Positions 1-64,000 of a stretch of DNA of 64,000 nt are shown piece after piece. This stretch comes from Limnobacter sp. SAORIC-580 (lineage in GTDB: Bacteria; Pseudomonadota; Gammaproteobacteria; Burkholderiales; Burkholderiaceae_B): positions 1,612,001 to 1,676,000 of the forward strand of contig NZ_CP053084.1 in the NCBI RefSeq assembly GCF_013004065.1. The letters run 5' to 3'. Both the position numbers and the translations under genes were made by a program. Position 1 is the stretch's first letter. Each line of letters starts with the position of its first letter. The notes below the pieces were generated by a model, which was given only the letters and a program-made list of their open reading frames with translations, was not told the origin of the DNA and ran no database searches.

Positions 1-1
1 T

Positions 2-1513
<1,512 letters not shown>

Positions 1514-1548
1514 ACCAGAGACACGAAAACAGCGACAGAGGAGCTTTT

Positions 1549-2202
1549 ATGTTTTGCGACATCAGACTGACAGCACGTTGCGCACGTGCTTCCTTAACAA
1601 TCCTGCTGGCGAGTACTGCAGCATTTGGCTTGTCAAACAATGCGCTGGCGGCTTATGACTTTTCAAAGCTGGGAACAGCGATCGAGACATTGTCGCCGGA
1701 GACCGTCGATGACTGGGAAAAGAAAGCCAAGGCTGGCGATGCCATGGCGCAGAACATCATGGGTCTCGCCTACAAATGCGGCATGGGCGTGAAGCAAGAC
1801 CACGCGGCGTCCATCAAGTGGTTCCACAGGGCGGCCGAGCAGGGTGAAGCTGATGCGCAGTTCAACCTGGGGCGCCTCTACGGAAGCGAAGTCGACGGTA
1901 TGTATAAGAATGGGCGTGCGGCTCCTGCCAACGATGCACAAGCGTTCAAGTGGTATCGCCTCTCTGCCGAGCAAGGGCATACTCAGGCGCAAGTCAGGCT
2001 GGCTCAGCTGTTTGTAAAGGGGGGCGGTGAGGTCGCGCGCGACCAAGTTCAGGCCTACAAGTGGATGAGTCTGGCAGCAGCGTCGGGAGAACCGACGGCA
2101 GCAAAAGCCATTGCCGACTATGCGGGTCGAATGAAACCCGAACAGGTACAGCAAGCGCAATTGATGGCCCAGGACTGGAAACGCCGGCAAAGCGCAAGAT
2201 GA
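1549..2202 (+). CDS. Sel1-repeat (TPR-like) periplasmic protein of the mer operon
   Basis: 217-residue protein with a signal peptide (hydrophobic core ILLASTAAFGL, cleavage after ALA) followed by about three Sel1-like repeats of roughly 36 residues, with the typical A-x-W-F/Y-x-x-A-A-E-Q-G pattern. The ATG at 1549 is chosen because AGAGGAG lies 6-12 bases upstream and it places the signal peptide at the N terminus; a longer frame from 1498 overlaps merA and lacks these features. Sel1 repeats are protein-protein scaffolds. It starts 36 bases after merA, so it is probably cotranscribed, but it is not a core mer gene and its role in mercury resistance is unknown. Confidence 0.8.
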   Translation: MFCDIRLTARCARASLTILLASTAAFGLSNNALAAYDFSKLGTAIETLSPETVDDWEKKAKAGDAMAQNIMGLAYKCGMGVKQDHAASIKWFHRAAEQGEADAQFNLGRLYGSEVDGMYKNGRAAPANDAQAFKWYRLSAEQGHTQAQVRLAQLFVKGGGEVARDQVQAYKWMSLAAASGEPTAAKAIADYAGRMKPEQVQQAQLMAQDWKRRQSAR

Positions 2203-2286
2203 CTTGCTGCCTTGGGATGCGCGGCATGTAACCGCCAAGTGTGTGGTGATGCCGCGTAACTGTTGTTTGGATGTCGGAGGTCAAAC

Positions 2287-2607
2287 ATGGACAAGACTAT
2301 TTATTCCAAAAAGATTGCTGAAAGCCTCTCATCTGGCAATCATCCAGAGGAGTTCGCAACCCTTATTGTTACGCTCCTTCGTCAGCTTGTGCTGGGAAGG
2401 CCTGTTTCACTCGTAGCGCTCGACGCCGCGCTCGGTTGGCCTGCGCAGAGAGTTGCAACCGTACTTAAGCAGGCGCCCGGTACCGAATATGACGAACAGG
2501 GCAATATCCTTGGCCTTGGTCTAACACTTCGCGAAACCCCTCACGTTTTTGAGGTGGAGGGGCGCCGCTTAAGGGTTGGTGTTAATTCGCCGCCAACCCG
2601 TGCATAA
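2287..2607 (+). pseudogene. merB: Organomercurial lyase MerB, truncated after the N-terminal domain
   Basis: The 106-residue product matches the N-terminal winged-helix region of MerB: GRPVSLVALDAALGWPAQRV, then TEYDEQGN, LTLRET and VFEVEGRRL. Homology stops there and the last residues (VGVNSPPTRA) are unrelated. Full MerB is about 210 residues, and its catalytic Cys96, Asp99 and Cys159 come after this point, so the fragment cannot cleave C-Hg bonds. GGAGG at 2275-2279 supports the ATG at 2287. The break coincides with the change from the rightward mer genes to the leftward copper operon, so it probably marks a recombination or deletion junction. Confidence 0.85.
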
Positions 2608-2612
2608 TTAAC
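2573..2612. repeat. Two interleaved inverted repeats at the merB break
   Basis: GGGTTGG (2573-2579) pairs with CCAACCC (2593-2599), and GTTAATT (2581-2587) pairs with AATTAAC (2606-2612). The two dyads overlap, so only one can form at a time. They lie between the truncated merB and the patatin stop codon at 2616. They could act as a weak terminator for the leftward copper operon or be the scar of a mobile-element end. No T-run follows on either strand. Confidence 0.5.
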
Positions 2613-2615
2613 AAA

Positions 2616-3608
2616 TCACTTCAGCAGTTTTTCAGCTTTCCGAAGTTTTTCTTTGGCTTCCAAATAACCTGTTTTAAATACCCAATGACGATCATTCAAA
2701 CCCAGTTGACCAACATTGGTTAACTGAGGGGCGATGATCATTGTCGCCTGTAACATCTCCAGTTCTTTGATTCTAAAACTCGATATCAAAAAGGTTTGAA
2801 ACATCAAATCGGTAAGCGTAGAGACCTCAGCAAGCTCGGGGGGATACACCACGTCTACGGCAAGAATTGGAAGATCACTCAAGCGTTTTGCCGGAACTAT
2901 CGGCAGTGGAGAACTGGCCTGACCATCGATGTAAAGACGGCCATTAATGGAAGGTGGCGTGAAGATACCTGGAATTGTTGAAGATGCCCGCACTGCCTGG
3001 GCGACATCACCTGCATTAAAGACCACGGGACGACCTGTTTGGAGGTCTGTGGCCACTATGGCAATTGGTTTCGGGAGATCTTCAAATGTTTGAATGCCGA
3101 AATCCCTGCGCAATTGCCGTTCAAGAAACTGACCCGAAAAAACTCCAGCCTCGCCCTTTAAAACTGGCTGTCCCAGATTCGGTAACACGGGTACAAACAG
3201 ATCACTGTTATTTAGTGATTCTGCACGTTGCATCATTTGATCGGCTGTATAGCCCAAGCCCCAGTACGCAGCCACGACAGCACCCGCACTGGTGCCAATC
3301 ACCATTCGGGGCTCAAGCCCCAATTCCTCCAGGGCTTTAAGAACTCCGATGTGGGCAAAGCCACGAACCCCTCCACCGGAGAGAACCAAAATAAAGCCCT
3401 CCTCCATTTTCTGTGTGCGGGTAGCACGCTCGGCGCTAAACCAAGGTTCCTTCTTTACTGTAACCGTTGGTTTGTGACTTTCCGGATGAACAAAATTTCC
3501 GACTGTTTGACAGGCGCAAAGCACCATTGCGGAACCCAGCAAACTCAACATCAATCCCAATTTACCCACAATGACCGATCCATTGGGAAATCCAGGTTTA
3601 CTTTGCAA
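2616..3608 (-). CDS. Patatin-like phospholipase, lipoprotein (RssA-like)
   Basis: 330-residue patatin-family serine hydrolase. Visible signatures are the oxyanion loop GGGVRG, the nucleophile elbow GTSAG, and the DGQ motif carrying the catalytic Asp; together they form the Ser-Asp dyad that hydrolyses acyl esters of lipids. The N terminus has a hydrophobic segment ending LCAC (Cys33), a plausible lipobox, so membrane anchoring is likely. The start codon is TTG at 3608, supported by AGGAG 9 bases upstream. It is the last gene of the leftward copper operon, 15 bases after the CusF-like gene; a link to copper is only suggested by position. Confidence 0.85.
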   Translation of the reverse strand: MQSKPGFPNGSVIVGKLGLMLSLLGSAMVLCACQTVGNFVHPESHKPTVTVKKEPWFSAERATRTQKMEEGFILVLSGGGVRGFAHIGVLKALEELGLEPRMVIGTSAGAVVAAYWGLGYTADQMMQRAESLNNSDLFVPVLPNLGQPVLKGEAGVFSGQFLERQLRRDFGIQTFEDLPKPIAIVATDLQTGRPVVFNAGDVAQAVRASSTIPGIFTPPSINGRLYIDGQASSPLPIVPAKRLSDLPILAVDVVYPPELAEVSTLTDLMFQTFLISSFRIKELEMLQATMIIAPQLTNVGQLGLNDRHWVFKTGYLEAKEKLRKAEKLLK

Positions 3609-3623
3609 TGGTGCTTCTCCTGA

Positions 3624-3986
3624 TTACTGTTTCTTCTCGATGTGGGTGATGTTCATGTTTTGATCCACAGCAAAGAGAACATTGTCGCCCTTATTCAGGC
3701 CTTCCAGTTGCGCCGCCTCTTTGGCCGAGAAAACCATAGTCATAGGTGGCATTTGAAGGTTCTTGATTTCGCCATGCTTCAAGGTGACCTTACCAGTCTT
3801 CGGATCAATTTTTTTCACCTCGCCCTGCGTCATTTCCATGGTCTCGGACTGCTTCATCTGCATACCTTCCATGGACTTTTGCTCACCGGCTTTACTTGAA
3901 TGGGAACCGTGATCTCCTCCGGCAAAGACCGAAGTCGAAATTGACAGCGCAACGATTGAAGCAAGTTTGATTAAATGGGTTTTCAT
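3624..3986 (-). CDS. CusF-like periplasmic copper-binding protein
   Basis: 120-residue exported protein: signal peptide (cleavage after VFA), a His/Met-rich linker (GGDHGSH, MEGMQM, METM-like residues), then a CusF-type OB-fold domain. In the motif KHGEI...QMPPMTMVF the His and the last two Met align with the Cu(I) ligands of E. coli CusF (His36, Met47, Met49), while the Trp44 that caps the copper there is replaced by Met. CusF proteins deliver Cu(I)/Ag(I) to CusCBA pumps; no CusA or CusB is visible here, so it may act as a metal buffer or serve a pump encoded elsewhere. It lies 40 bases after the DUF411 gene. Confidence 0.85.
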   Translation of the reverse strand: MKTHLIKLASIVALSISTSVFAGGDHGSHSSKAGEQKSMEGMQMKQSETMEMTQGEVKKIDPKTGKVTLKHGEIKNLQMPPMTMVFSAKEAAQLEGLNKGDNVLFAVDQNMNITHIEKKQ

Positions 3987-4026
3987 GATTTTTTTCCTTT
4001 CAGTTTTTGTTAAGTCGGGTGTTTTT

Positions 4027-4557
4027 TCAAAATTGATCTTGATAGGTTTTCACTTCCGCATAAACAGAAGCGCTCCCATCCTTCTTCAGGAGTAATACCT
4101 GATACGGCATGAATTTGTTGCCATATTCCATGCCAGGAGAGCCAACTGGCATCGCTGGAACGGACAGGCCAAGTGAATCCTCGGGTGTTTCGTTCAGAAA
4201 TTCCCTTATGTACTTGGCTGGAACATGGCCTTCAAACACAAAGCCATTCGCCGATACTCCTGTGTGACAGGATTGGTAATTGTTTTCGATACCGAACTGC
4301 GCCTTAATGCTGTCTAGGTCTTCGTGATTCGAATACTTCACGGAAAACCCCGATTTTTCCAAGTGTTTAATCCATTCGCCGCAGCAACCGCAGGTCGCTG
4401 TTTTGTGTACATGAATGGGTAAAACTTGATTGGCATCAGATTCTGTTGCAGCCACTGAGACTTTCTCAACAGTTGAGAAAGTCTCAGGTTTGATGGCAGC
4501 AAAAACACCCAATGCCAAAATTGCAGTTGCAATACCAACAAAAGCAATTCGCTTCAC
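4027..4557 (-). CDS. DUF411 metal-binding protein
   Basis: 176-residue DUF411 protein. An N-terminal hydrophobic segment (residues 4-22) would export or anchor it. The family core follows: THKT-like entry, then Cys56-Gly-Cys58-Cys59-Gly-Glu-Trp, and later a SCHTG motif (Cys near residue 98) and a GHVPAKYI segment. The CxCC plus the downstream Cys are presumed metal ligands. DUF411 genes are common in copper and silver resistance clusters but the biochemical role is not settled. It overlaps the cupredoxin stop codon by four bases, indicating translational coupling. Confidence 0.85.
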   Translation of the reverse strand: MKRIAFVGIATAILALGVFAAIKPETFSTVEKVSVAATESDANQVLPIHVHKTATCGCCGEWIKHLEKSGFSVKYSNHEDLDSIKAQFGIENNYQSCHTGVSANGFVFEGHVPAKYIREFLNETPEDSLGLSVPAMPVGSPGMEYGNKFMPYQVLLLKKDGSASVYAEVKTYQDQF

Positions 4558-5081
4558 TTTTCAGCTCCAGAGGATTTGGCTACGCGCAGTGGTCCGCGCA
4601 TACCTGCATCAAAGTGGCCTGCAATCAAGCAGGCAAACTCAAACTCGCCACTTCGGTTGAAAGTCCACACCATCTCAGTGGTTTTGCCCGGAGCCACATG
4701 TGCCATATAGGGCTCTTCATGCTCCATGTTTGGAAACTTCTTCATTAAGTCTGCATGCTCCAGGTTCTTGTCTTTTGTCCCCAGAACAAACTCATGCATC
4801 AGTTTTCCCTCATTCTTGACAACAAACTTCACAGTTTCACCTTCCTTGAACTGCAACGAGGATGGCTCAAAGCGCATGCTGTCGGACATTACGACTTTGA
4901 CAGTGCGGTCTATCTTGGTCGGAGTGCCGGCAATGCCCCAGTCGGTTTGCTCAAAAACTGGTTGTGCATTGGAAGCTGACTTTTTGTGCTCTTGAGTACC
5001 GTGCGCCAATACGGCCACGGGCAATAAAAGCCCAGCACCAAGCAGCAGCGATAGAGAATGATTTGCGAACGATTTTTTCAT
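4554..5081 (-). CDS. Periplasmic cupredoxin (plastocyanin/azurin-like)
   Basis: 175-residue exported protein: signal peptide ending VLAHG, then one cupredoxin domain. The type-1 copper ligand set is readable: His96 (LMHEFVLG), Cys151 and His156 (CLIAGHF) and Met161. Acidic and His/Met residues between 108 and 128 could bind additional copper. It lies 10 bases downstream of the multicopper oxidase gene and is translationally coupled to the DUF411 gene, so it likely buffers periplasmic copper or exchanges electrons with the oxidase. Confidence 0.88.
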   Translation of the reverse strand: MKKSFANHSLSLLLGAGLLLPVAVLAHGTQEHKKSASNAQPVFEQTDWGIAGTPTKIDRTVKVVMSDSMRFEPSSLQFKEGETVKFVVKNEGKLMHEFVLGTKDKNLEHADLMKKFPNMEHEEPYMAHVAPGKTTEMVWTFNRSGEFEFACLIAGHFDAGMRGPLRVAKSSGAEK

Positions 5082-5091
5082 GGTTGACTCC

Positions 5092-6507
5092 TTAGTGGCC
5101 CGAATGGCCTTGAGGTTTTCTGACCTTCAACTCGATTGTTTCCTGAGGTCGATTACTGGATTTCATGGCGGGCTTTCCCGCCTTGTCGGATGTTACGGGC
5201 TTGGGCATGTCTGGGCCTTCGTATTCAAAAGCCACGGTTTTGCTAGGATGTTTGTACCAACCGGGGTCTGAATAATCCCCAGGCTTTTGGTCTTTGCGCA
5301 CTTTCAACATACTGAACATGCCGCCCATTTCCACTGAGCCAAACGGGCCATCGCCTGTCATCATGGGGATGGTGTTATCTGGAATCGGCATCGTCATCTC
5401 AGTCATATCGGCCATACCCCGTTCACCCATCACCATGTATTCGGGAACGAGCCCTCGGGCTTTTTTCGTTATTCCCCGGTGATCCACGCCGATCATGGTG
5501 GGAAGGTCGTGTCCCATCGCGTTCATCGTGTGGTGGCTTTTGTGGCAATGAAAGGCCCAGTCGCCTTCCTCATTGGCTAGAAAATCAATCTGCCGCATTT
5601 GCCCAACGGCGATGTCGGTAGTCACTTCGGGCCAACGGCTGCCTTTGGGTGTTGGGCCGCCGTCGGTGCCGCTCACCTCGAATTCATGGCCGTGCAGATG
5701 AATGGGGTGATTGGTCATGGTCAAGTTACCAATTCGTATCCGAACCTTGTCGTTTTTTCGAACACACAAGGGCGAAATTCCGGGAAACACGCGGCTGTTC
5801 CACGTCCACAAATTAAAATCGAGCATCGTCATGATCTTTGGTGTGTACGCACCAGGATCAATGTCGTAGGCATTCAGCAGAAAACAGAAATCTCGGTCCA
5901 CGTTATCAATCAAGGGATGTTTGTTTTTGGGGTGAGTCACCCAAAAACCCATCATGCCCATGGCCATTTGCACCATCTCATCGGCATGCGGGTGGTACAT
6001 GAAGGTACCGGGACGCTTGGCCTCGAACTCATACACAAAGGTTTTGCCGGAAGGAATGGCCGGCTGGTTCAGGCCTGCAACACCGTCCATGCCATTGGGC
6101 AGGCGCTGGCCATGCCAGTGCACGCTGGTGTGCTCGGGTAGTTTGTTCGTCACAAAAATACGCACGCGATCACCTTCCACCACTTCAATGGTGGGGCCTG
6201 GGCTTTGTCCGTTGTAGCCCCAAAGGTGAGCGACCATACCTGGTGCCATCTCACGCACCACGGGTTCCGCCACAAGGTGGAACTCCTTCACGCCATTGTT
6301 CATGCGCCAAGGCAAGGTCCAACCATTCAAGGTGACCACTGGGTTATAGGGGCGCCCAGTGTTGGGGGTCAAAGGGTCCATGGTGTCCGGCGAGGTTTGA
6401 ATGACGGGCTCGGGCAGCGCGGCCATGGCCACTTTGCTGACACTGGCTGCCGCCACTGCGCCACCGGCCATGCCGGCAAACTTGAAAAAATCTCTTCTGG
6501 AATTCAT
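5092..6507 (-). CDS. Tat-exported multicopper oxidase (CopA/CueO type)
   Basis: 471-residue oxidase, probably detoxifying Cu(I) by oxidation in the periplasm. The start at 6507 gives a twin-arginine signal (SRRDFFK, then a GGAVAAAS hydrophobic core) and has GGAGT upstream; the longer frame to 6567 would bury the Tat motif. All four copper motifs are visible: HWHG, HPHAD, NHPIHLHGHE and HCHKSHH, which hold the T1 site and the trinuclear cluster. After these comes a Met-rich stretch (repeated M-G, T-E-M-T-M and M-M-T-G groups) resembling the CueO methionine-rich insert that binds Cu(I). The tail is basic and ends GHSGH. Confidence 0.94.
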   Translation of the reverse strand: MNSRRDFFKFAGMAGGAVAAASVSKVAMAALPEPVIQTSPDTMDPLTPNTGRPYNPVVTLNGWTLPWRMNNGVKEFHLVAEPVVREMAPGMVAHLWGYNGQSPGPTIEVVEGDRVRIFVTNKLPEHTSVHWHGQRLPNGMDGVAGLNQPAIPSGKTFVYEFEAKRPGTFMYHPHADEMVQMAMGMMGFWVTHPKNKHPLIDNVDRDFCFLLNAYDIDPGAYTPKIMTMLDFNLWTWNSRVFPGISPLCVRKNDKVRIRIGNLTMTNHPIHLHGHEFEVSGTDGGPTPKGSRWPEVTTDIAVGQMRQIDFLANEEGDWAFHCHKSHHTMNAMGHDLPTMIGVDHRGITKKARGLVPEYMVMGERGMADMTEMTMPIPDNTIPMMTGDGPFGSVEMGGMFSMLKVRKDQKPGDYSDPGWYKHPSKTVAFEYEGPDMPKPVTSDKAGKPAMKSSNRPQETIELKVRKPQGHSGH

Positions 6508-6526
6508 TGCTCTTACTCCAAATTTC

Positions 6527-7945
6527 TTAATGACCAGCAGCAGCTTCAGCCGCTGGGCTCTGGGCACCCATGGAAAGCTTCACATTGCTTGGACTGCCAA
6601 TCAATGCAGCATCCAAGGCCAGTTGAGCTCGCAGAAAGTTCGCCGATGCATCAATGGATGATTCAATCGACCGAACCTGATTGCGACTGTCGGCCAGCAG
6701 TTCGAAAGTACCAATCAACATGCCGTTGTAACGCAATGTGTTTTGCTCGGCCAAGGTATCGAGCATGGGAACCACCTCGGTTTGGTAGTGCTTGGCAATG
6801 TCATAAGCTGTGCGGTAATTGGTGTAACTTTCCCGCAGGTTTGAATCAACATTCCTCATGACCGCCTCAAGCGTGTTGGCCTTGGCCAGTAACTCGGCAG
6901 AAAACGCGTCACGCCGCAAGCCACCCCAATCGAACAGGGGCAATCGAATGTCCAGTTCATATCCCTTTGGGTTGGTTTTGGAGCCGGAGTCTCTGTCAAA
7001 TACAGAATCGCGGCGAATCCCAGCCTCAATGTCTACAAAGGAGCTCACGGTTTCAGCACCAGACACTTTCAGCGCCGCGTCGTAAGCTTGCTTGGCCATT
7101 TGAACATCCAGCCGCGAGGTGGCCTGTTTGGACACTTCTTCAGGCTTTTTCACAGTAGCGGGCAAGTCTGGCAAGCGATCTGGAAGTTTTAGCTCCTCAA
7201 ATTGCTGTGCGTCCAGCCCAAGCACGCGAACCAGTTTTTCCCGGGTAGATGTAGCCTCCTGACGTGCCATGGCCAAGCCAAGCGCAGCATCGGAATAAAA
7301 CATTTGCTGACGAATGCGTTGAATAATCGTGAAGTTACCCACTTCTTCCATGCGTTTGGCCAATTCAGCACTGGCTTGAGCATTCTCGAATACTTGCTCC
7401 GCATATTGCTGTTTTTGCAAAGCGACCACTGCATCGACCCAAGCTGAGCGCGCTTGAGCCACTTGCCCAATTACATCGCCAGCCAACTGCAGTTGAGCTC
7501 GCTCAATTCGAAAAGTTGCAGCCTGTTGACGCCAGGGAAGCGTGACCAGATCGAGCAAACCAAAACTGAACAATCGTCCAATTTCAAGTTCATCCCCAAC
7601 TGTTATTCGTTCGAAATTGAAAATTGGATTGGGAATTCGACCCGATTGGGCAGCCAACGCAGACTCGCTATAGCCCCGAGCCAGCAAAGCCTGGAATTCA
7701 GGACTGTTCACTAACATCAGTTCAACTGTCGAATTCAAGTTCAGTGGTTTTTTCAACAGCGCATCTGCCTGCCCTCGCAGCTGCTTGCGCTGCTCATCAT
7801 TCAGAGCAAGAACCACTTTCTTGTCGGTCATGGACGCTGTGGTTTCATTCAGCTTGGCCATGGATTGATCCATGTTGACAGTGGCGCAACCAGTCAAACC
7901 TGCAATCGCCAAGGCCATTGCCGTGTATCTCAAGGTTTTCATCAA
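6527..7945 (-). CDS. Outer-membrane efflux lipoprotein (TolC/CusC family)
   Basis: 472-residue outer-membrane factor. The signal peptide ends in a lipobox (LTGC, Cys20), and the body has the long helical, Gln/Ala-rich architecture of OEP proteins with two internally similar halves; IRLPLFDWGG marks the second beta-strand hairpin. Such channels normally pair with an RND or ABC pump plus an adaptor. None is encoded in this operon, which is unusual; the gene occurs next to the multicopper oxidase with a 19-base gap. It may therefore work with a chromosomal pump or serve a non-efflux purpose. Its start overlaps the end of the next upstream gene by four bases. Confidence 0.88.
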   Translation of the reverse strand: MMKTLRYTAMALAIAGLTGCATVNMDQSMAKLNETTASMTDKKVVLALNDEQRKQLRGQADALLKKPLNLNSTVELMLVNSPEFQALLARGYSESALAAQSGRIPNPIFNFERITVGDELEIGRLFSFGLLDLVTLPWRQQAATFRIERAQLQLAGDVIGQVAQARSAWVDAVVALQKQQYAEQVFENAQASAELAKRMEEVGNFTIIQRIRQQMFYSDAALGLAMARQEATSTREKLVRVLGLDAQQFEELKLPDRLPDLPATVKKPEEVSKQATSRLDVQMAKQAYDAALKVSGAETVSSFVDIEAGIRRDSVFDRDSGSKTNPKGYELDIRLPLFDWGGLRRDAFSAELLAKANTLEAVMRNVDSNLRESYTNYRTAYDIAKHYQTEVVPMLDTLAEQNTLRYNGMLIGTFELLADSRNQVRSIESSIDASANFLRAQLALDAALIGSPSNVKLSMGAQSPAAEAAAGH

Positions 7946-8268
7946 TGCCCCCCTTGGTGAGCTTCACCGGGGTTCATGGGCTTTTTCATCTTGCTCATGT
8001 CATGCCCCATGCCGCTATCCTGCATGGGTTGCTGGTCTTCACCATCTTTCAGGTAAGGCTCACGGGCGTAATATTGCCAGCCACCAATTTTCTCTACATT
8101 CTGATTGGCCCCCACCCAATCACGGTCGCCTTCTTTGGGCTTCCATGCTGAGTAGTTCTCAAAAGCTGATTGATATTCAATCTGCAAACCTTCCGACTGG
8201 GCGTTTGCAAATCCTGTGCTTGCTGCGAGAATTGAACCCGCTAACAACAACTGCATAACCGTACGCAT
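7942..8268 (-). CDS. Small periplasmic protein of the copper operon, unknown family
   Basis: 108-residue protein that I do not recognise. It has a clear signal peptide (cleavage after ANA) and a mature region of about 85 residues: an aromatic-rich part (YSAW, DWVGANQNV, GGWQYYAREPY) followed by a Met/His-rich tail (QPMQDSGMGHDMSKMKK, ending EAHQGGH). The tail resembles Cu(I)-binding sequences and suggests a copper-loaded partner for the efflux lipoprotein, whose start codon it overlaps by four bases. The function is inferred from composition and context only. Confidence 0.7.
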   Translation of the reverse strand: MRTVMQLLLAGSILAASTGFANAQSEGLQIEYQSAFENYSAWKPKEGDRDWVGANQNVEKIGGWQYYAREPYLKDGEDQQPMQDSGMGHDMSKMKKPMNPGEAHQGGH

Positions 8269-8321
8269 ACACGTACCTCCACCAAATGAATTGAAATCAT
8301 TAAACGAAATTCAGGATTGGC

Positions 8322-8702
8322 TTAGGCCAGGATGGGCGGTCGGTAAGGCAGCGCCAGGTCGGTACTGGGCAGGATTGAAGAGAAAGGAACGGAGATGAGA
8401 AGGTTGGATTGGATCAAACCAACTTGAACAACTGGAAGGTCGAGCTTGGCTTTGTAAATGGCATCACAACTGCAACAGGGCCTTTCATTGGACTCTTGTT
8501 CGTCCGAAACAGCATGGTGGGCAGTTTGGTCTGACATGTGCTCGATGCAATGCTCGGACGAAAGTGATGAAGGATCCGACTCATCCGAGGTTTGCTTGAA
8601 GGAACCGGTATGACATCCGACCATGACCGCAAACGCCGTACCCTGAAAAATAACAGAGGCGGCGATTACAAACATCAACAGTGATTTGATCACTTTGGTC
8701 AT
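8322..8702 (-). CDS. Cys/His-rich small exported protein (CopL-like organisation)
   Basis: 126-residue protein with an N-terminal hydrophobic segment (residues 7-26) and a mature part rich in candidate metal ligands: GCHTG, EHCIEHMS, TAHHAV and RPCCSCD. The layout (signal, His/Cys cluster, hydrophobic C-terminal patch ending in PYRPPILA) is like short proteins annotated as CopL or DUF2946 that precede copper genes, but I cannot assign the family with confidence. It lies 53 bases before the unknown small protein and 64 bases after the next upstream gene, consistent with one operon. Confidence 0.6.
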   Translation of the reverse strand: MTKVIKSLLMFVIAASVIFQGTAFAVMVGCHTGSFKQTSDESDPSSLSSEHCIEHMSDQTAHHAVSDEQESNERPCCSCDAIYKAKLDLPVVQVGLIQSNLLISVPFSSILPSTDLALPYRPPILA

Positions 8703-8766
8703 GGTTGTGCGGTCTGGTGATTGTTCAAAAGAATAACATCGCTTTCGCAGATGTCAAACCTTGCCT

Positions 8767-9096
8767 TTAGTTCGAATTAGCCAAACGACGCTCTTCTACA
8801 GTTTGGCTTTGCAATTCACGCAACACCTCTTGGCGGGTTTTTCCAGACCTAGAGTTGCCCCAATCACCGTGTGTGGTCCCATCACCGCTGGCTTCAGAAC
8901 CAATAATGTTTGCGCTGTAGCCGCGAAATCCCTTGCTGGCGTGTGACGCAGATTTCGCTGGATCTTTGTATCCCAGATGGGGTTCATACACCGCATCGCC
9001 TTTGCCGGGGTGGAAGGCAGCATCTGCAAGGACCAATGAAGGTGCAGTAATGGCGAAGGTGGTAATCAGAACAGCGGCAATTTTAATATTTTTCAT
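8767..9096 (-). CDS. Small exported protein, DUF4148-like tail
   Basis: 109-residue protein: signal peptide (cleavage after VLA), then a mature region with FHPGKGDAVYEPHLGY and a C-terminal SGKTRQEVLREL segment that is characteristic of DUF4148-type proteins widespread in Burkholderiales. No function is established. As the first leftward gene after the divergent control region facing the two-component genes, it is probably the promoter-proximal gene of the copper operon. The ATG at 9096 has AGGAG 6-10 bases upstream (TCAGGAGATCATC). Confidence 0.65.
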   Translation of the reverse strand: MKNIKIAAVLITTFAITAPSLVLADAAFHPGKGDAVYEPHLGYKDPAKSASHASKGFRGYSANIIGSEASGDGTTHGDWGNSRSGKTRQEVLRELQSQTVEERRLANSN

Positions 9097-9190
9097 GATG
9101 ATCTCCTGATTGATTCGAATTGGAGGGTTGTTTTTCTAGACCCATGCCCTTAGTCTAGTCAGGGGCACCTGTCAGCTACCTTCCCGGTAC

Positions 9191-9206
9191 ATTACAAATA
9201 TGTAAT
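9191..9206. promoter_or_regulatory. CopR/CusR-type dyad between divergent copper genes
   Basis: ATTACA-AATA-TGTAAT is a 16-base dyad with a 4-base spacer, the geometry of CusR/CopR boxes (half-sites TGACA..TGTCA in E. coli). It lies in the 167-base gap between the leftward copper operon and the rightward response regulator gene, so it could serve both. The assignment to the adjacent regulator is an inference. Confidence 0.55.
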
Positions 9207-9263
9207 CTTCACCAAATTCGGGGTGGTTATACTGGGCACCTGCATAACAACCAAAAAAAGTCG

Positions 9264-9959
9264 ATGAAACTGCTTTTGATCGAAGACGACCTGCGGCTGG
9301 CCGATTACCTAAAGAAAGGATTGACCGAGGAAGGTTTCGTTGTCGATTTGGCACGCAACGGGATTGACGGTTTGCATTTGGCCACCCAAGGCCTTTACGA
9401 CGTGATCATTCTTGATGGCATGTTGCCCGACATTGATGGTTTGGCCGTATTAAGTGCGTTACGCCAATCCAAAAGTATTCCGGTACTGATGCTTACCGCC
9501 CGCGCCATGGTTGAAGACAGGGTGAGCGGCCTGAAGGCCGGTGCAGATGACTACCTGGTAAAACCCTTTGCGTTTGCCGAGCTGGTGGCCAGGCTTCACG
9601 CCCTGGGGCGCCGAACTTCAACAGTTGCAGCAGAAAGCCAAACCACCGTATTGACCTTGCTGGACCTGGAGTTGGATGCGGTGCGCCGCACGGCCAAACG
9701 CGGCGGCAAGGATTTGCGGCTAACGGCCAAAGAATTTTCATTGCTGTGGCTGCTGCTTCGCCGCAAAGGAGAAGTGATTAGCCGCACCGAAATTGCAGAA
9801 CTGATTTGGGACATGCATTTTGACAGCGAAACCAATGTGATCGATGTGGCCATTCGCAGGTTGAGGATCAAGCTGGACGACCCTTACGAAATTCCGCTGC
9901 TTCATACCATTCGGGGCATGGGGTATGTTCTCGAGATTCGGGCGCAGGGCAAGGAGTGA
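9264..9959 (+). CDS. OmpR-family response regulator of the copper two-component system
   Basis: 231 residues: receiver domain (acidic pocket E7-D8-D9, phospho-acceptor Asp51 in ILDGMLP, conserved KPF lysine near residue 101) followed by a winged-helix DNA-binding domain (residues about 135-225, with LTAKEFSLLWLLLRRKGEVISR and the terminal RGMGYVLE hairpin). It is most like CusR/CopR. Its stop codon is three bases before the kinase start, so the two are cotranscribed. Likely activator of the divergent leftward copper operon through the dyad at 9191-9206. Confidence 0.9.
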   Translation: MKLLLIEDDLRLADYLKKGLTEEGFVVDLARNGIDGLHLATQGLYDVIILDGMLPDIDGLAVLSALRQSKSIPVLMLTARAMVEDRVSGLKAGADDYLVKPFAFAELVARLHALGRRTSTVAAESQTTVLTLLDLELDAVRRTAKRGGKDLRLTAKEFSLLWLLLRRKGEVISRTEIAELIWDMHFDSETNVIDVAIRRLRIKLDDPYEIPLLHTIRGMGYVLEIRAQGKE

Positions 9960-9961
9960 CC

Positions 9962-11305
9962 GTGAAATCAATTTCCAGAGCCACCATCGGTTTGACCAGC
10001 TCCGTCAGTGTACTGGGCGTGGTTTTACTCGCAGTGCTTGTGTATTGCTGCATCCACTTTTGGCAGGCCAAGCAACAGGAAGAAACCGCCAACCGCGCGC
10101 TTCATGCAGTTGAACACCTTTTACTAAAACCTACTTCCGAGTATTCACCCGAAGACGTGAAACATGGCCTGGAAGAAGTGTTGGGAGGGCAAGGTCGAAC
10201 CCAAGCCCGAGTTGTTGACAGCCGGGGCAATCGCATGTTCGGGCCAGAGGTGTTCTTCAATGGAGAGGGATCTATTCGGGAATTCTCACAAGTGTTTGAA
10301 ACCGAACTTCCCCAACTGCGGGCAAAACGAGTTGAACTGGCATTGAGCACCGTGGATGACGAACGTTTTCTGAACTTCATTTCAGGAATTTTTGCATCGT
10401 CCATCGTGTTGTGGATCCTGGTGTCGGTGTTGATCAGCATGCGACTGATTCGCCTGGTTTTGCGCCCCATCAACCGACTGACTGAACGTATTCACAATTT
10501 GGGGCCACGCTCGCTTGATGTGGTGCTGGACGACCACAAAGCCCCGCTTGAATTGCGACCCTTCATCGACGGATTCAACCGCTTACTGGGGCAACTGCGC
10601 GAGAACCGCGAGCAATTGAAACTGTTCAACAGCAATGTTGCACATGAATTGAATACACCACTGTCGAGCTTGACCATCAGCCATGAGCTGCTTCAACGCC
10701 GCAAACTGATCGAAGGTGATGAACTTCAAAAAATTGTGGGGGACCACCTCGACGAACTAGACAGGATGGCACGAATTATTCGCAGCATGCTTTTCCTGGC
10801 CAATGCAAACCAGGGCAGAGAACTACAACTTCAACCTTTGCAAAGTCTTCGTCAGTTGGTGGTATCAGTCGCGGAATACCTTGAACAGTTGGCCGAAGAC
10901 AAGGAGCTTCGCATCACAGTTCAGGGCGATGCCAATGTGGAAGTTGAAACTGAATTGATTAAAAGAGCGGTGAGTAACTTGCTGTCCAATGCCATTCGAT
11001 ATGCGCAGACCAACACAGAAATTACCGTGCACATTACCCAAGAAGCAGAGAGGGTGTGGATCAAGGTTTCGAATGAAGGCCCGACAATTGACCCAGTCAA
11101 ATTGAACCGTCTGTTTGAACCCTTTTTCCGTGCTGAAGAGGGGCGAAGTGACACGGGGAGCAATCACGGACTTGGCCTGGCTATTGTGGCGGCCATTGCG
11201 AAACTGCATGGTGGTGATGTGTTTGCAAGCAGCGAAAATCAAGTTACGGTGATTGGCTTTTCGGTTCACACGAAACGACAATCTACACCGGTGGGTCACA
11301 CCTAA
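9962..11305 (+). CDS. Membrane sensor histidine kinase (CusS/CopS-like)
   Basis: 447 residues. Layout: TM1 near residues 12-35, a periplasmic sensor loop of about 105 residues, TM2 near 140-162, HAMP, HisKA (phospho-acceptor His in NVAHELNTPLSSL), and HATPase_c (N box LLSNAIRYA, G box HGLGLAIV). I place the start at GTG 9962 because AAGGAG (9951-9956) sits five bases before it; a GTG at 9956 would overlap that site. The periplasmic loop senses an unknown ligand; context suggests Cu. It would phosphorylate Asp51 of the preceding regulator. Confidence 0.9.
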   Translation: MKSISRATIGLTSSVSVLGVVLLAVLVYCCIHFWQAKQQEETANRALHAVEHLLLKPTSEYSPEDVKHGLEEVLGGQGRTQARVVDSRGNRMFGPEVFFNGEGSIREFSQVFETELPQLRAKRVELALSTVDDERFLNFISGIFASSIVLWILVSVLISMRLIRLVLRPINRLTERIHNLGPRSLDVVLDDHKAPLELRPFIDGFNRLLGQLRENREQLKLFNSNVAHELNTPLSSLTISHELLQRRKLIEGDELQKIVGDHLDELDRMARIIRSMLFLANANQGRELQLQPLQSLRQLVVSVAEYLEQLAEDKELRITVQGDANVEVETELIKRAVSNLLSNAIRYAQTNTEITVHITQEAERVWIKVSNEGPTIDPVKLNRLFEPFFRAEEGRSDTGSNHGLGLAIVAAIAKLHGGDVFASSENQVTVIGFSVHTKRQSTPVGHT

Positions 11306-11317
11306 ATTCTTGTATGC

Positions 11318-11704
11318 CTATCTCAATGCAGTTAGTATCGCTTCTAGAGGGTTTTTTGCATTGACCAACGTCTTAAGGCAACTTGTGAGCTCTAAAGCCC
11401 CCCAACTGTCATTTAGACCTGAGCTTGGGTCAACCAAATGGTCGAACAATCGAGATGCTGGGTCAAAGTAAAACGAGCAAACCTTTCCGGTCACAAGGCG
11501 ATGTTCGACGTTGGGTCTGAAATACGCAGCTTGAACAGGTAAACAGTCTAAACCTGGTATCTCCAGATAAAAAGTACCCTCTAATGCGATGGTGATTTGG
11601 GCTGCCCAGTGCCGATGCATTGTGTTGTCTCCGACACTACCTCGGAATACACCGATGCCATCTGCAATCGACAAGTCACCCATCCAGTTCGTTTTTTCAC
11701 TCAC
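11318..11704 (-). pseudogene. AraC-type regulator, N-terminal cupin part only
   Basis: 128 residues with the cupin-like ligand-binding part of an AraC-family regulator: HRHWAAQITIALEG, then FRPNVEHRL and VCSFYFDPAS. The usual C-terminal pair of helix-turn-helix motifs (about 100 residues) is missing; the frame stops 13 bases beyond the kinase stop codon. It begins with GTG and has no good ribosome site. I read it as a remnant left by the rearrangement that joined the copper locus to the next cassette, though a stand-alone cupin cannot be excluded. Confidence 0.6.
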
Positions 11705-11726
11705 GTGAAACTTTACCCAAAAGACA

Positions 11727-11747
11727 ACCGGGCCGATGCGGCCCGGT
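11727..11747 (-). terminator. Rho-independent terminator after the micropeptide gene
   Basis: Perfect 8-base stem ACCGGGCC / GGCCCGGT with a five-base loop. On the minus strand it is followed by TGTCTTTTGGG, a short T-rich tract. It lies 12 bases downstream of the micropeptide stop codon and closes that transcription unit. Confidence 0.8.
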
Positions 11748-11759
11748 CTAACTAACGCT

Positions 11760-11843
11760 TTACGCGCAAAGTGGGCATTCTGCCAAGGCTACCCCTACAA
11801 GACCAAACACACCAACCGCGGCTGCGAACATTTTAACTTTCAT
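11760..11843 (-). CDS. 27-residue secreted Cys-x-x-Cys micropeptide
   Basis: Short gene below normal annotation limits. The product starts MKVKMF, continues as a 15-residue hydrophobic Ala/Gly/Val stretch, and ends ALAECPLCA. The first 21 residues form a textbook signal peptide with an Ala-x-Ala cleavage site, so the mature product would be only ECPLCA, a hexapeptide with a Cys-Pro-Leu-Cys metal or disulfide motif. Support for a real gene: a strong ribosome site (AAAGGAGA, seven bases before ATG), a CueR-type promoter/operator about 50-75 bases upstream, and a terminator 12 bases downstream. I recognise no family. It may be a secreted or membrane-held thiol chelator, or a leader peptide; the mature length makes either speculative. 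Confidence 0.65.
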   Translation of the reverse strand: MKVKMFAAAVGVFGLVGVALAECPLCA

Positions 11844-11886
11844 CACAAAATCTCCTTTAACAAGACAAGGGAACACTCCCATACAG

Positions 11887-11917
11887 ATCGTGGACCTTCC
11901 ATCCACTGGAAGGTCAA
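11887..11917 (-). promoter_or_regulatory. CueR/MerR-type promoter-operator for the micropeptide gene
   Basis: On the minus strand: -35 TTGACC (11912-11917) overlapping the perfect dyad ACCTTCC-N7-GGAAGGT (11894-11914), then a weak -10 (CACGAT, 11887-11892) at the long 19-base spacing that is the hallmark of promoters twisted open by MerR-family activators. The dyad has the same half-sites as the E. coli copA promoter bound by CueR. It begins 3 bases beyond the regulator's stop codon and reads only toward the micropeptide. Confidence 0.75.
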
Positions 11918-11920
11918 GCG

Positions 11921-12388
11921 CTATTTTTTGGCATCGTTTCTGATGGGAATAATGTAGTCAGCAATTAGAAACTCACCTTCTGGTTCATTCGGGTTTTGTG
12001 CAAGTTCATGCGCAATTGCAGCATTATTCGCCCGAATGTCAGTCAACTTTTGTTCTAGCGCCTCGAGGTGAATCTTCACTTGCTGGACTTCAATTAATTT
12101 TAACGCGATTAATTCGTCTACTTTCGCTCTGGAGCCACAACCGCAGGCTGGTCCCTGATCGTAATAATCCAGCACTGACTGGATTTCCTTGATCGAGAAG
12201 TCAAGTTCGCGTGCCTTTTTGACAAAATCAAGTCTGGACAAGTCCTCTTGCCCGAAAACGCGGTTTTTGCCGGAGGTAAACCAAGACTCGGAAGTAGCCC
12301 TTTTCGGTGCAATCAAGCCCTGGTCCTCGTAGAATCGAATAGTTTTAGGACTCAAACCGAGTTTCTTAGCTACTTCGCTGATTTTCAT
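11921..12388 (-). CDS. MerR-family metal-responsive regulator with an atypical Cys-Gly-Cys site
   Basis: 155 residues. The N-terminal winged helix-turn-helix is canonical (KISEVAKKLGLSPKTIRFYEDQGLI), followed by the dimerisation coiled coil (about residues 92-125). CueR-like sensors use two Cys in a loop near residues 112-120; here those are absent, and the only two cysteines are Cys82 and Cys84 in GPACGCGSR, at the start of the dimer helix where MerR has Cys82. The tail is acidic and hydrophobic without Cys or His-rich segment. The immediate downstream CueR-type operator and micropeptide gene are its likely targets. The inducing metal cannot be read from sequence. Confidence 0.85.
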   Translation of the reverse strand: MKISEVAKKLGLSPKTIRFYEDQGLIAPKRATSESWFTSGKNRVFGQEDLSRLDFVKKARELDFSIKEIQSVLDYYDQGPACGCGSRAKVDELIALKLIEVQQVKIHLEALEQKLTDIRANNAAIAHELAQNPNEPEGEFLIADYIIPIRNDAKK

Positions 12389-12455
12389 ATACTAGAACCT
12401 CAAGATTCGACAGTCAATCAACTAAGTGAATGATGCACTAGATGAATGTCACATT

Positions 12456-13946
12456 TCAATCGATTTGGATATTAAACAAACGGTATTGATTCTGAACTTT
12501 TTGAAGTGATAGCAACGCCCGACTTCTTGGTGGAAAGTGATCCGGTTTTTCTCCACATTCAATTCTATTAAGCCACACCCTAGCGTCATGAATGTAAGAC
12601 TTTACAAGTTCATCGCACATAGAATCTAAGGCAAGCATCTGTTCTGAAGAAAAGTTGGGTATAGCAAATTCTTGAAATTTTACCCTGTTAAAACTAAAAA
12701 GAGTATCGATTTTATTTTCAGAAATATTACTTTTTACTGGAATGAATGAGGCGGATTTTACCAAATCCTCATTCATTAAATGAAAATTATTAAAATATTG
12801 CAAGCGCCTGCTACGAATGCTGGTGTAAAGAGGAGGAAGCCACAACTCAGTAAGCCAATCTATTAATAGATCATGAATCAGCACGCCACAATATAGGCCC
12901 TTGCTATCAGAAGATGTCCATATTCCATCATTTTCATGTAAATACCAGAATTTTTCAGTTTTATTTATTAAGGCTAATTTTAATTCGTCGAAGAAACTAA
13001 GTAAAGATTGAATAAATGACGCTTCTTTTTTTCGATGAAGGTAACAGAAAGATGAATAAACCACAGGAAGAGCAACAAACTGGAAATAAGTGAAGTTTTC
13101 AAAAAATGAAAAACCAGAATTGTTAGAAATTGAGAGTGAATTTATTTTTCTGATCGCGTTAGTTGGAATCGTAAACTCACGAAGAGACTCTGGGAGTGAT
13201 AATTCTTTTACTAAAACGAAATGTGCGCATTGTTCGGGAATAGCACAATCCATATTTTTGAATGTATGAAGATGTTTGCCTAATTTTTTATCGCAAATTT
13301 CTTTCAAAGAAAAATTCCATTTGTCTAGGTCGTTAAGGACAGTGGAGAACTGACTTGGTACATTATGCTTTTTCGTTTGTGGTGTAGGGAAATCTGGGCA
13401 AAAAATGCGAATAAAGTTTATGTTGCATTTGACACTTCTTTCTTTTAACCGAATGACTCGATGATTACAAGAGAAAATTTCAAACTTTACGTTGTGAAAT
13501 AGGCATCGATCTAAGTACTTCAATGACGCATGTTCTGGCAGTTTGTAACTTTTAATGCATTCTGGACAATAACGAATAATTTTTTCTTGATGACGTGTAT
13601 TCACGTAGTAGTCTTGTATTAAAGGAATTCCAAGAATATTTAAATCGCCAGAACTTTTTGTAATTAAATTATTTTGTATGTAAGCCTGGTTACTAAAGAT
13701 TGAGAAAAGATACTTTAAAGAACGATGCTCAGATAAATTTAGGTTAAAAATATCAATGGAAAAGTATTGATTAAAAAATTCATTGACTTGTTCAATTTTT
13801 AACTTATTGAGTAATGCAAATTTCGCTAGCAAAAAATATGTATTGTCATTAGCATCGTACAGCTCTGATCTCCAGTTGAAGAGTTGATATTTATATTGTT
13901 GTTCTTTATGAGAATTTATCTCAATCAATCTGTGGAAGTTGTCCAT
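12456..13946 (-). CDS. tniQ: TniQ/TnsD-family transposition target selector
   Basis: 496 residues, AT-rich gene. The N-terminal TniQ domain carries a zinc-finger arrangement Cys127-x2-Cys130 (RYCPEC) and Cys148-x2-His151 (DRCLFH), typical of TniQ/TnsD proteins that bridge target DNA and the AAA+ regulator. The length is intermediate between short TniQ (about 400) and TnsD, with a C-terminal half I cannot assign to a known DNA-binding fold. It overlaps tniB by 22 bases and ends the leftward tniA-tniB-tniQ operon. There is no Cas gene nearby, so RNA-guided targeting is not indicated. Confidence 0.85.
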   Translation of the reverse strand: MDNFHRLIEINSHKEQQYKYQLFNWRSELYDANDNTYFLLAKFALLNKLKIEQVNEFFNQYFSIDIFNLNLSEHRSLKYLFSIFSNQAYIQNNLITKSSGDLNILGIPLIQDYYVNTRHQEKIIRYCPECIKSYKLPEHASLKYLDRCLFHNVKFEIFSCNHRVIRLKERSVKCNINFIRIFCPDFPTPQTKKHNVPSQFSTVLNDLDKWNFSLKEICDKKLGKHLHTFKNMDCAIPEQCAHFVLVKELSLPESLREFTIPTNAIRKINSLSISNNSGFSFFENFTYFQFVALPVVYSSFCYLHRKKEASFIQSLLSFFDELKLALINKTEKFWYLHENDGIWTSSDSKGLYCGVLIHDLLIDWLTELWLPPLYTSIRSRRLQYFNNFHLMNEDLVKSASFIPVKSNISENKIDTLFSFNRVKFQEFAIPNFSSEQMLALDSMCDELVKSYIHDARVWLNRIECGEKPDHFPPRSRALLSLQKVQNQYRLFNIQID

Positions 13947-14908
13947 ATCTGTGACGTAAGGTTTTGTTGAACAAGTATATTTGAAATATATTGTGAATTC
14001 AGGTTCGACTCCAGATGATCAAATGACTTATTGCCCATATCTTTTAATATTCTCTCAATTAAATTTGCGATTTGATTCATGGGAATTTCAATCTGATCCG
14101 ATTTTGGTTTAAACGATTTGAATGCTAAATTGTACTTTTCAATCAGTTCATTCCAAATTAAGAATGCCAAGCTTGTTAAACGAAAGCCATCATCAAAAGC
14201 GTCTGATAAAAAATACTTTGTATAACTTGCACCGCTATTTTCTGGCCACTCGGAATCCTTATCGTATCCTTCTAGAATGTATTCCAGTTCATTTAATGAT
14301 CTAATTCCGTGAAATCGAGCATGGTGCATTAGAAATCTTGTTACGATATGTGCATCACCCGTTCTTGCAAAAAAATTGGGTTGGAATGAAATTTGATGTG
14401 AGCCTACTGAAATGATACTTAACCTATACCCTTCCAGATCGAGCTCATTTTGTAAGCTCAATAGCCAATGCCATTCATTTAGTAAAACCAATTGAGCCTC
14501 ATCAATCAGTATTACGATGTAGTTGTATTTGACTCTGTTGGCTAGTGTAATAAGATGTTGTTTGAATAGATATTTTGCCTCCATTTTTGCTTTTGGTTTG
14601 ATTGGGTTTTTGAACTCAAATCTTGAGGCCATTAGAAGAAGATTCCAGAATTCTCTCTCGGATTTGCTATTGGTTGGATGTGACCAAATCATCAAAGGGA
14701 ATTCAGTATCGAACTTTTCATTGAGTATCTTAGCCAAGAAGGATTTTATGCCTTTCGATTTTCCGAATCGAGAAGGTCCATAAATGTAGCCACCAGTCTG
14801 ACGCTGCTCAATCCATCTGGTGATTGTTTCGCACATTTCATGAATAGGTGGGGTATAAATTGCATATTCTTGTGTGCAAACCGGATGATCACGTGAAATC
14901 TCAGTCAT
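13925..14908 (-). CDS. tniB: TniB/TnsC-like AAA+ transposition regulator
   Basis: 327 residues. Walker A is GPSRFGKSK (residues 44-52), Walker B is YIVILIDEAQ (130-139), and a sensor-1-like segment (SIISVGSHQ) follows. Proteins of this type form ATP-dependent filaments that link the target selector TniQ to the transposase and confer target immunity. The start is 8 bases after the tniA stop codon, indicating a single operon. The C-terminal 70 residues, rich in Ile and Asn, may contact TniQ. Confidence 0.88.
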   Translation of the reverse strand: MTEISRDHPVCTQEYAIYTPPIHEMCETITRWIEQRQTGGYIYGPSRFGKSKGIKSFLAKILNEKFDTEFPLMIWSHPTNSKSEREFWNLLLMASRFEFKNPIKPKAKMEAKYLFKQHLITLANRVKYNYIVILIDEAQLVLLNEWHWLLSLQNELDLEGYRLSIISVGSHQISFQPNFFARTGDAHIVTRFLMHHARFHGIRSLNELEYILEGYDKDSEWPENSGASYTKYFLSDAFDDGFRLTSLAFLIWNELIEKYNLAFKSFKPKSDQIEIPMNQIANLIERILKDMGNKSFDHLESNLNSQYISNILVQQNLTSQIWTTSTD

Positions 14909-14916
14909 CGTCGTCT

Positions 14917-17010
14917 CTATTTATTTTCGGCTTTTCGTCGTGGTGGAAGTGATGCGGAATTTTGGGTATGCGCTGTAGCGTCGGAGGTGTGGGGTGCGAT
15001 ATTCTGCTTATTCCTGCTAGCAGTATTGTTTTTGGTTGTAGAGCGTGACTTGGCTCTATCTTCAGTGTTGTCAGTAATCCGGCTTTCCATGCTTTTATTG
15101 GTTTCATTTGAAGCCATATCAGACTGTATGGTTTCGTTGTCAGGGACCTGATGGATAGTGTCGTTGGATTGAACCAGAAAATTTCGAGCTGTTAGATAGG
15201 CTGGATGAGGAGGAAACTTACCTCCTGATGCTTCCACCTCGGCAATGTAGGATTCCACCGCATCTTGTTGATTCTGCAGAGAGAATTTGCCTTGACGAAT
15301 TAATCCGCAGATTAGTCTTCGGGTCTCAAAGTTGTGAGGAACGCGATTCCATGGAGGTGATACGCGTAAATTGTCGATATGTTCACCAGTCAGTGAAGAT
15401 GCCTTGATGACCCTGGAGTCTGAATCAGAATCGGCTGTGATCCAGATTTTTTTCCCAGCCAAATCTAGTCTTTGACCCAATATTGGACTGGTGTAAATAC
15501 CATTCTCGAAATTGACGTATGGCCTCTTTCCGGCGTCCAGACCACCTTTAACCATGCACAGCTTTCTGTAACTGAAAAAAGTGTCAAGGTGTTGTGGATC
15601 AATCACTCTGGGCTGGAATGTCTTGCTAAGCACCAGATATTGCAGGTACTGAAGTGGTGATCGACCACTAAGTCTTGAGTGGATTCTCGCGTTGTAATTA
15701 GCAATGATGATGTCGAGGAGTTCTTCTGCATACTCGTATTGGAACTCTGAGGCTACTGCCACTCCGATGGGGTCTCTGCCCTTCGTTGCACCAGGGTAAT
15801 TTCCTGTTGTGTTGGAAATTTTCTGAAATCCGAATATTCCGAGTTTGTTAAAAAAGCTTTCAATAAATGGTCGGTCGTCTTTTGTTCGTCTTATCGCGTA
15901 CGAATTCTTCGGAGTAAGAAGAATTGACCCAACCGAATTTTTTAGTACTTCTGCAACTACCTTTGCTTTTTCGGCAAGTGCACCATCAATTGAGGTTTCG
16001 TCCCAGCATATGCCCACAAACTGCTTACCTAAAACACTGGGAAACCCGGCACCATCGATATAAAAGTCCTTGTCGGTGTGGTGTAGTTTTTTCTTCGCCC
16101 AGGGGGAAAGGGACTTCTTGATTACCCGAAGCACATCTTCTTTAGAAATCTCTTTTCGAAGACTCATGTGATATCCAAGCACCAATCGAGTCACCACCTC
16201 AATAATCACGATCACCCAGATTCTATGGATCAGTACGTTCTGGTAGCCACCCTCAAGTAAAGGAATCGCAACGGTGAAGCGCCCATCAATTTTGTGGGCG
16301 TCCATTTCTACACGTTGAAACGGGCGGTGAACTGGTCGATCAACACCATCTCCCGCCTGCATTTTCCTTTGAAGTTCATTTCCACCGTGTATCAGGATTG
16401 CCTTGCCAGGGTTTTCGTGAAGCACCTTATCAATGTATTTAATGATTGAGTGATATCCGTTCGTTTTAGTATTAAAAGGCCACTCCCCTTTGATTTCAAG
16501 ACCTTTCTCTCTAAGACTTTGGAGAAACCAGAGCCAAATCGATCGTTTTGAAGTTGACAACATTCCAAGCTTTTTTCGAGTATTGGGGACTTTAAGAATT
16601 TTTTTGTGTAAAGCCTCTCTGACGTCCGGATAGGTGTCTAGTAGCGTTTGAAAAGCGCCAACAGCACCGTGTCCCCACTGATTAATAACGATGGGTGAAC
16701 GTCTCTTGAATTGAACTATTCTTGTTTGTGGGATCAGTGCTCGCCAGCCGTAAATTTGGCCGTCTGGGTGATTGCAAATACACCGTTCAGTGATTAAGCG
16801 ATAGATTTGAGGCTCTGAGATACCATATTCTTTTCGAATCGTAGCGACTTTACTGCCGCTTAAATAGGCCTTGATTGCCTCTTTTCTATTGAGGAACTTG
16901 GCTAGCTTATCTGGAGCTAGTGAAGCTTCATCAAAGCCTGGCCAAACTGTAAAGTCAGCCCAGATGGTGTCACTTAAACCTTTGATGTGTCGAGTCGACT
17001 CGGAGGCCAT
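14917..17010 (-). CDS. tniA: TniA/TnsB-like DDE transposase
   Basis: 697 residues. N-terminal helix-turn-helix (about 44-75) and a second DNA-binding region (to about 195), an RNase-H-like integrase core (about 228-460) with Asp237 (VEMDAHKIDG), an Asp in CWDETSID (337 or 342) and Glu384 (RPFIESFF) as the DDE triad, a Mu-type C-terminal beta-barrel (about 480-570), and a low-complexity Ser/Asn/Thr-rich tail of about 90 residues such as TnsB uses to contact TnsC. It cuts and joins the 3' ends of the element. No TniR resolvase or TnsA endonuclease gene is visible. The 5' 624 bases are duplicated at 21461-22084. Confidence 0.92.
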   Translation of the reverse strand: MASESTRHIKGLSDTIWADFTVWPGFDEASLAPDKLAKFLNRKEAIKAYLSGSKVATIRKEYGISEPQIYRLITERCICNHPDGQIYGWRALIPQTRIVQFKRRSPIVINQWGHGAVGAFQTLLDTYPDVREALHKKILKVPNTRKKLGMLSTSKRSIWLWFLQSLREKGLEIKGEWPFNTKTNGYHSIIKYIDKVLHENPGKAILIHGGNELQRKMQAGDGVDRPVHRPFQRVEMDAHKIDGRFTVAIPLLEGGYQNVLIHRIWVIVIIEVVTRLVLGYHMSLRKEISKEDVLRVIKKSLSPWAKKKLHHTDKDFYIDGAGFPSVLGKQFVGICWDETSIDGALAEKAKVVAEVLKNSVGSILLTPKNSYAIRRTKDDRPFIESFFNKLGIFGFQKISNTTGNYPGATKGRDPIGVAVASEFQYEYAEELLDIIIANYNARIHSRLSGRSPLQYLQYLVLSKTFQPRVIDPQHLDTFFSYRKLCMVKGGLDAGKRPYVNFENGIYTSPILGQRLDLAGKKIWITADSDSDSRVIKASSLTGEHIDNLRVSPPWNRVPHNFETRRLICGLIRQGKFSLQNQQDAVESYIAEVEASGGKFPPHPAYLTARNFLVQSNDTIHQVPDNETIQSDMASNETNKSMESRITDNTEDRAKSRSTTKNNTASRNKQNIAPHTSDATAHTQNSASLPPRRKAENK

Positions 17011-17049
17011 GGTAGAGACTTAGGCAAAGTAGTTTCTATTTACTTTACC
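16426..17049 (-). repeat. Direct repeat copy 1: tniA 5' end plus leader
   Basis: This segment covers the first 195 codons of tniA and 39 bases before its ATG. It matches 21461-22084 at equal length (624 bases) with scattered substitutions; the encoded proteins differ at about ten of 195 positions. Homology ends at CTATTTACTTTACC (17036-17049) on one side and at CTTATCAATG on the other. Together the two copies bracket the chromate cluster in direct orientation. Confidence 0.9.
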
Positions 17050-17112
17050 CGGTTTTTCTCAGGTCGTGCCGTCGGCTAGGCTAGTTCGCTTTTCAAAAGA
17101 ATCCAAATATAT

Positions 17113-17132
17113 CTTGTATCGATCACTACAAG
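17113..17132. promoter_or_regulatory. Dyad upstream of chrB, candidate ChrB operator
   Basis: CTTGTA-N8-TACAAG, a perfect six-base inverted repeat, ends 17 bases before the chrB start codon. ChrB proteins act as chromate-responsive repressors of their own operon, so a dyad over the promoter region is expected. A -35-like TTGTAT lies within it and a TAGGAT hexamer follows at 16 bases, but that promoter would leave almost no leader, so the promoter assignment is weak. Confidence 0.45.
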
Positions 17133-17149
17133 TTGGTAGGATAAGCTAC

Positions 17150-18088
17150 ATGAATATGTGGCTTATCCTTATTATTAGCTTGTCAACTGAAAACGCAACT
17201 GCCCGCATGCGTGCCTGGCGCGCTTTGAAAGCAGCAGGCGCAGCGGTCTTACGGGATGGCGTTTATCTTTTGCCTAATCAGCCCAGCTTCCGTTCCACTT
17301 TCGATGCCGTCGCGGCAGATGTGGTTGCAAATGGCGGTAGTGCATATGTGCTAAGCGCCGGAGAGCCGTCTGACATCCATTTTCAAGAACAATTCGATCG
17401 CCGTGATGAGTATGCTCATTTGCTGGTTGACATCCAAACAGTGCGCAATGAGCTCACTGCCGATACAGCTTTGAGTGTTGCGAAACAAATCCGCAAGTTG
17501 CGCAAGACCTTTGCGGCAGTGATGGAAATCGATTTTTTCCCCGGCGAGGCGCAAAAACAGGCCGATGCCGCGCTTGTGGAATTGGAAGTGGCGGTCAATC
17601 GCGTCTTGTCACCTGATGAACCGCACCCCGTTATAGGGCAAGTTTTGAGCTTAAAGCTTGCCGACTATCAAGGCAAGACATGGGCGACTCGCCGCCGTCC
17701 CTGGGTAGACCGGTTGGCCAGTGCTTGGCTGATCCGTCGGTTTATCGACCAGGAGGCCACCATTCTCTGGCTTGCCCATCCATCTGACTGCCCGAGCGAT
17801 GCATTGGGCTTTGATTTTGACGGTGCCACCTTCAGCCACGTCGGCGTCAAAGTGACGTTTGAAGTCTTACTCGCCAGCTTTGGTTTGGATCGTCCCGGCT
17901 TGCAGCGCATTGGCACATTGGTCCATTACCTAGATGTCGGCGGCGTACAACCGCCTGAATCCGTGGGTATTGAAACTGTCTTGGCAGGACTGCGGGAATC
18001 GATTACCGATGACGATCAATTATTAGCATTAGCCAGCGGTGTGTTCGATGGCTTACTGGTTTCTTTTGAAAAGGTGCAAACTAAATGA
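17150..18088 (+). CDS. chrB: Chromate resistance regulator ChrB
   Basis: 312 residues. The N-terminal ChrB domain starts with the family signature (WLILIISLSTENATARMRAW and AAVLRDGVYLLP); the C-terminal Chrome_Resist domain carries TRRRPWVDRLASAWLIRRFID and FDFDGATFSHVG. ChrB is a chromate-sensing regulator and is needed for full resistance. The ATG at 17150 fits known ChrB N termini better than the frame-opening codon at 17066; an ATG at 17156 is an alternative. It overlaps chrA by four bases. Base composition is higher in G+C than in the tni genes, in line with a different origin. Confidence 0.92.
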   Translation: MNMWLILIISLSTENATARMRAWRALKAAGAAVLRDGVYLLPNQPSFRSTFDAVAADVVANGGSAYVLSAGEPSDIHFQEQFDRRDEYAHLLVDIQTVRNELTADTALSVAKQIRKLRKTFAAVMEIDFFPGEAQKQADAALVELEVAVNRVLSPDEPHPVIGQVLSLKLADYQGKTWATRRRPWVDRLASAWLIRRFIDQEATILWLAHPSDCPSDALGFDFDGATFSHVGVKVTFEVLLASFGLDRPGLQRIGTLVHYLDVGGVQPPESVGIETVLAGLRESITDDDQLLALASGVFDGLLVSFEKVQTK

Positions 18089-19452
18089 GTATTACCAATG
18101 CTGTGGCCGACGATGCGCCACTGACTAGGCCAGCCGATGTCGGCTTTTGGGAAGCGTTCAGATTATGGCTAAAACTTGGCTTCATGGGTTTTGGTGGGCC
18201 GGCTGCACAAATCGCGCTCATGCATCGGGAACTGGTTGAGCAAAGACGCTGGATTAGTGAGCGCCGGTTTTTGCATGCCCTTAACTATTGCATGTTGCTC
18301 CCCGGCCCGGAGGCGCAGCAGCTCGCCACTTACATGGGTTGGTTGATGCACCGCACCTGGGGCGGCATCGTTGCAGGTGCACTTTTTATCTTGCCGGGTC
18401 TCTGTTTCCTGATTGGGTTGTCGTGGCTCTATATCGCCTACGGGGACGTTCCCCTTGTAGCGGGACTGTTCTATGGCATCAAACCTGCTGTGACGGCTGT
18501 TGTCGTCTATGCGGTGCATCGCATTGGTTCGCGCACACTGAAAAATAATGTGCTGTGGGCGATTGCGGCCGCGGCATTCGTGGCGATCTTCGCGTTCAAC
18601 GTGCCGTTTCCAGCCATTGTCGCGGGCGCCATAGTAGTCGGCTATATCGGCGGGCGCGTGGCACCCGACAAGTTTAAAACAGGGGGCGGTCATGGTAGTG
18701 CCAAGCAGTCGTACGGCCCGGCGGTCATTGACGATGAAACACCCACGCCGGCACATGCCTTGTTCCGCTGGTCGAAACTTGCGAGAGTATTGATCATCGG
18801 CGCAATCCTTTGGTCAGTGCCTATGGCCTTGTTAAACATGGTTTATGGCTGGGATCATACTTTCACCCAAATGGGCTGGTTTTTCACCAAGGCGGCGCTT
18901 CTGACCTTTGGCGGCGCGTATGCCGTGTTGCCCTATATTTACCAGGGAGCCATTACCAATCATGGCTGGCTCACACCGACCCAGATGATCGATGGCCTGG
19001 CATTGGGAGAAGCCAACCCTGGTCCGCTGATCATGGTGGTGGCCTTTGTCGGCTTTGTGGGCGCGTATGTCAAAACGCTGTTCGGCCCCGACATGCTGTT
19101 TGCCGCCGGCGCCTTTGCCGCCGTGCTGGTTTCTTGGTTCACCTTTTTGCCTTCGTTCATTTTCATTTTAGCCGGCGGCCCCTTTGTCGAGACAACCCAT
19201 GGCAACCTGAAGTTTACCGCGCCATTGACGGCTATTACGGCGGCAGTAGTCGGCGTGATCTTGAATCTGGCCGTGTTCTTCGCGTATCACGTATTGTGGC
19301 CCAAGGGATTTGCCGGGTCATTTGATTGGGTCGCTGCCGTGCTCGTCGTGCTCGCTGCGGTGGCACTCGTGCGCTACAAGCGCAATGTCATGCAAGTCAT
19401 TGCAGTCAGTGCTTTAATCGGCTTGCTTTTAAAAACTGTTGTCAACGTTTAA
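18085..19452 (+). CDS. chrA: Chromate efflux transporter ChrA
   Basis: 455-residue inner-membrane protein of the CHR superfamily, long-chain type with two homologous halves: GFMGFGGPAAQIALMHRELV...LLPGPEAQQLATYMGW in the first, and LLTFGGAYAVLPYIYQGA...LALGEANPGPLIMVVAFVGF in the second. It has about 10-12 membrane segments and a soluble loop near residues 195-225. It exports chromate from the cytosol driven by the proton gradient. Translationally coupled to chrB. Confidence 0.95.
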   Translation: MSITNAVADDAPLTRPADVGFWEAFRLWLKLGFMGFGGPAAQIALMHRELVEQRRWISERRFLHALNYCMLLPGPEAQQLATYMGWLMHRTWGGIVAGALFILPGLCFLIGLSWLYIAYGDVPLVAGLFYGIKPAVTAVVVYAVHRIGSRTLKNNVLWAIAAAAFVAIFAFNVPFPAIVAGAIVVGYIGGRVAPDKFKTGGGHGSAKQSYGPAVIDDETPTPAHALFRWSKLARVLIIGAILWSVPMALLNMVYGWDHTFTQMGWFFTKAALLTFGGAYAVLPYIYQGAITNHGWLTPTQMIDGLALGEANPGPLIMVVAFVGFVGAYVKTLFGPDMLFAAGAFAAVLVSWFTFLPSFIFILAGGPFVETTHGNLKFTAPLTAITAAVVGVILNLAVFFAYHVLWPKGFAGSFDWVAAVLVVLAAVALVRYKRNVMQVIAVSALIGLLLKTVVNV

Positions 19453-19467
19453 GTTAGGAGAACCCAG

Positions 19468-20067
19468 ATGCCGTATGAATTATTGCCGTTACCAACCGAC
19501 GCCAAAACCTTACATGGCTTGTCCGCGACCTTGATTGAAAGCCACCATGCGAATAACTATGGCGGCGCGGTCAAGCGCTTGAACCTGATTCAAGAGCAAT
19601 TGGGGAAAACCGACTTCGACCAGGCGCCGGGATTTGTGCTAAATGGCTTAAAGCGTGAAGAGTTGATTGCATACAACTCCATGCTGCTGCATGAGATCTA
19701 TTTTGATGGCTTGGGTGGCGATGGTGTTTTGCCATCCGGCTTGCTGCGGGACGCTATTGAGCGCGACTTTGGCAGTGTCGCGCGCTGGCAGTCCGAGTTT
19801 GTCGCCATGGGCAAAGCCTTGGGTGGCGGTTCGGGCTGGGTGTTGCTGGTGAAGTCGCCACGCGACGGCAAGCTGAGCAACCAATGGGCAGCCGACCATA
19901 CCCAGACCTTGGCTGGCGGTATGCCAATTTTGGCTTTGGATATGTATGAACATGCGTATCACATTGATTTCGGTGCCAAGGCTGGTGAATATGTAGAGGC
20001 ATTCATGAATAACGTGAACTGGACTACAGTAGAAGAGCAATTAGCGAGGGTCAGAAGCCATGCCTAG
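19468..20067 (+). CDS. chrC: ChrC, Fe/Mn superoxide dismutase-like protein
   Basis: 199 residues of the Fe/Mn-SOD fold, found in chrBAC operons to counter superoxide made during chromate reduction. The four metal ligands line up: His26, His75, Asp158 and His162 (DMYEHAYHIDF). Second-sphere residues of normal SODs are not kept: the position of the E. coli SodB gateway tyrosine (34) is Ala and the position of His30 is Asn (ESHHANNYGGAV). It may be a low-activity SOD or have another redox role. The gene starts 15 bases after chrA with AGGAG upstream and overlaps the next gene by eight bases. Confidence 0.88.
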   Translation: MPYELLPLPTDAKTLHGLSATLIESHHANNYGGAVKRLNLIQEQLGKTDFDQAPGFVLNGLKREELIAYNSMLLHEIYFDGLGGDGVLPSGLLRDAIERDFGSVARWQSEFVAMGKALGGGSGWVLLVKSPRDGKLSNQWAADHTQTLAGGMPILALDMYEHAYHIDFGAKAGEYVEAFMNNVNWTTVEEQLARVRSHA

Positions 20068-20437
20068 CGTTTTTATCTCGTTGATTGGGTTTGCTTTCGC
20101 TTTGAACACTCCGATCGCAACAGCGGAACCACACCGGAAAGTGCTATCCGGACAAGAAATCCGTAAGGTATTTATAGGGAAGATCACGACCGACAGTACC
20201 CATTTTGCTTATCACTTGAAGCCGGATGGGAAGATTATTGGCAACGAGTTGGGGCGCAGTCGTAAAGGAACCTGGGCAATACAAAGCAACCAACTGTGCC
20301 TGAGTGTTCCGATGGGCGCTCCTGCAGATTGCTGGACAGTTGTGCGCCTTGATGGCAATCTGGTTTTTCGGCGTGACGGCGTTGATGTCATGGAGGTCAC
20401 GGTCGAAAAATTTAGCGCAAAGTACCACTTTGATTAG
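20060..20437 (+). CDS. Exported protein of the chromate operon, unknown function
   Basis: 125 residues. I do not recognise the family. There is a signal peptide (hydrophobic residues 4-18, cleavage after ATA) and a small beta-rich mature domain: SGQEIRKVFIGK, a GRSRKGTWAIQSNQLCLSV core with two cysteines (CLSV and DCWTV) about 14 residues apart that could form a disulfide, and a FRRDGV hairpin. The pattern G-x-W-x-hydrophobic-x-C resembles lipocalin-like DUF995-type domains. It overlaps chrC by eight bases and so belongs to the operon. Confidence 0.7.
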   Translation: MPSVFISLIGFAFALNTPIATAEPHRKVLSGQEIRKVFIGKITTDSTHFAYHLKPDGKIIGNELGRSRKGTWAIQSNQLCLSVPMGAPADCWTVVRLDGNLVFRRDGVDVMEVTVEKFSAKYHFD

Positions 20438-20468
20438 CAGTTGTCACTATGCTTGAAAGGAATGAAGT

Positions 20469-20918
20469 ATGAAATGGGTTACCCGAGAACGCCCCAAAAT
20501 CGACCGGATTGCCTGCCCGTGGCTGGTGGCCCGTTTCATCGATTCCGAAGCCGAGTTTTTATATGTGCCTTCAAAAGAGGTGCTGAAAACAGCTGAGGAG
20601 ACCGGGGCGATTCCGTACGATGTGTCAGGGGTCGAGCTGACCCATGATGGAGAGCTGTGCAGCTTCGATGCCATCCTCAAAAAGTATAAGCTCGAAGATC
20701 CGGCGCTGCAGCAATTGGCTGCCATTGTGCGTGGCGCGGATACAGACAGACTTGACCTGACGCCGCAATCGGCCGGGTTATTTGCGATATCGCTCGGGCT
20801 GTCTGCCAATTTTGCCGACGACCATGAAATGCTCAGGCACGGCATGGTCATGTATGACGCGCTCTATGCCTGGTGCCAACAGTGTCAATCTGAAACGCAC
20901 AACTGGCCACCCCAATGA
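20469..20918 (+). CDS. Stand-alone Chrome_Resist (ChrB C-terminal) domain protein
   Basis: 149 residues matching only the C-terminal domain of ChrB: KWVTRERPKIDRIACPWLVARFIDSEAEFLYV, a conserved acidic GVELTHDGELCSFDAIL segment, and a RGADTDR motif near residue 95. It lacks the ChrB N-terminal DNA-binding part, so it is unlikely to bind DNA by itself. Its role is unknown, perhaps chromate binding or redox chemistry through the conserved Cys residues. AAAGGAA lies nine bases before the ATG. Confidence 0.85.
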   Translation: MKWVTRERPKIDRIACPWLVARFIDSEAEFLYVPSKEVLKTAEETGAIPYDVSGVELTHDGELCSFDAILKKYKLEDPALQQLAAIVRGADTDRLDLTPQSAGLFAISLGLSANFADDHEMLRHGMVMYDALYAWCQQCQSETHNWPPQ

Positions 20919-20950
20919 ACTAACGATTTTTCTATTTCAGGAGAAATGCT

Positions 20951-21031
20951 ATGTCTAACTCCATTCTTTTGCGACGCTCTTTGCTTGCGCTCTCGCTTGC
21001 GGCAAGCACGGTACCCGTAGTTCCTATGTGA
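20951..21031 (+). pseudogene. 5' fragment of an exported-protein gene
   Basis: AGGAG followed by an ATG and 26 codons reading MSNSILLRRSLLALSLAAST then a few residues and a stop. This is a typical N-terminal signal sequence with nothing behind it. The join to an MFS transporter fragment in another frame occurs around 21005-21015, so this is the front of a deleted gene. Confidence 0.6.
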
Positions 21032-21267
21032 TGGCGATCGTTACGCCGCCAGAGCGCGCGGCAGCGGCAAGCGTGACAGCAGTTCCACGCACCTTTGCCG
21101 CCGCCATGGCGCCATTGTTGGCGGGATATTTGCTAAGCGTTTCATCATTCGGCTGGCCGTTGATCATTGCCGGTGTGCTGAAAATAATCTACGACTTGTT
21201 GTTATTGAAGATGTTTCATGCCATTCGCCCACCAGAGGAGGTCCAATCTCGCGACAACAGGGCATGA
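21010..21267 (+). pseudogene. C-terminal fragment of an MFS transporter
   Basis: About 85 codons in the frame GTRSSYVMAIVTPPERAAA encode the last two to three membrane helices of a major-facilitator transporter (PRTFAAAMAPLLAGYLL, GWPLIIAGVLKIIYDLLLL). MFS genes often follow chrBA-sod in other bacteria. The 5' nine tenths is missing and the fragment is out of frame with the preceding signal sequence, so it is a deletion remnant, not an expressed transporter. Confidence 0.75.
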
Positions 21268-21345
21268 TGCAGCGCCGTATTATTTTTGCCAGCTGGTTGG
21301 CCTGCGATCATTTGTAACGGCTTGCAGCGGCAGAAAAATCCATTG

Positions 21346-21462
21346 CTATACCAGCATTTTGCGCAGTCTGACGTTCTCGGCCTCCTGTGTTTTTAGACGT
21401 CGAACTTCATCGGTTTCCAAGTCGCCAAATTTCTTGCGCCACGCATAAATTGTCGGTTCGCT
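21346..21462 (-). mobile_element. IS3-family orfA fragment
   Basis: About 38 codons reading SEPTIYAWRKKFGDLETDEV and RLKTQEAENVRLRKMLV match the HTH end and leucine-zipper of IS3-family OrfA, followed by a stop. There is no OrfB and no recognisable inverted repeat. It is fused precisely to the truncated tniA copy, so an IS3 insertion or IS-mediated deletion likely cut that copy. Confidence 0.8.
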
Positions 21463-22084
21463 TATCAATGTATTTAATAATTGAGTGATATCCGTTCGTT
21501 TTAGTGTTAAAAGGCCACTCCCCTTTGATTTCAAGACCTCTATCTCTAAGACTTTGGAGAAACCAGAGCCAAATAGATCGTTTTGAGATTGATAACATTC
21601 CAAGCTTTTTTCGGGTATTGGGGACTTTAAGAATTTTTTTGTGTAAAGCTTCTCTGACGTCTGGATAGGTGTCTAGTAGCGTTTGAAAAGCGCCAACAGC
21701 ACCGTGTCCCCACTGATTAATAACGATGGGTGTACGTCTTTTGAATTGAACTATTCTGCTTTGTGGGACCAGTGCTCGCCAGCCGTAAATTTGGCCGTCT
21801 GGATGATCGCAAATACAGCGTTCAGTAATTAAGCGATAGATCTGAGGCTCTGAGATACCATATTCTTTTCGAATCGCAGCGACTTTGCTGCCGCTTAAAT
21901 ATGCCTTGATTGCCTCTTTTCTATTGAGGAATTTGGCTAGCTTATCTGGAGCTAGTGAAGCTTCATCAAAGCCTGGCCAAATTGTAAAGTCAGCCCAGAT
22001 GGTGTCACTTAAACCTTTGATGTGTCGAGTCGACTCGGAGGCCATAGTAGATATTTGGGCAGAGTAATTTCTATTTACTTTACC
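21461..22084 (-). repeat. Direct repeat copy 2: tniA 5' end plus leader
   Basis: Second member of the 624-base direct repeat, same orientation as 16426-17049. It retains a further 29 bases of likely transposon end that copy 1 lacks. Divergence of about five percent at protein level shows that this is a related, older transposon rather than a fresh duplication. Confidence 0.9.
21463..22045 (-). pseudogene. tniA: Truncated TniA transposase (residues 1-195 only)
   Basis: Begins at an intact ATG and follows TniA through KYIDK, including the helix-turn-helix, then runs into the IS3 scrap out of frame and stops near 21407. The whole DDE catalytic core is missing, so it cannot transpose. If translated it might bind transposon ends and compete with the full-length TniA. 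Substitutions relative to the intact copy include Val/Ile, Thr/Ala, Asn/Asp and Glu-Lys/Asp-Arg exchanges. Confidence 0.88.
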
Positions 22085-22113
22085 TTTTTAATCTACAGTC
22101 TGTCTACTTTACA
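22071..22113. repeat. Putative transposon right end with two TnsB-like sites
   Basis: CTATTTACTTTACC (22071-22084) and CTGTCTACTTTACA (22100-22113) share CTRTYTACTTTAC and start 29 bases apart, upstream of the truncated tniA. Tn7-like ends consist of repeated TnsB sites and terminate in ACA, so position 22113 is a candidate outer boundary. The first site is also present before the intact tniA (17036-17049), the second is not. No matching left end was found in the window. Confidence 0.5.
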
Positions 22114-22277
22114 ATTGTACTCTCACGGGAAGTTAGCTTACTTGTGAATTGGGTAAAAATAAATTGTTTATTATCAGCAGGTTGGTGGAACAATCTTCTT
22201 TACAACTCTAATAGAACAGGCGCAAAGCCTTCCATTCTCCTGTTTCCTGTTCTGAATCCGCAAGCCCTTCTCCCCGG

Positions 22278-22292
22278 TATCACTTAGTGATA
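22278..22292. promoter_or_regulatory. Palindrome upstream of the subtilase gene
   Basis: TATCAC-TTA-GTGATA, a perfect six-base dyad ending 20 bases before the ATG at 22313. It could be an operator or part of a leader hairpin. Apart from the transposon-end repeats, I see nothing else in the 268 bases between 22045 and 22313. Confidence 0.35.
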
Positions 22293-22312
22293 ACCACAAT
22301 CAGGGTCTACCC

Positions 22313-24307
22313 ATGCAGTTGCGTTTCGCTATTCAAAGCAGTTTGTTTATTCTGCTTGTCATCTTCTCGACCGTTTCATGGTCGGCTGATCGTTGGGTAA
22401 TTCAGTTCAAAGAAAGTCCCGGTCGCAGTCAAACCAGTGTTAATTCATCTTCGCTTGAGTCTCGAAAATCCGATCTGCGTGCAAGGCTCGCTGAACTTTC
22501 GATTATTCACAAACGTACCTTTCAACTTGTCAGGCCATTTGGTGAACATGGCGCTGTAATTACAACGCCAAATGGCAGTGGCGCCGAACAAGCCCGCCTT
22601 CGTTTGCTGTCCGATCCGATGATCGAGTCTGTTGAGCCAGACCGTCGTATCAAGCTTCGTGCGCAATCGCCTTTGATCGGTTTGTTAAACGCGCTTGATT
22701 TGTCCCGACGAAGTCGGTCCTGGTTTCATCAAGATTTGAGCACACAGCCTGCTTCAATCAACACAGGTGCCATGTGGACCAACTTTCACGGTACTGCACC
22801 TACCGTGGTTGCTGTGCTGGATACGGGTGTTTTGCCGAGCCACCCAATGCTTCAAGGCCATTTGCTGTCCGGATACGATTTTGTAGCTGATTCATTTATT
22901 GGTGCTGACGGCCAAGGTTCCGCAGGTTCTGATCGGGATTCAGACCCGACTGACCCTGGTGACGGTGTTGGCCCAGCCGACCTTCTGGCAGACCCGGTGT
23001 GTGGCGGTGTCAGTCAGTCGAGCTGGCACGGCACCTTTGTATCCGCCCTGCTTGCCGGTAACCCGGTACCAAGCGAAGGGGTGTTTTCGGTGAACTGGAA
23101 CGCGGTGGTATTGCCTGTTCGCGTGTTGGGCAAATGTGGCGGGTTTTCAAGTGACCTTGCAGATGGTATTCGCTGGGCTGCTGGCTTGAGTGTACCTGGG
23201 GCGCCCAATAACCCCTTCCCTGCCCGAGTGATTAACTTGAGTTTGGGTGCGGAAGGCGCCTGTGTGGCGTCCATCGAAGGCGCGGCTATTGCCGCCGCGC
23301 GCCAGGCTGGCTCATTGGTGGTGGTTGCCGCAGGCAACGACGGCAGCACAGTAGATTCACCAGCCAATTGCCCCGGCGCTTTTGGTGTAGCCGCAATAGA
23401 TCAGGAAGGGTTGAAGGCAAATTACAGTAATTTTGGGCCCACTATTCAGCTTTCAGCGCCTGGTGGCGATGCAGCGTTTCCTATTTGGAGTGCCAGTAAT
23501 ACCGGGTTTTCAGGTCCGTTAACCAATACGTACAACACCAAAATCGGTACCAGTTTCTCCGCTCCCATGGTGGCTGGTGCAGCCTCGCTGTATTGGTCTT
23601 TGGATCCGTCTGCGTCGGTGGCCACTGTGGAGAATTTGCTGAAAACCTCTGCGCGCCCCTTTCTTTCGCAGGGCGGTAGCCCCACTTGCACCGCTGACAC
23701 AGTGGGTGTTGAATGCAATTGCACACGGGCTCTGTGTGGTGCTGGCATGCTGGATGTGGCCAATTTGATCAATTCACAGGCGGCTGCTGGACTTACCAAT
23801 TTGTTCTCCAACACTGGCAATGTCATTCCACCGGGACAAACGCGTACATTCTTTGCCAGCGGCACCTTGAACTCTTCCGGACAGGAGGTAAACGCAGTCA
23901 GTTTTGATGTGATCAATGTGTTGAAATCGTCGGCCGACGCGCCCAACCCGATTTTGTCGGTAAGCGGCTTGGAAGTGGATGTAACAGCGCCTTCGGGGGT
24001 AACGGGGTTTGATCTTCGTGCACAAGCTGCCAATGGCCGAACGGCAATTGCCTCGGTTATTGTGGCCAATCAGGGGGCTACGTCCCCTACTTTGTTGGCC
24101 AGTCTGCTTTCACCCTTGATCAATGGTGCCTCTACGGGTGTAGGTGCGCCCTCCTCGGCTGTGGGTGATGCGGTGGTAGGCGATTCAGGCAGTGGTTCTG
24201 CCGCAGGCAGTTCTAGTGGCGGCGGGGGTGGTGGCGCTTTGAATTTGCTTGGTTTGCTGGCCTGTTTGTTTCTACTGCATTGTTTTAAAAAGAAAAACAC
24301 AGTTTAA
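22313..24307 (+). CDS. Subtilisin-like (S8) serine protease with GlyGly-CTERM-like tail
   Basis: 664 residues: signal peptide (about 1-24), an I9-like propeptide region (26-115), and the peptidase domain with Asp170 (VLDTG), His239 (WHGT), oxyanion Asn342 (AAGND) and Ser414 (GTSFSAP). A beta-rich domain follows (500-600). The last 32 residues are Ser/Gly-rich (SSSGGGGGG), then one hydrophobic helix (LNLLGLLACLFLL) and a basic end (KKKN). This three-part tail is the GlyGly-CTERM sorting signal that rhombosortase cleaves. The protease is therefore probably secreted by type II secretion and surface-anchored or released. It is the first backbone gene after the island. Confidence 0.9.
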   Translation: MQLRFAIQSSLFILLVIFSTVSWSADRWVIQFKESPGRSQTSVNSSSLESRKSDLRARLAELSIIHKRTFQLVRPFGEHGAVITTPNGSGAEQARLRLLSDPMIESVEPDRRIKLRAQSPLIGLLNALDLSRRSRSWFHQDLSTQPASINTGAMWTNFHGTAPTVVAVLDTGVLPSHPMLQGHLLSGYDFVADSFIGADGQGSAGSDRDSDPTDPGDGVGPADLLADPVCGGVSQSSWHGTFVSALLAGNPVPSEGVFSVNWNAVVLPVRVLGKCGGFSSDLADGIRWAAGLSVPGAPNNPFPARVINLSLGAEGACVASIEGAAIAAARQAGSLVVVAAGNDGSTVDSPANCPGAFGVAAIDQEGLKANYSNFGPTIQLSAPGGDAAFPIWSASNTGFSGPLTNTYNTKIGTSFSAPMVAGAASLYWSLDPSASVATVENLLKTSARPFLSQGGSPTCTADTVGVECNCTRALCGAGMLDVANLINSQAAAGLTNLFSNTGNVIPPGQTRTFFASGTLNSSGQEVNAVSFDVINVLKSSADAPNPILSVSGLEVDVTAPSGVTGFDLRAQAANGRTAIASVIVANQGATSPTLLASLLSPLINGASTGVGAPSSAVGDAVVGDSGSGSAAGSSSGGGGGGALNLLGLLACLFLLHCFKKKNTV

Positions 24308-24433
24308 AATGCACCGGTTTGGTTAAATACAACGTTAGAAGTGGCGCTCCAATCTGTGACATCGCTCAATGGTAAAGTTCAGTTGTTGACTCATTGGTCA
24401 GCAATTGATGCAGTAAATTTTGAGAGGTGTCGT

Positions 24434-24652
24434 ATGAAAGCTCTTCGTTCTTACCCCGGTGTATTGGTGTTGTTGTTAATCGCTTCAGCCATGTTGGTTC
24501 ATGGTTTTGTGGATTACATCAACTATGAAGTAGCAAGCCCAAGTATTTTGGCAGCCCTGGGCTGTGTGTTCTCCGCAATTTTGCTGGTTGCAGTGTATGA
24601 GTTCAAATCATTCAAGGCCAATCGCAAGCTGGTGCGCGACAGCAAGGTTTAA
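24434..24652 (+). CDS. Small two-helix inner-membrane protein
   Basis: 72 residues, start chosen at 24434 (after GAGAGG) because the longer frame from 24341 adds an unconvincing N terminus. Two hydrophobic helices (about 10-28 and 38-56) are joined by VDYINYEVASPS, and the tail is basic (KSFKANRKLVRDSKV), placing both ends inside. The family is not recognised. It converges with the TPR gene, which ends one base later. Confidence 0.55.
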   Translation: MKALRSYPGVLVLLLIASAMLVHGFVDYINYEVASPSILAALGCVFSAILLVAVYEFKSFKANRKLVRDSKV

Positions 24653-25714
24653 TTAATTGCGCTTGGCACTTCCTGAAAGGCCTGTTTTCGCCGCATTTTG
24701 GGCGGCGATCACGGCCTGCAAGTTCTTTTGAGTGCTGAGTGTCAAAGGGTCTTCGTTGCCCAAGGCATCCGCCCGAATAATGTAGGCGCGGCTGAGTGCC
24801 ACTTCCGCTCGCTTTAAGTCCCCTGCCCTGTAAAGCACAACCCCCAGGTTATTCAAAGATTGGCTGGTTCTGATGTCGTTGGGGCCAAACGCGGCTTGCC
24901 GTACTTCAAATGCGGTTTGGTAATTCTTGGCTGCTTCTTGCAATTGATCGCCACGCATTTGCAGCGTGCCTAGAAACGTCAGTATTTCAGCACGAATGGG
25001 TTCGTTTTTGTAATTGGGCGTGGCATTGATAATTTCTGCAAGCACCTGGAAACTTTCCAGCGCCTCCTGCTCTTTCTCCATGTCCAGTAAACCCACGGCA
25101 TGGTTCATGCGGGTCTCGAGCGTTCGGGCATTGGTTTTTCCCAAGCGAATTTCATACACAATACGCGAGCGTTTGAATGCTGCTTCAGATTCAGCCGCTT
25201 TGCTTTGCAGGGCATAGTAAGTACCTAGGGCGTCTTGAACCATGCCGGCCGGCAAAGAATAACGACCAATTGATTGTTCAACCGTACTTAGGGTTTTCTG
25301 AAAGTGGGCTTCGGCACGTTCTGTTTGATCGGCTTGTGCATAGGTTTGGCCAATCAGCACCTGCAAACGCGTCCATGCTTCAGCTGCCACCTGGTCTTCC
25401 CGGCTTAGAGGGCTGTATTGGCTGGCTTCATTCCAGGTTGAAATGGCCAAGTCGGCTTCATTTTGCGCCAGGTAAGCCTTACCCAGTGTTTCAAGAATTT
25501 TGACGCGTTTGGCCTGGGTAACTGGCCCAGTCAATTCCAGCCGGCAAATTTCAACGGTAGTACCCACAGGTTCTTTGCCAAAGCTGTTTTCACAACGGGT
25601 TAAATTTGAACTTGTTTCCTGGGCGAAGGCTGTGGGTATATAAGCCCATGCAAACAAACCCAGAAAAAAAGAAAAAGTCCAAGCGCTTTTCATAAACACC
25701 ATTGTTGTTGTCAT
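24653..25714 (-). CDS. Exported TPR-repeat protein
   Basis: About 353 residues. Signal peptide (hydrophobic SFFLGLFAWAYIPTAFA), then several TPR units of the kinesin-light-chain type; the clearest is in SQSLNNLGVVLYRAGDLKRAEVALSRAYIIRADALG. Tetratricopeptide arrays bind other proteins; no enzyme domain is visible. The start is uncertain: Met codons at 25714, 25702 and 25693 are all possible and none has a strong ribosome site. Confidence 0.7.
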   Translation of the reverse strand: MTTTMVFMKSAWTFSFFLGLFAWAYIPTAFAQETSSNLTRCENSFGKEPVGTTVEICRLELTGPVTQAKRVKILETLGKAYLAQNEADLAISTWNEASQYSPLSREDQVAAEAWTRLQVLIGQTYAQADQTERAEAHFQKTLSTVEQSIGRYSLPAGMVQDALGTYYALQSKAAESEAAFKRSRIVYEIRLGKTNARTLETRMNHAVGLLDMEKEQEALESFQVLAEIINATPNYKNEPIRAEILTFLGTLQMRGDQLQEAAKNYQTAFEVRQAAFGPNDIRTSQSLNNLGVVLYRAGDLKRAEVALSRAYIIRADALGNEDPLTLSTQKNLQAVIAAQNAAKTGLSGSAKRN

Positions 25715-25798
25715 TCGATTGTTGTTACTGAAGAGTATTACTAAAACCGATTGCTGTGTTTGGCAGTACAAAGGTTAATAGCAACATTACTAGTCATC

Positions 25799-26035
25799 AT
25801 GGGCCATCATTCAAGCGTTGAAGTAAACCGGGTAGAAAGTTTGGGAAAGAAATTTGAAACTCTCGCACTGGTTGACAGACTCATGGAAGAGAACGAAGCT
25901 CTTAGACGTGAGCTTAACCTAAAAACTGCCCGGTTAAGGACTCTGCAAAAAGCAGTGCATGCGTTTTTGATGGGAACCGACGATCAAGACAGCAACAAAG
26001 CCAAGCTCATTGAGCAAAGCAAGGAGCAGCCATGA
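25799..26035 (+). CDS. Small coiled-coil protein
   Basis: 78 residues with a heptad pattern (LVDRLMEENEALRRELNLKTARLRTLQKAV) typical of a leucine-zipper coiled coil, preceded by GHHSSVEVNRVESLGKK. The start at ATG 25799 is preferred over 25751, which has no ribosome site. Its stop overlaps the next gene's ATG by four bases, so the two are coupled. No family recognised. Confidence 0.6.
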   Translation: MGHHSSVEVNRVESLGKKFETLALVDRLMEENEALRRELNLKTARLRTLQKAVHAFLMGTDDQDSNKAKLIEQSKEQP

Positions 26036-26457
26036 CGCACTTTGATTTCAAGGAATGGGCCGACCTGTACCAGGTGGACCCTGTTGCCTTCGAGCAGCGC
26101 CGCGAGGCGGTACTCGAAGGTTATGTAGCCAGTGTCGATCCCGAACACCGCTTGGCGCTGGAGCAAACGCTGTTCAAGATCCGCATGATCCGCCAGCGCT
26201 CGAAAAGCCCATTGCAGTCGGCCATGGAATCGTCGAAGCTGATGTGGGAGTCGTTTGGCAAACTGCGTGAGCAGGTGCAAAAACTGGAACAGGAACTGAG
26301 CCCTGCCCCTTTGAGGCAAAATGGTTTGCGTTTGATCGATCAGAACTACACTGGCGACATTGAAAAAGCCGCGGACACCTCAAACGATCAATCCGGTCCA
26401 GCTGCCAATCTAGCCCGTGTTATTCCATTCACGGCTTCAGGCAAACGCGCCCATTAA
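26032..26457 (+). CDS. DUF3135-like protein
   Basis: 141 residues. The N-terminal half (FDFKEWADLYQVDPVAFEQRRE...RMIRQRSKSPLQSAM) looks like the DUF3135 family, small alpha-helical cytosolic proteins of unknown function. A helical coiled segment (SFGKLREQVQKLEQEL) and a disordered tail follow. It is translationally coupled to the upstream coiled-coil protein, which suggests a complex. The 3' end overlaps the convergent SIMPL gene by 29 bases. Confidence 0.65.
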   Translation: MTHFDFKEWADLYQVDPVAFEQRREAVLEGYVASVDPEHRLALEQTLFKIRMIRQRSKSPLQSAMESSKLMWESFGKLREQVQKLEQELSPAPLRQNGLRLIDQNYTGDIEKAADTSNDQSGPAANLARVIPFTASGKRAH

Positions 26458-27139
26458 CCGAAACACTTACCCGGCTTGAACCGGCAGCCGGGGCCACTTC
26501 CATGCCTTTGCTCATCATGTCTGCCGAAGCTGCGTACATTCTGGGGTAAGAAGGTGGGCCTTGATTTTCATCGTTAATTGACACTTCGCCCAAGGTGTAG
26601 CCAGTTTTTCCAAAACCCTTCGCAGCAATGCTTGCCTTGTTTTGAAATTCTTTCATGGCACTTTGCAGCAATTTTTCACGACTTTGCTCGATAAGGCCTT
26701 CGCTGGGAAAATATTCCAGATTGCTCAGCGTCAGGCCTTCGGCAACATTCAGGTTTTTCTGGGTTTTCAGTGCCTGCACCGGCATTTCAAAGGTGAGTGA
26801 ACCAACGCCCTGCCAAGTTTGAATTACATTGTTTTTACCGTATTGCGGATAGGTTTGAATATTGTTTTTCAGTTTGCTGATGTCTTTGTTTTTCGACAAA
26901 TTGTTGATTGATTTTTCAAGCACGGTGTTAACGGCATTCATGGCCTCGTTGGCTGTACCGGCCTGAATTTGCACCTGCCAATTCAAACGCACCATGTCAT
27001 TGTCCACCTCTTCGCTGCTAATGGCATTCAAATTCACGGCGGGTGTTTTTTCGCAAAGGTCTGCAAACGCGATCGACGGTGCCAACAAACCGATTGATGA
27101 ACTGAACAGAGCGATTCTCAAAGTGTTGGATAATTTCAT
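26429..27139 (-). CDS. SIMPL-domain (DUF541) periplasmic protein
   Basis: 236 residues: signal peptide (cleavage after AFA), then a SIMPL domain (about 40-230) recognisable from the A-x-x-A-x-x-x-V-N-x-V-L-x-K-S-I helix and the strand pair QTYPQYGKNNVIQTW. Members of this family are periplasmic or outer-membrane associated and of poorly known function. Start at 27139 is chosen for the signal peptide; the longer frame to 27271 has no ribosome site. Confidence 0.8.
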   Translation of the reverse strand: MKLSNTLRIALFSSSIGLLAPSIAFADLCEKTPAVNLNAISSEEVDNDMVRLNWQVQIQAGTANEAMNAVNTVLEKSINNLSKNKDISKLKNNIQTYPQYGKNNVIQTWQGVGSLTFEMPVQALKTQKNLNVAEGLTLSNLEYFPSEGLIEQSREKLLQSAMKEFQNKASIAAKGFGKTGYTLGEVSINDENQGPPSYPRMYAASADMMSKGMEVAPAAGSSRVSVSVNGRVCLKP

Positions 27140-27250
27140 GTGTGTTCTCGTGAAAGTGAAATAACAGTCAATTTGCAATTCAGGCGTTGCTACAATGATT
27201 GAACCACAAACAAGCATTCCAATAACGCGTAATCCGCACGACTGGCTGAC

Positions 27251-28330
27251 ATGGCAGAACACCTGAGACAACCGAAGTCCCTGATCAGCACACTTTTTAC
27301 AGTGCTGATTCTAGTGGGTGCCGCCATTGTATTGTCACCGTTTCTTTTGGCCATTTTGTGGGCAGGAATTATTGCCACCGCGTTTTGGCCGCTTCACTGT
27401 CGCATTCGTGGCCGCTTTCCCGGAAAGCCCAATGGCGCCGCATTTTTGACCACCCTGGTTGTTGCATTCTTGTTGGTTGGGCCAATGATCGGCTTGATCG
27501 TGTTTATGGTTCAAGACATTCTTGAAATTACCACCTTCTTGCGACAGGCCGATGACTCCGGCGTCGCAGTGCCCAACTGGCTGCCTCAAATTCCAGTGCT
27601 TGGCGAAATGCTCGTGGCCAGCTGGACAGAATATTTGAGTGTGCCCAAACAAATTTCCGGACTGTTGCGCGAAACACTTACCCAACGTTTGGGCGATGTG
27701 CAAGGCACAGCGTCGGCCATTTTGCTTGAATTGCTGGGTCGTGTTGCCACCCTGTTTTTTGCATTGTGGGTGCTGTTCTTTTTTTACCGCGATGGCTCAA
27801 GCATCAGCATACGGATGAACCGAATTGGCACTGACTGGCTGGGCCAACGCTGGAAGCCGTATGTTTCACACATGCCACCTGCCCTGCGAGCAGCGGTTAA
27901 CGGGTTGGTGATTGTCAGTTTTGCCGAGGCAGTTATTCTTTCTGTGCTGTTTGCCGCCTGCGGTGTGTACGCACCCGTGTTGTTGGGCACCGTTACGGCA
28001 TTGATTGCCTTTATCCCCATGGCTGCGCCAGGCTTGCTCGCTATTTTGGGTATGATCCTGTTTTTAAGTGGCAACGGCGCAGAAGCAATTGTGTTGATCA
28101 CGGTGGGTATGTTGGTGGTGTTGATTGCCGATTACCTGGTTCGCCCTTTGTTGATACAAGGCGGAACCCACTTGCCGTTTTTGGCCGTGTTGTTCGGTGT
28201 GTTTGGCGGCGTCATTACCATGGGTATTGTGGGCTTGATTATTGGCCCGGTGCTGCTGGTGTTGTTGGTGGTGTTTTTTGATGAAGCATCGCCTGCACAC
28301 CACCACGACACCCCCGAATCCATCAATTAA
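27251..28330 (+). CDS. AI-2E family transporter (PerM/YdiK-like)
   Basis: 359-residue inner-membrane protein with eight or so helices. Family marks include the paired N-terminal helices (LVGAAIVLSPFLLAILWAGIIATAFWPL), a soluble middle segment (about 90-150), and the C-terminal GTHLPFLAVLFGVFGGVITMGIVGLIIGPVLL. Members have been linked to autoinducer-2 export or Na+/H+ antiport, so the substrate is unclear. It diverges from the SIMPL gene; purT follows 28 bases later. Confidence 0.85.
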   Translation: MAEHLRQPKSLISTLFTVLILVGAAIVLSPFLLAILWAGIIATAFWPLHCRIRGRFPGKPNGAAFLTTLVVAFLLVGPMIGLIVFMVQDILEITTFLRQADDSGVAVPNWLPQIPVLGEMLVASWTEYLSVPKQISGLLRETLTQRLGDVQGTASAILLELLGRVATLFFALWVLFFFYRDGSSISIRMNRIGTDWLGQRWKPYVSHMPPALRAAVNGLVIVSFAEAVILSVLFAACGVYAPVLLGTVTALIAFIPMAAPGLLAILGMILFLSGNGAEAIVLITVGMLVVLIADYLVRPLLIQGGTHLPFLAVLFGVFGGVITMGIVGLIIGPVLLVLLVVFFDEASPAHHHDTPESIN

Positions 28331-28358
28331 ACAGTGATTTAATCAAGCGAGTTTGAGC

Positions 28359-29600
28359 ATGACAACAGCGATTCAATTTCCAACGCAAATCGGTACACCT
28401 TTGGCTGCAAACGCCGTCAAAGTGATGTTGCTGGGCAGTGGTGAACTGGGCAAAGAAGTGATCATCGCCTTTCAGCGCCTGGGTGTTGAAGTTATTGCAG
28501 TGGACCGCTACCCCAATGCGCCAGGGCACCAGGTTGCGCATCGCTTTCATGTAATCGACATGACCAATGCCAACGCATTGAAGGCCTTGATTGCACAAGA
28601 GCGTCCCCACATTGTGGTGCCGGAAATTGAAGCGATTGCGACCCCTGCCCTGAAAGAACTTGAGGCAGAAGGTGTGGTGCGTGTGGTGCCCACAGCCAAT
28701 GCGGCTTGGCTGACCATGAACCGTGAAGGAATTCGCCGCCTGGCCGCTGAGGAATTGAATTTAAGTTGCTCGCATTATGCTTTTGCGGATGATTTTGAAA
28801 CCCTGAAGCGGGCGGTAGAAAAAGGCATTGATGGCAAGAAGCCGGTGGGCTACCCCTGCATCATCAAGCCTGTGATGTCATCCTCTGGGAAAGGGCAATC
28901 CAAAGTGGATGATGCCAGCCAGCTGGAAGCCGCATGGGATTACGCAGGCAGCGCCGGGCGTGTCAATTCAGGGCGGGTTATTGCCGAATCGCTGATCGAA
29001 TTCGAGTATGAAATTACCCTGTTGACTGTGCGTGCCCGCAACCCCAAAAGTGGCGCAATTGAAACCAGTTATTGCGAGCCAGTGGGTCATATTCAGGTAA
29101 GCGGCGATTACGTTGAAAGCTGGCAACCCCAAGCCATGCGCGCAAAGGCCCTGGACGAGGCCCGTAAAATGGCAGACCTGGTAACCACCGCCTTGGGCGG
29201 CACCGGTTTGTTTGGCGTCGAAATGTTTGTAAAAGGCGATCAGGTTTGGTTCTCTGAGGTAAGCCCCCGCCCTCACGACACTGGCATGGTCACCATGATT
29301 ACGCAGTGGCAAAACGAATTCGAATTGCATGCACGTGCCATTCTGGGTTTGCCTGTGGACACCAGCCTGAAAACATCGGGCGCCAGTGCAGTAATTTATG
29401 GTGGTGTAGACAAAGTGGGAATTGCATTTGAAGGTGTGGCCGATGCATTGGCCGAGCCCGGCACGGATGTACGTTTATTTGGCAAACCCGAGTCGTTTGT
29501 GAAACGACGAATGGGTGTGGCCTTGGCGCGTGATGCAGATGTGGAAAAAGCCCGTGCGAAGGCCAAGCGGGTTGCTGCGAAGGTGAAGCCAGTTGGTTGA
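28359..29600 (+). CDS. purT: Formate-dependent phosphoribosylglycinamide formyltransferase PurT
   Basis: 413 residues. ATP-grasp enzyme that makes formyl-GAR from GAR, formate and ATP in purine synthesis. Visible: N-terminal nucleotide fold ([24 protein letters not shown]), the GAR-binding [12 protein letters not shown]-grasp residues in [16 protein letters not shown], and catalytic acidic residues in [29 protein letters not shown] at 28359 is preferred to the TTG at 28353. No other pur gene is adjacent. Confidence 0.95.
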
Positions 29601-29666
29601 GTTTTTGGCCTATGTCAATGGCCGTCCGGAAGGGGCTTGCTGCAGGGATGCAAATGGTTTTGCTCA

Positions 29667-29804
29667 GTCTGCCGATTCAAGATCAAGTCGCCCGGTTTGC
29701 AACGCAGCGAAGGGCGACCTGCAAGGTCGATGCGAAGACGCGCTCGCGTTTCGCATGCCCTGAGCCAGTAGCAAACAGGGGAATTCGACTTGATCAAGGC
29801 AGAC
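29667..29804. repeat. Large structured inverted repeat in a convergent intergenic region
   Basis: Outer arms: 29667-29700 (GTCTGCC, then GATCAAGTCG, then TTTGC) and 29771-29804 pair as reverse complements with short interruptions. Inside, AGGG (29711-29714) pairs with CCCT (29758-29761), enclosing two perfect hairpins: CGACCT-GCA-AGGTCG (29715-29729) and TGCGAA-g-ACGCG-CT-CGCGT-TTCGCA (29731-29755). The nested form predicts a multi-branch fold of about 140 nucleotides. No T-run marks it as a simple terminator. It may be a dispersed palindromic element or a small RNA. Confidence 0.6.
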
Positions 29805-29858
29805 GGGCAATGCCTTTTGCGTCCCCATCAAGCCCGCAGCACTAGTGGCAATCCTTTG

Positions 29859-31457
29859 TCAATTCAGCCCCAAACTCTCGCGGTATTCTTCGTAGGTGCC
29901 GCGGTAATCGGTAATGCCGTCTTCACGCATTTCAAAAATTCGCGTGGCAATGCCAGAAACAAACTGGCGGTCATGCGACACCACAAGCACTGTGCCTTCA
30001 TATTTCTCCAGTGCATATTGAAGCGACTCGATCGATTCCATGTCCAGGTGGTTTGTTGGCTCGTCCAGCAGCAACACATTGTGACGCCCCAGCATCAGGC
30101 GACCAAACACCAGTCGGTTTTTCTCACCACCGGAACATACCTTTACCTGCTTGGAAATTTCATCATTCGAGAACAGCAAACGCCCCAAAATACCGCGAAT
30201 GGCCTGATCGTCGTCGCCTTCCTGAGAAAAGCGCTCGGTCCATTCACGCAAATTCAAAGGCACATTGAATTCGTCGCTTACGTCTTGTGCCATATAACCC
30301 AGGTCTGCATTCTCAGACCACTTCACTTCGCCATAAGTGGGTTCCAAAGCCTTGGCCAGCAGCTTCAGTAGTGTGGTTTTACCCATGCCGTTGGCGCCCA
30401 CAATACCTACTTTGTCGCCTGCCTCCACCATGATGGAGAAGTCCCGGATCACCTTGTTGTCGCCGTACGCCAAGCTAATGTTGTCCAACTCCACAGCCAA
30501 GCGGTGCATCTTCTTTTTCTGTTCGAATCGAATGAACGGATTTTGGCGTGAAGAGGGTTTCAGGATGACTGTGTCTTGTTTGATTTTCTCGATCTGCTTT
30601 TGGCGCGAGGTGGCCTGGCGTGCCTTCGATTTGTTGGCCGCAAAACGGCGTACAAAGTCTTGCAAATCTGAAATGCGTTCTTTGGCACGTGCATTGGAGG
30701 CCTGTGCGCGTTCGCGTGCCTGGGCTGCAGCCAGCATGTAATCGTCGTAATTACCAGGGACCACTTGCAAGGTGCCGTAATCCAGATCGGCCATGTGGGT
30801 GCACACTTCATTCAGAAAGTGGCGGTCATGGCTGATGATGATCATGGTGCTCTCGTACTGGTTCAGTACGTTTTCAAGCCAGGCAATCGTATTAATGTCC
30901 AGGTTGTTGGTGGGTTCATCCAGCAACAGCACATCAGGTTTTGAGAACAGGGCTTGCGCCAGTAGCACCCGCAGCTTCCAGCCAGGGGCAATTTCACTCA
31001 TCGGGCCATTGTGGTTTTCAAGCGGAATACCTGCACCCAGCAGCAACTCACCCGCACGGGCTTCGGCTTCGTAGCCGCCGAATTCGGCATACACCGCTTC
31101 CAGGTCGGCTGCGCGCATGTAGTCGTCGTCGGTGGCTTCGGGGTTGGCATACAAGGCATCCCGTTCTGTCATCGCGGCCCACATTTCCTTGTGGCCCATC
31201 ATGACCACATCCAGCACGCGGTGTTCTTCAAACGCAAATTGATCTTGGCTCAGCTTGCCCAAGCGCACATTGGGCTCGATGACCACAGTGCCGCTGCTGG
31301 GCTCCAGGTCGCCACCCAGAATTTTCATGAAAGTGGATTTGCCGCAGCCGTTGGCGCCAATCAAACCATAGCGGTTGCCATCGCCAAATTTGGCATTGAT
31401 GTTTTCAAAAAGCGGCTTGGCGCCGAACTGCATGGTGATATTGGCTGCGGTGAGCAT
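29859..31457 (-). CDS. ybiT: ABC-F ATPase, YbiT type
   Basis: 532 residues, matching E. coli YbiT closely in length and sequence (opening [18 protein letters not shown]). Two ABC domains: Walker [10 protein letters not shown] and GANGMGKTT, signature motifs including CSGGEKNRL, Walker [12 protein letters not shown] and [14 protein letters not shown], with the P-site tRNA interaction linker between. ABC-F proteins act on the ribosome to rescue stalled or mis-set elongation. No membrane domains. Convergent with purT across the structured region. Confidence 0.93.
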
Positions 31458-31559
31458 AAGTATTGGAAAATTCAGTGATTTTTAACGAAGGGGGCATTAT
31501 ACATGCCCGGGCTTGGGGTGTGCTTAATGCCAGCTTAATGCGGGCTCGGAGCGTTGCGA

Positions 31560-32540
31560 CTAGCGAAGGGTTTGAACCAGGCGCGCGTTGAATTCGCCGT
31601 GCCCGCCGGTAATGGTCAAGGTGCCCTGCCCGCCCTGAAACCAGCAAGCCTTGGGAGTGCAGTGACCAAATGGAAAATTCAGCAACACGGGTACGTGTTT
31701 AAGTTGGTCTTGAACAAATTCAGCGGCGCTGCGCAGGCTGTAACCATTGTCGTGTGTGCCGGGTTTGGGTTCACAAAAATTACCCAACACAATTGCCTTT
31801 TGCTGGGCCAACACACCAGCGTGTAGCAATTGCAGCAGCATGCGCTCAATTTTGTAGGCGGGCTCGTTCACATCCTCAAGCACCAAAATACCGCCAGGTA
31901 CACTGGGCAACCAAGGCGTTCCTAAAAGGCTGCACAGCAAGGTGAGGTTGCCACCCCACACCGGGCCTTCAATTGCAATGGTTTGTTGTTCTGTGCTCAG
32001 TCCGACACATTCAACAGGCCATTCAATATGTACTGCCTGTTTTTCTACCGCACGCAAAAAGTGTTCAAGGGTGAGCGGGTCTGCGCCCTGCTCTGCCCCA
32101 AAATCGAAACAAGCCATGGGCCCGTGCAACAATGTGGCAGGTTGTGCCCCCGCGTTCAGCAATGCCAATTGCAGGCTGGTAATGTCGCTGTGGCCGCACA
32201 ACAGGTGCGCATTCGCATTCTGCAATGCGGCAAGTTCCGGAAAATTCAACAGCGGCAGCAAGCGGCTTAGGCCGTAACCCCCGCGGGTGGCCATCAGCAG
32301 GCTGGGCGTATTCATGGCAAATGCATTTTCAATACTGGCCATGCGCGTGGCTTCACCGCCTGCGAAGCGTTGTGTGCGCAGGCGTGCTTCAGGCATTTCA
32401 ATCACATTGAAGCCATGTTGATTGCTCAAATGGTAGCAGGCCCGGTCAAGCAATGTTTCATCAACCAGTGCGCCACTGGGCGAAAACATGACTAGCTGAT
32501 TCAGTGCCTGATTCGTTGCAATGGGCGGTTTGGTGTTCAA
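31560..32540 (-). CDS. ldcA: Muramoyltetrapeptide carboxypeptidase (LD-carboxypeptidase, S66)
   Basis: 326-residue cytoplasmic S66 peptidase that removes the terminal D-Ala from recycled murein tetrapeptides. Visible: the nucleophile in GHSDITSLQ, the acid in LEDVNE, and the His in FPFGHCTP, which make up the Ser-Glu-His triad. The GPVWGGNLTLLCSLLGTPWLP segment is typical of the family. It lies 24 bases from tadA on the same strand. Confidence 0.88.
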   Translation of the reverse strand: MNTKPPIATNQALNQLVMFSPSGALVDETLLDRACYHLSNQHGFNVIEMPEARLRTQRFAGGEATRMASIENAFAMNTPSLLMATRGGYGLSRLLPLLNFPELAALQNANAHLLCGHSDITSLQLALLNAGAQPATLLHGPMACFDFGAEQGADPLTLEHFLRAVEKQAVHIEWPVECVGLSTEQQTIAIEGPVWGGNLTLLCSLLGTPWLPSVPGGILVLEDVNEPAYKIERMLLQLLHAGVLAQQKAIVLGNFCEPKPGTHDNGYSLRSAAEFVQDQLKHVPVLLNFPFGHCTPKACWFQGGQGTLTITGGHGEFNARLVQTLR

Positions 32541-32564
32541 TTCAATTCCGGTTTAAAGGTAATG

Positions 32565-33335
32565 TCACAGGTACTGTTTCCAGGAACGCACGGGTTCTCC
32601 GTTGAAATAATCGCACAAACTGGCCAGAATGGCGGCCTGTTGTGTGTGCTGCCCCGTTTTCAACACGCGGCTTTGCTCAGCCAATATCTTGCTTGCCTGC
32701 TCTAGCCCGGTTTGCAGAAAATCTTGCGGAGTGTGAAAGCCAAGTTGCGCAAGTTGGTCAATTGTTTGTTTGTTGGCATTGGGCAGGTGCATCAGGCTGG
32801 CCAAATCAGCAACGGTTTCTTCTCTTTGTTTGCGGCGCACTTTAAAAAAATTACCCAGCAATTCTTCGCTTTCCTGTGCCATGCAAGCTGTTTCAAAAAC
32901 ACAGGGGTGCCATGCTTGCGCTTGCTCGAACACTGACAAGGATTGTTTTAAATCCCCGTTGTAGCGTGATTGTGCACAACCCACCACCACGCGGCCTATG
33001 CGCGCATGCAAAATTGCACCAACGCACATCAGGCAGGGTTGTAGTGTGACGTACAGGGTGGCCTGTGCACCCAAGCGGTAATTGCCAACTGCCTGGCAGG
33101 CATGTCGAATCGCCTGAATCTCGGCATGAGCGCAGGCATCGTTGAGTGTTACGGGCGCATTGTGTGCGTGGGCAATGGCTTTGCCATCGATTACCACGAC
33201 CGCGCCAATCGGCACTTCGCCGGCCTGTGCAGCAAGCCTTGCTTGCTGCAACGCAAGTTCCATCCATGGCATGTCTTCGGGCTGGCCGTGGTGCGCCAGT
33301 ATCGAAAATTTCTCGGACAGCTTGCTGGTTTGCAT
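32565..33335 (-). CDS. tadA: tRNA adenosine(34) deaminase TadA with C-terminal extension
   Basis: Converts A34 to inosine in the tRNA-Arg anticodon. The deaminase core shows the zinc site: HAEIQAI (His and catalytic Glu) and PCLMC (two Cys), and ends near KVRRKQ. TadA is usually 150-175 residues; this one is about 256 and carries an extra 80 residues (EETVADLASLMHLPNAN... to VRSWKQYL) that look helical and HhH-like. ATG 33335 is used; starts at 33272 (MPWMELALQQ) or 33344 (TTG) are possible. Confidence 0.88.
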   Translation of the reverse strand: MQTSKLSEKFSILAHHGQPEDMPWMELALQQARLAAQAGEVPIGAVVVIDGKAIAHAHNAPVTLNDACAHAEIQAIRHACQAVGNYRLGAQATLYVTLQPCLMCVGAILHARIGRVVVGCAQSRYNGDLKQSLSVFEQAQAWHPCVFETACMAQESEELLGNFFKVRRKQREETVADLASLMHLPNANKQTIDQLAQLGFHTPQDFLQTGLEQASKILAEQSRVLKTGQHTQQAAILASLCDYFNGEPVRSWKQYL

Positions 33336-33383
33336 GGTTTTCAAAGTAAGCCGAATAAAGTGTTCTCAGTTTGACATAAAAAA

Positions 33384-33402
33384 ACCCGGCACCAGGCCGG
33401 GT
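33384..33402 (-). terminator. Terminator of the liv operon
   Basis: Stem CCCGGC/GCCGGG (loop of five to seven bases); on the minus strand it is followed by seven T residues (33378-33384). It sits 25 bases after the livM stop codon and before tadA. Confidence 0.85.
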
Positions 33403-33426
33403 TCTTGGTCTGTGGGCAGCTTCAGT

Positions 33427-34410
33427 TTACTGACCCGCCTTCAGCAATCTGCGTTGGTTCCACGCAATAATTTCCCCAACAATTCCGCGCCGGAAGGCCA
33501 GCACAACCACAATGAAAATGAAGCCAGTCACAATTGTGACCTGCTCCCCCAGTGAGCGGAACCAGGCAATGTCGGTTGTCACCGCCATCCAGGTGCCAAA
33601 TTCACCAATGCGGTTTTCCAGGGCGATGATCACGATGGCACCCACAATTGGGCCTGCAAGAGTGCCCAAGCCACCCACCAAGGTCATCAGCACCACCAGG
33701 CCAGACATCGTCCAGTGCACATCGGTCAATGTTTCAAAGCCAAGCACCGAGGCTTTTGTTGCACCTGCCAAACCCGACAATGCAGCTGACAAAACAAACA
33801 CCAGCAACTTGTATTTGTCCACGTCATAACCCAGTGATATTGCGCGTGGTTCATTTTCCTTGATCGCCTTGAGAACCTGCCCGAAGGGCGAATGCACAGT
33901 GCGAACAATCAGGGCGTAGCCTGCGATGCAAATGGCCAATACCACGAAGTAAAGTGTCAAGTCGTTACTAAGGTCGACAACACCGAACAAGGTGCCGCGC
34001 GGTATGCCCTGTAAACCATCTTCACCGCCAGTAAATGGCGCTTGTAAAAAGATGAAATACAGCATTTGTGCCAGTGCCAGCGTAATCATGGTGAAGTAAA
34101 TGCCCTGCCGTCGTATGGCCAAAGCACCCATGATTAAACCAATAAGCGCTGCAAATGCCACGCCCGCCAGCAAACCAAGCTCAAAGGGCATACCAAGGTC
34201 TCGTATAACATACCCGGCCATGTACCCCGCACCATCCAGAAAAGCGGCATGTCCGAAGGAAAGCAAACCGGTGTAGCCAATCAACAGGTTGAATGCACAT
34301 GCAAACAGCGCAAAACACAGCAGTTTCATCAGCAGCACTGGGTACATGAAAAACGGTGCCGCCAGGGCGAGAATGATTGCTGCAATGGCGATAATTGTAT
34401 TTTTGTTCAT
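33427..34410 (-). CDS. livM: Branched-chain amino-acid ABC permease LivM
   Basis: 327 residues, about nine membrane helices; LivM-type permease marked by LIGYTGLLSFGHAAFLDGAGY near the N terminus and the EAA-like loop ENEPRAISLGYDVDKYKLLVFVLSA. Forms the transmembrane channel with LivH. Last gene of the operon, 13 bases after livH, followed by a terminator. Confidence 0.93.
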   Translation of the reverse strand: MNKNTIIAIAAIILALAAPFFMYPVLLMKLLCFALFACAFNLLIGYTGLLSFGHAAFLDGAGYMAGYVIRDLGMPFELGLLAGVAFAALIGLIMGALAIRRQGIYFTMITLALAQMLYFIFLQAPFTGGEDGLQGIPRGTLFGVVDLSNDLTLYFVVLAICIAGYALIVRTVHSPFGQVLKAIKENEPRAISLGYDVDKYKLLVFVLSAALSGLAGATKASVLGFETLTDVHWTMSGLVVLMTLVGGLGTLAGPIVGAIVIIALENRIGEFGTWMAVTTDIAWFRSLGEQVTIVTGFIFIVVVLAFRRGIVGEIIAWNQRRLLKAGQ

Positions 34411-34423
34411 CGTGTCAAACCCT

Positions 34424-35308
34424 TTATTTCTCGCGGCCGAATAAACCGGCCGGGCGAATCATGAGCACAATCGCCATGATGATGAACACCACTGTGGCTG
34501 ACAATTCTGGATAAAACACACGGGTCAATCCTTCCACAATGCCCAAGGTGAGCCCGGTAATGATTGAACCCAGAATAGATCCCATTCCACCAATCACCAC
34601 TACCGCAAACACAGTGATGATGAGGTTAGAGCCCATCAACGGTGAAATTTGAATAACCGGCGCAGCCAGTACACCCGCGAATGCAGCAAGTGCCACACCA
34701 AAGCCGTAGGTCAGCGTCACCATCAAGGGCACGTTGATGCCAAAGGCCTCCACCAGTCGCGGGTTTTCAGTACCCGCACGAAGCAAGGCTCCCAGCTTTG
34801 TTTTTTCAATCATGATCCAGGTGGCAAAACAAACCACCAGCGAGGCCACCACGACCCAGGCGCGGTAGTTGGGCAGAATCATGAAGCCCAGGTTGGTCGC
34901 ACCCTGCAAGGCTTCTGGCACTGAATAGGGTTGACCGGAAACACCATAAATCGAGCGGAAAATTCCCTCCAGCATCAAGGTAATGCCGAAGGTCAGCAAC
35001 AAGCCATACAAGTGGTCAAGCTTGTAAAGCCAGCGCAACATTGTTTTTTCAATCAGTATCCCGAAGGCGCCCACCAACAAGGGGGCAAGCAGCAGCATCA
35101 CCCAATAATTCAGGTTGAAATAGGCCATGCCCATCCAGGCGAAAAACGCGCCCATCATGTACAGCGCGCCGTGGGCAAAGTTGATCACATTGAGCAAGCC
35201 AAAAATAACAGCCAAACCCAGTGACAACATGGCGTAAAACGAGCCATTCACCAGGCCAAGCAGTAACTGCCCCAAAAAGGCCTGCAAGGGAATTCCAAAA
35301 ATTTCCAT
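34424..35308 (-). CDS. livH: Branched-chain amino-acid ABC permease LivH
   Basis: 294 residues with about eight helices. The N-terminal LLLGLVNGSFYAMLSLGLAVIFGLLNVINFAHGALYMMG and the loop EKTKLGALLRAGTENPRLVEAFGINV are LivH signatures; the latter contacts the ATPases. Starts 71 bases after livK. Confidence 0.93.
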   Translation of the reverse strand: MEIFGIPLQAFLGQLLLGLVNGSFYAMLSLGLAVIFGLLNVINFAHGALYMMGAFFAWMGMAYFNLNYWVMLLLAPLLVGAFGILIEKTMLRWLYKLDHLYGLLLTFGITLMLEGIFRSIYGVSGQPYSVPEALQGATNLGFMILPNYRAWVVVASLVVCFATWIMIEKTKLGALLRAGTENPRLVEAFGINVPLMVTLTYGFGVALAAFAGVLAAPVIQISPLMGSNLIITVFAVVVIGGMGSILGSIITGLTLGIVEGLTRVFYPELSATVVFIIMAIVLMIRPAGLFGREK

Positions 35309-35379
35309 GAGTACGTGTCCCGCAAAGCCCCTGGGTGCTTAAACCTCAGGGGCATTGGTCTTATTGTGGTTTTACTGAA

Positions 35380-36585
35380 TTACTTCCACAAAGCGCACTT
35401 GGTCTCAGCTTTGGTGGTGAAAGCCTGCTCGCCTGGAATGGCCTGTACAACTTTCAGGTAATCCCAAGGTTTTTTGGATTCTTTGGGGTCTTTCACCTGC
35501 ATCAGGAACATGTCGTGAATCATGCTGCCGTCGGCACGGTAGTAGCCGTTTTTGGCGTACATGTCGTTCACCTTCTGCTTGCGCAGGGCTTCCATCACTT
35601 TGGCACCATCATCCGTACCCGCAGCTTTCACAGCATTCAGGTATTGCAGGGTTGCCGAGTAATCGGCTGCGTGCAGGCTGCTGGGCATTTTCTTCATTTT
35701 GTCGAAGAAGCGTTTGGACCACTTGCGGGTTTCGTCGTTTTGATCCCAATACCAGCTGTCGGTGAGGTACATGCCCTTGGTCTGCCCCAAGCCCAATGCG
35801 TGCACATCGTTGATGAACATCAGCAAACCGGCAAGCTTCATGCTGCCTGTAACTCCAAATTCATTGGCCGCCTTGATGGAGTTGACTGTGTCACCACCGG
35901 CGTTGGCCAGGCCCAGAATTTGTGCACCCGAGGCTTGCGCTTGGAGCATGAAACTGGAAAAGTCAGATGCTGACAACGGGTGACGAACGGCGCCCTTTAC
36001 AGTGCCGCCACTGGCCTTTACCACTGCGGTGGTATCGGTTTCAAGTGAGGTGCCAAAGGCGTAGTCCGCGGTCAGGAAATACCATGTTTTGCCGCCCTGC
36101 TTGGTTACAGCTGAACCAGTGCCTTTGGCCATTGCTACCGTGTCATAGGCATAGTGAATGCTGTAAGGATTGCATTCTTCATTGGTAATGCGGGCGGTAC
36201 CAGCACCAATTACAAAGTTAGGCTTTTTCTTTTCATCGGCTACTTTGGCCATGGCCAAAGCCGTGCCGGAGTTGGTACCTGAAATCAGCATGTCGACACC
36301 TTCAGTGTCAAACCACTCGCGTGCCTTGCTGGCTGCAATGTCAGCCTTGTTTTGGTGATCAGCAAACACCAGTTCGATTTTCTTGCCGTTCAAGGTGCCG
36401 CCAAAATCAGCGATCGCCATTTTTACAGCCTCGACACCACCAGGCCCGTCAATGTCGGCATACAGGCCAGACATGTCGGTGATGACACCAATCTTGATGG
36501 TGTCGTTGGAAATTTGTGCCTGTGCTGAGCCGGCAGCGAATGCAAAAAGTGCGGTCAGTCCAGTTGCGATTGGTTCTAATTTCAT
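35380..36585 (-). CDS. livK: Branched-chain amino-acid type periplasmic binding protein
   Basis: About 401 residues, type I periplasmic binding fold, with signal peptide (cleavage after AQA) and IKIGVITDMSGLYADIDGPGGVEAVKMA. The ATG at 36585 is selected because AAAGGAG lies six to seven bases upstream and two in-frame ATG precede it too close to that site. The substrate is not decided by sequence: the family also binds amides, urea and aromatic acids. Confidence 0.88.
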   Translation of the reverse strand: MKLEPIATGLTALFAFAAGSAQAQISNDTIKIGVITDMSGLYADIDGPGGVEAVKMAIADFGGTLNGKKIELVFADHQNKADIAASKAREWFDTEGVDMLISGTNSGTALAMAKVADEKKKPNFVIGAGTARITNEECNPYSIHYAYDTVAMAKGTGSAVTKQGGKTWYFLTADYAFGTSLETDTTAVVKASGGTVKGAVRHPLSASDFSSFMLQAQASGAQILGLANAGGDTVNSIKAANEFGVTGSMKLAGLLMFINDVHALGLGQTKGMYLTDSWYWDQNDETRKWSKRFFDKMKKMPSSLHAADYSATLQYLNAVKAAGTDDGAKVMEALRKQKVNDMYAKNGYYRADGSMIHDMFLMQVKDPKESKKPWDYLKVVQAIPGEQAFTTKAETKCALWK

Positions 36586-36631
36586 CATCATCTCCTTTGG
36601 TTTAAGTCCAATCCCTTGAAAGGTTGGTTTT

Positions 36632-37354
36632 TTATACGCCCAGCAGCGAATGCAGCACGGGCATTTTTTCATCGAGTTCCGAGGAAGCAAAAGCCTCCAC
36701 AATTTGGCCGTGTTCCACCACGTAAAACCGGTCGGCCAGTGGGGCTGCAAAACGGAAATTCTGTTCCACCATCACAATGGTGTAGCCCTTCGATTTCAGG
36801 GTGGTAATCATCTTGGCCAGGGCTTGAACAATAACAGGCGCAAGCCCCTCAGAAATTTCATCCAGCAGCAAGAGTTTGGCGCCAGTTCTCAGAATGCGCG
36901 CAACGGCCAACATTTGCTGTTCACCACCTGACAAACGCGTGCCCTGGCTTTTTTTGCGTTCGGCCAGGTTGGGGAACATCTCGTAAATTTCTGCCACGCT
37001 CATGCCTTTGTCGGTTTTTGAAACAAAGGGTGGCAGCATCAGGTTTTCTTCGGCAGACAGGGAAGAGAATATGCCCCGTTCTTCCGGGCAGTAACCCACA
37101 CCCAAGTGGGCAATTTTGTGGGTGGGCATCTGAATCGCCTCGGTGCCATTGATTTTGATTGACCCTTTTCTTGAACCAGTCAAACCCATGATGGCACGCA
37201 GGGTGCTGGTGCGCCCTGCGCCATTTCGCCCCAGAAGTGTTACCACCTCACCGGTTTTAACAGTCAGGTTCAGGTTGTGCAAAATGTGTGATTCGCCATA
37301 CCAAGCGTTAAGCCCGGCGATTTCAAGCGCAGTGCTTGTCGATGCATTACTCAT
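36632..37354 (-). CDS. livF: LivF-type ABC ATPase with Arg in the Walker A position
   Basis: 240 residues, cytosolic ATPase of the branched-chain amino-acid importer. Walker A reads GRNGAGRTS: the invariant Lys is Arg48. The rest is normal: signature LSGGEQQML, Walker B LLLDEISEGLAP and switch His in MVEQN-context. The Lys-to-Arg change in one ABC subunit normally weakens ATP hydrolysis; asymmetric transporters can tolerate one degenerate site. The start codon of livF overlaps the livG stop by one base. Confidence 0.9.
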   Translation of the reverse strand: MSNASTSTALEIAGLNAWYGESHILHNLNLTVKTGEVVTLLGRNGAGRTSTLRAIMGLTGSRKGSIKINGTEAIQMPTHKIAHLGVGYCPEERGIFSSLSAEENLMLPPFVSKTDKGMSVAEIYEMFPNLAERKKSQGTRLSGGEQQMLAVARILRTGAKLLLLDEISEGLAPVIVQALAKMITTLKSKGYTIVMVEQNFRFAAPLADRFYVVEHGQIVEAFASSELDEKMPVLHSLLGV

Positions 37355-38124
37355 CAGTGCGCACCCTCCAGAACTCCAGTGGTGGAGCCCATGTAGGCCT
37401 CCATCACCTCGGGGTTGCGCGAAACCTCGTCGTAGCTTCCTTCGGCCAGCACTGCGCCGCGTTGTAGCACCGAGATGCGGTCGCTGATACCCGCCACCAC
37501 ATTCATATTGTGTTCAACCATCAAAATGGTTCGGCCAGCGGAAACCTTCTTGATTAATTGGGTAACGCGGTCCACGTCTTCGTGGCCCATGCCCTGGGTT
37601 GGCTCATCCAGCAGCATCAATTCAGGTTCCATGCCCAATGTGGTTGCAATTTCAAGTGCACGTTTTCTGCCGTAAGGCAAATCTACGGTCAGGGTGTCTG
37701 CAAAGCTTTCCAGGTCAACCAGCGCAAGCAAAGCCATGGCCTTGTCATTCAGCACCGAAAGTTTTTTCTCACTTTTCCAGAAATGAAACGAATTACCCAA
37801 TGGGCGTTGCAAGCCGATGCGCACATTTTCAAGCACTGTGAGGTGTGGAAACACCGCAGAAATTTGAAACGACCGGATAATGCCCTGCCTTGCGATTTGG
37901 GCTGGCTTTGCACTGGTGATGTCTTTGCCGTTGAACAAAATTTGGCCCGATGTGGGCGTTAAAAATTTCGTCAACAAATTGAAACAGGTAGTTTTACCTG
38001 CGCCGTTGGGGCCGATCAACGCGTGGATATGGCCCCGCTGTACTTTTAAATTCACATCGCTGACCGCAGTGAATCCCTTGAATTCCTTGGTCAACGCCCT
38101 TGTCTCCAACACTACTTCTGCCAT
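37354..38124 (-). CDS. livG: LivG-type ABC ATPase
   Basis: 256 residues. Walker A GPNGAGKTTC is intact, with the LivG insertion (GIIRSFQISAVFPHLTVLENVRIGLQ), signature region LPYGRKRALEIAT and Walker B LMLLDEPTQGM, then MVEHNMNVV with the switch His. First gene of the leftward operon livG-livF-livK-livH-livM. Upstream is the guaA terminator. Confidence 0.93.
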   Translation of the reverse strand: MAEVVLETRALTKEFKGFTAVSDVNLKVQRGHIHALIGPNGAGKTTCFNLLTKFLTPTSGQILFNGKDITSAKPAQIARQGIIRSFQISAVFPHLTVLENVRIGLQRPLGNSFHFWKSEKKLSVLNDKAMALLALVDLESFADTLTVDLPYGRKRALEIATTLGMEPELMLLDEPTQGMGHEDVDRVTQLIKKVSAGRTILMVEHNMNVVAGISDRISVLQRGAVLAEGSYDEVSRNPEVMEAYMGSTTGVLEGAH

Positions 38125-38252
38125 GGGTTCTCCATGTTGTCATTGTCGTTGTACCCATCGGTGCCGGGCTGCGCCGATAGTTAGATATCGCCAATGATGG
38201 TGGCATGTGTGTTTTCATTCGGGAATTAGGGCAAACCTCACCCCCTGAATGC

Positions 38253-38274
38253 AAAAAAGCCCGCATTTGCGGGC
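38253..38274 (-). terminator. Terminator of guaA
   Basis: GCCCGC-ATTT-GCGGGC (38259-38274) with a run of six A on the plus strand (38253-38258), i.e. T-run on the minus strand, directly after the leftward guaA. Confidence 0.85.
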
Positions 38275-38318
38275 TCTTCTGTAAGGCTGGGGTAAGTGAC
38301 GGGATTTGCTTTATCGGC

Positions 38319-39941
38319 TTATTCCCACTCAATGGTCGCAGGCGGCTTGCCCGATACATCGTACACCACCCGGTTCACACCTTTTACCTCGTTAATAATA
38401 CGATTGGAGATACGGCCCAACAATGAATAAGGCAGGTGTGCCCAGTGTGCTGTCATGAAGTCTTGAGTTTGTACGGCGCGAATGGCCACCACATATTCGT
38501 AGGTGCGGCCATCGCCCATCACACCCACCGATTTCACTGGCAAGAACACTGCAAAAGCCTGGCTGGTGAGGTCGTACCAGCTTTTTCCAATTTGTTCCTC
38601 GGTGCAAAGCTCGGCCGCTGCGTCTTTGGCTGTGGCTTTGGTGTTGCGCAATTCTTCGATGAATACGGCATCGGCACGCTGCAAAATTTCAGCATACTCG
38701 GCTTTCACCTCGCCAAGAATTCGAACACCCAAGCCCGGCCCGGGGAATGGGTGGCGGTAAACCATTTCAGGGTCAAGGCCAAGTTCAACGCCAAGTTTAC
38801 GCACTTCGTCCTTGAACAAATCACGCAGGGGCTCCAGCAATTTCAGGTTCAGCGTATCGGGCAAGCCGCCCACGTTGTGGTGGCTTTTGATGCTGGTGGC
38901 TTTGCCTGTTTTTGCGCCAGCTGATTCAATCACGTCGGGGTAAATAGTGCCCTGTGCAAGCCACTTGGCGTTGGCACGCATGCCAGCCTCGCGCTGGAAT
39001 ACATCCACGAATGCTTTACCAATAATTTTGCGTTTGGCCTCGGGGTCGGTGACGCCTTTCAGCTGCCCCATGAATTCTTCTGTGGCGTTCACATGCACAA
39101 CACGCACACCCAAATGTTTGGCGAATGTTTCCATAACCTGCTCGCCTTCTTTGAAACGAAGCAAGCCATGGTCCACAAACACGCAGGTAAGCTGATCACC
39201 AATTGCCTTGTGAATCAATGCAGCTGCCACGGAAGAATCAACGCCACCCGAAAGGCCCAAAATAACTTCATCAGTGCCGACCTGGGCACGAATTCTTTCA
39301 ACCGCTTCATCCACAAAACTTGGCATGGACCAGTCACCTTTGCAACCGCAAATGTCGCGTACAAAGCGTGCCAGTATTTCCTTGCCTTTTTTGGTGTGCG
39401 TTACCTCAGGGTGAAATTGCACGGCATAGAAACCGCGTGCTTCATCGGCCATGCCGGCAATTGGGCACGAGGGTGTAGAAGCCATCAACTTGAAGTTGGG
39501 TGGAAGCTCGGTCACCTTGTCACCGTGGCTCATCCAAACATTCAACAGGCCATGGCCATGTTCGTTGGTTTCGTCTTGAATGCCATCAAACAGTTTTGTG
39601 TGGCCATGGGCCCGAATTTGGGCATGACCAAATTCCCGAACCGTACCCGCTTCGACTTTGCCGCCAAGTTGCATGGCCATGGTTTGCATGCCGTAGCAAA
39701 TGCCCAGCACTGGTACGCCAAGATTAAACACCAACTCGGGCGCCCTGTCGGTGCTTTCTTCATAAGCAGACTGGTGGCTACCCGACAAAACAATGCCAGA
39801 TGCCCCGTATTCCTTGATGCGTTCCGGGTCTACGTCGCAGGGCAAAATTTCGCAGAAAACGCCGCACTCACGTACGCGTCGGGCAATGAGTTGTGTGACC
39901 TGTGACCCGAAGTCGAGTACCAAAATTTTCTGATGATTCAT
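38319..39941 (-). CDS. guaA: GMP synthase (glutamine-hydrolysing) GuaA
   Basis: 540 residues. Amidates XMP to GMP. N-terminal class I amidotransferase with nucleophile Cys82 (GICYGMQ) and the HPEVTHT His/Glu; ATP pyrophosphatase with PP-loop [10 protein letters not shown]-terminal dimerisation domain ending PPATIEWE. Typical length. Follows a GAF-GGDEF gene and guaB on the same strand. Confidence 0.97.
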
Positions 39942-40008
39942 GAAGCGTTCTTTGAATGTATTAAAGGTAATTGGCCCAAGGCAATGTTGCGCAGGGCTTG
40001 GCCGATGC

Positions 40009-41001
40009 TTAACTAAGACTTAACAGGCGATCCACTGCTTGCACTGCCGTGCATTGAAGTTCGTCGCCTGACAGGCTGAGAAAGTTGATGTCCACATCAA
40101 CCAGAGCTTTCACGCCATGGGTTTCGAGCGTGGTTTCACCAAAACGGGCTTTCAGCTGTTCCAGCAAACGTGCCACCTCCGAATTGGTCATGCCCGAACA
40201 CACAGCCACGAAGGCATCTGCCCCTAGGGATCCAACACTTGAGCCATTGGGCAACATGTCTCGAATAATGGACGCAGTGAACTTGGTGAAATCAACAATG
40301 CGATCGTGACCAAACCTGTTCAAAATCAAATCAAATGAGCTGAGTTTCACATGCAGCAGGGAAAGGTCTTCTCCCTTGTGCAAGGCATATTCGAGTTCTT
40401 TGTCCAGCAGTGCTTCAAATCCGCGTCTGTTCCAAGAGCCGACGATTGGATCAATCAGCAAAGACCTTTGATTTTCGTTCAAAGAACGCACAAACCGGCT
40501 CACGACATTGTCCTCTATCGGCTTGGCCAGCTCTACTTCAACCAGGCGCGCGAAATCTCGTAGATCCTGCCTGTCTTCCTGGGAGAATGCGCGGGGAACG
40601 CTGTCGATCACGCAAAGCGTACCGATCGTGATACCGAATGCATCCCGAACGGGCTGACCTGCATAAAACCGTATTCTTGGTCCGTCGACAACCAAAGGGT
40701 TGTCCATGAATCGGGGGTCCAGCAGCGCATTTTCAACAATCAAAGGTTCATCACTGAGAATGGCATGTCCACAGAAAGACACCTCTCTGTCTGTGGAGCA
40801 GGCATTCAGGCCTTGAAGCGATTTGAACCATTGAATTTCTTTGTAAACAATGGTGACCAGCGCCGTATCAATGTCAAAGTGCCGACAAACCAAACGCGTG
40901 ATTCGATCAAACCGGGCCTCGGAGGGGGAATAAATCATTCCCAAATTCTGGATTGCCCGTGTTCTTTCTTCTTCGTTGTGTGGAATGTCAGGTTTTTGCA
41001 T
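40009..41001 (-). CDS. GAF protein with degenerate GGDEF domain
   Basis: About 330 residues: GAF domain (about 20-165; [46 protein letters not shown]) followed by a GGDEF-like domain (about 180-325; [12 protein letters not shown]). The catalytic motif reads LGADAF at 259-264 instead of GGDEF, so diguanylate cyclase activity is unlikely; GTP or c-di-GMP sensing remains possible. ATG 41001 is preferred over TTG 41031. It lies between guaB and guaA, the two enzymes that make the GMP precursor for GTP, which suggests nucleotide-level sensing. Confidence 0.85.
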
Positions 41002-41027
41002 GGCGGCTTCGCTGTATTCAGGCCTTG

Positions 41028-42933
<1,906 letters not shown>

Positions 42934-42937
<4 letters not shown>

Positions 42938-43380
42938 TGCCCTGCCCCGGTGCTGTGTAACGACTCTGCACGTTTAATGAAGGAATCCACGAAACTGTTG
43001 GCAAGGCTGGTGAACACCGGCCCCACCAATTGCTCCAGTACCTTGCTTGAAAACTCGTAGGCCAGTTTGAAATGAACCTTACAGGCTTCGGGCGTCAGTT
43101 CAATGAAATGCCAGGTGCCCTCAAGATGGGTAAACGGACCTTCCACCAAGGTCATGTGGATTTCCTCGTGTGGTGTCAGTTTGTTCATTGTGCAAAAGCT
43201 TTGTTTGACACCCTTGAACGCAATTTCTACGGTCGCTTTTTCAATGTTGGCGCCAACAGGCTCAACACTTCCGGCACCGCACCACGGCAAAAACTGGGGA
43301 TAATCGGCCACCGCCCGCACCAAATCGAACATTTGTTGCGTGGAAAAATGAACCAACACGGACTTTTCTACAATGGCCAT
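42934..43380 (-). CDS. ratA: RatA, START/Coq10-like protein
   Basis: 148 residues. SRPBCC/Coq10 fold shown by VLVHFSTQQMFDLVRAVADYPQFLPWCGA and VGPVFTSLANSFVDSFIKRAE. RatA was described as a ribosome-association inhibitor; the fold also binds quinone-type ligands. Divergent from smpB across a 101-base gap. Confidence 0.9.
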
Positions 43381-43481
43381 GAATGCTGAAGGGTTTGTTT
43401 CCCGCTCGGAGAAAGGATTAAACTCTCTATTTTAGCGTTTTTCACGCTACGCCGCACCCAAAGGACGTTTTCACCGAATTC

Positions 43482-43931
43482 ATGAGCATTATTGACAACA
43501 AAAAAGCGGGTTTTGATTACTTCATTGAAGAGAAGTACGAGGCGGGTATTGTGTTGGAAGGCTGGGAAGTCAAATCCATTCGCGATGGTCGTGTTCAAAT
43601 CAAGGAAAGCCACATCGTGGTTCGCAACGGCGAACTGTGGCTGCTGAACTGCCATATTTCGCCACTGACCAGTGCATCTACCCATGTCAACCCGGTGAAC
43701 ACCCGCACACGCAAGTTGTTGATGCACAAAAAAGAAATTAACCGCTTGATTGGTAAAGTAGAACAAAAAGGTTATTCACTGGTGCCGCTGAACCTGCATT
43801 TCAAAAATGGCCGGGTGAAAGTAGACATGGCCCTTGCCAAGGGTAAAAAGCAGCATGACAAACGGGATACCCTGAAGGACAAGGACTGGAAGCGAGAGCA
43901 GGAACGGTTGATGAAGATTCACCGTACCTGA
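43482..43931 (+). CDS. smpB: SsrA-binding protein SmpB
   Basis: 149 residues. Binds tmRNA and enters the empty A site to start trans-translation. Oligonucleotide-binding core [31 protein letters not shown]; basic C-terminal tail [23 protein letters not shown] that fills the mRNA channel. The tmRNA gene itself is not in the window. Confidence 0.97.
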
Positions 43932-43948
43932 ACTCGCTGTAAGGGGAA

Positions 43949-44854
43949 TTATTTGCCCTGCTTCACCACCTGCATCGCTGCCGCTACCATGGAACCCATG
44001 TTGGACAGGTCCCCAGGCAATATCAGGGTATTGCCAGCCTTGGCAACGCCTGAAAATGCTTCAATGTATTGTTCGGCCACTTTCAGGTTCACTGCCTCCA
44101 TTCCTCCTGGCTCAGCCACCGCGGCGGCTACTTTTCGCAAGGCGTCGGCGGTGGCTTCGGCAATTTCCCTAATTGCACCGGCTTCACCCTGGGCGCGGTT
44201 GATGGCGGCAATCCGGTCACCCTCGGAGCGGGCAATTGCAGATTCCCGTTCACCATTGGCAATGTTGATTTGCTCTTGTTTGCGCCCCTCTGACGCAGCA
44301 ATCAGGGCGCGCTTTTCCCGTTCGGCTGTAATTTGCGCCTGCATTGAAAGTAAAATCTCACGAGGTGGAGTCAAGTCTTTGATTTCATATCGTAATACCT
44401 TAACACCCCAGTTCAGGGCTGCCTCATCCAAAGCATTTACAATCGCCGCGTTGATCATGTCGCGCTCTTCAAAAGTTTTGTCGAGCTCCATGCGGCCAAT
44501 AATCGATCGCAAGGTGGTTTGCGCAAGTTGGGTAATGGCGCTGATGTAGTCGCTTGAACCGTAGCTGGCCCGCATCGCGTCAGTCACCTGAAAATACAAA
44601 ATGCCATCAACCTGAAGTTGGGTGTTATCCTTGGTAATACACACCTGGCTGGGTACATCCAAGGGAATTTCTTTCAGGGAGTGCTTGTACGAAACCCGCT
44701 CAATGAAGGGCACAAGAAAATTCAAGCCAGCCTGCAAGGTGCGGTCGTATTTTCCCAAACGCTCTACCACCCATGCACTTTGCTGCGGCACTATGCGCAG
44801 CGCCTGGCTGACAAACACAATCGCCAGAATCAATATGACAATTGAAACTTCCAT
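43949..44854 (-). CDS. SPFH/band-7 membrane protein (QmcA/stomatin-like)
   Basis: 301 residues: one N-terminal membrane helix (about 4-20), then a SPFH domain with VPQQSAWVVERLGKYDRTLQAGLNFLVPFIERV, a coiled-coil rich in Arg/Glu/Ala (EKRALIAASEGRKQEQINIANGE) and a hydrophobic C terminus. Such proteins form oligomeric membrane microdomains and often associate with FtsH or NfeD. The NfeD gene 46 bases upstream fits the pairing. Confidence 0.92.
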   Translation of the reverse strand: MEVSIVILILAIVFVSQALRIVPQQSAWVVERLGKYDRTLQAGLNFLVPFIERVSYKHSLKEIPLDVPSQVCITKDNTQLQVDGILYFQVTDAMRASYGSSDYISAITQLAQTTLRSIIGRMELDKTFEERDMINAAIVNALDEAALNWGVKVLRYEIKDLTPPREILLSMQAQITAEREKRALIAASEGRKQEQINIANGERESAIARSEGDRIAAINRAQGEAGAIREIAEATADALRKVAAAVAEPGGMEAVNLKVAEQYIEAFSGVAKAGNTLILPGDLSNMGSMVAAAMQVVKQGK

Positions 44855-44900
44855 GAATTTTCTCCTTTGATTGGCTAACCTTGGAACAAGGCCACGCCGA

Positions 44901-45323
44901 TTATGCGTGTGTCGATACGCTTTTGACTTTCAGGACATTGCCCTGCACATCGACAATTTGATGCAGGCCCGTTACAGGCGTGCTGTCGGTGCTCTCCGCT
45001 GCCCAAGTGGCTCCACGGTATTGCACATTGGCGCGCCCACCCGCATTCCAGCTTGGAATTTCAAGTTTGTTGCCAATGTCGAGCACATCGTGTTGTTTGT
45101 CTGTGTTGCTTCGTTTGACCGAACGGTTGCGAAGAAGAAGGCTGCCAGCCACTGCAAACACGGCTGCTGCGCCAATTTGAATTTCAAGACCGTAACCGAG
45201 GTAGGCCATCAATGCACCGATGGCCGCCCCCAGGGACACCATGAGCAGGTAAAACGTACCCGTGGTCATTTCGGCAATCAACAAGATACCCGCCAATACC
45301 AACCACAGTGACAAATTGCTCAA
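44901..45323 (-). CDS. NfeD-like short membrane protein
   Basis: 140 residues: three hydrophobic helices (about 5-72) and a C-terminal OB-fold domain (about 85-138; GGRANVQYRGATWAAES). Lacks the ClpP-like protease domain of long NfeD. Partner of the SPFH protein encoded next. Confidence 0.88.
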   Translation of the reverse strand: MSNLSLWLVLAGILLIAEMTTGTFYLLMVSLGAAIGALMAYLGYGLEIQIGAAAVFAVAGSLLLRNRSVKRSNTDKQHDVLDIGNKLEIPSWNAGGRANVQYRGATWAAESTDSTPVTGLHQIVDVQGNVLKVKSVSTHA

Positions 45324-45338
45324 TGGTGTGACTCCTTT

Positions 45339-47747
45339 TTACTTTTTGTTGAACCTGTCGGCCAGTTTCTGCCAGGTGTCAATCACCGTGTCAGGATTCA
45401 GCGAAATGGATTCAATTCCTTCACCAGCCAGCCACAAGGCAAAGTCGGGGTGGTCTGAAGGCCCTTGCCCGCAAATTCCCACGTATTTTCCTTTGGCTTT
45501 ACAGGCCTCAATGGCTTTGCTCAACAGGGCACGCACGGCAGGGTCGCGTTCGTCGAAATCAGCGGCCAAAATATCCAGCCCTGAATCCCGGTCCAGGCCC
45601 AAGGTAAGCTGGGTCAGGTCGTTGGAGCCAATCGAGAAGCCATCAAAGTACTCCAGGAACTGATCTGCCAACACGGCATTGGAAGGCACTTCGCACATCA
45701 TCACCACTTTCAGGCCATTTTCGCCACGCTTTAAACCGTTGCGGCCCAGCAAGTCAACTACTTTGGCTGCCTGGTTCAATGTGCGTACAAACGGAATCAT
45801 GATTTGAACATTGTCCAGGCCCATTTGCTCGCGAACACGTTTCAAGGCCAAACATTCCATCTCGAAACACTCCGCAAATTCCTCGGAGATGTATCGGGCC
45901 GCGCCGCGGAAACCGAGCATCGGGTTTTCTTCTTCGGGTTCGTAGCGGCTGCCACCGATCAGCTTGCGGTATTCATTGGACTTGAAATCGGACATGCGAA
46001 CAATAACCGGCTTTGGGTAGAAAGCAGCCGCGATTGTAGCCACTCCCTCAGCCAATTTGTCCACAAAAAATGCGACCGGGCTTGCATGGCCACGCGCCAC
46101 ACTTTCCACCGCTTTCTTCAAATCGGCATCCACGTTCGGATAATCAAGAATGGCTTTCGGGTGAATGCCGATTGCATTGTTGATAATGAATTCCAGGCGT
46201 GCCAAGCCAACGCCCTTGTTGGGCAATTGGCAAAACTCAAAGGCCAATTGAGGGTTGCCCACGTTCATCATGATTTTCACGGGAATTTCAGGCAAGGCGC
46301 CGCGCTTGACTTCGCTGACTTCTGTTTCCAGCAAGCCATCGTAGATGTAGCCTGTATCGCCTTCCGAACAGCTTACTGTAACCAGCATGCCTTCTTTCAG
46401 TTTTTCAGTGGCATCGCCACAACCCACCACAGCGGGAATGCCCAGTTCGCGGGCAATGATCGCGGCGTGGCAGGTACGGCCACCACGGTTGGTGACAATG
46501 GCTGCTGCCCGCTTCATCACCGGTTCCCAATTGGGGTCGGTCATGTCGGTCACCAAGATATCGCCGGCCTGTACACGGTCCATCTCAGAGGAATCGTTGA
46601 TCACTCGAACGGAACCTGCACCAATTTTCTGGCCGATGGCTCGGCCTGAACTCAGAATCGCCGAATTGCCCTTAAGCTTGTAACGCAACTGCACGTCGTT
46701 GTCTTTTTGCGAGTTCACGGTTTCGGGGCGGGCTTGCAAAATATACAGCTTGCCATCAATACCGTCTTTGCCCCACTCAATGTCCATAGGGCGGCCATAA
46801 TGCTTCTCGATAATCATGGCGTACTTTGCCAGTTCGATCACATCCTCGTCGTTCAATGAATAGCGGTTGCGCTGCTCGGCGGGTACATCGACGGTGCGCA
46901 CGCTTTTCCCGCTTTCCTTCAGCGCATCAAATTCCATCTTGATCAATTTGGATCCAATTTGACGGCGAATGATGGGGTACTTTCCCGCAGCCAATGTGGG
47001 CTTGAATACGTAGAACTCATCGGGGTTCACTGCGCCTTGCACTACGGTTTCACCCAATCCGTAGCTGGAAGTGATGAACACCACTTGATCAAATCCACTT
47101 TCAGTGTCCATGGTAAACATGACACCAGAAGCCGCTTTGTCAGAGCGAACCATACGCTGCACGCCCGCGCTCAAAGCCACGTCCGCGTGCGCAAATCCCT
47201 TGTGTACGCGGTAAGAAATGGCGCGATCGTTGTACAGCGATGCGAACACTTCCTTGATTTTCTCAAGCACATCATCAATGCCGCTCACGTTCAGGAAAGA
47301 TTCTTGCTGCCCTGCAAAGGAAGCGTCTGGCAAGTCTTCTGCGGTGGCTGAGGAGCGAACCGCCACTGAAATATCGCCACCACTTTGGGCCATCATGGTG
47401 GTGTAAGAATCGCGAATTTCTTTTTCCAGATCGGCAGGCAGTGGCGCATCAATTACCCACTGGCGAATTTCGGCACCGGCTTGGGTCAGTGCGCGAACAT
47501 CGTCCACATTCAGGGCATCGAGCTTGGCGTTGATACGCTCAACCAGATTGTTGGCTTTCAGGAATTCACGGAAGGCATGTGCTGTTGTGGCAAAGCCGCC
47601 AGGCACTCGCACACCAGTTTCGGCCAATTGGGAGATCATTTCACCCAAAGACGAGTTTTTACCACCGACAGTTTCTACATCTTCCATTCGAAGCTTCTCG
47701 AATGGCGCAACAAGAGCTGTTGGGCTAACTCCTTGATTTGTTGACAT
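45339..47747 (-). CDS. ppsA: Phosphoenolpyruvate synthase PpsA
   Basis: 802 residues. Makes PEP from pyruvate and ATP for gluconeogenesis. N-terminal ATP-grasp domain ([31 protein letters not shown]), central swivelling His domain with the phosphorylated His in [15 protein letters not shown]-terminal PEP-binding TIM barrel with CEVPSNAV and [17 protein letters not shown]. Divergent from ppsR, whose product controls it. Confidence 0.97.
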
Positions 47748-47883
47748 TGATTCACCTTGTAGTTCAAAAGAAATAGTGAATGCGGCGATTTGGGTGCACG
47801 CGCATCGACTATTTCCCCTGATTTCTTTTTATGATTGTAACTGTAACCCGACCTTTTGCCACCGATACACACAGGATTGATTC

Positions 47884-48720
47884 ATGTCAGAAAATGTAAG
47901 CCAGGAACGCACCGTGGTTTTTGTGTCAGACGGCACAGGCATTACGGCGGAAACCCTCGGCCACTCGGTGTTGTCCCAATTTGAAGGCATACGTTTCAAA
48001 CAAATTCGCATCCCCTTTATTGATTCAGAAGTGAAGGCAATTTCAGCCCGACAAAAGATCAATGACATTGCGAAATACGATGGCCAGAAACCGATTGTGT
48101 TCAGCACCCTGGTGAACACTGTCATCAACGACGTCGTGAAGCAGGCCGATGGTGTGTTCATGGATTTGTTCCTCACCTTTGTGGAACCCTTGGAAAAAGA
48201 ACTGGACATCAAAAGCACACATCGCATTGGCAGGTCGCACACCATTGCGGACAACGAGCAGTACAAAAACCGCATTGAAGCGATTAACTACACACTGGCG
48301 CATGACGATGGTCAAACTCACAAAGACCTACAGGCAGCCGATGTTATTTTGGTGGGTGTTTCCCGCTCGGGTAAAACCCCAACAAGCCTTTACCTGGCCA
48401 TGCAATACGGTATCAAGGCAGCCAATTACCCCTTGATTCCAGAGGACTTCGAGCGTGGAGAATTGCCCGCGGCCCTACCCCCGTTCAAGGACAAGATTTT
48501 TGGACTTTCAATATCACCAGAACGCTTGAGCGAAATACGCAACGAACGCCGCCCGGGCAGCAAATACGCCTCACTTGAAAATTGCAGGCAAGAGATCAAG
48601 GCGGCAGAGTTCATGATGCGTCGGGAGGGAATCAGTTGGCTTAGCTCGACCAGCAAGTCCATTGAAGAAATTTCAACTACGATACTGCAGCAATTGAATT
48701 TGGGTTCCCCAATTTACTAG
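47884..48720 (+). CDS. ppsR: PEP synthase regulatory protein PpsR (DUF299)
   Basis: 278 residues. Bifunctional ADP-dependent kinase / Pi-dependent pyrophosphorylase that turns PEP synthase off and on by phosphorylating a Thr next to the catalytic His. N-terminal [22 protein letters not shown] and a P-loop [15 protein letters not shown] near residues 157-171 are diagnostic. Divergent from its target ppsA, the standard arrangement. Confidence 0.95.
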
Positions 48721-48743
48721 GCTTGTGCCTTGATCAAGCGGGA

Positions 48744-50426
48744 TTAAAACAAACTTTGCTGAGAATCGGTTTCTATCTCCGGCTCGTCGGGTCGTTTGTT
48801 GTTGCGCGGTCGTGGGCTGCCGCGGTTATTGCCATTGCGGTTTGGGTTTCTTGAGCCGTGTTTTTCATACACACGCTTTGATTCTTCAACAAAACCCTTT
48901 CGGTGTCTGAACTCCGTAATGTTGGAACGCGCTTTCGAAATGGCTGTGTCAGGGTCCACTACCGGCCAAGGGTAGTCCACCCCTATCACGCATCCGCACT
49001 CTTGCTGAATGAGTTGAGGTGTATTCCAGGGCTCCCCTATCCATGGATTAGGGATGTTTTTCAGCTCTGGTATCCAGCGCCTGATGAACACCCCATTGGG
49101 ATCGTGATCTTTGGCTTGTTTCACCGGGTTGTAAATGCGCAAGGTGTTGATGCCTGTGACGCCCGACTGCATTTGAAATTGCGGGTAGTGAATGCCAGGC
49201 TCGTAGTCGAGAAATTCACGCGCCAACATGGGCGCCGTGTGTCGCCAATCCAGCCAGAGTTGGTAAGACGCAAATGCCACAAGCATGGCACGCATGCGGA
49301 AGTTAACCCAACCCGTGGCGCGCAACATTCGCATGCAGGCATCCACCATTGGAAAACCGGTACGCCCTTCTATCCACGCCAGTGCTTTTTGATTTTCCTC
49401 CGGGCTAAGCTCGGAGAAATTGCGCATGGCATTCAACCCACGGTGAGCTGATCGAAATTCAAGCTCGGGTTCGCTTTCCAGTTTTTGAATGAAGTGGCAA
49501 TGCCAATGCAAACGGCTCTCGAACGACTTCAGGGATTGCTTCCACTGTGTTTGTGCTTTGGGTGGTAAATCGCTTTCTGCCAGTTGCTGACGCGCCTGGC
49601 CCAACACCTCCAGCACTTCCCGAATGGAAATTACACCAAAAGCAAGGTAAGGCGACAGGCGTGAGCAGGCTGATTCAGCGCTCAATGGGCTGGACATTTC
49701 AAAGCGGTAATTCATGCCGCGTTCGCTCAAAAACTCACTCAAACAGCGTTGTGCCTGTTGCCTGCCACCCCGCTGACGCAGGGTTTTGTCCGTTAAATGT
49801 TTGGGGTAAAAATGCACATATTGAGCCCATTGCGGCCAAAGTGAACAGTTCAATTGCACACAGGGCAAACCATTGGCTTCTAGTTGCTGCTGCAAGTTCT
49901 GCGGGAAATCAAACCAAGTGGTCTGAGGTAATTCTGAAAACTCTGGCGCAGGAAGTACTGGTTTGCGCATGGTTTCAAGCCAAAGCTTGCCCCATTCATC
50001 GCGATTTTCAAGTTTGCGCACCACCGCATTGTTGGGGAACTCAAACCAGGGCACGGCATGGTTTGCACACAAGGCTTTCACTTCCTTGTCACGCGCAAAG
50101 CTGGCCCAGTTGCCAGTTTCCTCGTGGCTGTAAATGCTGAGTTGTTGGCAACACAAGGCCATTGTTTGCAAGGAAACTGGCGCATTGGCTTTGGCCAATA
50201 GCAAGGGCACATGCTCGGGCAATTGCTCCGCCAATTCCTGTAAACATTCACGGGCAAATTCAAAATGCTGGGGGGCACTGTCGGGCTGCTTGATCAGTTT
50301 GGGTTCAAGGCAGTACAAGGCCGCCACGCAACCTTTGCTTTCCCTGGCGGCTGCAATTGCCGCATGCCAGGGAGCATGGTCGCTAAGGCGCAGGTCTTTT
50401 TTCAACCAAACAAGGTGCAAGTGCAT
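48744..50426 (-). CDS. Photolyase/cryptochrome-family protein
   Basis: 560 residues. N-terminal Rossmann domain (LHLVWLKKDLRLSDH; antenna site) and C-terminal helical FAD-binding domain (SRLSPYLAFGVISIREV, GRTGFPMVDACMRMLRATGWVNFRMRAMLVAFA, and LDYEPGIHYPQFQMQSGVTG). Ends in a 35-residue basic/Asn-rich disordered tail (SRNPNRNGNNRGSPRPRNNKR) absent from class I photolyases. It repairs cyclobutane dimers or senses blue light; class not settled. Start at 50426 leaves out seven N-terminal residues of a longer frame. Confidence 0.9.
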   Translation of the reverse strand: MHLHLVWLKKDLRLSDHAPWHAAIAAARESKGCVAALYCLEPKLIKQPDSAPQHFEFARECLQELAEQLPEHVPLLLAKANAPVSLQTMALCCQQLSIYSHEETGNWASFARDKEVKALCANHAVPWFEFPNNAVVRKLENRDEWGKLWLETMRKPVLPAPEFSELPQTTWFDFPQNLQQQLEANGLPCVQLNCSLWPQWAQYVHFYPKHLTDKTLRQRGGRQQAQRCLSEFLSERGMNYRFEMSSPLSAESACSRLSPYLAFGVISIREVLEVLGQARQQLAESDLPPKAQTQWKQSLKSFESRLHWHCHFIQKLESEPELEFRSAHRGLNAMRNFSELSPEENQKALAWIEGRTGFPMVDACMRMLRATGWVNFRMRAMLVAFASYQLWLDWRHTAPMLAREFLDYEPGIHYPQFQMQSGVTGINTLRIYNPVKQAKDHDPNGVFIRRWIPELKNIPNPWIGEPWNTPQLIQQECGCVIGVDYPWPVVDPDTAISKARSNITEFRHRKGFVEESKRVYEKHGSRNPNRNGNNRGSPRPRNNKRPDEPEIETDSQQSLF

Positions 50427-50473
50427 ACAGCGAAATCCAGATACCACTGTTTAAGTATACAGTGTATTTGATT

Positions 50474-51295
50474 TTACCGCCTTTGCCTGAATTGTTCAAA
50501 TAAACACACTGCGCTGCTGCTGCCTACATTCAGGCTTTCAATGGTTTTGCTTTGCGGAATTCGAATGTGTTCACTGGCGCGGTCCAGCCAGGCTTGGCTT
50601 ACGCCTTGCCCTTCGCTGCCGAATACCCACACACCCGCAGTTTTTAAGTTGGCGTTGAACAGGTCAACGCTTTTGGGATGCAGGCTGGTCACGCGCACCG
50701 GTATTTTTGATTTAGCCGATGAAAGCGCTTTCAGCAAGTCTTCTTCAGCGTACAGCTGCAAGCCAAACTGAGCGCCCATACCTGCACGCAGCACCTTGTC
50801 ACTCCACACCCAGGCGCTGTGGTCGCTCAATGCCACTTGCTGAACCCCAGCCGCTGCACAATTGCGCAACAGGGTGCCCACATTGCCTGGATCTTGGATG
50901 CCGTCCAGTAAGACAATATCCTGATTTAAATCAATGGCTGCGCTGGCATTCACCGGTTTGAAAAAGATCATCGGCCCGGTGGGAGTGCTCAGTTTGCTGA
51001 GTTTTGAATAAAGTGCGTCGCTAAGCACCAAACAGCGCACCTCACCGTTCTCAAGCACATCGCTCAGGGCCGACATGGTCAACCATTCAGGCTTGTTCAA
51101 CAAACTTTGAGGAATCCAGACCGATTCAATGTGCACACCTGGCAGGTGCAGCAACGTTTCAGCAAGGTGCAAACCCTCGGCTGCAGCCAGGCCGCTGTTG
51201 CGCAACCCATGGTTAGATGAAAGCAGTTTGACGGCAGCTTTCAGCCGTTCATTTTGGGCCGATTCAATTTGCGTAAAATGGCGCTCGTAACTCAT
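50474..51295 (-). CDS. TrmH/SpoU-family rRNA or tRNA 2'-O-methyltransferase
   Basis: 273 residues. N-terminal substrate-binding domain, then the SPOUT knot: motif 1 LDGIQDPGNVGTLLRNCAAAG, motif 2 GVWVFGSEGQGVS, motif 3 IRIPQSKTIESLNVGSSSAVCLFE. Probably methylates ribose in rRNA; the exact site cannot be told. Follows rnhB by eight bases in the same operon. Confidence 0.88.
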   Translation of the reverse strand: MSYERHFTQIESAQNERLKAAVKLLSSNHGLRNSGLAAAEGLHLAETLLHLPGVHIESVWIPQSLLNKPEWLTMSALSDVLENGEVRCLVLSDALYSKLSKLSTPTGPMIFFKPVNASAAIDLNQDIVLLDGIQDPGNVGTLLRNCAAAGVQQVALSDHSAWVWSDKVLRAGMGAQFGLQLYAEEDLLKALSSAKSKIPVRVTSLHPKSVDLFNANLKTAGVWVFGSEGQGVSQAWLDRASEHIRIPQSKTIESLNVGSSSAVCLFEQFRQRR

Positions 51296-51303
51296 GATCG
51301 CCT

Positions 51304-51960
51304 CTAGAACGATGGGTTCTGTTGTGCTCGTTCCAGTGCCTCACGCACTGGACGGAACGATTTTCTATGTACTTGTGTAGCCCCATGTTCCCGCAGCAAA
51401 GCCATGTGGCGCGCAGTGGGGTAGCCCATATGCACGTCAAGTTCATACTGTGGGTATTGCAGCGCATGGGTTTTACACCATTCGTCGCGGGCCACTTTGG
51501 CCAAAATTGAGGCAGCTGAAATTGCAGGAATTTTGGTGTCGCCTTTCACCACAGCAAGCGCTTGGTATGGCCATTTTGGCAATTTGTTGCCATCCACCAC
51601 GATCAAGCATTGCTCCGGTTTCAGGCCGGTTTGTGCAAGCACCGAGTCAACGGCTCGCCACATGGCCAGCAAACTGGCTTGGAGTATATTCAAGCGATCA
51701 ATTTCTTCAACAGTGGCGTGGGCCACTGCGCATGCTTTGGCATGTTCGTGAATTGCGCTCGCGAGCGTGTCTCGCTTCTTGGCAGTGAGTGTTTTGGAGC
51801 AGGCCAATCCATCAATGGTATTGGGCTGATTCAGCAGGGCCGCACCAGCCACCACTGGGCCGCACAGTGGGCCTCGCCCCGCTTCATCCACGCCAATCAC
51901 CTGCAAGCCGAGCTGTGCAGCATGTGCCTGAATTTCTGACCACTCTTGAAACCTAGCCAT
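51304..51960 (-). CDS. rnhB: Ribonuclease HII
   Basis: 218 residues. Removes ribonucleotides from DNA:RNA hybrids. Active-site motif [14 protein letters not shown] (first Asp-Glu) and the VVDGNKLP Asp, plus a later KVARDE Asp. C-terminal extension of usual length. Overlaps lpxB by eight bases. Confidence 0.95.
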
Positions 51961-53122
51961 TCATCACCTGCTGAATAACGCGGCTGGCAATTTCTCCAGA
52001 CGGTTTTAACAAGCGTTGGTGCTGTTCTGCAAACAGTGTTTGAAGCCGGTCCCGATTGGCATCATTATCAAGTTGAAACAGTGCTTTTTGCGCGAGCGCA
52101 GCCGGTGTTGCATCGTCTTGCAGTAGTTCGGGCACCGCAAATTCATTCAGCAAAATATTGGGCAATCCCACATAAGGCTGGTAGCCCTTGCCTTTCATCA
52201 TTTGGTAGCTTAGCCACGGCATTTTGTAGGCAATCACCATGGGTTTGCGGTACATCATCGCCTCGAGTGTGGCGGTACCGCTGGCCAGCATCACTGCATC
52301 GGCTGAAGCCATGCATTCATGAGACTTGCCCTCGATCAATGCCCAGCGATCCAGTAGTTGTGCCGGGATCATGGTTCTGAACATGTCGAGCAATTTGCTG
52401 GCCGGTGGCATGGGTGTTACAAAACGCAACTCTGGTTTTTGCTTGAGTAATTCAACGCAGGCTTGAACAAATGCAGGGCCAATGTGTTTGACCTCGGCAC
52501 CACGGCTGCCGGGCAATACGGCCAGCAATTGCCCTTCGCTTTGCAAACCCAGGGCGGCACGATAGGCCATTGGGTTGATTGTTTCGGGTACCAGTGCAGC
52601 CATGGGGTGGCCAATGTAGGTGGCTGAAATCCCTTCTTTGGCTAAAATTTCAGGCTCGAATGGAAAAATGCACAATACATGGCTGCAGGCAGCTTTTATC
52701 TTGTGAATGCGCTCCATTCGCCAAGCCCAAATCGATGGGCACACCACATGGACCGTGGGCACGCCACTTTCACGCAGAGCGAGCTCAAGGTTCAAATTGA
52801 AATCGGGGGCATCTACACCCACAAACACTTTGGGTCGATTGTTGATTGACCAGTGTTGAATAAGATTTTTGCGCATCTTCAGCAAGCGTGGCAAATGGCG
52901 CAACACCTCGACATAACCACGCACCGACAACTCTTCCGAGCCATGCAAGGGCTTCACACCCAAATCGCGAAGTTTGGGGCCCGCAATGCCCTCCATGGCC
53001 AGCGTTTGGGTTTGTATCAGATGTTCAATGGCCAAGGCGCCTATCCAGTCACCTGAGGCCTCGCCCACGGCAATCGCCAGGTCCACAGGCTGAGTGCTGT
53101 AAGGTGTACGGGTGTACGCCAT
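51953..53122 (-). CDS. lpxB: Lipid-A-disaccharide synthase LpxB
   Basis: 389 residues. GT19 glycosyltransferase that joins UDP-2,3-diacyl-GlcN and lipid X on the inner membrane. [13 protein letters not shown] opens the N-terminal Rossmann lobe; later [10 protein letters not shown] and a membrane-facing hydrophobic patch ([14 protein letters not shown]). Part of the lpxD-fabZ-lpxA-lpxB-rnhB set. Confidence 0.96.
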
Positions 53123-53125
53123 GGC

Positions 53126-53914
53126 TTAACGAATGATGCCGCGAGTGGCTTCGTCAAGAAACACTTTCATGTGAACAAGGTGTGGCTTTGCATCGTCGGG
53201 TGCGGCAGTGGCCAAGGAATCAATTGCCTCTTTGGCTTCTGAGATACTCAGTCCTTGGCGGTAAATTGCCTTGTAGGCCCGTTTGATATTCAGAATCGCA
53301 TCGGGTGAAAACCCCCGACGCTTCAAACCCTCCGAGTTTATTCCGGCTGGTGCTGCCGGGTAACCCGCTGCCATCACGAAGGGAGGAACGTCTTGCATCA
53401 GCTTGGTTTGAAATGCAGTCATGGCATGGTCGCCCACGCGAATGAATTGATGCACGCCGCTCATACCGCCAAGAATAACCCAGTCCCCAATAATGACGTG
53501 CCCAGCCAGCTGCACGCTGTTGGCGATGATGGTGTTGCTGCCAATGTGACAGTCGTGCGCAATGTGCACATACGCCATAATCCAGTTGTCGTTGGCCATG
53601 GTGGTTTTGCCACCGTCTTGCACAGTGCCAGTGTTGAAGGTGCAGTACTCCCGAACGGTGTTGCGGTCGCCGATGATCAGTTCAGTGGGTTCACCTTTGT
53701 ATTTTTTGTCCTGCGGATCGCCGCCAATGGTGGCTGAGCCATGAAATAGATTGTCTTGGCCAATGGTGGTGTGCCCGGCAATGACCATGTGCGGGCCAAT
53801 TTTTGTGCGGGCACCAATTTTTACATGGGGACCAATGACTGAAAATGGTCCAACTTCAACCGTGCTGTCCAGTTCGGCCTTGGGGTCGACTATTGCTGAC
53901 GCATGTATGGGCAT
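53126..53914 (-). CDS. lpxA: UDP-GlcNAc acyltransferase LpxA
   Basis: 262 residues, left-handed beta-helix of hexapeptide repeats ([22 protein letters not shown]...[17 protein letters not shown]) plus a C-terminal helical domain ([12 protein letters not shown]). Catalytic His near 125 lies in [13 protein letters not shown]. Catalyses the first step of lipid A synthesis. Three bases from lpxB. Confidence 0.96.
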
Positions 53915-53927
53915 TTGAAAGTGTTCC

Positions 53928-54377
53928 TTAAACTTCGCGGGCCGTGCACATCAAATCAGCAAGCGCGACCACATTGCCATCCACCAGCGCTTTCGCAGCG
54001 TACTTCCAGATTCCGCGCGAAACACGCTCCACCTGAACATCCAGCATCAAAACATCACCAGGCACCACGGGGCGCTTGAAACGACAATTGTCGATACCCA
54101 CGAAGTAATACACCAAGTTCTTGTCGGGCGCGGCTTCCATGGATTTAAACGACAGCAGCCCAGCGGCCTGCGCCAAGGCTTCCATGATCAACACACCGGG
54201 CATGACTGGGTGAATCGGGAAATGTCCCGGGAAAAAAGGTTCGTTGTAGCTGACATTTTTCTGGGCCAGAATTCGAACGTTGGGCTCGAGTTCAAGCACT
54301 CGATCAACGAGCACAAAAGGGTATCGGTGCGGCAAATTTTCCAAAATGCCTTTGATGTCCATAACTGGCGTATTCAT
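53928..54377 (-). CDS. fabZ: 3-hydroxyacyl-ACP dehydratase FabZ
   Basis: 149 residues. Hot-dog fold with [18 protein letters not shown], catalytic His in [14 protein letters not shown] and Glu in [10 protein letters not shown]. Dehydrates hydroxyacyl-ACP in fatty acid synthesis. Start at 54377 is preferred; an in-frame GTG at 54392 would add five residues. Confidence 0.94.
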
Positions 54378-54414
54378 AGCTTCTGAGTTCACACTTTTAA
54401 ATTTGGGTTTATTG

Positions 54415-55500
54415 TTATTTCAGCTTGTTTTTCAGCTCACGCACTTCACCGCGCAACTTGAGCAATTGTTTGAGAGTAACCGCAGTTTTCTCCCAATCCT
54501 TGTGTTCTTGCAAGGGAAAAATTCCGGTGTAGGCGCCCGGCTCCTTAATGCTGCTCATCACGACTGACGCTCCAGATACATGCGTGCCATCTGGAATGTT
54601 GAGATGACCAAACACCATGGCCGCGCCACCCACCGTGCAGCGAGCACCTATGCTGGTACTGCCTGCAACACCTACGCAGCCAGCCATCGCGGAGTGTTCG
54701 CCCACAGTGACATTGTGAGCGATCTGGATTTGATTATCCAGTTTTACGCCAAAACCAATCAGGGTGTCGTCTAGCGCACCCCGGTCTATGGTGGTGTTGG
54801 CACCAATTTCCACATGGTCTGCAATCAGTACACGACCCACCTGCGGTATTTTGACCCAGGCTCCCTTTTCATTGGCAAAGCCAAAACCGTCCGCTCCGAT
54901 CACCACACCAGCATGCACAATGCAATTCGAGCCAATCGTGCATTCGTCGTATACGGTCACGTTTGGATAAATGCGAGTATGTGCACCCACTTCAACCTGG
55001 TTGCCCAGCACCACGCCAGCTTCAATTCGACTGCCCTCGCCCACTTTGGTGTGGGCGCCAATTACGCAATTGGCTGCAATCATCGCGCTGGGAGCGATTG
55101 TGGCGGTTGGATCTACAACAGCACGTGGATGAATGCCCGGCGCAGGTTTGAACTCACTGTGAGCCACCCACCATTGTTGCAATTTGGCGTAGTACAGGTA
55201 AGGGTCACTGACCACCCATGCGACTGAGGTGGGCACGGGCACTGCGCTGTCTTTGAGGAACTGGCAAAGCGACTCGAATTGGGATTCACGGACGAGAATT
55301 GCACCCGCTTTTGTTGAGAGCAGTTGGTCGCGAAACTTGGGATTGGCAATAAAGCCGAGATGTTTGATCCCGGCTTTTTCCAGCGGTTGAATTCCGGCCA
55401 GAGGAATGTCATCAGACACTGCCGGGTCACCACCAAACGAAGCCAGTCGACCGCCAAACTGCTCAAGCAGTGTGCTGAGCTTCGTTTCAATGAAATTCAT
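54415..55500 (-). CDS. lpxD: UDP-3-O-acylglucosamine N-acyltransferase LpxD
   Basis: 361 residues: N-terminal uridine-binding domain (about 1-105), hexapeptide beta-helix (110-300; [24 protein letters not shown]) with the catalytic His in [17 protein letters not shown]-terminal helix ([19 protein letters not shown]). Adds the second acyl chain in lipid A synthesis. Confidence 0.95.
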
Positions 55501-55509
55501 TGATATGGT

Positions 55510-56031
55510 TTACTTCGCGTTGTCCAAGCTGCTGAGAACTTGGTCAGTAATGTCAATGCGCTTGTTGGCATACACGGCTTCCTGGAAAATGATGTCGTAA
55601 TTTTCCTTTTCCGCAATTTGGCGGATCACGCGGTTCGCGCGCTCTACCAACTCACCCACCACCTGGTTTTTACGCTGAGCCAAGTCCTCTTCAAACTCGC
55701 GACGCTTGCGTTGGAAATCACGGTCCATTTCAGCCAGATCACGTTGACGGCGAACCTTCTCTGCTTCAGGCAAGGTGATGGCGTCTTTGTCCAGTTTGGT
55801 GGCCTCTGCTTTCACTTTGGTAGCCAGGTCTTCCAGTTCTTTCTGACGCTTTGAAAAATCACGTTCCAGTTTCTTTTGGGACTCCACTGCAAATTTGGAA
55901 TCGCGCAAAATTCGTTCTGTGTTCACAAATCCAATCTTGGTCGCTGCTTGGGCGTGAGACATGGTTGGCAGTACAACCGCCAAGGACAAAGCACTGCCAA
56001 TCAACAATTTTTTCACACTATTCAAAACCAT
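55510..56031 (-). CDS. skp: OmpH/Skp-family periplasmic chaperone
   Basis: 173 residues: signal peptide (cleavage after SHAQA), a short beta core (IGFVNTERIL) and a long charged coiled-coil (KLERDFSKRQKELEDLATKVKAEATKL...REFEEDLAQRKNQ). Holds unfolded outer-membrane proteins on the way to BamA. Gene order bamA-skp-lpxD is standard. Confidence 0.92.
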   Translation of the reverse strand: MVLNSVKKLLIGSALSLAVVLPTMSHAQAATKIGFVNTERILRDSKFAVESQKKLERDFSKRQKELEDLATKVKAEATKLDKDAITLPEAEKVRRQRDLAEMDRDFQRKRREFEEDLAQRKNQVVGELVERANRVIRQIAEKENYDIIFQEAVYANKRIDITDQVLSSLDNAK

Positions 56032-56051
56032 TCTCCAATATTTGTTCGAAT

Positions 56052-58358
56052 TTAGAAGCCTGTACCAATCGTGAACTGAACACGTTGGGTTTCGTCCTGT
56101 GGCTCTCTGTTCAGCGGTACACCCAAGCTGAACTTCAAAGGCCCAACTGGGGACAGCCAGGAAATACCCACACCGGTTGAGTATCGCAATTCACCAAACT
56201 TGATCTTCTCATTGGTTTGGAAAACATTGCCCGCGTCCAGGAAGGTAAACGCCCTGAAGGTACGGTCTTTCGACATACCCGGGATCGGGAAGAAAAACTC
56301 TGCATTGGCAATAACGCGCTTGGAGCCGCCAATGGGTACATTGTCGGCGTCACGGGGTCCCAAAGTGGATGAGCGATAGCCTCTAACCGTACCAATACCA
56401 CCTGCGTATACATTGCGGAAAATTGGGTAAGGCGAGTCGCCCAAACCAAAACCACCTGTGATCTCGCCGTTCAATGCCAAGGTGTAAAGCTTGCCAATGG
56501 GGAAGTAAAACTGTTCCTGATAAGTGGTGCGAATGAACTCCTGATCGCCCAGCGGGGTGGCGTATTCAGCGGTCAACCTGGTGACTCGGCCGCGTGTTGG
56601 TGCAATCGCCGAGTCGCGTGAATCAAACGAATAACCCGCGTTGAGCAAAACAGCGTAGCTTGAGTTGCCAAAGTCATCCACATATCGCTGGAAACGGTCC
56701 GGGCTGAATGGACCCACTTCAAGGTCTGTGCCTTCGTAACCTGCACCAAACGAAATACGTTCGAATTCGCTGATGGGATAACCAAAACGCAGGCCAGCAC
56801 CAGTGGTTTCGATGATGTAGTCACCCAGATTCAACTCGCTGGGGTCTGTGCGGCGGTTGTACACCTCGAAGCTGCGGGAAACCCCGTCAATCGTGAAGTA
56901 CGGATCTGTTTGTGAGAACGAAATTGTGCGGTTCACCTTGCTGGTGTTTAACTCCAGCCCAACGGTTTTACCGGTTCCAAACAGGTTTTGCTGCTGAATG
57001 GCAGCAGAAAGTACCAAGCTGTCGGTACTTGAAATACCAGCACCCAGCAACAGATTGCCTGTCGGTTTTTCCTCAACCTGCATGTTCACATCGATTTGAT
57101 CCGATGTTCCTGGTACGGGTTGGGTTTCGATATCCACGTTGGAGAAATAGCCCAAGCGGTCAACGCGTTCTTTGGACAGCTGAATTTTTCTGGAGTCGTA
57201 CCAGGATGATTCGAACTGACGGAACTCACGGCGAATGACTTCGTCTTTGGTGCGGGTGTTACCACCCACATTCATGCGGCGAACATAAACTCGTTTGCCC
57301 GTATCAACAGCCATGTTGATGTTCACCACACGCTTTTCACGATCGAGGTCGGGAATCACGTTGGCATTGGCAAAGGCGTAGCCATAGTTACCCAGGCGGT
57401 CTTGAATGGCTTTGGAGCTGTCAGTCAACAATTCGCCATTGAAAGTCTCGCCTTTCTTCATTTTGATCAGCGAACGCAACTCATCGTCGCGCCCCAGCAA
57501 CTGGCCCGAAAGCTCAATGTCACCGAAGGTGAATTTCTCACCTTCCTTGATGGTGATGGTGATGAAGATATCTTGCTTGTTGGGTGCAATTTGAACCTGG
57601 GTGTTTTCGATGTTGAAATCGGCGTAACCACGATTCAGGTAAAAGGAACGCAACTTTTCAATGTCGCCACTCAGCTTTTGCCGGGAATACTGATCATTCT
57701 TGCTGTACCACGACATCCAGCCGCCGGTGCTCAGTTCGAACTCCTCAAGCAGTTCCTCTTCCTCGAAGTCTTTTGCTCCCAGAATTTTTAATTGCTTGAT
57801 TGAGGCAGATTCGCCTTCATCGACGTTGAACGTAATGCCAACGCGATTACGCGCCAATTGGTCAACACGGGTTTGAACCTGTGCGCCATATTTGCTGCGC
57901 GACAGATACTGACGCTTCAGCTCCTGCTCGGCTTTGTCAAGCAGCGACCTGTCGAAAATCAGGGATTCACCAATACCGACACCTTTCAGCGCCTCTTTCA
58001 GGGTTTCCTTGTCAAATTCTTTGGTGCCGTTAATTTCTACAGAGGCGATTGCCGGGCGTTCAACCACAGTCACCACCAACACATCACCTTTGGCCGAAAT
58101 TTTGACATCTTCAAAAAAACCGGTTGCGAACAGTGAGCGAATGGCCTGAAGGGCTTTCTCGTCGGTGAATGTGTCACCCACGCGAATAGGCAGGTAACTA
58201 AATACCGTGCCCGCCTCAGTGCGGCGCAACCCCTCTACCTCGATGTCTTTCACCACAAACTGGTTTGCCTGGGCATGTACAACGCCCACTGACAAAGCGC
58301 AGGTGGCCACGACTGGATAAACCAAGCGCGCTGGAAACAGAGTACTTCTTATTGTCAT
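56052..58358 (-). CDS. bamA: Outer-membrane assembly factor BamA
   Basis: 768 residues: signal peptide (cleavage after VHAQA), five POTRA domains (about 30-420; FVVKDIEVEGLRRTEAGTVFSYLPIRVGD is POTRA1) and a 16-strand beta-barrel with the conserved VRGY-type loop (GTVRGYRSS) and C-terminal aromatic (TIGTGF). Folds outer-membrane proteins. 52 bases downstream of rseP. Confidence 0.97.
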   Translation of the reverse strand: MTIRSTLFPARLVYPVVATCALSVGVVHAQANQFVVKDIEVEGLRRTEAGTVFSYLPIRVGDTFTDEKALQAIRSLFATGFFEDVKISAKGDVLVVTVVERPAIASVEINGTKEFDKETLKEALKGVGIGESLIFDRSLLDKAEQELKRQYLSRSKYGAQVQTRVDQLARNRVGITFNVDEGESASIKQLKILGAKDFEEEELLEEFELSTGGWMSWYSKNDQYSRQKLSGDIEKLRSFYLNRGYADFNIENTQVQIAPNKQDIFITITIKEGEKFTFGDIELSGQLLGRDDELRSLIKMKKGETFNGELLTDSSKAIQDRLGNYGYAFANANVIPDLDREKRVVNINMAVDTGKRVYVRRMNVGGNTRTKDEVIRREFRQFESSWYDSRKIQLSKERVDRLGYFSNVDIETQPVPGTSDQIDVNMQVEEKPTGNLLLGAGISSTDSLVLSAAIQQQNLFGTGKTVGLELNTSKVNRTISFSQTDPYFTIDGVSRSFEVYNRRTDPSELNLGDYIIETTGAGLRFGYPISEFERISFGAGYEGTDLEVGPFSPDRFQRYVDDFGNSSYAVLLNAGYSFDSRDSAIAPTRGRVTRLTAEYATPLGDQEFIRTTYQEQFYFPIGKLYTLALNGEITGGFGLGDSPYPIFRNVYAGGIGTVRGYRSSTLGPRDADNVPIGGSKRVIANAEFFFPIPGMSKDRTFRAFTFLDAGNVFQTNEKIKFGELRYSTGVGISWLSPVGPLKFSLGVPLNREPQDETQRVQFTIGTGF

Positions 58359-58365
58359 TCAGATC

Positions 58366-58393
58366 GTTCCTACCAGCCCCGTCAGGCTGGAAC
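58366..58393. other. Stem-loop in the rseP-bamA gap
   Basis: CCAGCC (58373-58378) and GGCTGG (58385-58390) pair around a six-base loop, with GTT/AAC extending the stem past a bulge. It lies just upstream of the bamA start on the transcript. No T-run, so attenuation or RNA processing is as likely as termination. Confidence 0.35.
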
Positions 58394-58409
58394 CAATATA
58401 TGAAGGCCT

Positions 58410-59753
58410 TTAGAAAATTAGCCTTTGAATATCATTAAAAAAAGCAACACTGGTCAATATGCCAATCAGCAAGATACCCAGTTTTTGACCTCGAATTTGC
58501 CAAACCTCATCAACGGGCTTGCCTCTGACGATTTCGGCCAAATAATACATCAAGTGCCCACCATCCAAGAGGGGGATCGGCAAAAGATTCAAAATGCCTA
58601 GGCTAACAGAAACCATGGCCAGAAAACCGAAAAAAGGAAGAATCCCGAGGCTTGATGATTCACCCGCTGCTGATGCAATGGACACTGGCCCGCTGAGGTG
58701 GTTCCAGGACAAATCGCCCGTCACCATTTTACCCAAGGCAGCCAGTGAAAACACGCTGACTTCGATCATTCGGCCAGTGCCCTCCACGATCGATTCAACC
58801 GGATTAAGGGGATTGTTCACAATCACTGATTCGCCGCCAATCGACAAGCCAAGTCGGCCGATGATTTCGCCATTTTCAAGCTGGGTTTTCTCGGGCACGG
58901 CCAAAACACTGATGTCCAGATCGTTTCGACGAATGCGCACTGTGGTTTCCTGTGCCGGGCGTTCTTTGATCAGGCTTGTAAATTGGGCTGATGTTTCAAC
59001 GGGTATGCCTTCCACGCTGAGCAATTGATCATTCGCCAAGAAGCCCGCAGCGGCGGCCGCACTGCCCTCGCCCACGGCCCGGACCAAGACGCTTTTTTCG
59101 ATCGGGGAAAAGCCAAGTTCGCGCGTCAAGGACGGTCCTAACTCGGCATTAACCTCCGAGGATTGAACTGGCTCCAGAAACAATTCATATCCGCCACGGT
59201 TCACTTTGATTGAGAGATCGTCACGGAAAAGCCTGGCCTTAATCAGGGCCCAGGACACTTCATTCCAGTTTTTGGTCCGGTCACCGTTCACCTCGGTAAT
59301 TTCATCGCCACCCATCAAACCTGCATTGGCAGCGATTGAATTGGGGATTGGCTCTGAAACCTGGGTGGCCAAGCCCATGGGCTGCATGTAGGCAAGAAAG
59401 CCATAAATGAGGGCAGCAAGAACGAGATTGGCCAAGGGGCCGGCCAATACAATGGCAATGCGTTGACCAACTGGTTTGCGATTGAACGCCTCGGAAAGCT
59501 CAATGTCATGGCCTTTGAGACTGTCTGGGTCTCGCTCATCCAGCATTCGGACATAACCGCCCAAGGGAATCCATGAAACAGTCCATTCCACTTTGGTTTT
59601 GCGGTTAATCCACCTGAATATGGGTTTTCCAAAACCCACAGAAAACCGAATTACGCGCACGCCATAGAAGCGGGCCACAGAGTAGTGACCATATTCGTGG
59701 ATGAACACCAGAATGCCCAAGGCAAGCAGGAATGAGACAATTGAATTCAGCAT
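58410..59753 (-). CDS. rseP: Site-2 regulated intramembrane protease RseP
   Basis: 447 residues. Zinc metalloprotease of the inner membrane: HEYGH (His19-Glu20-His23), two central PDZ domains (about 110-290), and the LLDGGHLMYYLAE motif near the C terminus that completes the active site. Cleaves the anti-sigma factor RseA and signal-peptide remnants. Start chosen at 59753 (AGGATC upstream), placing the HExxH helix at the N terminus; the longer frame overlaps dxr. Confidence 0.95.
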   Translation of the reverse strand: MLNSIVSFLLALGILVFIHEYGHYSVARFYGVRVIRFSVGFGKPIFRWINRKTKVEWTVSWIPLGGYVRMLDERDPDSLKGHDIELSEAFNRKPVGQRIAIVLAGPLANLVLAALIYGFLAYMQPMGLATQVSEPIPNSIAANAGLMGGDEITEVNGDRTKNWNEVSWALIKARLFRDDLSIKVNRGGYELFLEPVQSSEVNAELGPSLTRELGFSPIEKSVLVRAVGEGSAAAAAGFLANDQLLSVEGIPVETSAQFTSLIKERPAQETTVRIRRNDLDISVLAVPEKTQLENGEIIGRLGLSIGGESVIVNNPLNPVESIVEGTGRMIEVSVFSLAALGKMVTGDLSWNHLSGPVSIASAAGESSSLGILPFFGFLAMVSVSLGILNLLPIPLLDGGHLMYYLAEIVRGKPVDEVWQIRGQKLGILLIGILTSVAFFNDIQRLIF

Positions 59754-59766
59754 TAAGATCCTGTGT

Positions 59767-60966
59767 TTAAAACTTCCCGGCGCATTCGGTTGCAAAGGCG
59801 CGCACCTCAACGTCCAGTGCAAAGGCATCGTCCAGGTTTGCAATTGACGTTGACGCAAAACGGGACATGCACAGCTGCGTCAGCTTCACAATGTCCATAT
59901 AAGCAATCTTTTCATTCAAAAACAAGTCCACTGCCATTTCATTGGCCGCGTTGAACACTGGCGCCAAGGTGTCAGGCTTCTCTAACACTTCAAAGGCCAG
60001 TTTCAGCATCGGGAAACGACTCAAGTCGGGTTCTTCAAAGTCCAGCTTACCCAAAGCCGCCAAGTTCAGGCGTGGTGAACCGGATTCAATTCGATCGGGC
60101 AAGCCCAAGACATGGGCGATCGGTGTTCGCATGTCTGGGCAACCCAGTTGTGCCAACATACTGCCGTCTTTGTATTCCACCAATGAATGAACAATCGATT
60201 GTGGGTGAACCAACACCGAAAGTTGCCTGGCGGGTAGACCAAACAGCCACAGTGCCTCAATCAACTCTAAACCTTTGTTTGCCATTGTGGCGCTATCCAC
60301 CGAAATTTTCCGTCCCATGACCCAATTCGGATGCGCTATGGCTTGGGCAGGACTGACTTGAGAAAGTTCCGCCAGGCTCTTGTTCCTGAAGGGGCCGCCA
60401 GAGGCGGTCAGAACCAGCCTTTCGACGCCAAACTCGTCGGCCCTGCATAAATCATAATTGGCAGGCAAACACTGGTAAATGGCATTGTGCTCAGAGTCGA
60501 CCGGCAAAATTGTAGCGCCCGAGCGCAAGCACGCCTGAATCATGAACTGCCCGGCAAGAACAAGTGACTCTTTGTTGGCCAACAACACCCTTTTTCCGGC
60601 TTGCAATGCACTGAGCGTGGGTTTTAGCCCCGCAGAACCGACGATCGCGGCCACAACAATGTCAACTTGCTCACTTTGGCAAAGCGACTCCAGATCACCC
60701 TGGCCACCAATGTCCGGGATGTAACCCAGTTGCTCGCGAAGTTTTTCGCTGAAGCCCAGGGTGTGCCACTGACTCAGTGCATCGGCGTCGCAGATAATGA
60801 GTGCCTTGGGGCGGTGTGCACAGGCTTGCGCGTACAGCAACTCAATATTTTTGCCAGCAGCCAGGCCATGCACCTGAAAACGGTCAGGGTGCCTTGCGAC
60901 CACATCCAGGGTGTTGACACCAATGGTGCCTGTGGCACCCAAAATAAGTAGTTTTTGCAAATCCAT
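59767..60966 (-). CDS. dxr: 1-deoxy-D-xylulose-5-phosphate reductoisomerase
   Basis: 399 residues. Second enzyme of the MEP isoprenoid pathway. NADPH fold LILGATGTIGVNTLDVV; metal and substrate residues in ILPVDSEHNAIYQCL and the flexible loop MGRKISVDSATMANKGLELIEA; C-terminal helical domain. Thirteen bases before rseP. Confidence 0.97.
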   Translation of the reverse strand: MDLQKLLILGATGTIGVNTLDVVARHPDRFQVHGLAAGKNIELLYAQACAHRPKALIICDADALSQWHTLGFSEKLREQLGYIPDIGGQGDLESLCQSEQVDIVVAAIVGSAGLKPTLSALQAGKRVLLANKESLVLAGQFMIQACLRSGATILPVDSEHNAIYQCLPANYDLCRADEFGVERLVLTASGGPFRNKSLAELSQVSPAQAIAHPNWVMGRKISVDSATMANKGLELIEALWLFGLPARQLSVLVHPQSIVHSLVEYKDGSMLAQLGCPDMRTPIAHVLGLPDRIESGSPRLNLAALGKLDFEEPDLSRFPMLKLAFEVLEKPDTLAPVFNAANEMAVDLFLNEKIAYMDIVKLTQLCMSRFASTSIANLDDAFALDVEVRAFATECAGKF

Positions 60967-60974
60967 TGTTCAAC

Positions 60975-61817
60975 TCAAGCCACGATTGCACTGACCAGCA
61001 AAATTGCAAGGGGTAGCACGGGCAACTGTGCATCAATCCGGTCCAGAACACCTCCATGGCCTGGCAGCAGTTGACTGCTGTCTTTCAGACCTGCCCTGCG
61101 TTTAAGCATGGATTCAAACAAGTCGCCCACCACGCTGTATGCACTCAAGACTACCAGCCAGAAGGTGAATACGATGGGATGCCACCGTTCAAAAGCCATT
61201 GCCTGCCAGGTGTTCTTCAATTCAGGGTAGGTGCCAGCCAGTAAAACAACAATCCAGCTAAGCGCCACAACGCTGAACGCGCCGCCGATTGCACCTTCCC
61301 AGCTTTTTCCTGGAGAAATTCGGGGCGCAAGTTTACGCTTTCCGAAGGTTTTGCCAAAAAAGTAGGCAAAAATATCGGCTGCAAAGCAAATTGCAATGGT
61401 GCTTAGCAGAAAAACAATGCCGTAGGTTTTGGTAATGACCAAAGCCAAACCCGCCGCAGCTATCAGAACGAAGCCCACCAGGCCGTGAATGCTTTTGTTG
61501 GCCAATATGCCCACCGACACATTGCGCAGGCACCAGGGGGCAAGTGCAACCCAGAACACGCTGGCCAAGGCAAGCAAGGGAAAGGCTTGGGTTTGAAGAT
61601 TCAAGGAACGCTCTATCAAGACACAAAGTGCTCCGCCCGCTACTGCGTAAACGACAGCTTTCGCTGGTTCGAAAAGACCAAGTCGGGCCCATTCCCAAAA
61701 TGCGCCCACCAGCACCGTCAAAACGAAAAGATTCCAGCCAATTTCGCCGCCGTACAACAAAACAACTAGCAACACGATCAGCAGGATCACAGCCGTGATC
61801 ACACGCGTTCTAAGCAT
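60975..61817 (-). CDS. cdsA: Phosphatidate cytidylyltransferase CdsA
   Basis: 280-residue inner-membrane enzyme making CDP-diacylglycerol. Around eight helices; the C-terminal signature SxxKRxxGxKD..P.HGG.LDR..S appears as FESMLKRRAGLKDSSQLLPGHGGVLDRIDA. Eight bases before dxr. Confidence 0.95.
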   Translation of the reverse strand: MLRTRVITAVILLIVLLVVLLYGGEIGWNLFVLTVLVGAFWEWARLGLFEPAKAVVYAVAGGALCVLIERSLNLQTQAFPLLALASVFWVALAPWCLRNVSVGILANKSIHGLVGFVLIAAAGLALVITKTYGIVFLLSTIAICFAADIFAYFFGKTFGKRKLAPRISPGKSWEGAIGGAFSVVALSWIVVLLAGTYPELKNTWQAMAFERWHPIVFTFWLVVLSAYSVVGDLFESMLKRRAGLKDSSQLLPGHGGVLDRIDAQLPVLPLAILLVSAIVA

Positions 61818-61841
61818 GATATGTCTCGATTGAGAACTGAA

Positions 61842-62630
61842 TCACTGGGCGGATTGCCGAACATTGGCCACGGGGGGCTGAATTTGCTCGGAGGTTCGAC
61901 CAAAGCGTCGCTCTCTGTTGTTATAGGAATCAATGGCCTCGAGCAGCATCGGCTTGCCGAAATCGGGCCAAAATTTGTCTGTGAAATAAAATTCAGTGTA
62001 CGCCAACTGCCACAACAGGAAATTGGATACCCTTTGTTCCCCACCGGTGCGAATGAACAGGTCTGGTTCTGGGCTTCCCTGAAGACACAAGTGCCTGGAA
62101 AGGTCGGTTTCCGAAATTTGATCCGGGTTGTTGGCCAATTCAGGATTGCTTTTCAGCATGTTTTTTGTTGCTTGGAGAATGTCCCAGCGACCACCATAAT
62201 TGGCAGCGATGTTTAAAAACAGTCGACTGTTGTCTTTGGTGAGTTCTTGGGCAGAGGCGATCGCTGCCTGCAATTCTGGTTCAAACGCTGTGGTGTCGCC
62301 AATAATCCGCAGACAAATATTTTCGCGGTGCATGGCCTCGACGTCTTTGCGAAGTACGCGTATGAACAGGCGCATCAGCAAACTGACTTCTTCAGGAGGT
62401 CTACGCCAATTTTCTGAAGAAAAAGCAAACAGTGTCAGGTGTTCTACGCCCAGTTCACAACAGGCCTGAACGGTGCGCTTGACGGCATCTACGCCACGCT
62501 TATGCCCTGCAAATCGCGGCATTAGGCGACTTTTAGCCCAACGGCCATTTCCATCCATCACGATTGCAACGTGCTTTGGAATGTTGGATGTGCTGGGCAC
62601 ATCCAGAGTTGAGCTGGTGTAGACGGTCAT
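61842..62630 (-). CDS. uppS: Undecaprenyl pyrophosphate synthase
   Basis: 262 residues. cis-Prenyltransferase giving the C55 carrier lipid for murein and O-antigen. P-loop [13 protein letters not shown] (catalytic Asp), [14 protein letters not shown], and the C-terminal [25 protein letters not shown] region. Twenty-four bases before cdsA. Confidence 0.96.
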
Positions 62631-62637
62631 GAATGAC

Positions 62638-63198
62638 TTAAACCGTCATGATTTCGGCTTCTTTGGACTGCAAAACCTGATCGACTTCAGAGACAAACTT
62701 GTCGGTCAATTTTTGAATGTCCGCCTGTGCGCGGCGCTCATCGTCCTCTGAAATTTCCTTGTCATTGACCAGGCGTTTCAGCGCTTCGTTGGCGTCCCGG
62801 CGAAGGTTGCGAATCGCCACCTTGGTTTGTTCGCCCTCGCCTTTGATGAATTTGGTCAATTCTCGGCGACGCTCTTCGGTCAAGGCGGGCATTGGAACCC
62901 GAATGGTTTCACCCATGGATGCAGGGTTCAGGCCAAGGTCTGATTCACGAATGGCCTTTTCCACGGCGTTGGCCATGTTCTTTTCCCAAGGTTGAACCAC
63001 GATGGTTCGTGCATCTGCGAGGCTTAAGTTCGCAACTTGCGAAATGGGCACCATGGAACCGTAGTAATCAACCTGAACATGATCCAGAATTCCGGTGTGT
63101 GCACGCCCGGTGCGCACTTTTTGCAGATCGGTTTTCAGGGACTCGATGGATTTCACCATCTTTTCTTCGGTCGTTTTTCGAATGTTTGCAACGCTCAT
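62638..63198 (-). CDS. frr: Ribosome recycling factor
   Basis: 186 residues, three-helix bundle plus small beta domain ([27 protein letters not shown] segment; [22 protein letters not shown]). Splits the post-termination ribosome with EF-G. Seven bases before uppS; length matches the family. Confidence 0.96.
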
Positions 63199-63264
63199 GA
63201 TTGAATTCTCACTGCCTAAGTGGATTAATTAGTGAATTAATTAGTCGATCGAATGGCCAGTTAG

Positions 63265-63975
63265 TTACATATGCACCAAGGTGCCCTCGTTTTCACCAGC
63301 AACCGCTCGGTGCAATGCGCCGGGCTTGTTGATGGAAAATACCCGAATTGGAAGTTTTTGGTCGCGACACAGGGCGAACGCCGTGGCATCCATGACTTCG
63401 AGGTTTTTTGAAATCGCTTCATTGAACGAAATTCTTTCGTACCGGGTGGCGGTAGGATCTTTGTTGGGGTCGGCGGTGTAAATACCATCAACCTTCGTTG
63501 CTTTTAGAACAACCTCAGCGCCAATTTCGGAGCCCCGCAATGCTGCTGCGGTGTCGGTTGTAAAAAATGGGTTGCCTGTTCCTGCCGCGAATATCACGAC
63601 TTTGCCTTCTTCAAGGTATCGGATCGCTTTGGGTCGAATGTAGGGCTCAACAACCTGCTCAATGTTAAGCGCCGATTGAACCCTGGCCTCTACGCCAGCG
63701 CGCCGAAATGCATCTTGCAGTGCAAGCGCGTTCATTACGGTGGCCATCATTCCCATGTAGTCAGCAGTGGCCCTGTCCATGCCGGCTGCGCCAGGGGCAA
63801 TTCCACGGAAAATATTGCCACCACCAATCACAACTGCCAATTCCACTCCTGATGCGGAGACTTCTGCAACTTCAGCAACCATTCTCTCAATGGTTTGACG
63901 GTTGATGCCGTAGGAGTCTTCGCCCATCAGGGCTTCGCCTGACAATTTGAGTAACACACGTTTGTATGCTGTCAT
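63265..63975 (-). CDS. pyrH: UMP kinase PyrH
   Basis: 236 residues, complete. Phosphorylates UMP; amino-acid-kinase fold. [14 protein letters not shown] at the N terminus, GGGNIFRG phosphate loop, and [14 protein letters not shown]. First readable gene of the leftward operon; tsf and rpsB are expected just outside the window. Confidence 0.97.
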
Positions 63976-64000
63976 TCAAGCCTCTTGTTGGATCATTGTC

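Follow-up and report, generated by a model that had tools for sequence, protein, structure and literature searches.

Cassette Layout

The window, a stretch of 64,000 nucleotides from Limnobacter sp. SAORIC-580 (host genome 3.3 Mb, single contig), carries on its minus strand, at 12388..11726, a compact unit that by inspection of the sequence and its open reading frames comprises a MerR-family gene, a promoter with operator, a ribosome site, a 27-codon gene and a hairpin, with the following features.

11921..12388, minus strand: gene for a MerR-family regulator of 155 amino acids (open reading frame, Pfam)
11887..11917, minus strand: promoter of the peptide gene, from −35 to −10-like element (19-bp spacer to a hexamer starting with CA in 10 of 10 cassettes)
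11917-11912, minus strand: −35 hexamer TTGACC
11894..11914, minus strand: operator dyad ACCTTCC-N7-GGAAGGT (core of all copies TTCCAGT-N3-TGGAA)
11892-11887, minus strand: weak −10-like hexamer CACGAT
11869..11880, minus strand: second dyad GGGA-GTGT-TCCC in the presumed 5′ UTR, conserved
11852..11858, minus strand: ribosome site AAAGGAG (AGGAG invariant in 9 of 9 aligned copies)
11760..11843, minus strand: micropeptide gene MKVKMFAAAVGVFGLVGVALAECPLCA, 27 amino acids plus stop (open reading frame, conserved frame), with its ATG at 11843 and its stop codon at 11762-11760
11726..11748, minus strand: terminator-like hairpin of 10 pairs, 8 of them G-C, then GTCTTTT

Regulator gene, dyad with TTGACC, ribosome site, 27-codon gene and terminator had been named in an earlier note on this DNA, and each is found in the sequence as that note has it. 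The terminator-like hairpin alone proves little, since shuffling the region yields 0.7 sites of this kind on average, and the T-run 3′ of it is poor in the copies of several relatives. The second dyad reads GGGAnnnnTCCC and has equivalents in relatives, those of loci L011 and L013 also matching the right arm of the operator over about 9 bp (by eye). Folding of the presumed 5′ UTR in three copies (z-scores −0.71, 0.19 and −0.86) does not support strong structure.

Copies and Distribution

The host genome holds a second copy at C1:111668-112291, with a regulator 79% identical to that of the window. A scan of the genome collection returned 42 loci with MerR relatives, eight of which (L009–L016, 70–99% identity) carry the cassette, with the remaining 34 at 40% identity or less. 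Both copies of the host genome counted, this amounts to 10 distinct Limnobacter cassettes in eight genomes; the cassettes of L009, L010 and L015 share their sequences with those of genomes G001, G005 and G010, and the cassettes of L011, L013, L014 and L016 with those of G010, G014, G009 and G003. At L015 (G010:C6:52796-53262) the regulator gene is frameshifted and the peptide intact.

Searching with a profile of the peptide yields nine places in 7 of 16 Limnobacter genomes at 62.8–66 bits, the next-best match among 268 family genomes scoring 20.1 bits. Raw matches to this profile, found in 154 of the 268 family genomes, are mostly noise beside these nine strong places, and a match in G002 (E 0.76, 13.2 bits), which would make 8 of 16 genomes, was dropped on that ground. 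Peptide and regulator are paired throughout, with both present in 7 of the 16 Limnobacter genomes and neither in the other nine; three of the 16 fall below the completeness/contamination bar. The wider Burkholderiales family that the earlier note had in view did not materialize, in that the small-frame search, at the sensitivity used, returns Limnobacter only. When 399 genomes of the order and 369 of the class (sets that overlap the family set) were searched at E 0.001, no peptide was found outside this genus, and a wider cassette family in the order or class was rejected on the grounds that the peptide occurs only in Limnobacter among the genomes searched.

In a large protein set the regulator subfamily comprises entries P0001–P0021, with 70–100% identity over the aligned part; the seven that carry an organism name are all Limnobacter, and matches below the subfamily are at 45% or less. 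P0018–P0021 are fragments or frameshifted forms, and P0022 is a chimera that joins the start of a CDF protein to the end of a regulator, probably through assembly or rearrangement. The clusters P0018 (7 contigs) and P0020 (11 contigs) look like pieces of frameshifted regulators. A tblastn search of plasmids with the peptide consensus gave no match and a regulator search in plasmids only matches under 60% identity, and the corresponding search in viral contigs returned eight pattern stretches and no relative. Among 57 loci with more distant MerR genes, a signal-like reading frame ending in CxxC was seen at four, none of them convincing by eye.

Micropeptide

The earlier note had argued that the assembly of these parts is hard to explain by chance, and the relatives bear this out: operator, 19-bp spacing, ribosome site and an ATG 52–54 bp past the operator recur in 10 of 10 distinct cassettes, and over the 10 copies the first, second and third codon positions of the small frame contain 7, 4 and 19 variable columns. 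Pairs of diverged copies (8 of the 10 copies) have pS values of 0.28–0.93 and pN values of 0–0.13, with a Fisher probability near 1e-13 in the most extreme pair and one of 2e-7 in a second pair. The small frame is a protein gene under purifying selection, a chance reading frame being ruled out by the codon-position bias and the pS and pN values. Frame and both cysteine codons are kept beside the regulator in 10 of 10 cassettes, which is the conservation that the earlier note had asked for.

All seven distinct peptides share the CPLC motif unchanged, whereas residues 22 and 27 differ among them. As to the ECPLCA end that was originally predicted, the CPLC part stands, but the glutamate is private to the window copy, relatives ending in ACPLCA, VCPLCA or ACPLCS; compared with L009, the window peptide differs by one nonsynonymous change, A22E, and zero synonymous ones. 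The chain consists of two lysines, a hydrophobic stretch of about 17 residues and six residues beyond, and each of the seven distinct peptides retains an A-x-A signal-peptidase motif. This conserved motif suggests cleavage, though alanine is common at such places. The lipobox, with the pattern [LVI][ASTVI][GAS]C, is broken in three of the seven distinct peptides (LAEC in the window, MAVC in L013, MAAC in L016), and a conserved lipoprotein was rejected on the basis of this loss, the window's own peptide included. Signal peptidase I is thus favored, if there is any cleavage, given that A-x-A is kept in all seven and the lipobox is broken. A chain of 27 residues is shorter than the length hidden by the ribosome exit tunnel and probably leaves the ribosome before targeting begins, which makes co-translational export doubtful and insertion would be post-translational. 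Both topologies, tethered and cleaved, are expected to place CPLC on the periplasmic side.

Operator

The operator dyad lies inside a 19-bp spacer in 10 of 10 cassettes, with weak −10 hexamers, and in the window it extends to nine contiguous pairs around a five-base center. The perfect dyad first described from the window holds in so far as a dyad is kept in 10 of 10 copies, but the exact ACCTTCC-N7-GGAAGGT occurs only in four island copies, the other six having 6–9 contiguous pairs around TTCCAG-N3-CTGGAA. At L016 one operator pair is changed on both arms together, from C-G to A-T. Over nine aligned copies, the −35 and operator core has 17 invariant columns out of 21, compared with 22 out of 53 elsewhere in the leader and 53 out of 84 within the gene. 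The classification of the operator as CueR/HmrR type is borne out by its nearness to the HmrR signal, given in an excerpt of PMC1526738 as ACCTTCCAG-(3)-CTGGAAGG in a 19-bp spacer.

In the host genome, TTGACNTTCC-N7-GGAA has two exact matches, both at cassettes, and with one mismatch allowed the operator pattern has five sites vs four for a reversed-pattern control. The pattern TTGACMTTCC-N7-GGAA, which was derived from the cassettes themselves, occurs at 10 sites in the 16 Limnobacter genomes, nine at cassettes and one at G003:C27:85462, and at 0 sites in the nine Limnobacter genomes that are free of the cassette. The operator is near-private in these genomes, and going by the pattern matches the peptide looks like the regulator's sole strong target. 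Among the family genomes, TTGACMTTCC-N7-GGAA is present in 87 of 268; at least 17 of 40 sites in another genus precede copA- or copZ-like frames (by eye, among the 30 loci listed, from this one genus), and at the same 40 sites, again among the 30 loci listed, a small CxxC frame was seen once and judged spurious by eye. In G119:C1:560686-568944, from another genus, 11 occurrences of the operator pattern, eight of whose 10 spacings measure 672 bases, make up a long tandem repeat.

Regulator

Pfam MerR_1, MerR and MerR-DNA-bind all score above cut-off in the regulator, which corresponds to a winged HTH and a dimerization helix, and its PDB matches are MerR-family structures. All 13 aligned regulators have Cys82 and Cys84, and 12 of them have no other cysteine, the exception being P0006 with an additional C99 and C153 that are not loop-like. 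In the alignment Cys84 falls on the C77-79 site of PbrR691 and CadR (the "divalent" position) and Cys82 is extra. A cysteine at the C77-79 site is essential in tested divalent-responsive members, that is, regulators of +2 ions (PMC3431237, in excerpt). The metal-loop cysteines, C112 and C120 in CueR (PMC6899792, in excerpt), are absent, and 12 of the 13 aligned regulators have no cysteine past Cys84. Metal-sensing MerR proteins are recognized in an excerpt of PMC1526738 by at least two of three cation-binding cysteines, of which the present regulator has one, Cys84. It scores far under the cut-off of each of 13 matched NCBIfam models, including those of CueR (TIGR02044, 59 bits vs 147.4), CadR/PbrR (TIGR02047, 68.6 bits vs 151.45) and Hg MerR (TIGR02051, 65.7 bits vs 150.85), and by the tests applied is neither CueR, CadR nor Hg-MerR. 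A true CueR (154.4 bits) is encoded elsewhere in the genome, beside copA-type genes with a different putative operator.

Metal sensing appears the likeliest function of the regulator, and is not assured because the metal-loop cysteines are missing; the CxC pair could act as a redox or electrophile switch. Copper as deduced from the operator alone was rejected, given that the sensor does not fit CueR and that the true CueR lies elsewhere. As to the metal- or copper-handling role suggested in the earlier note, the operator is of copper type, but the sensor, devoid of metal-loop cysteines and with a cysteine at the "divalent" position, does not indicate copper.

With respect to DNA reading, Lys15 is invariant in 13 of 13 regulators, at a position where CadR has Glu. 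Lysine at alignment position 14 goes with C in the half-site (CueR) and glutamate with T (MerR, CadR-PbrR), as given in an excerpt of PMC5045206, and by our own mapping onto this alignment Lys15 would be the CueR-type DNA-reading residue. Proline at alignment position 13 and threonine at position 15 are not CueR-like, and a clean CueR-type reading is weakened because threonine at position 15 is under-represented with CueR-type bases (PMC5045206, in excerpt). The regulators share a conserved tail, EPxG(E/D)FLIxDYI(I/L)P. An AlphaFold model from 13 sequences (mean pLDDT 72.4, pTM 0.49) has a disordered tail at 137-155 and, owing to this and to its low confidence, does not give the arrangement of Cys82 and Cys84.

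Genomic Neighborhood

The cassette resides among metal genes. Each of the five non-island copies in the searched genomes is followed by a convergent GDCCVxC gene (NF041374), in Limnobacter a neighbor of the mercury operon. The cassette occurs in 7 of 8 genomes with a GDCCVxC gene vs 0 of 8 without (Fisher 0.0014, a calculation that treats related genomes and linked genes as independent). By eye, merT- and merR-like genes follow at L016 (L. litoralis) and a CDF gene with czc-like genes at L013. In G006, compared with the non-island locus of the host genome, the flanks are 97–98% identical and some 780 bp holding the cassette are missing; G006 keeps merT- and merR-like genes of which the host genome lacks about 700 bp at that place. 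Presence and absence are reciprocal between locus L114 (G006), with merT- and merR-like genes and no cassette, and locus L008 (G000), with the cassette but missing nearly all of merT and merR at the corresponding place.

The islands at L122 and L123, in two genomes, run in the order transposition-like genes, cassette, AraC, fatty-acid hydroxylase, GDCCVxC, merT and merR, followed after merR by a CadR-type regulator with CDF and then czc-like genes, and the merT frame in L123 is intact. In the island copies the AraC gene is co-directional and 3′ of the hairpin. The window copy is itself an island copy, with a truncated AraC frame after it, and it and the copy at G010:C6 have no GDCCVxC gene nearby, the one such gene per genome being elsewhere. 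The truncated frame (window 11318-11704, minus strand) is a 128-residue remnant of a 244-residue AraC-type regulator that is intact at L122:5484-6218 (islands of G001 and G005). Three transposition-like genes directly precede the cassette at 12456-17010, minus strand, in the same order as in G001 and G005: one with a weak rve match, an AAA ATPase, and a 496-residue protein that has no Pfam match and is TniQ/TnsD-like by eye. They are abutted by a ChrB gene (chromate resistance, Pfam) at 17066-18088, plus strand. A MerA-like frame enters the window at 1-1513 (L121:13658-15514) and is preceded, at a distance of about 600 bp, by a MerR-like frame (both by eye), which places mercury genes in this island as well, some 10 kb away from the cassette. 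At 8322-8702, minus strand, lies a gene for a small Cys/His-rich, exported-looking protein with a CopL score of 28.1 bits, under the cut-off of 40.

Proposed Mechanism and Alternatives

We propose that the cassette is a thiophile-responsive module of one regulator and one target that makes a periplasm-facing CPLC dithiol micropeptide, a reading in which regulator-operator binding, inducer, export, cleavage, chelation and benefit are inferred and to which we give about an even chance. What the data do show is that the gene is genuine and its peptide constrained, that it is always paired with this regulator subfamily, that the operator is near-private and that metal genes surround the cassette. 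A MerR-type dimer would bind TTCC-N7-GGAA in the over-long 19-bp spacer and hold RNA polymerase inactive. Once Cys82/Cys84 are occupied by a thiophilic ligand, for which soft metals such as Hg(II), Cd(II) or Cu(I) are the likeliest candidates, the regulator would distort the spacer and switch on the one monocistronic gene. The 27-residue peptide would be inserted N-in into the inner membrane with its Cys-Pro-Leu-Cys dithiol toward the periplasm, either tethered or, after cleavage by signal peptidase I, as a free hexapeptide, and at the envelope the dithiol would bind metal alongside mercury, CDF and Czc systems whose genes lie near the cassette. The peptide, then, probably helps to handle a thiol-loving metal at the cell envelope. 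Against the proposed mechanism count the finding of the module in only part of one genus, the frameshifted regulator next to an intact peptide at L015 (G010:C6), the mer genes of G006 at the same place without a cassette, and the operator, which taken alone points to copper. A more specific version, in which a free six-residue dithiol peptide (ACPLCA or ECPLCA) acts like glutathione, made from its own gene under a private MerR sensor with a new CxC site, strikes us as decidedly unlikely. If true, it would be a ribosomally made, unmodified, on-demand periplasmic metal-binding thiol that is released by signal peptidase.

The probabilities that we attach to rival explanations overlap with the proposed mechanism and are not meant to sum to one. 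Small membrane proteins of similar size are known, and the two lysines, the hydrophobic stretch of some 17 residues and the mere six residues beyond it would also suit an uncleaved single-pass anchor, of the same topology as in the proposed mechanism, whose CPLC terminus works on a partner protein, either a transporter or a thiol oxidoreductase, and is not a chelator. We regard this as somewhat unlikely on account of the A-x-A motif, kept in 7 of 7 distinct peptides, and because no constant membrane partner was seen beside the cassette, whose constant neighbor is the convergent GDCCVxC gene. A copper module, a special case of the soft-metal reading in which Cu(I)/Ag(I) would be the signal for the cassette regulator, or for CueR by crosstalk, and copper the metal bound by the peptide, draws on the nearness of the operator to the HmrR signal, on the copA/copZ-like genes that often follow the same pattern in one other genus, and on the two-component system and CopL-like gene near the window copy; it is unlikely in view of the absence of the two CueR loop cysteines, the CueR score of 59 bits vs a cut-off of 147.4, and the host's own CueR (154.4 bits), which sits beside copA-type genes with a different putative operator. 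Another reading has the CxC regulator respond to oxidants, electrophiles or thiol stress, with the peptide serving as a thiol/disulfide helper in the envelope and not as a metal binder. This would match regulators having only two cysteines in 12 of 13 cases, as CxC and none at the metal loop, yet Cys84 occupies a conserved metal-ligand position and the neighborhood is one of metal resistance, and we deem this improbable.

Two further explanations have far less to commend them. LAAC in four of the seven distinct peptides could serve as a lipobox, the product in most copies then being lipid-anchored CPLCA, but the window (LAEC), L013 (MAVC) and L016 (MAAC) deviate and A-x-A is conserved instead, making a lipopeptide very improbable. 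Small exported Cys-motif peptides with cis roles exist (PMC9426467, PMC9973294), and a cis-acting leader peptide of the CruR/CutF kind, a regulatory RNA or a small membrane toxin was weighed as well; we consider this the slightest of the chances discussed here. The leader peptide was rejected in view of the terminator-like hairpin and of the gene that comes next, which is convergent in all five non-island copies of the searched genomes, and the peptide also has no Pro-rich stalling end; with regard to a regulatory RNA, the substitutions favor protein, not RNA, and with regard to a toxin, no antitoxin gene was noticed.

Relation to Known Systems

Searches of open-licence papers, on this module or its kind and on MerR sensors, listed no description of the cassette, in line with the earlier note, to which no described family of this shape was known. 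The MerR-type response is known, and what differs here is the near-private operator and the minimal peptide output. MerR-type metal switches normally drive pumps, chaperones or enzymes. A switch that seems dedicated to one peptide, with no more than six residues past the signal for export, would set a lower bound on the size of a useful envelope metal or thiol factor, and the cassette would show how such tiny genes escape annotation.

Like MerP and other periplasmic CxxC carriers, the peptide presumably offers a CxxC dithiol to the periplasm and belongs to a mercury or heavy-metal context, but unlike MerP it is a micropeptide devoid of a folded domain, with at most six residues past the signal peptide. 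The nearest exported Cys-motif small proteins found are CruR (DUF2946) and CutF, which are likewise tied to metals. They act in cis on downstream genes via translation arrest or delay, whereas the cassette ends in a terminator-like hairpin and its non-island copies have no gene next to them in the same direction. Bufferins and methanobactin are ribosomally made metal-binding peptides, a property that the cassette peptide would share; it differs in being much shorter and in that no modification enzymes were noticed beside it.

The regulator seems to be a natural hybrid in which a CueR-type DNA reader is combined with a divalent-type, loop-less sensor, and by virtue of this combination it can test what sets metal choice in the MerR family. 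It resembles CueR/HmrR in operator type, 19-bp spacer and lysine at the DNA-reading position, but lacks the C112/C120 loop cysteines, falls far under the CueR cut-off and has as its target a micropeptide rather than copA/copZ. CadR, PbrR and PbrR691 are among its best sequence and structure matches, with Cys84 at the divalent-type position; the cassette regulator differs from these in having no further metal-loop cysteines, an extra Cys82, the EPxG(E/D)FLIxDYI(I/L)P tail and a CueR-type operator.
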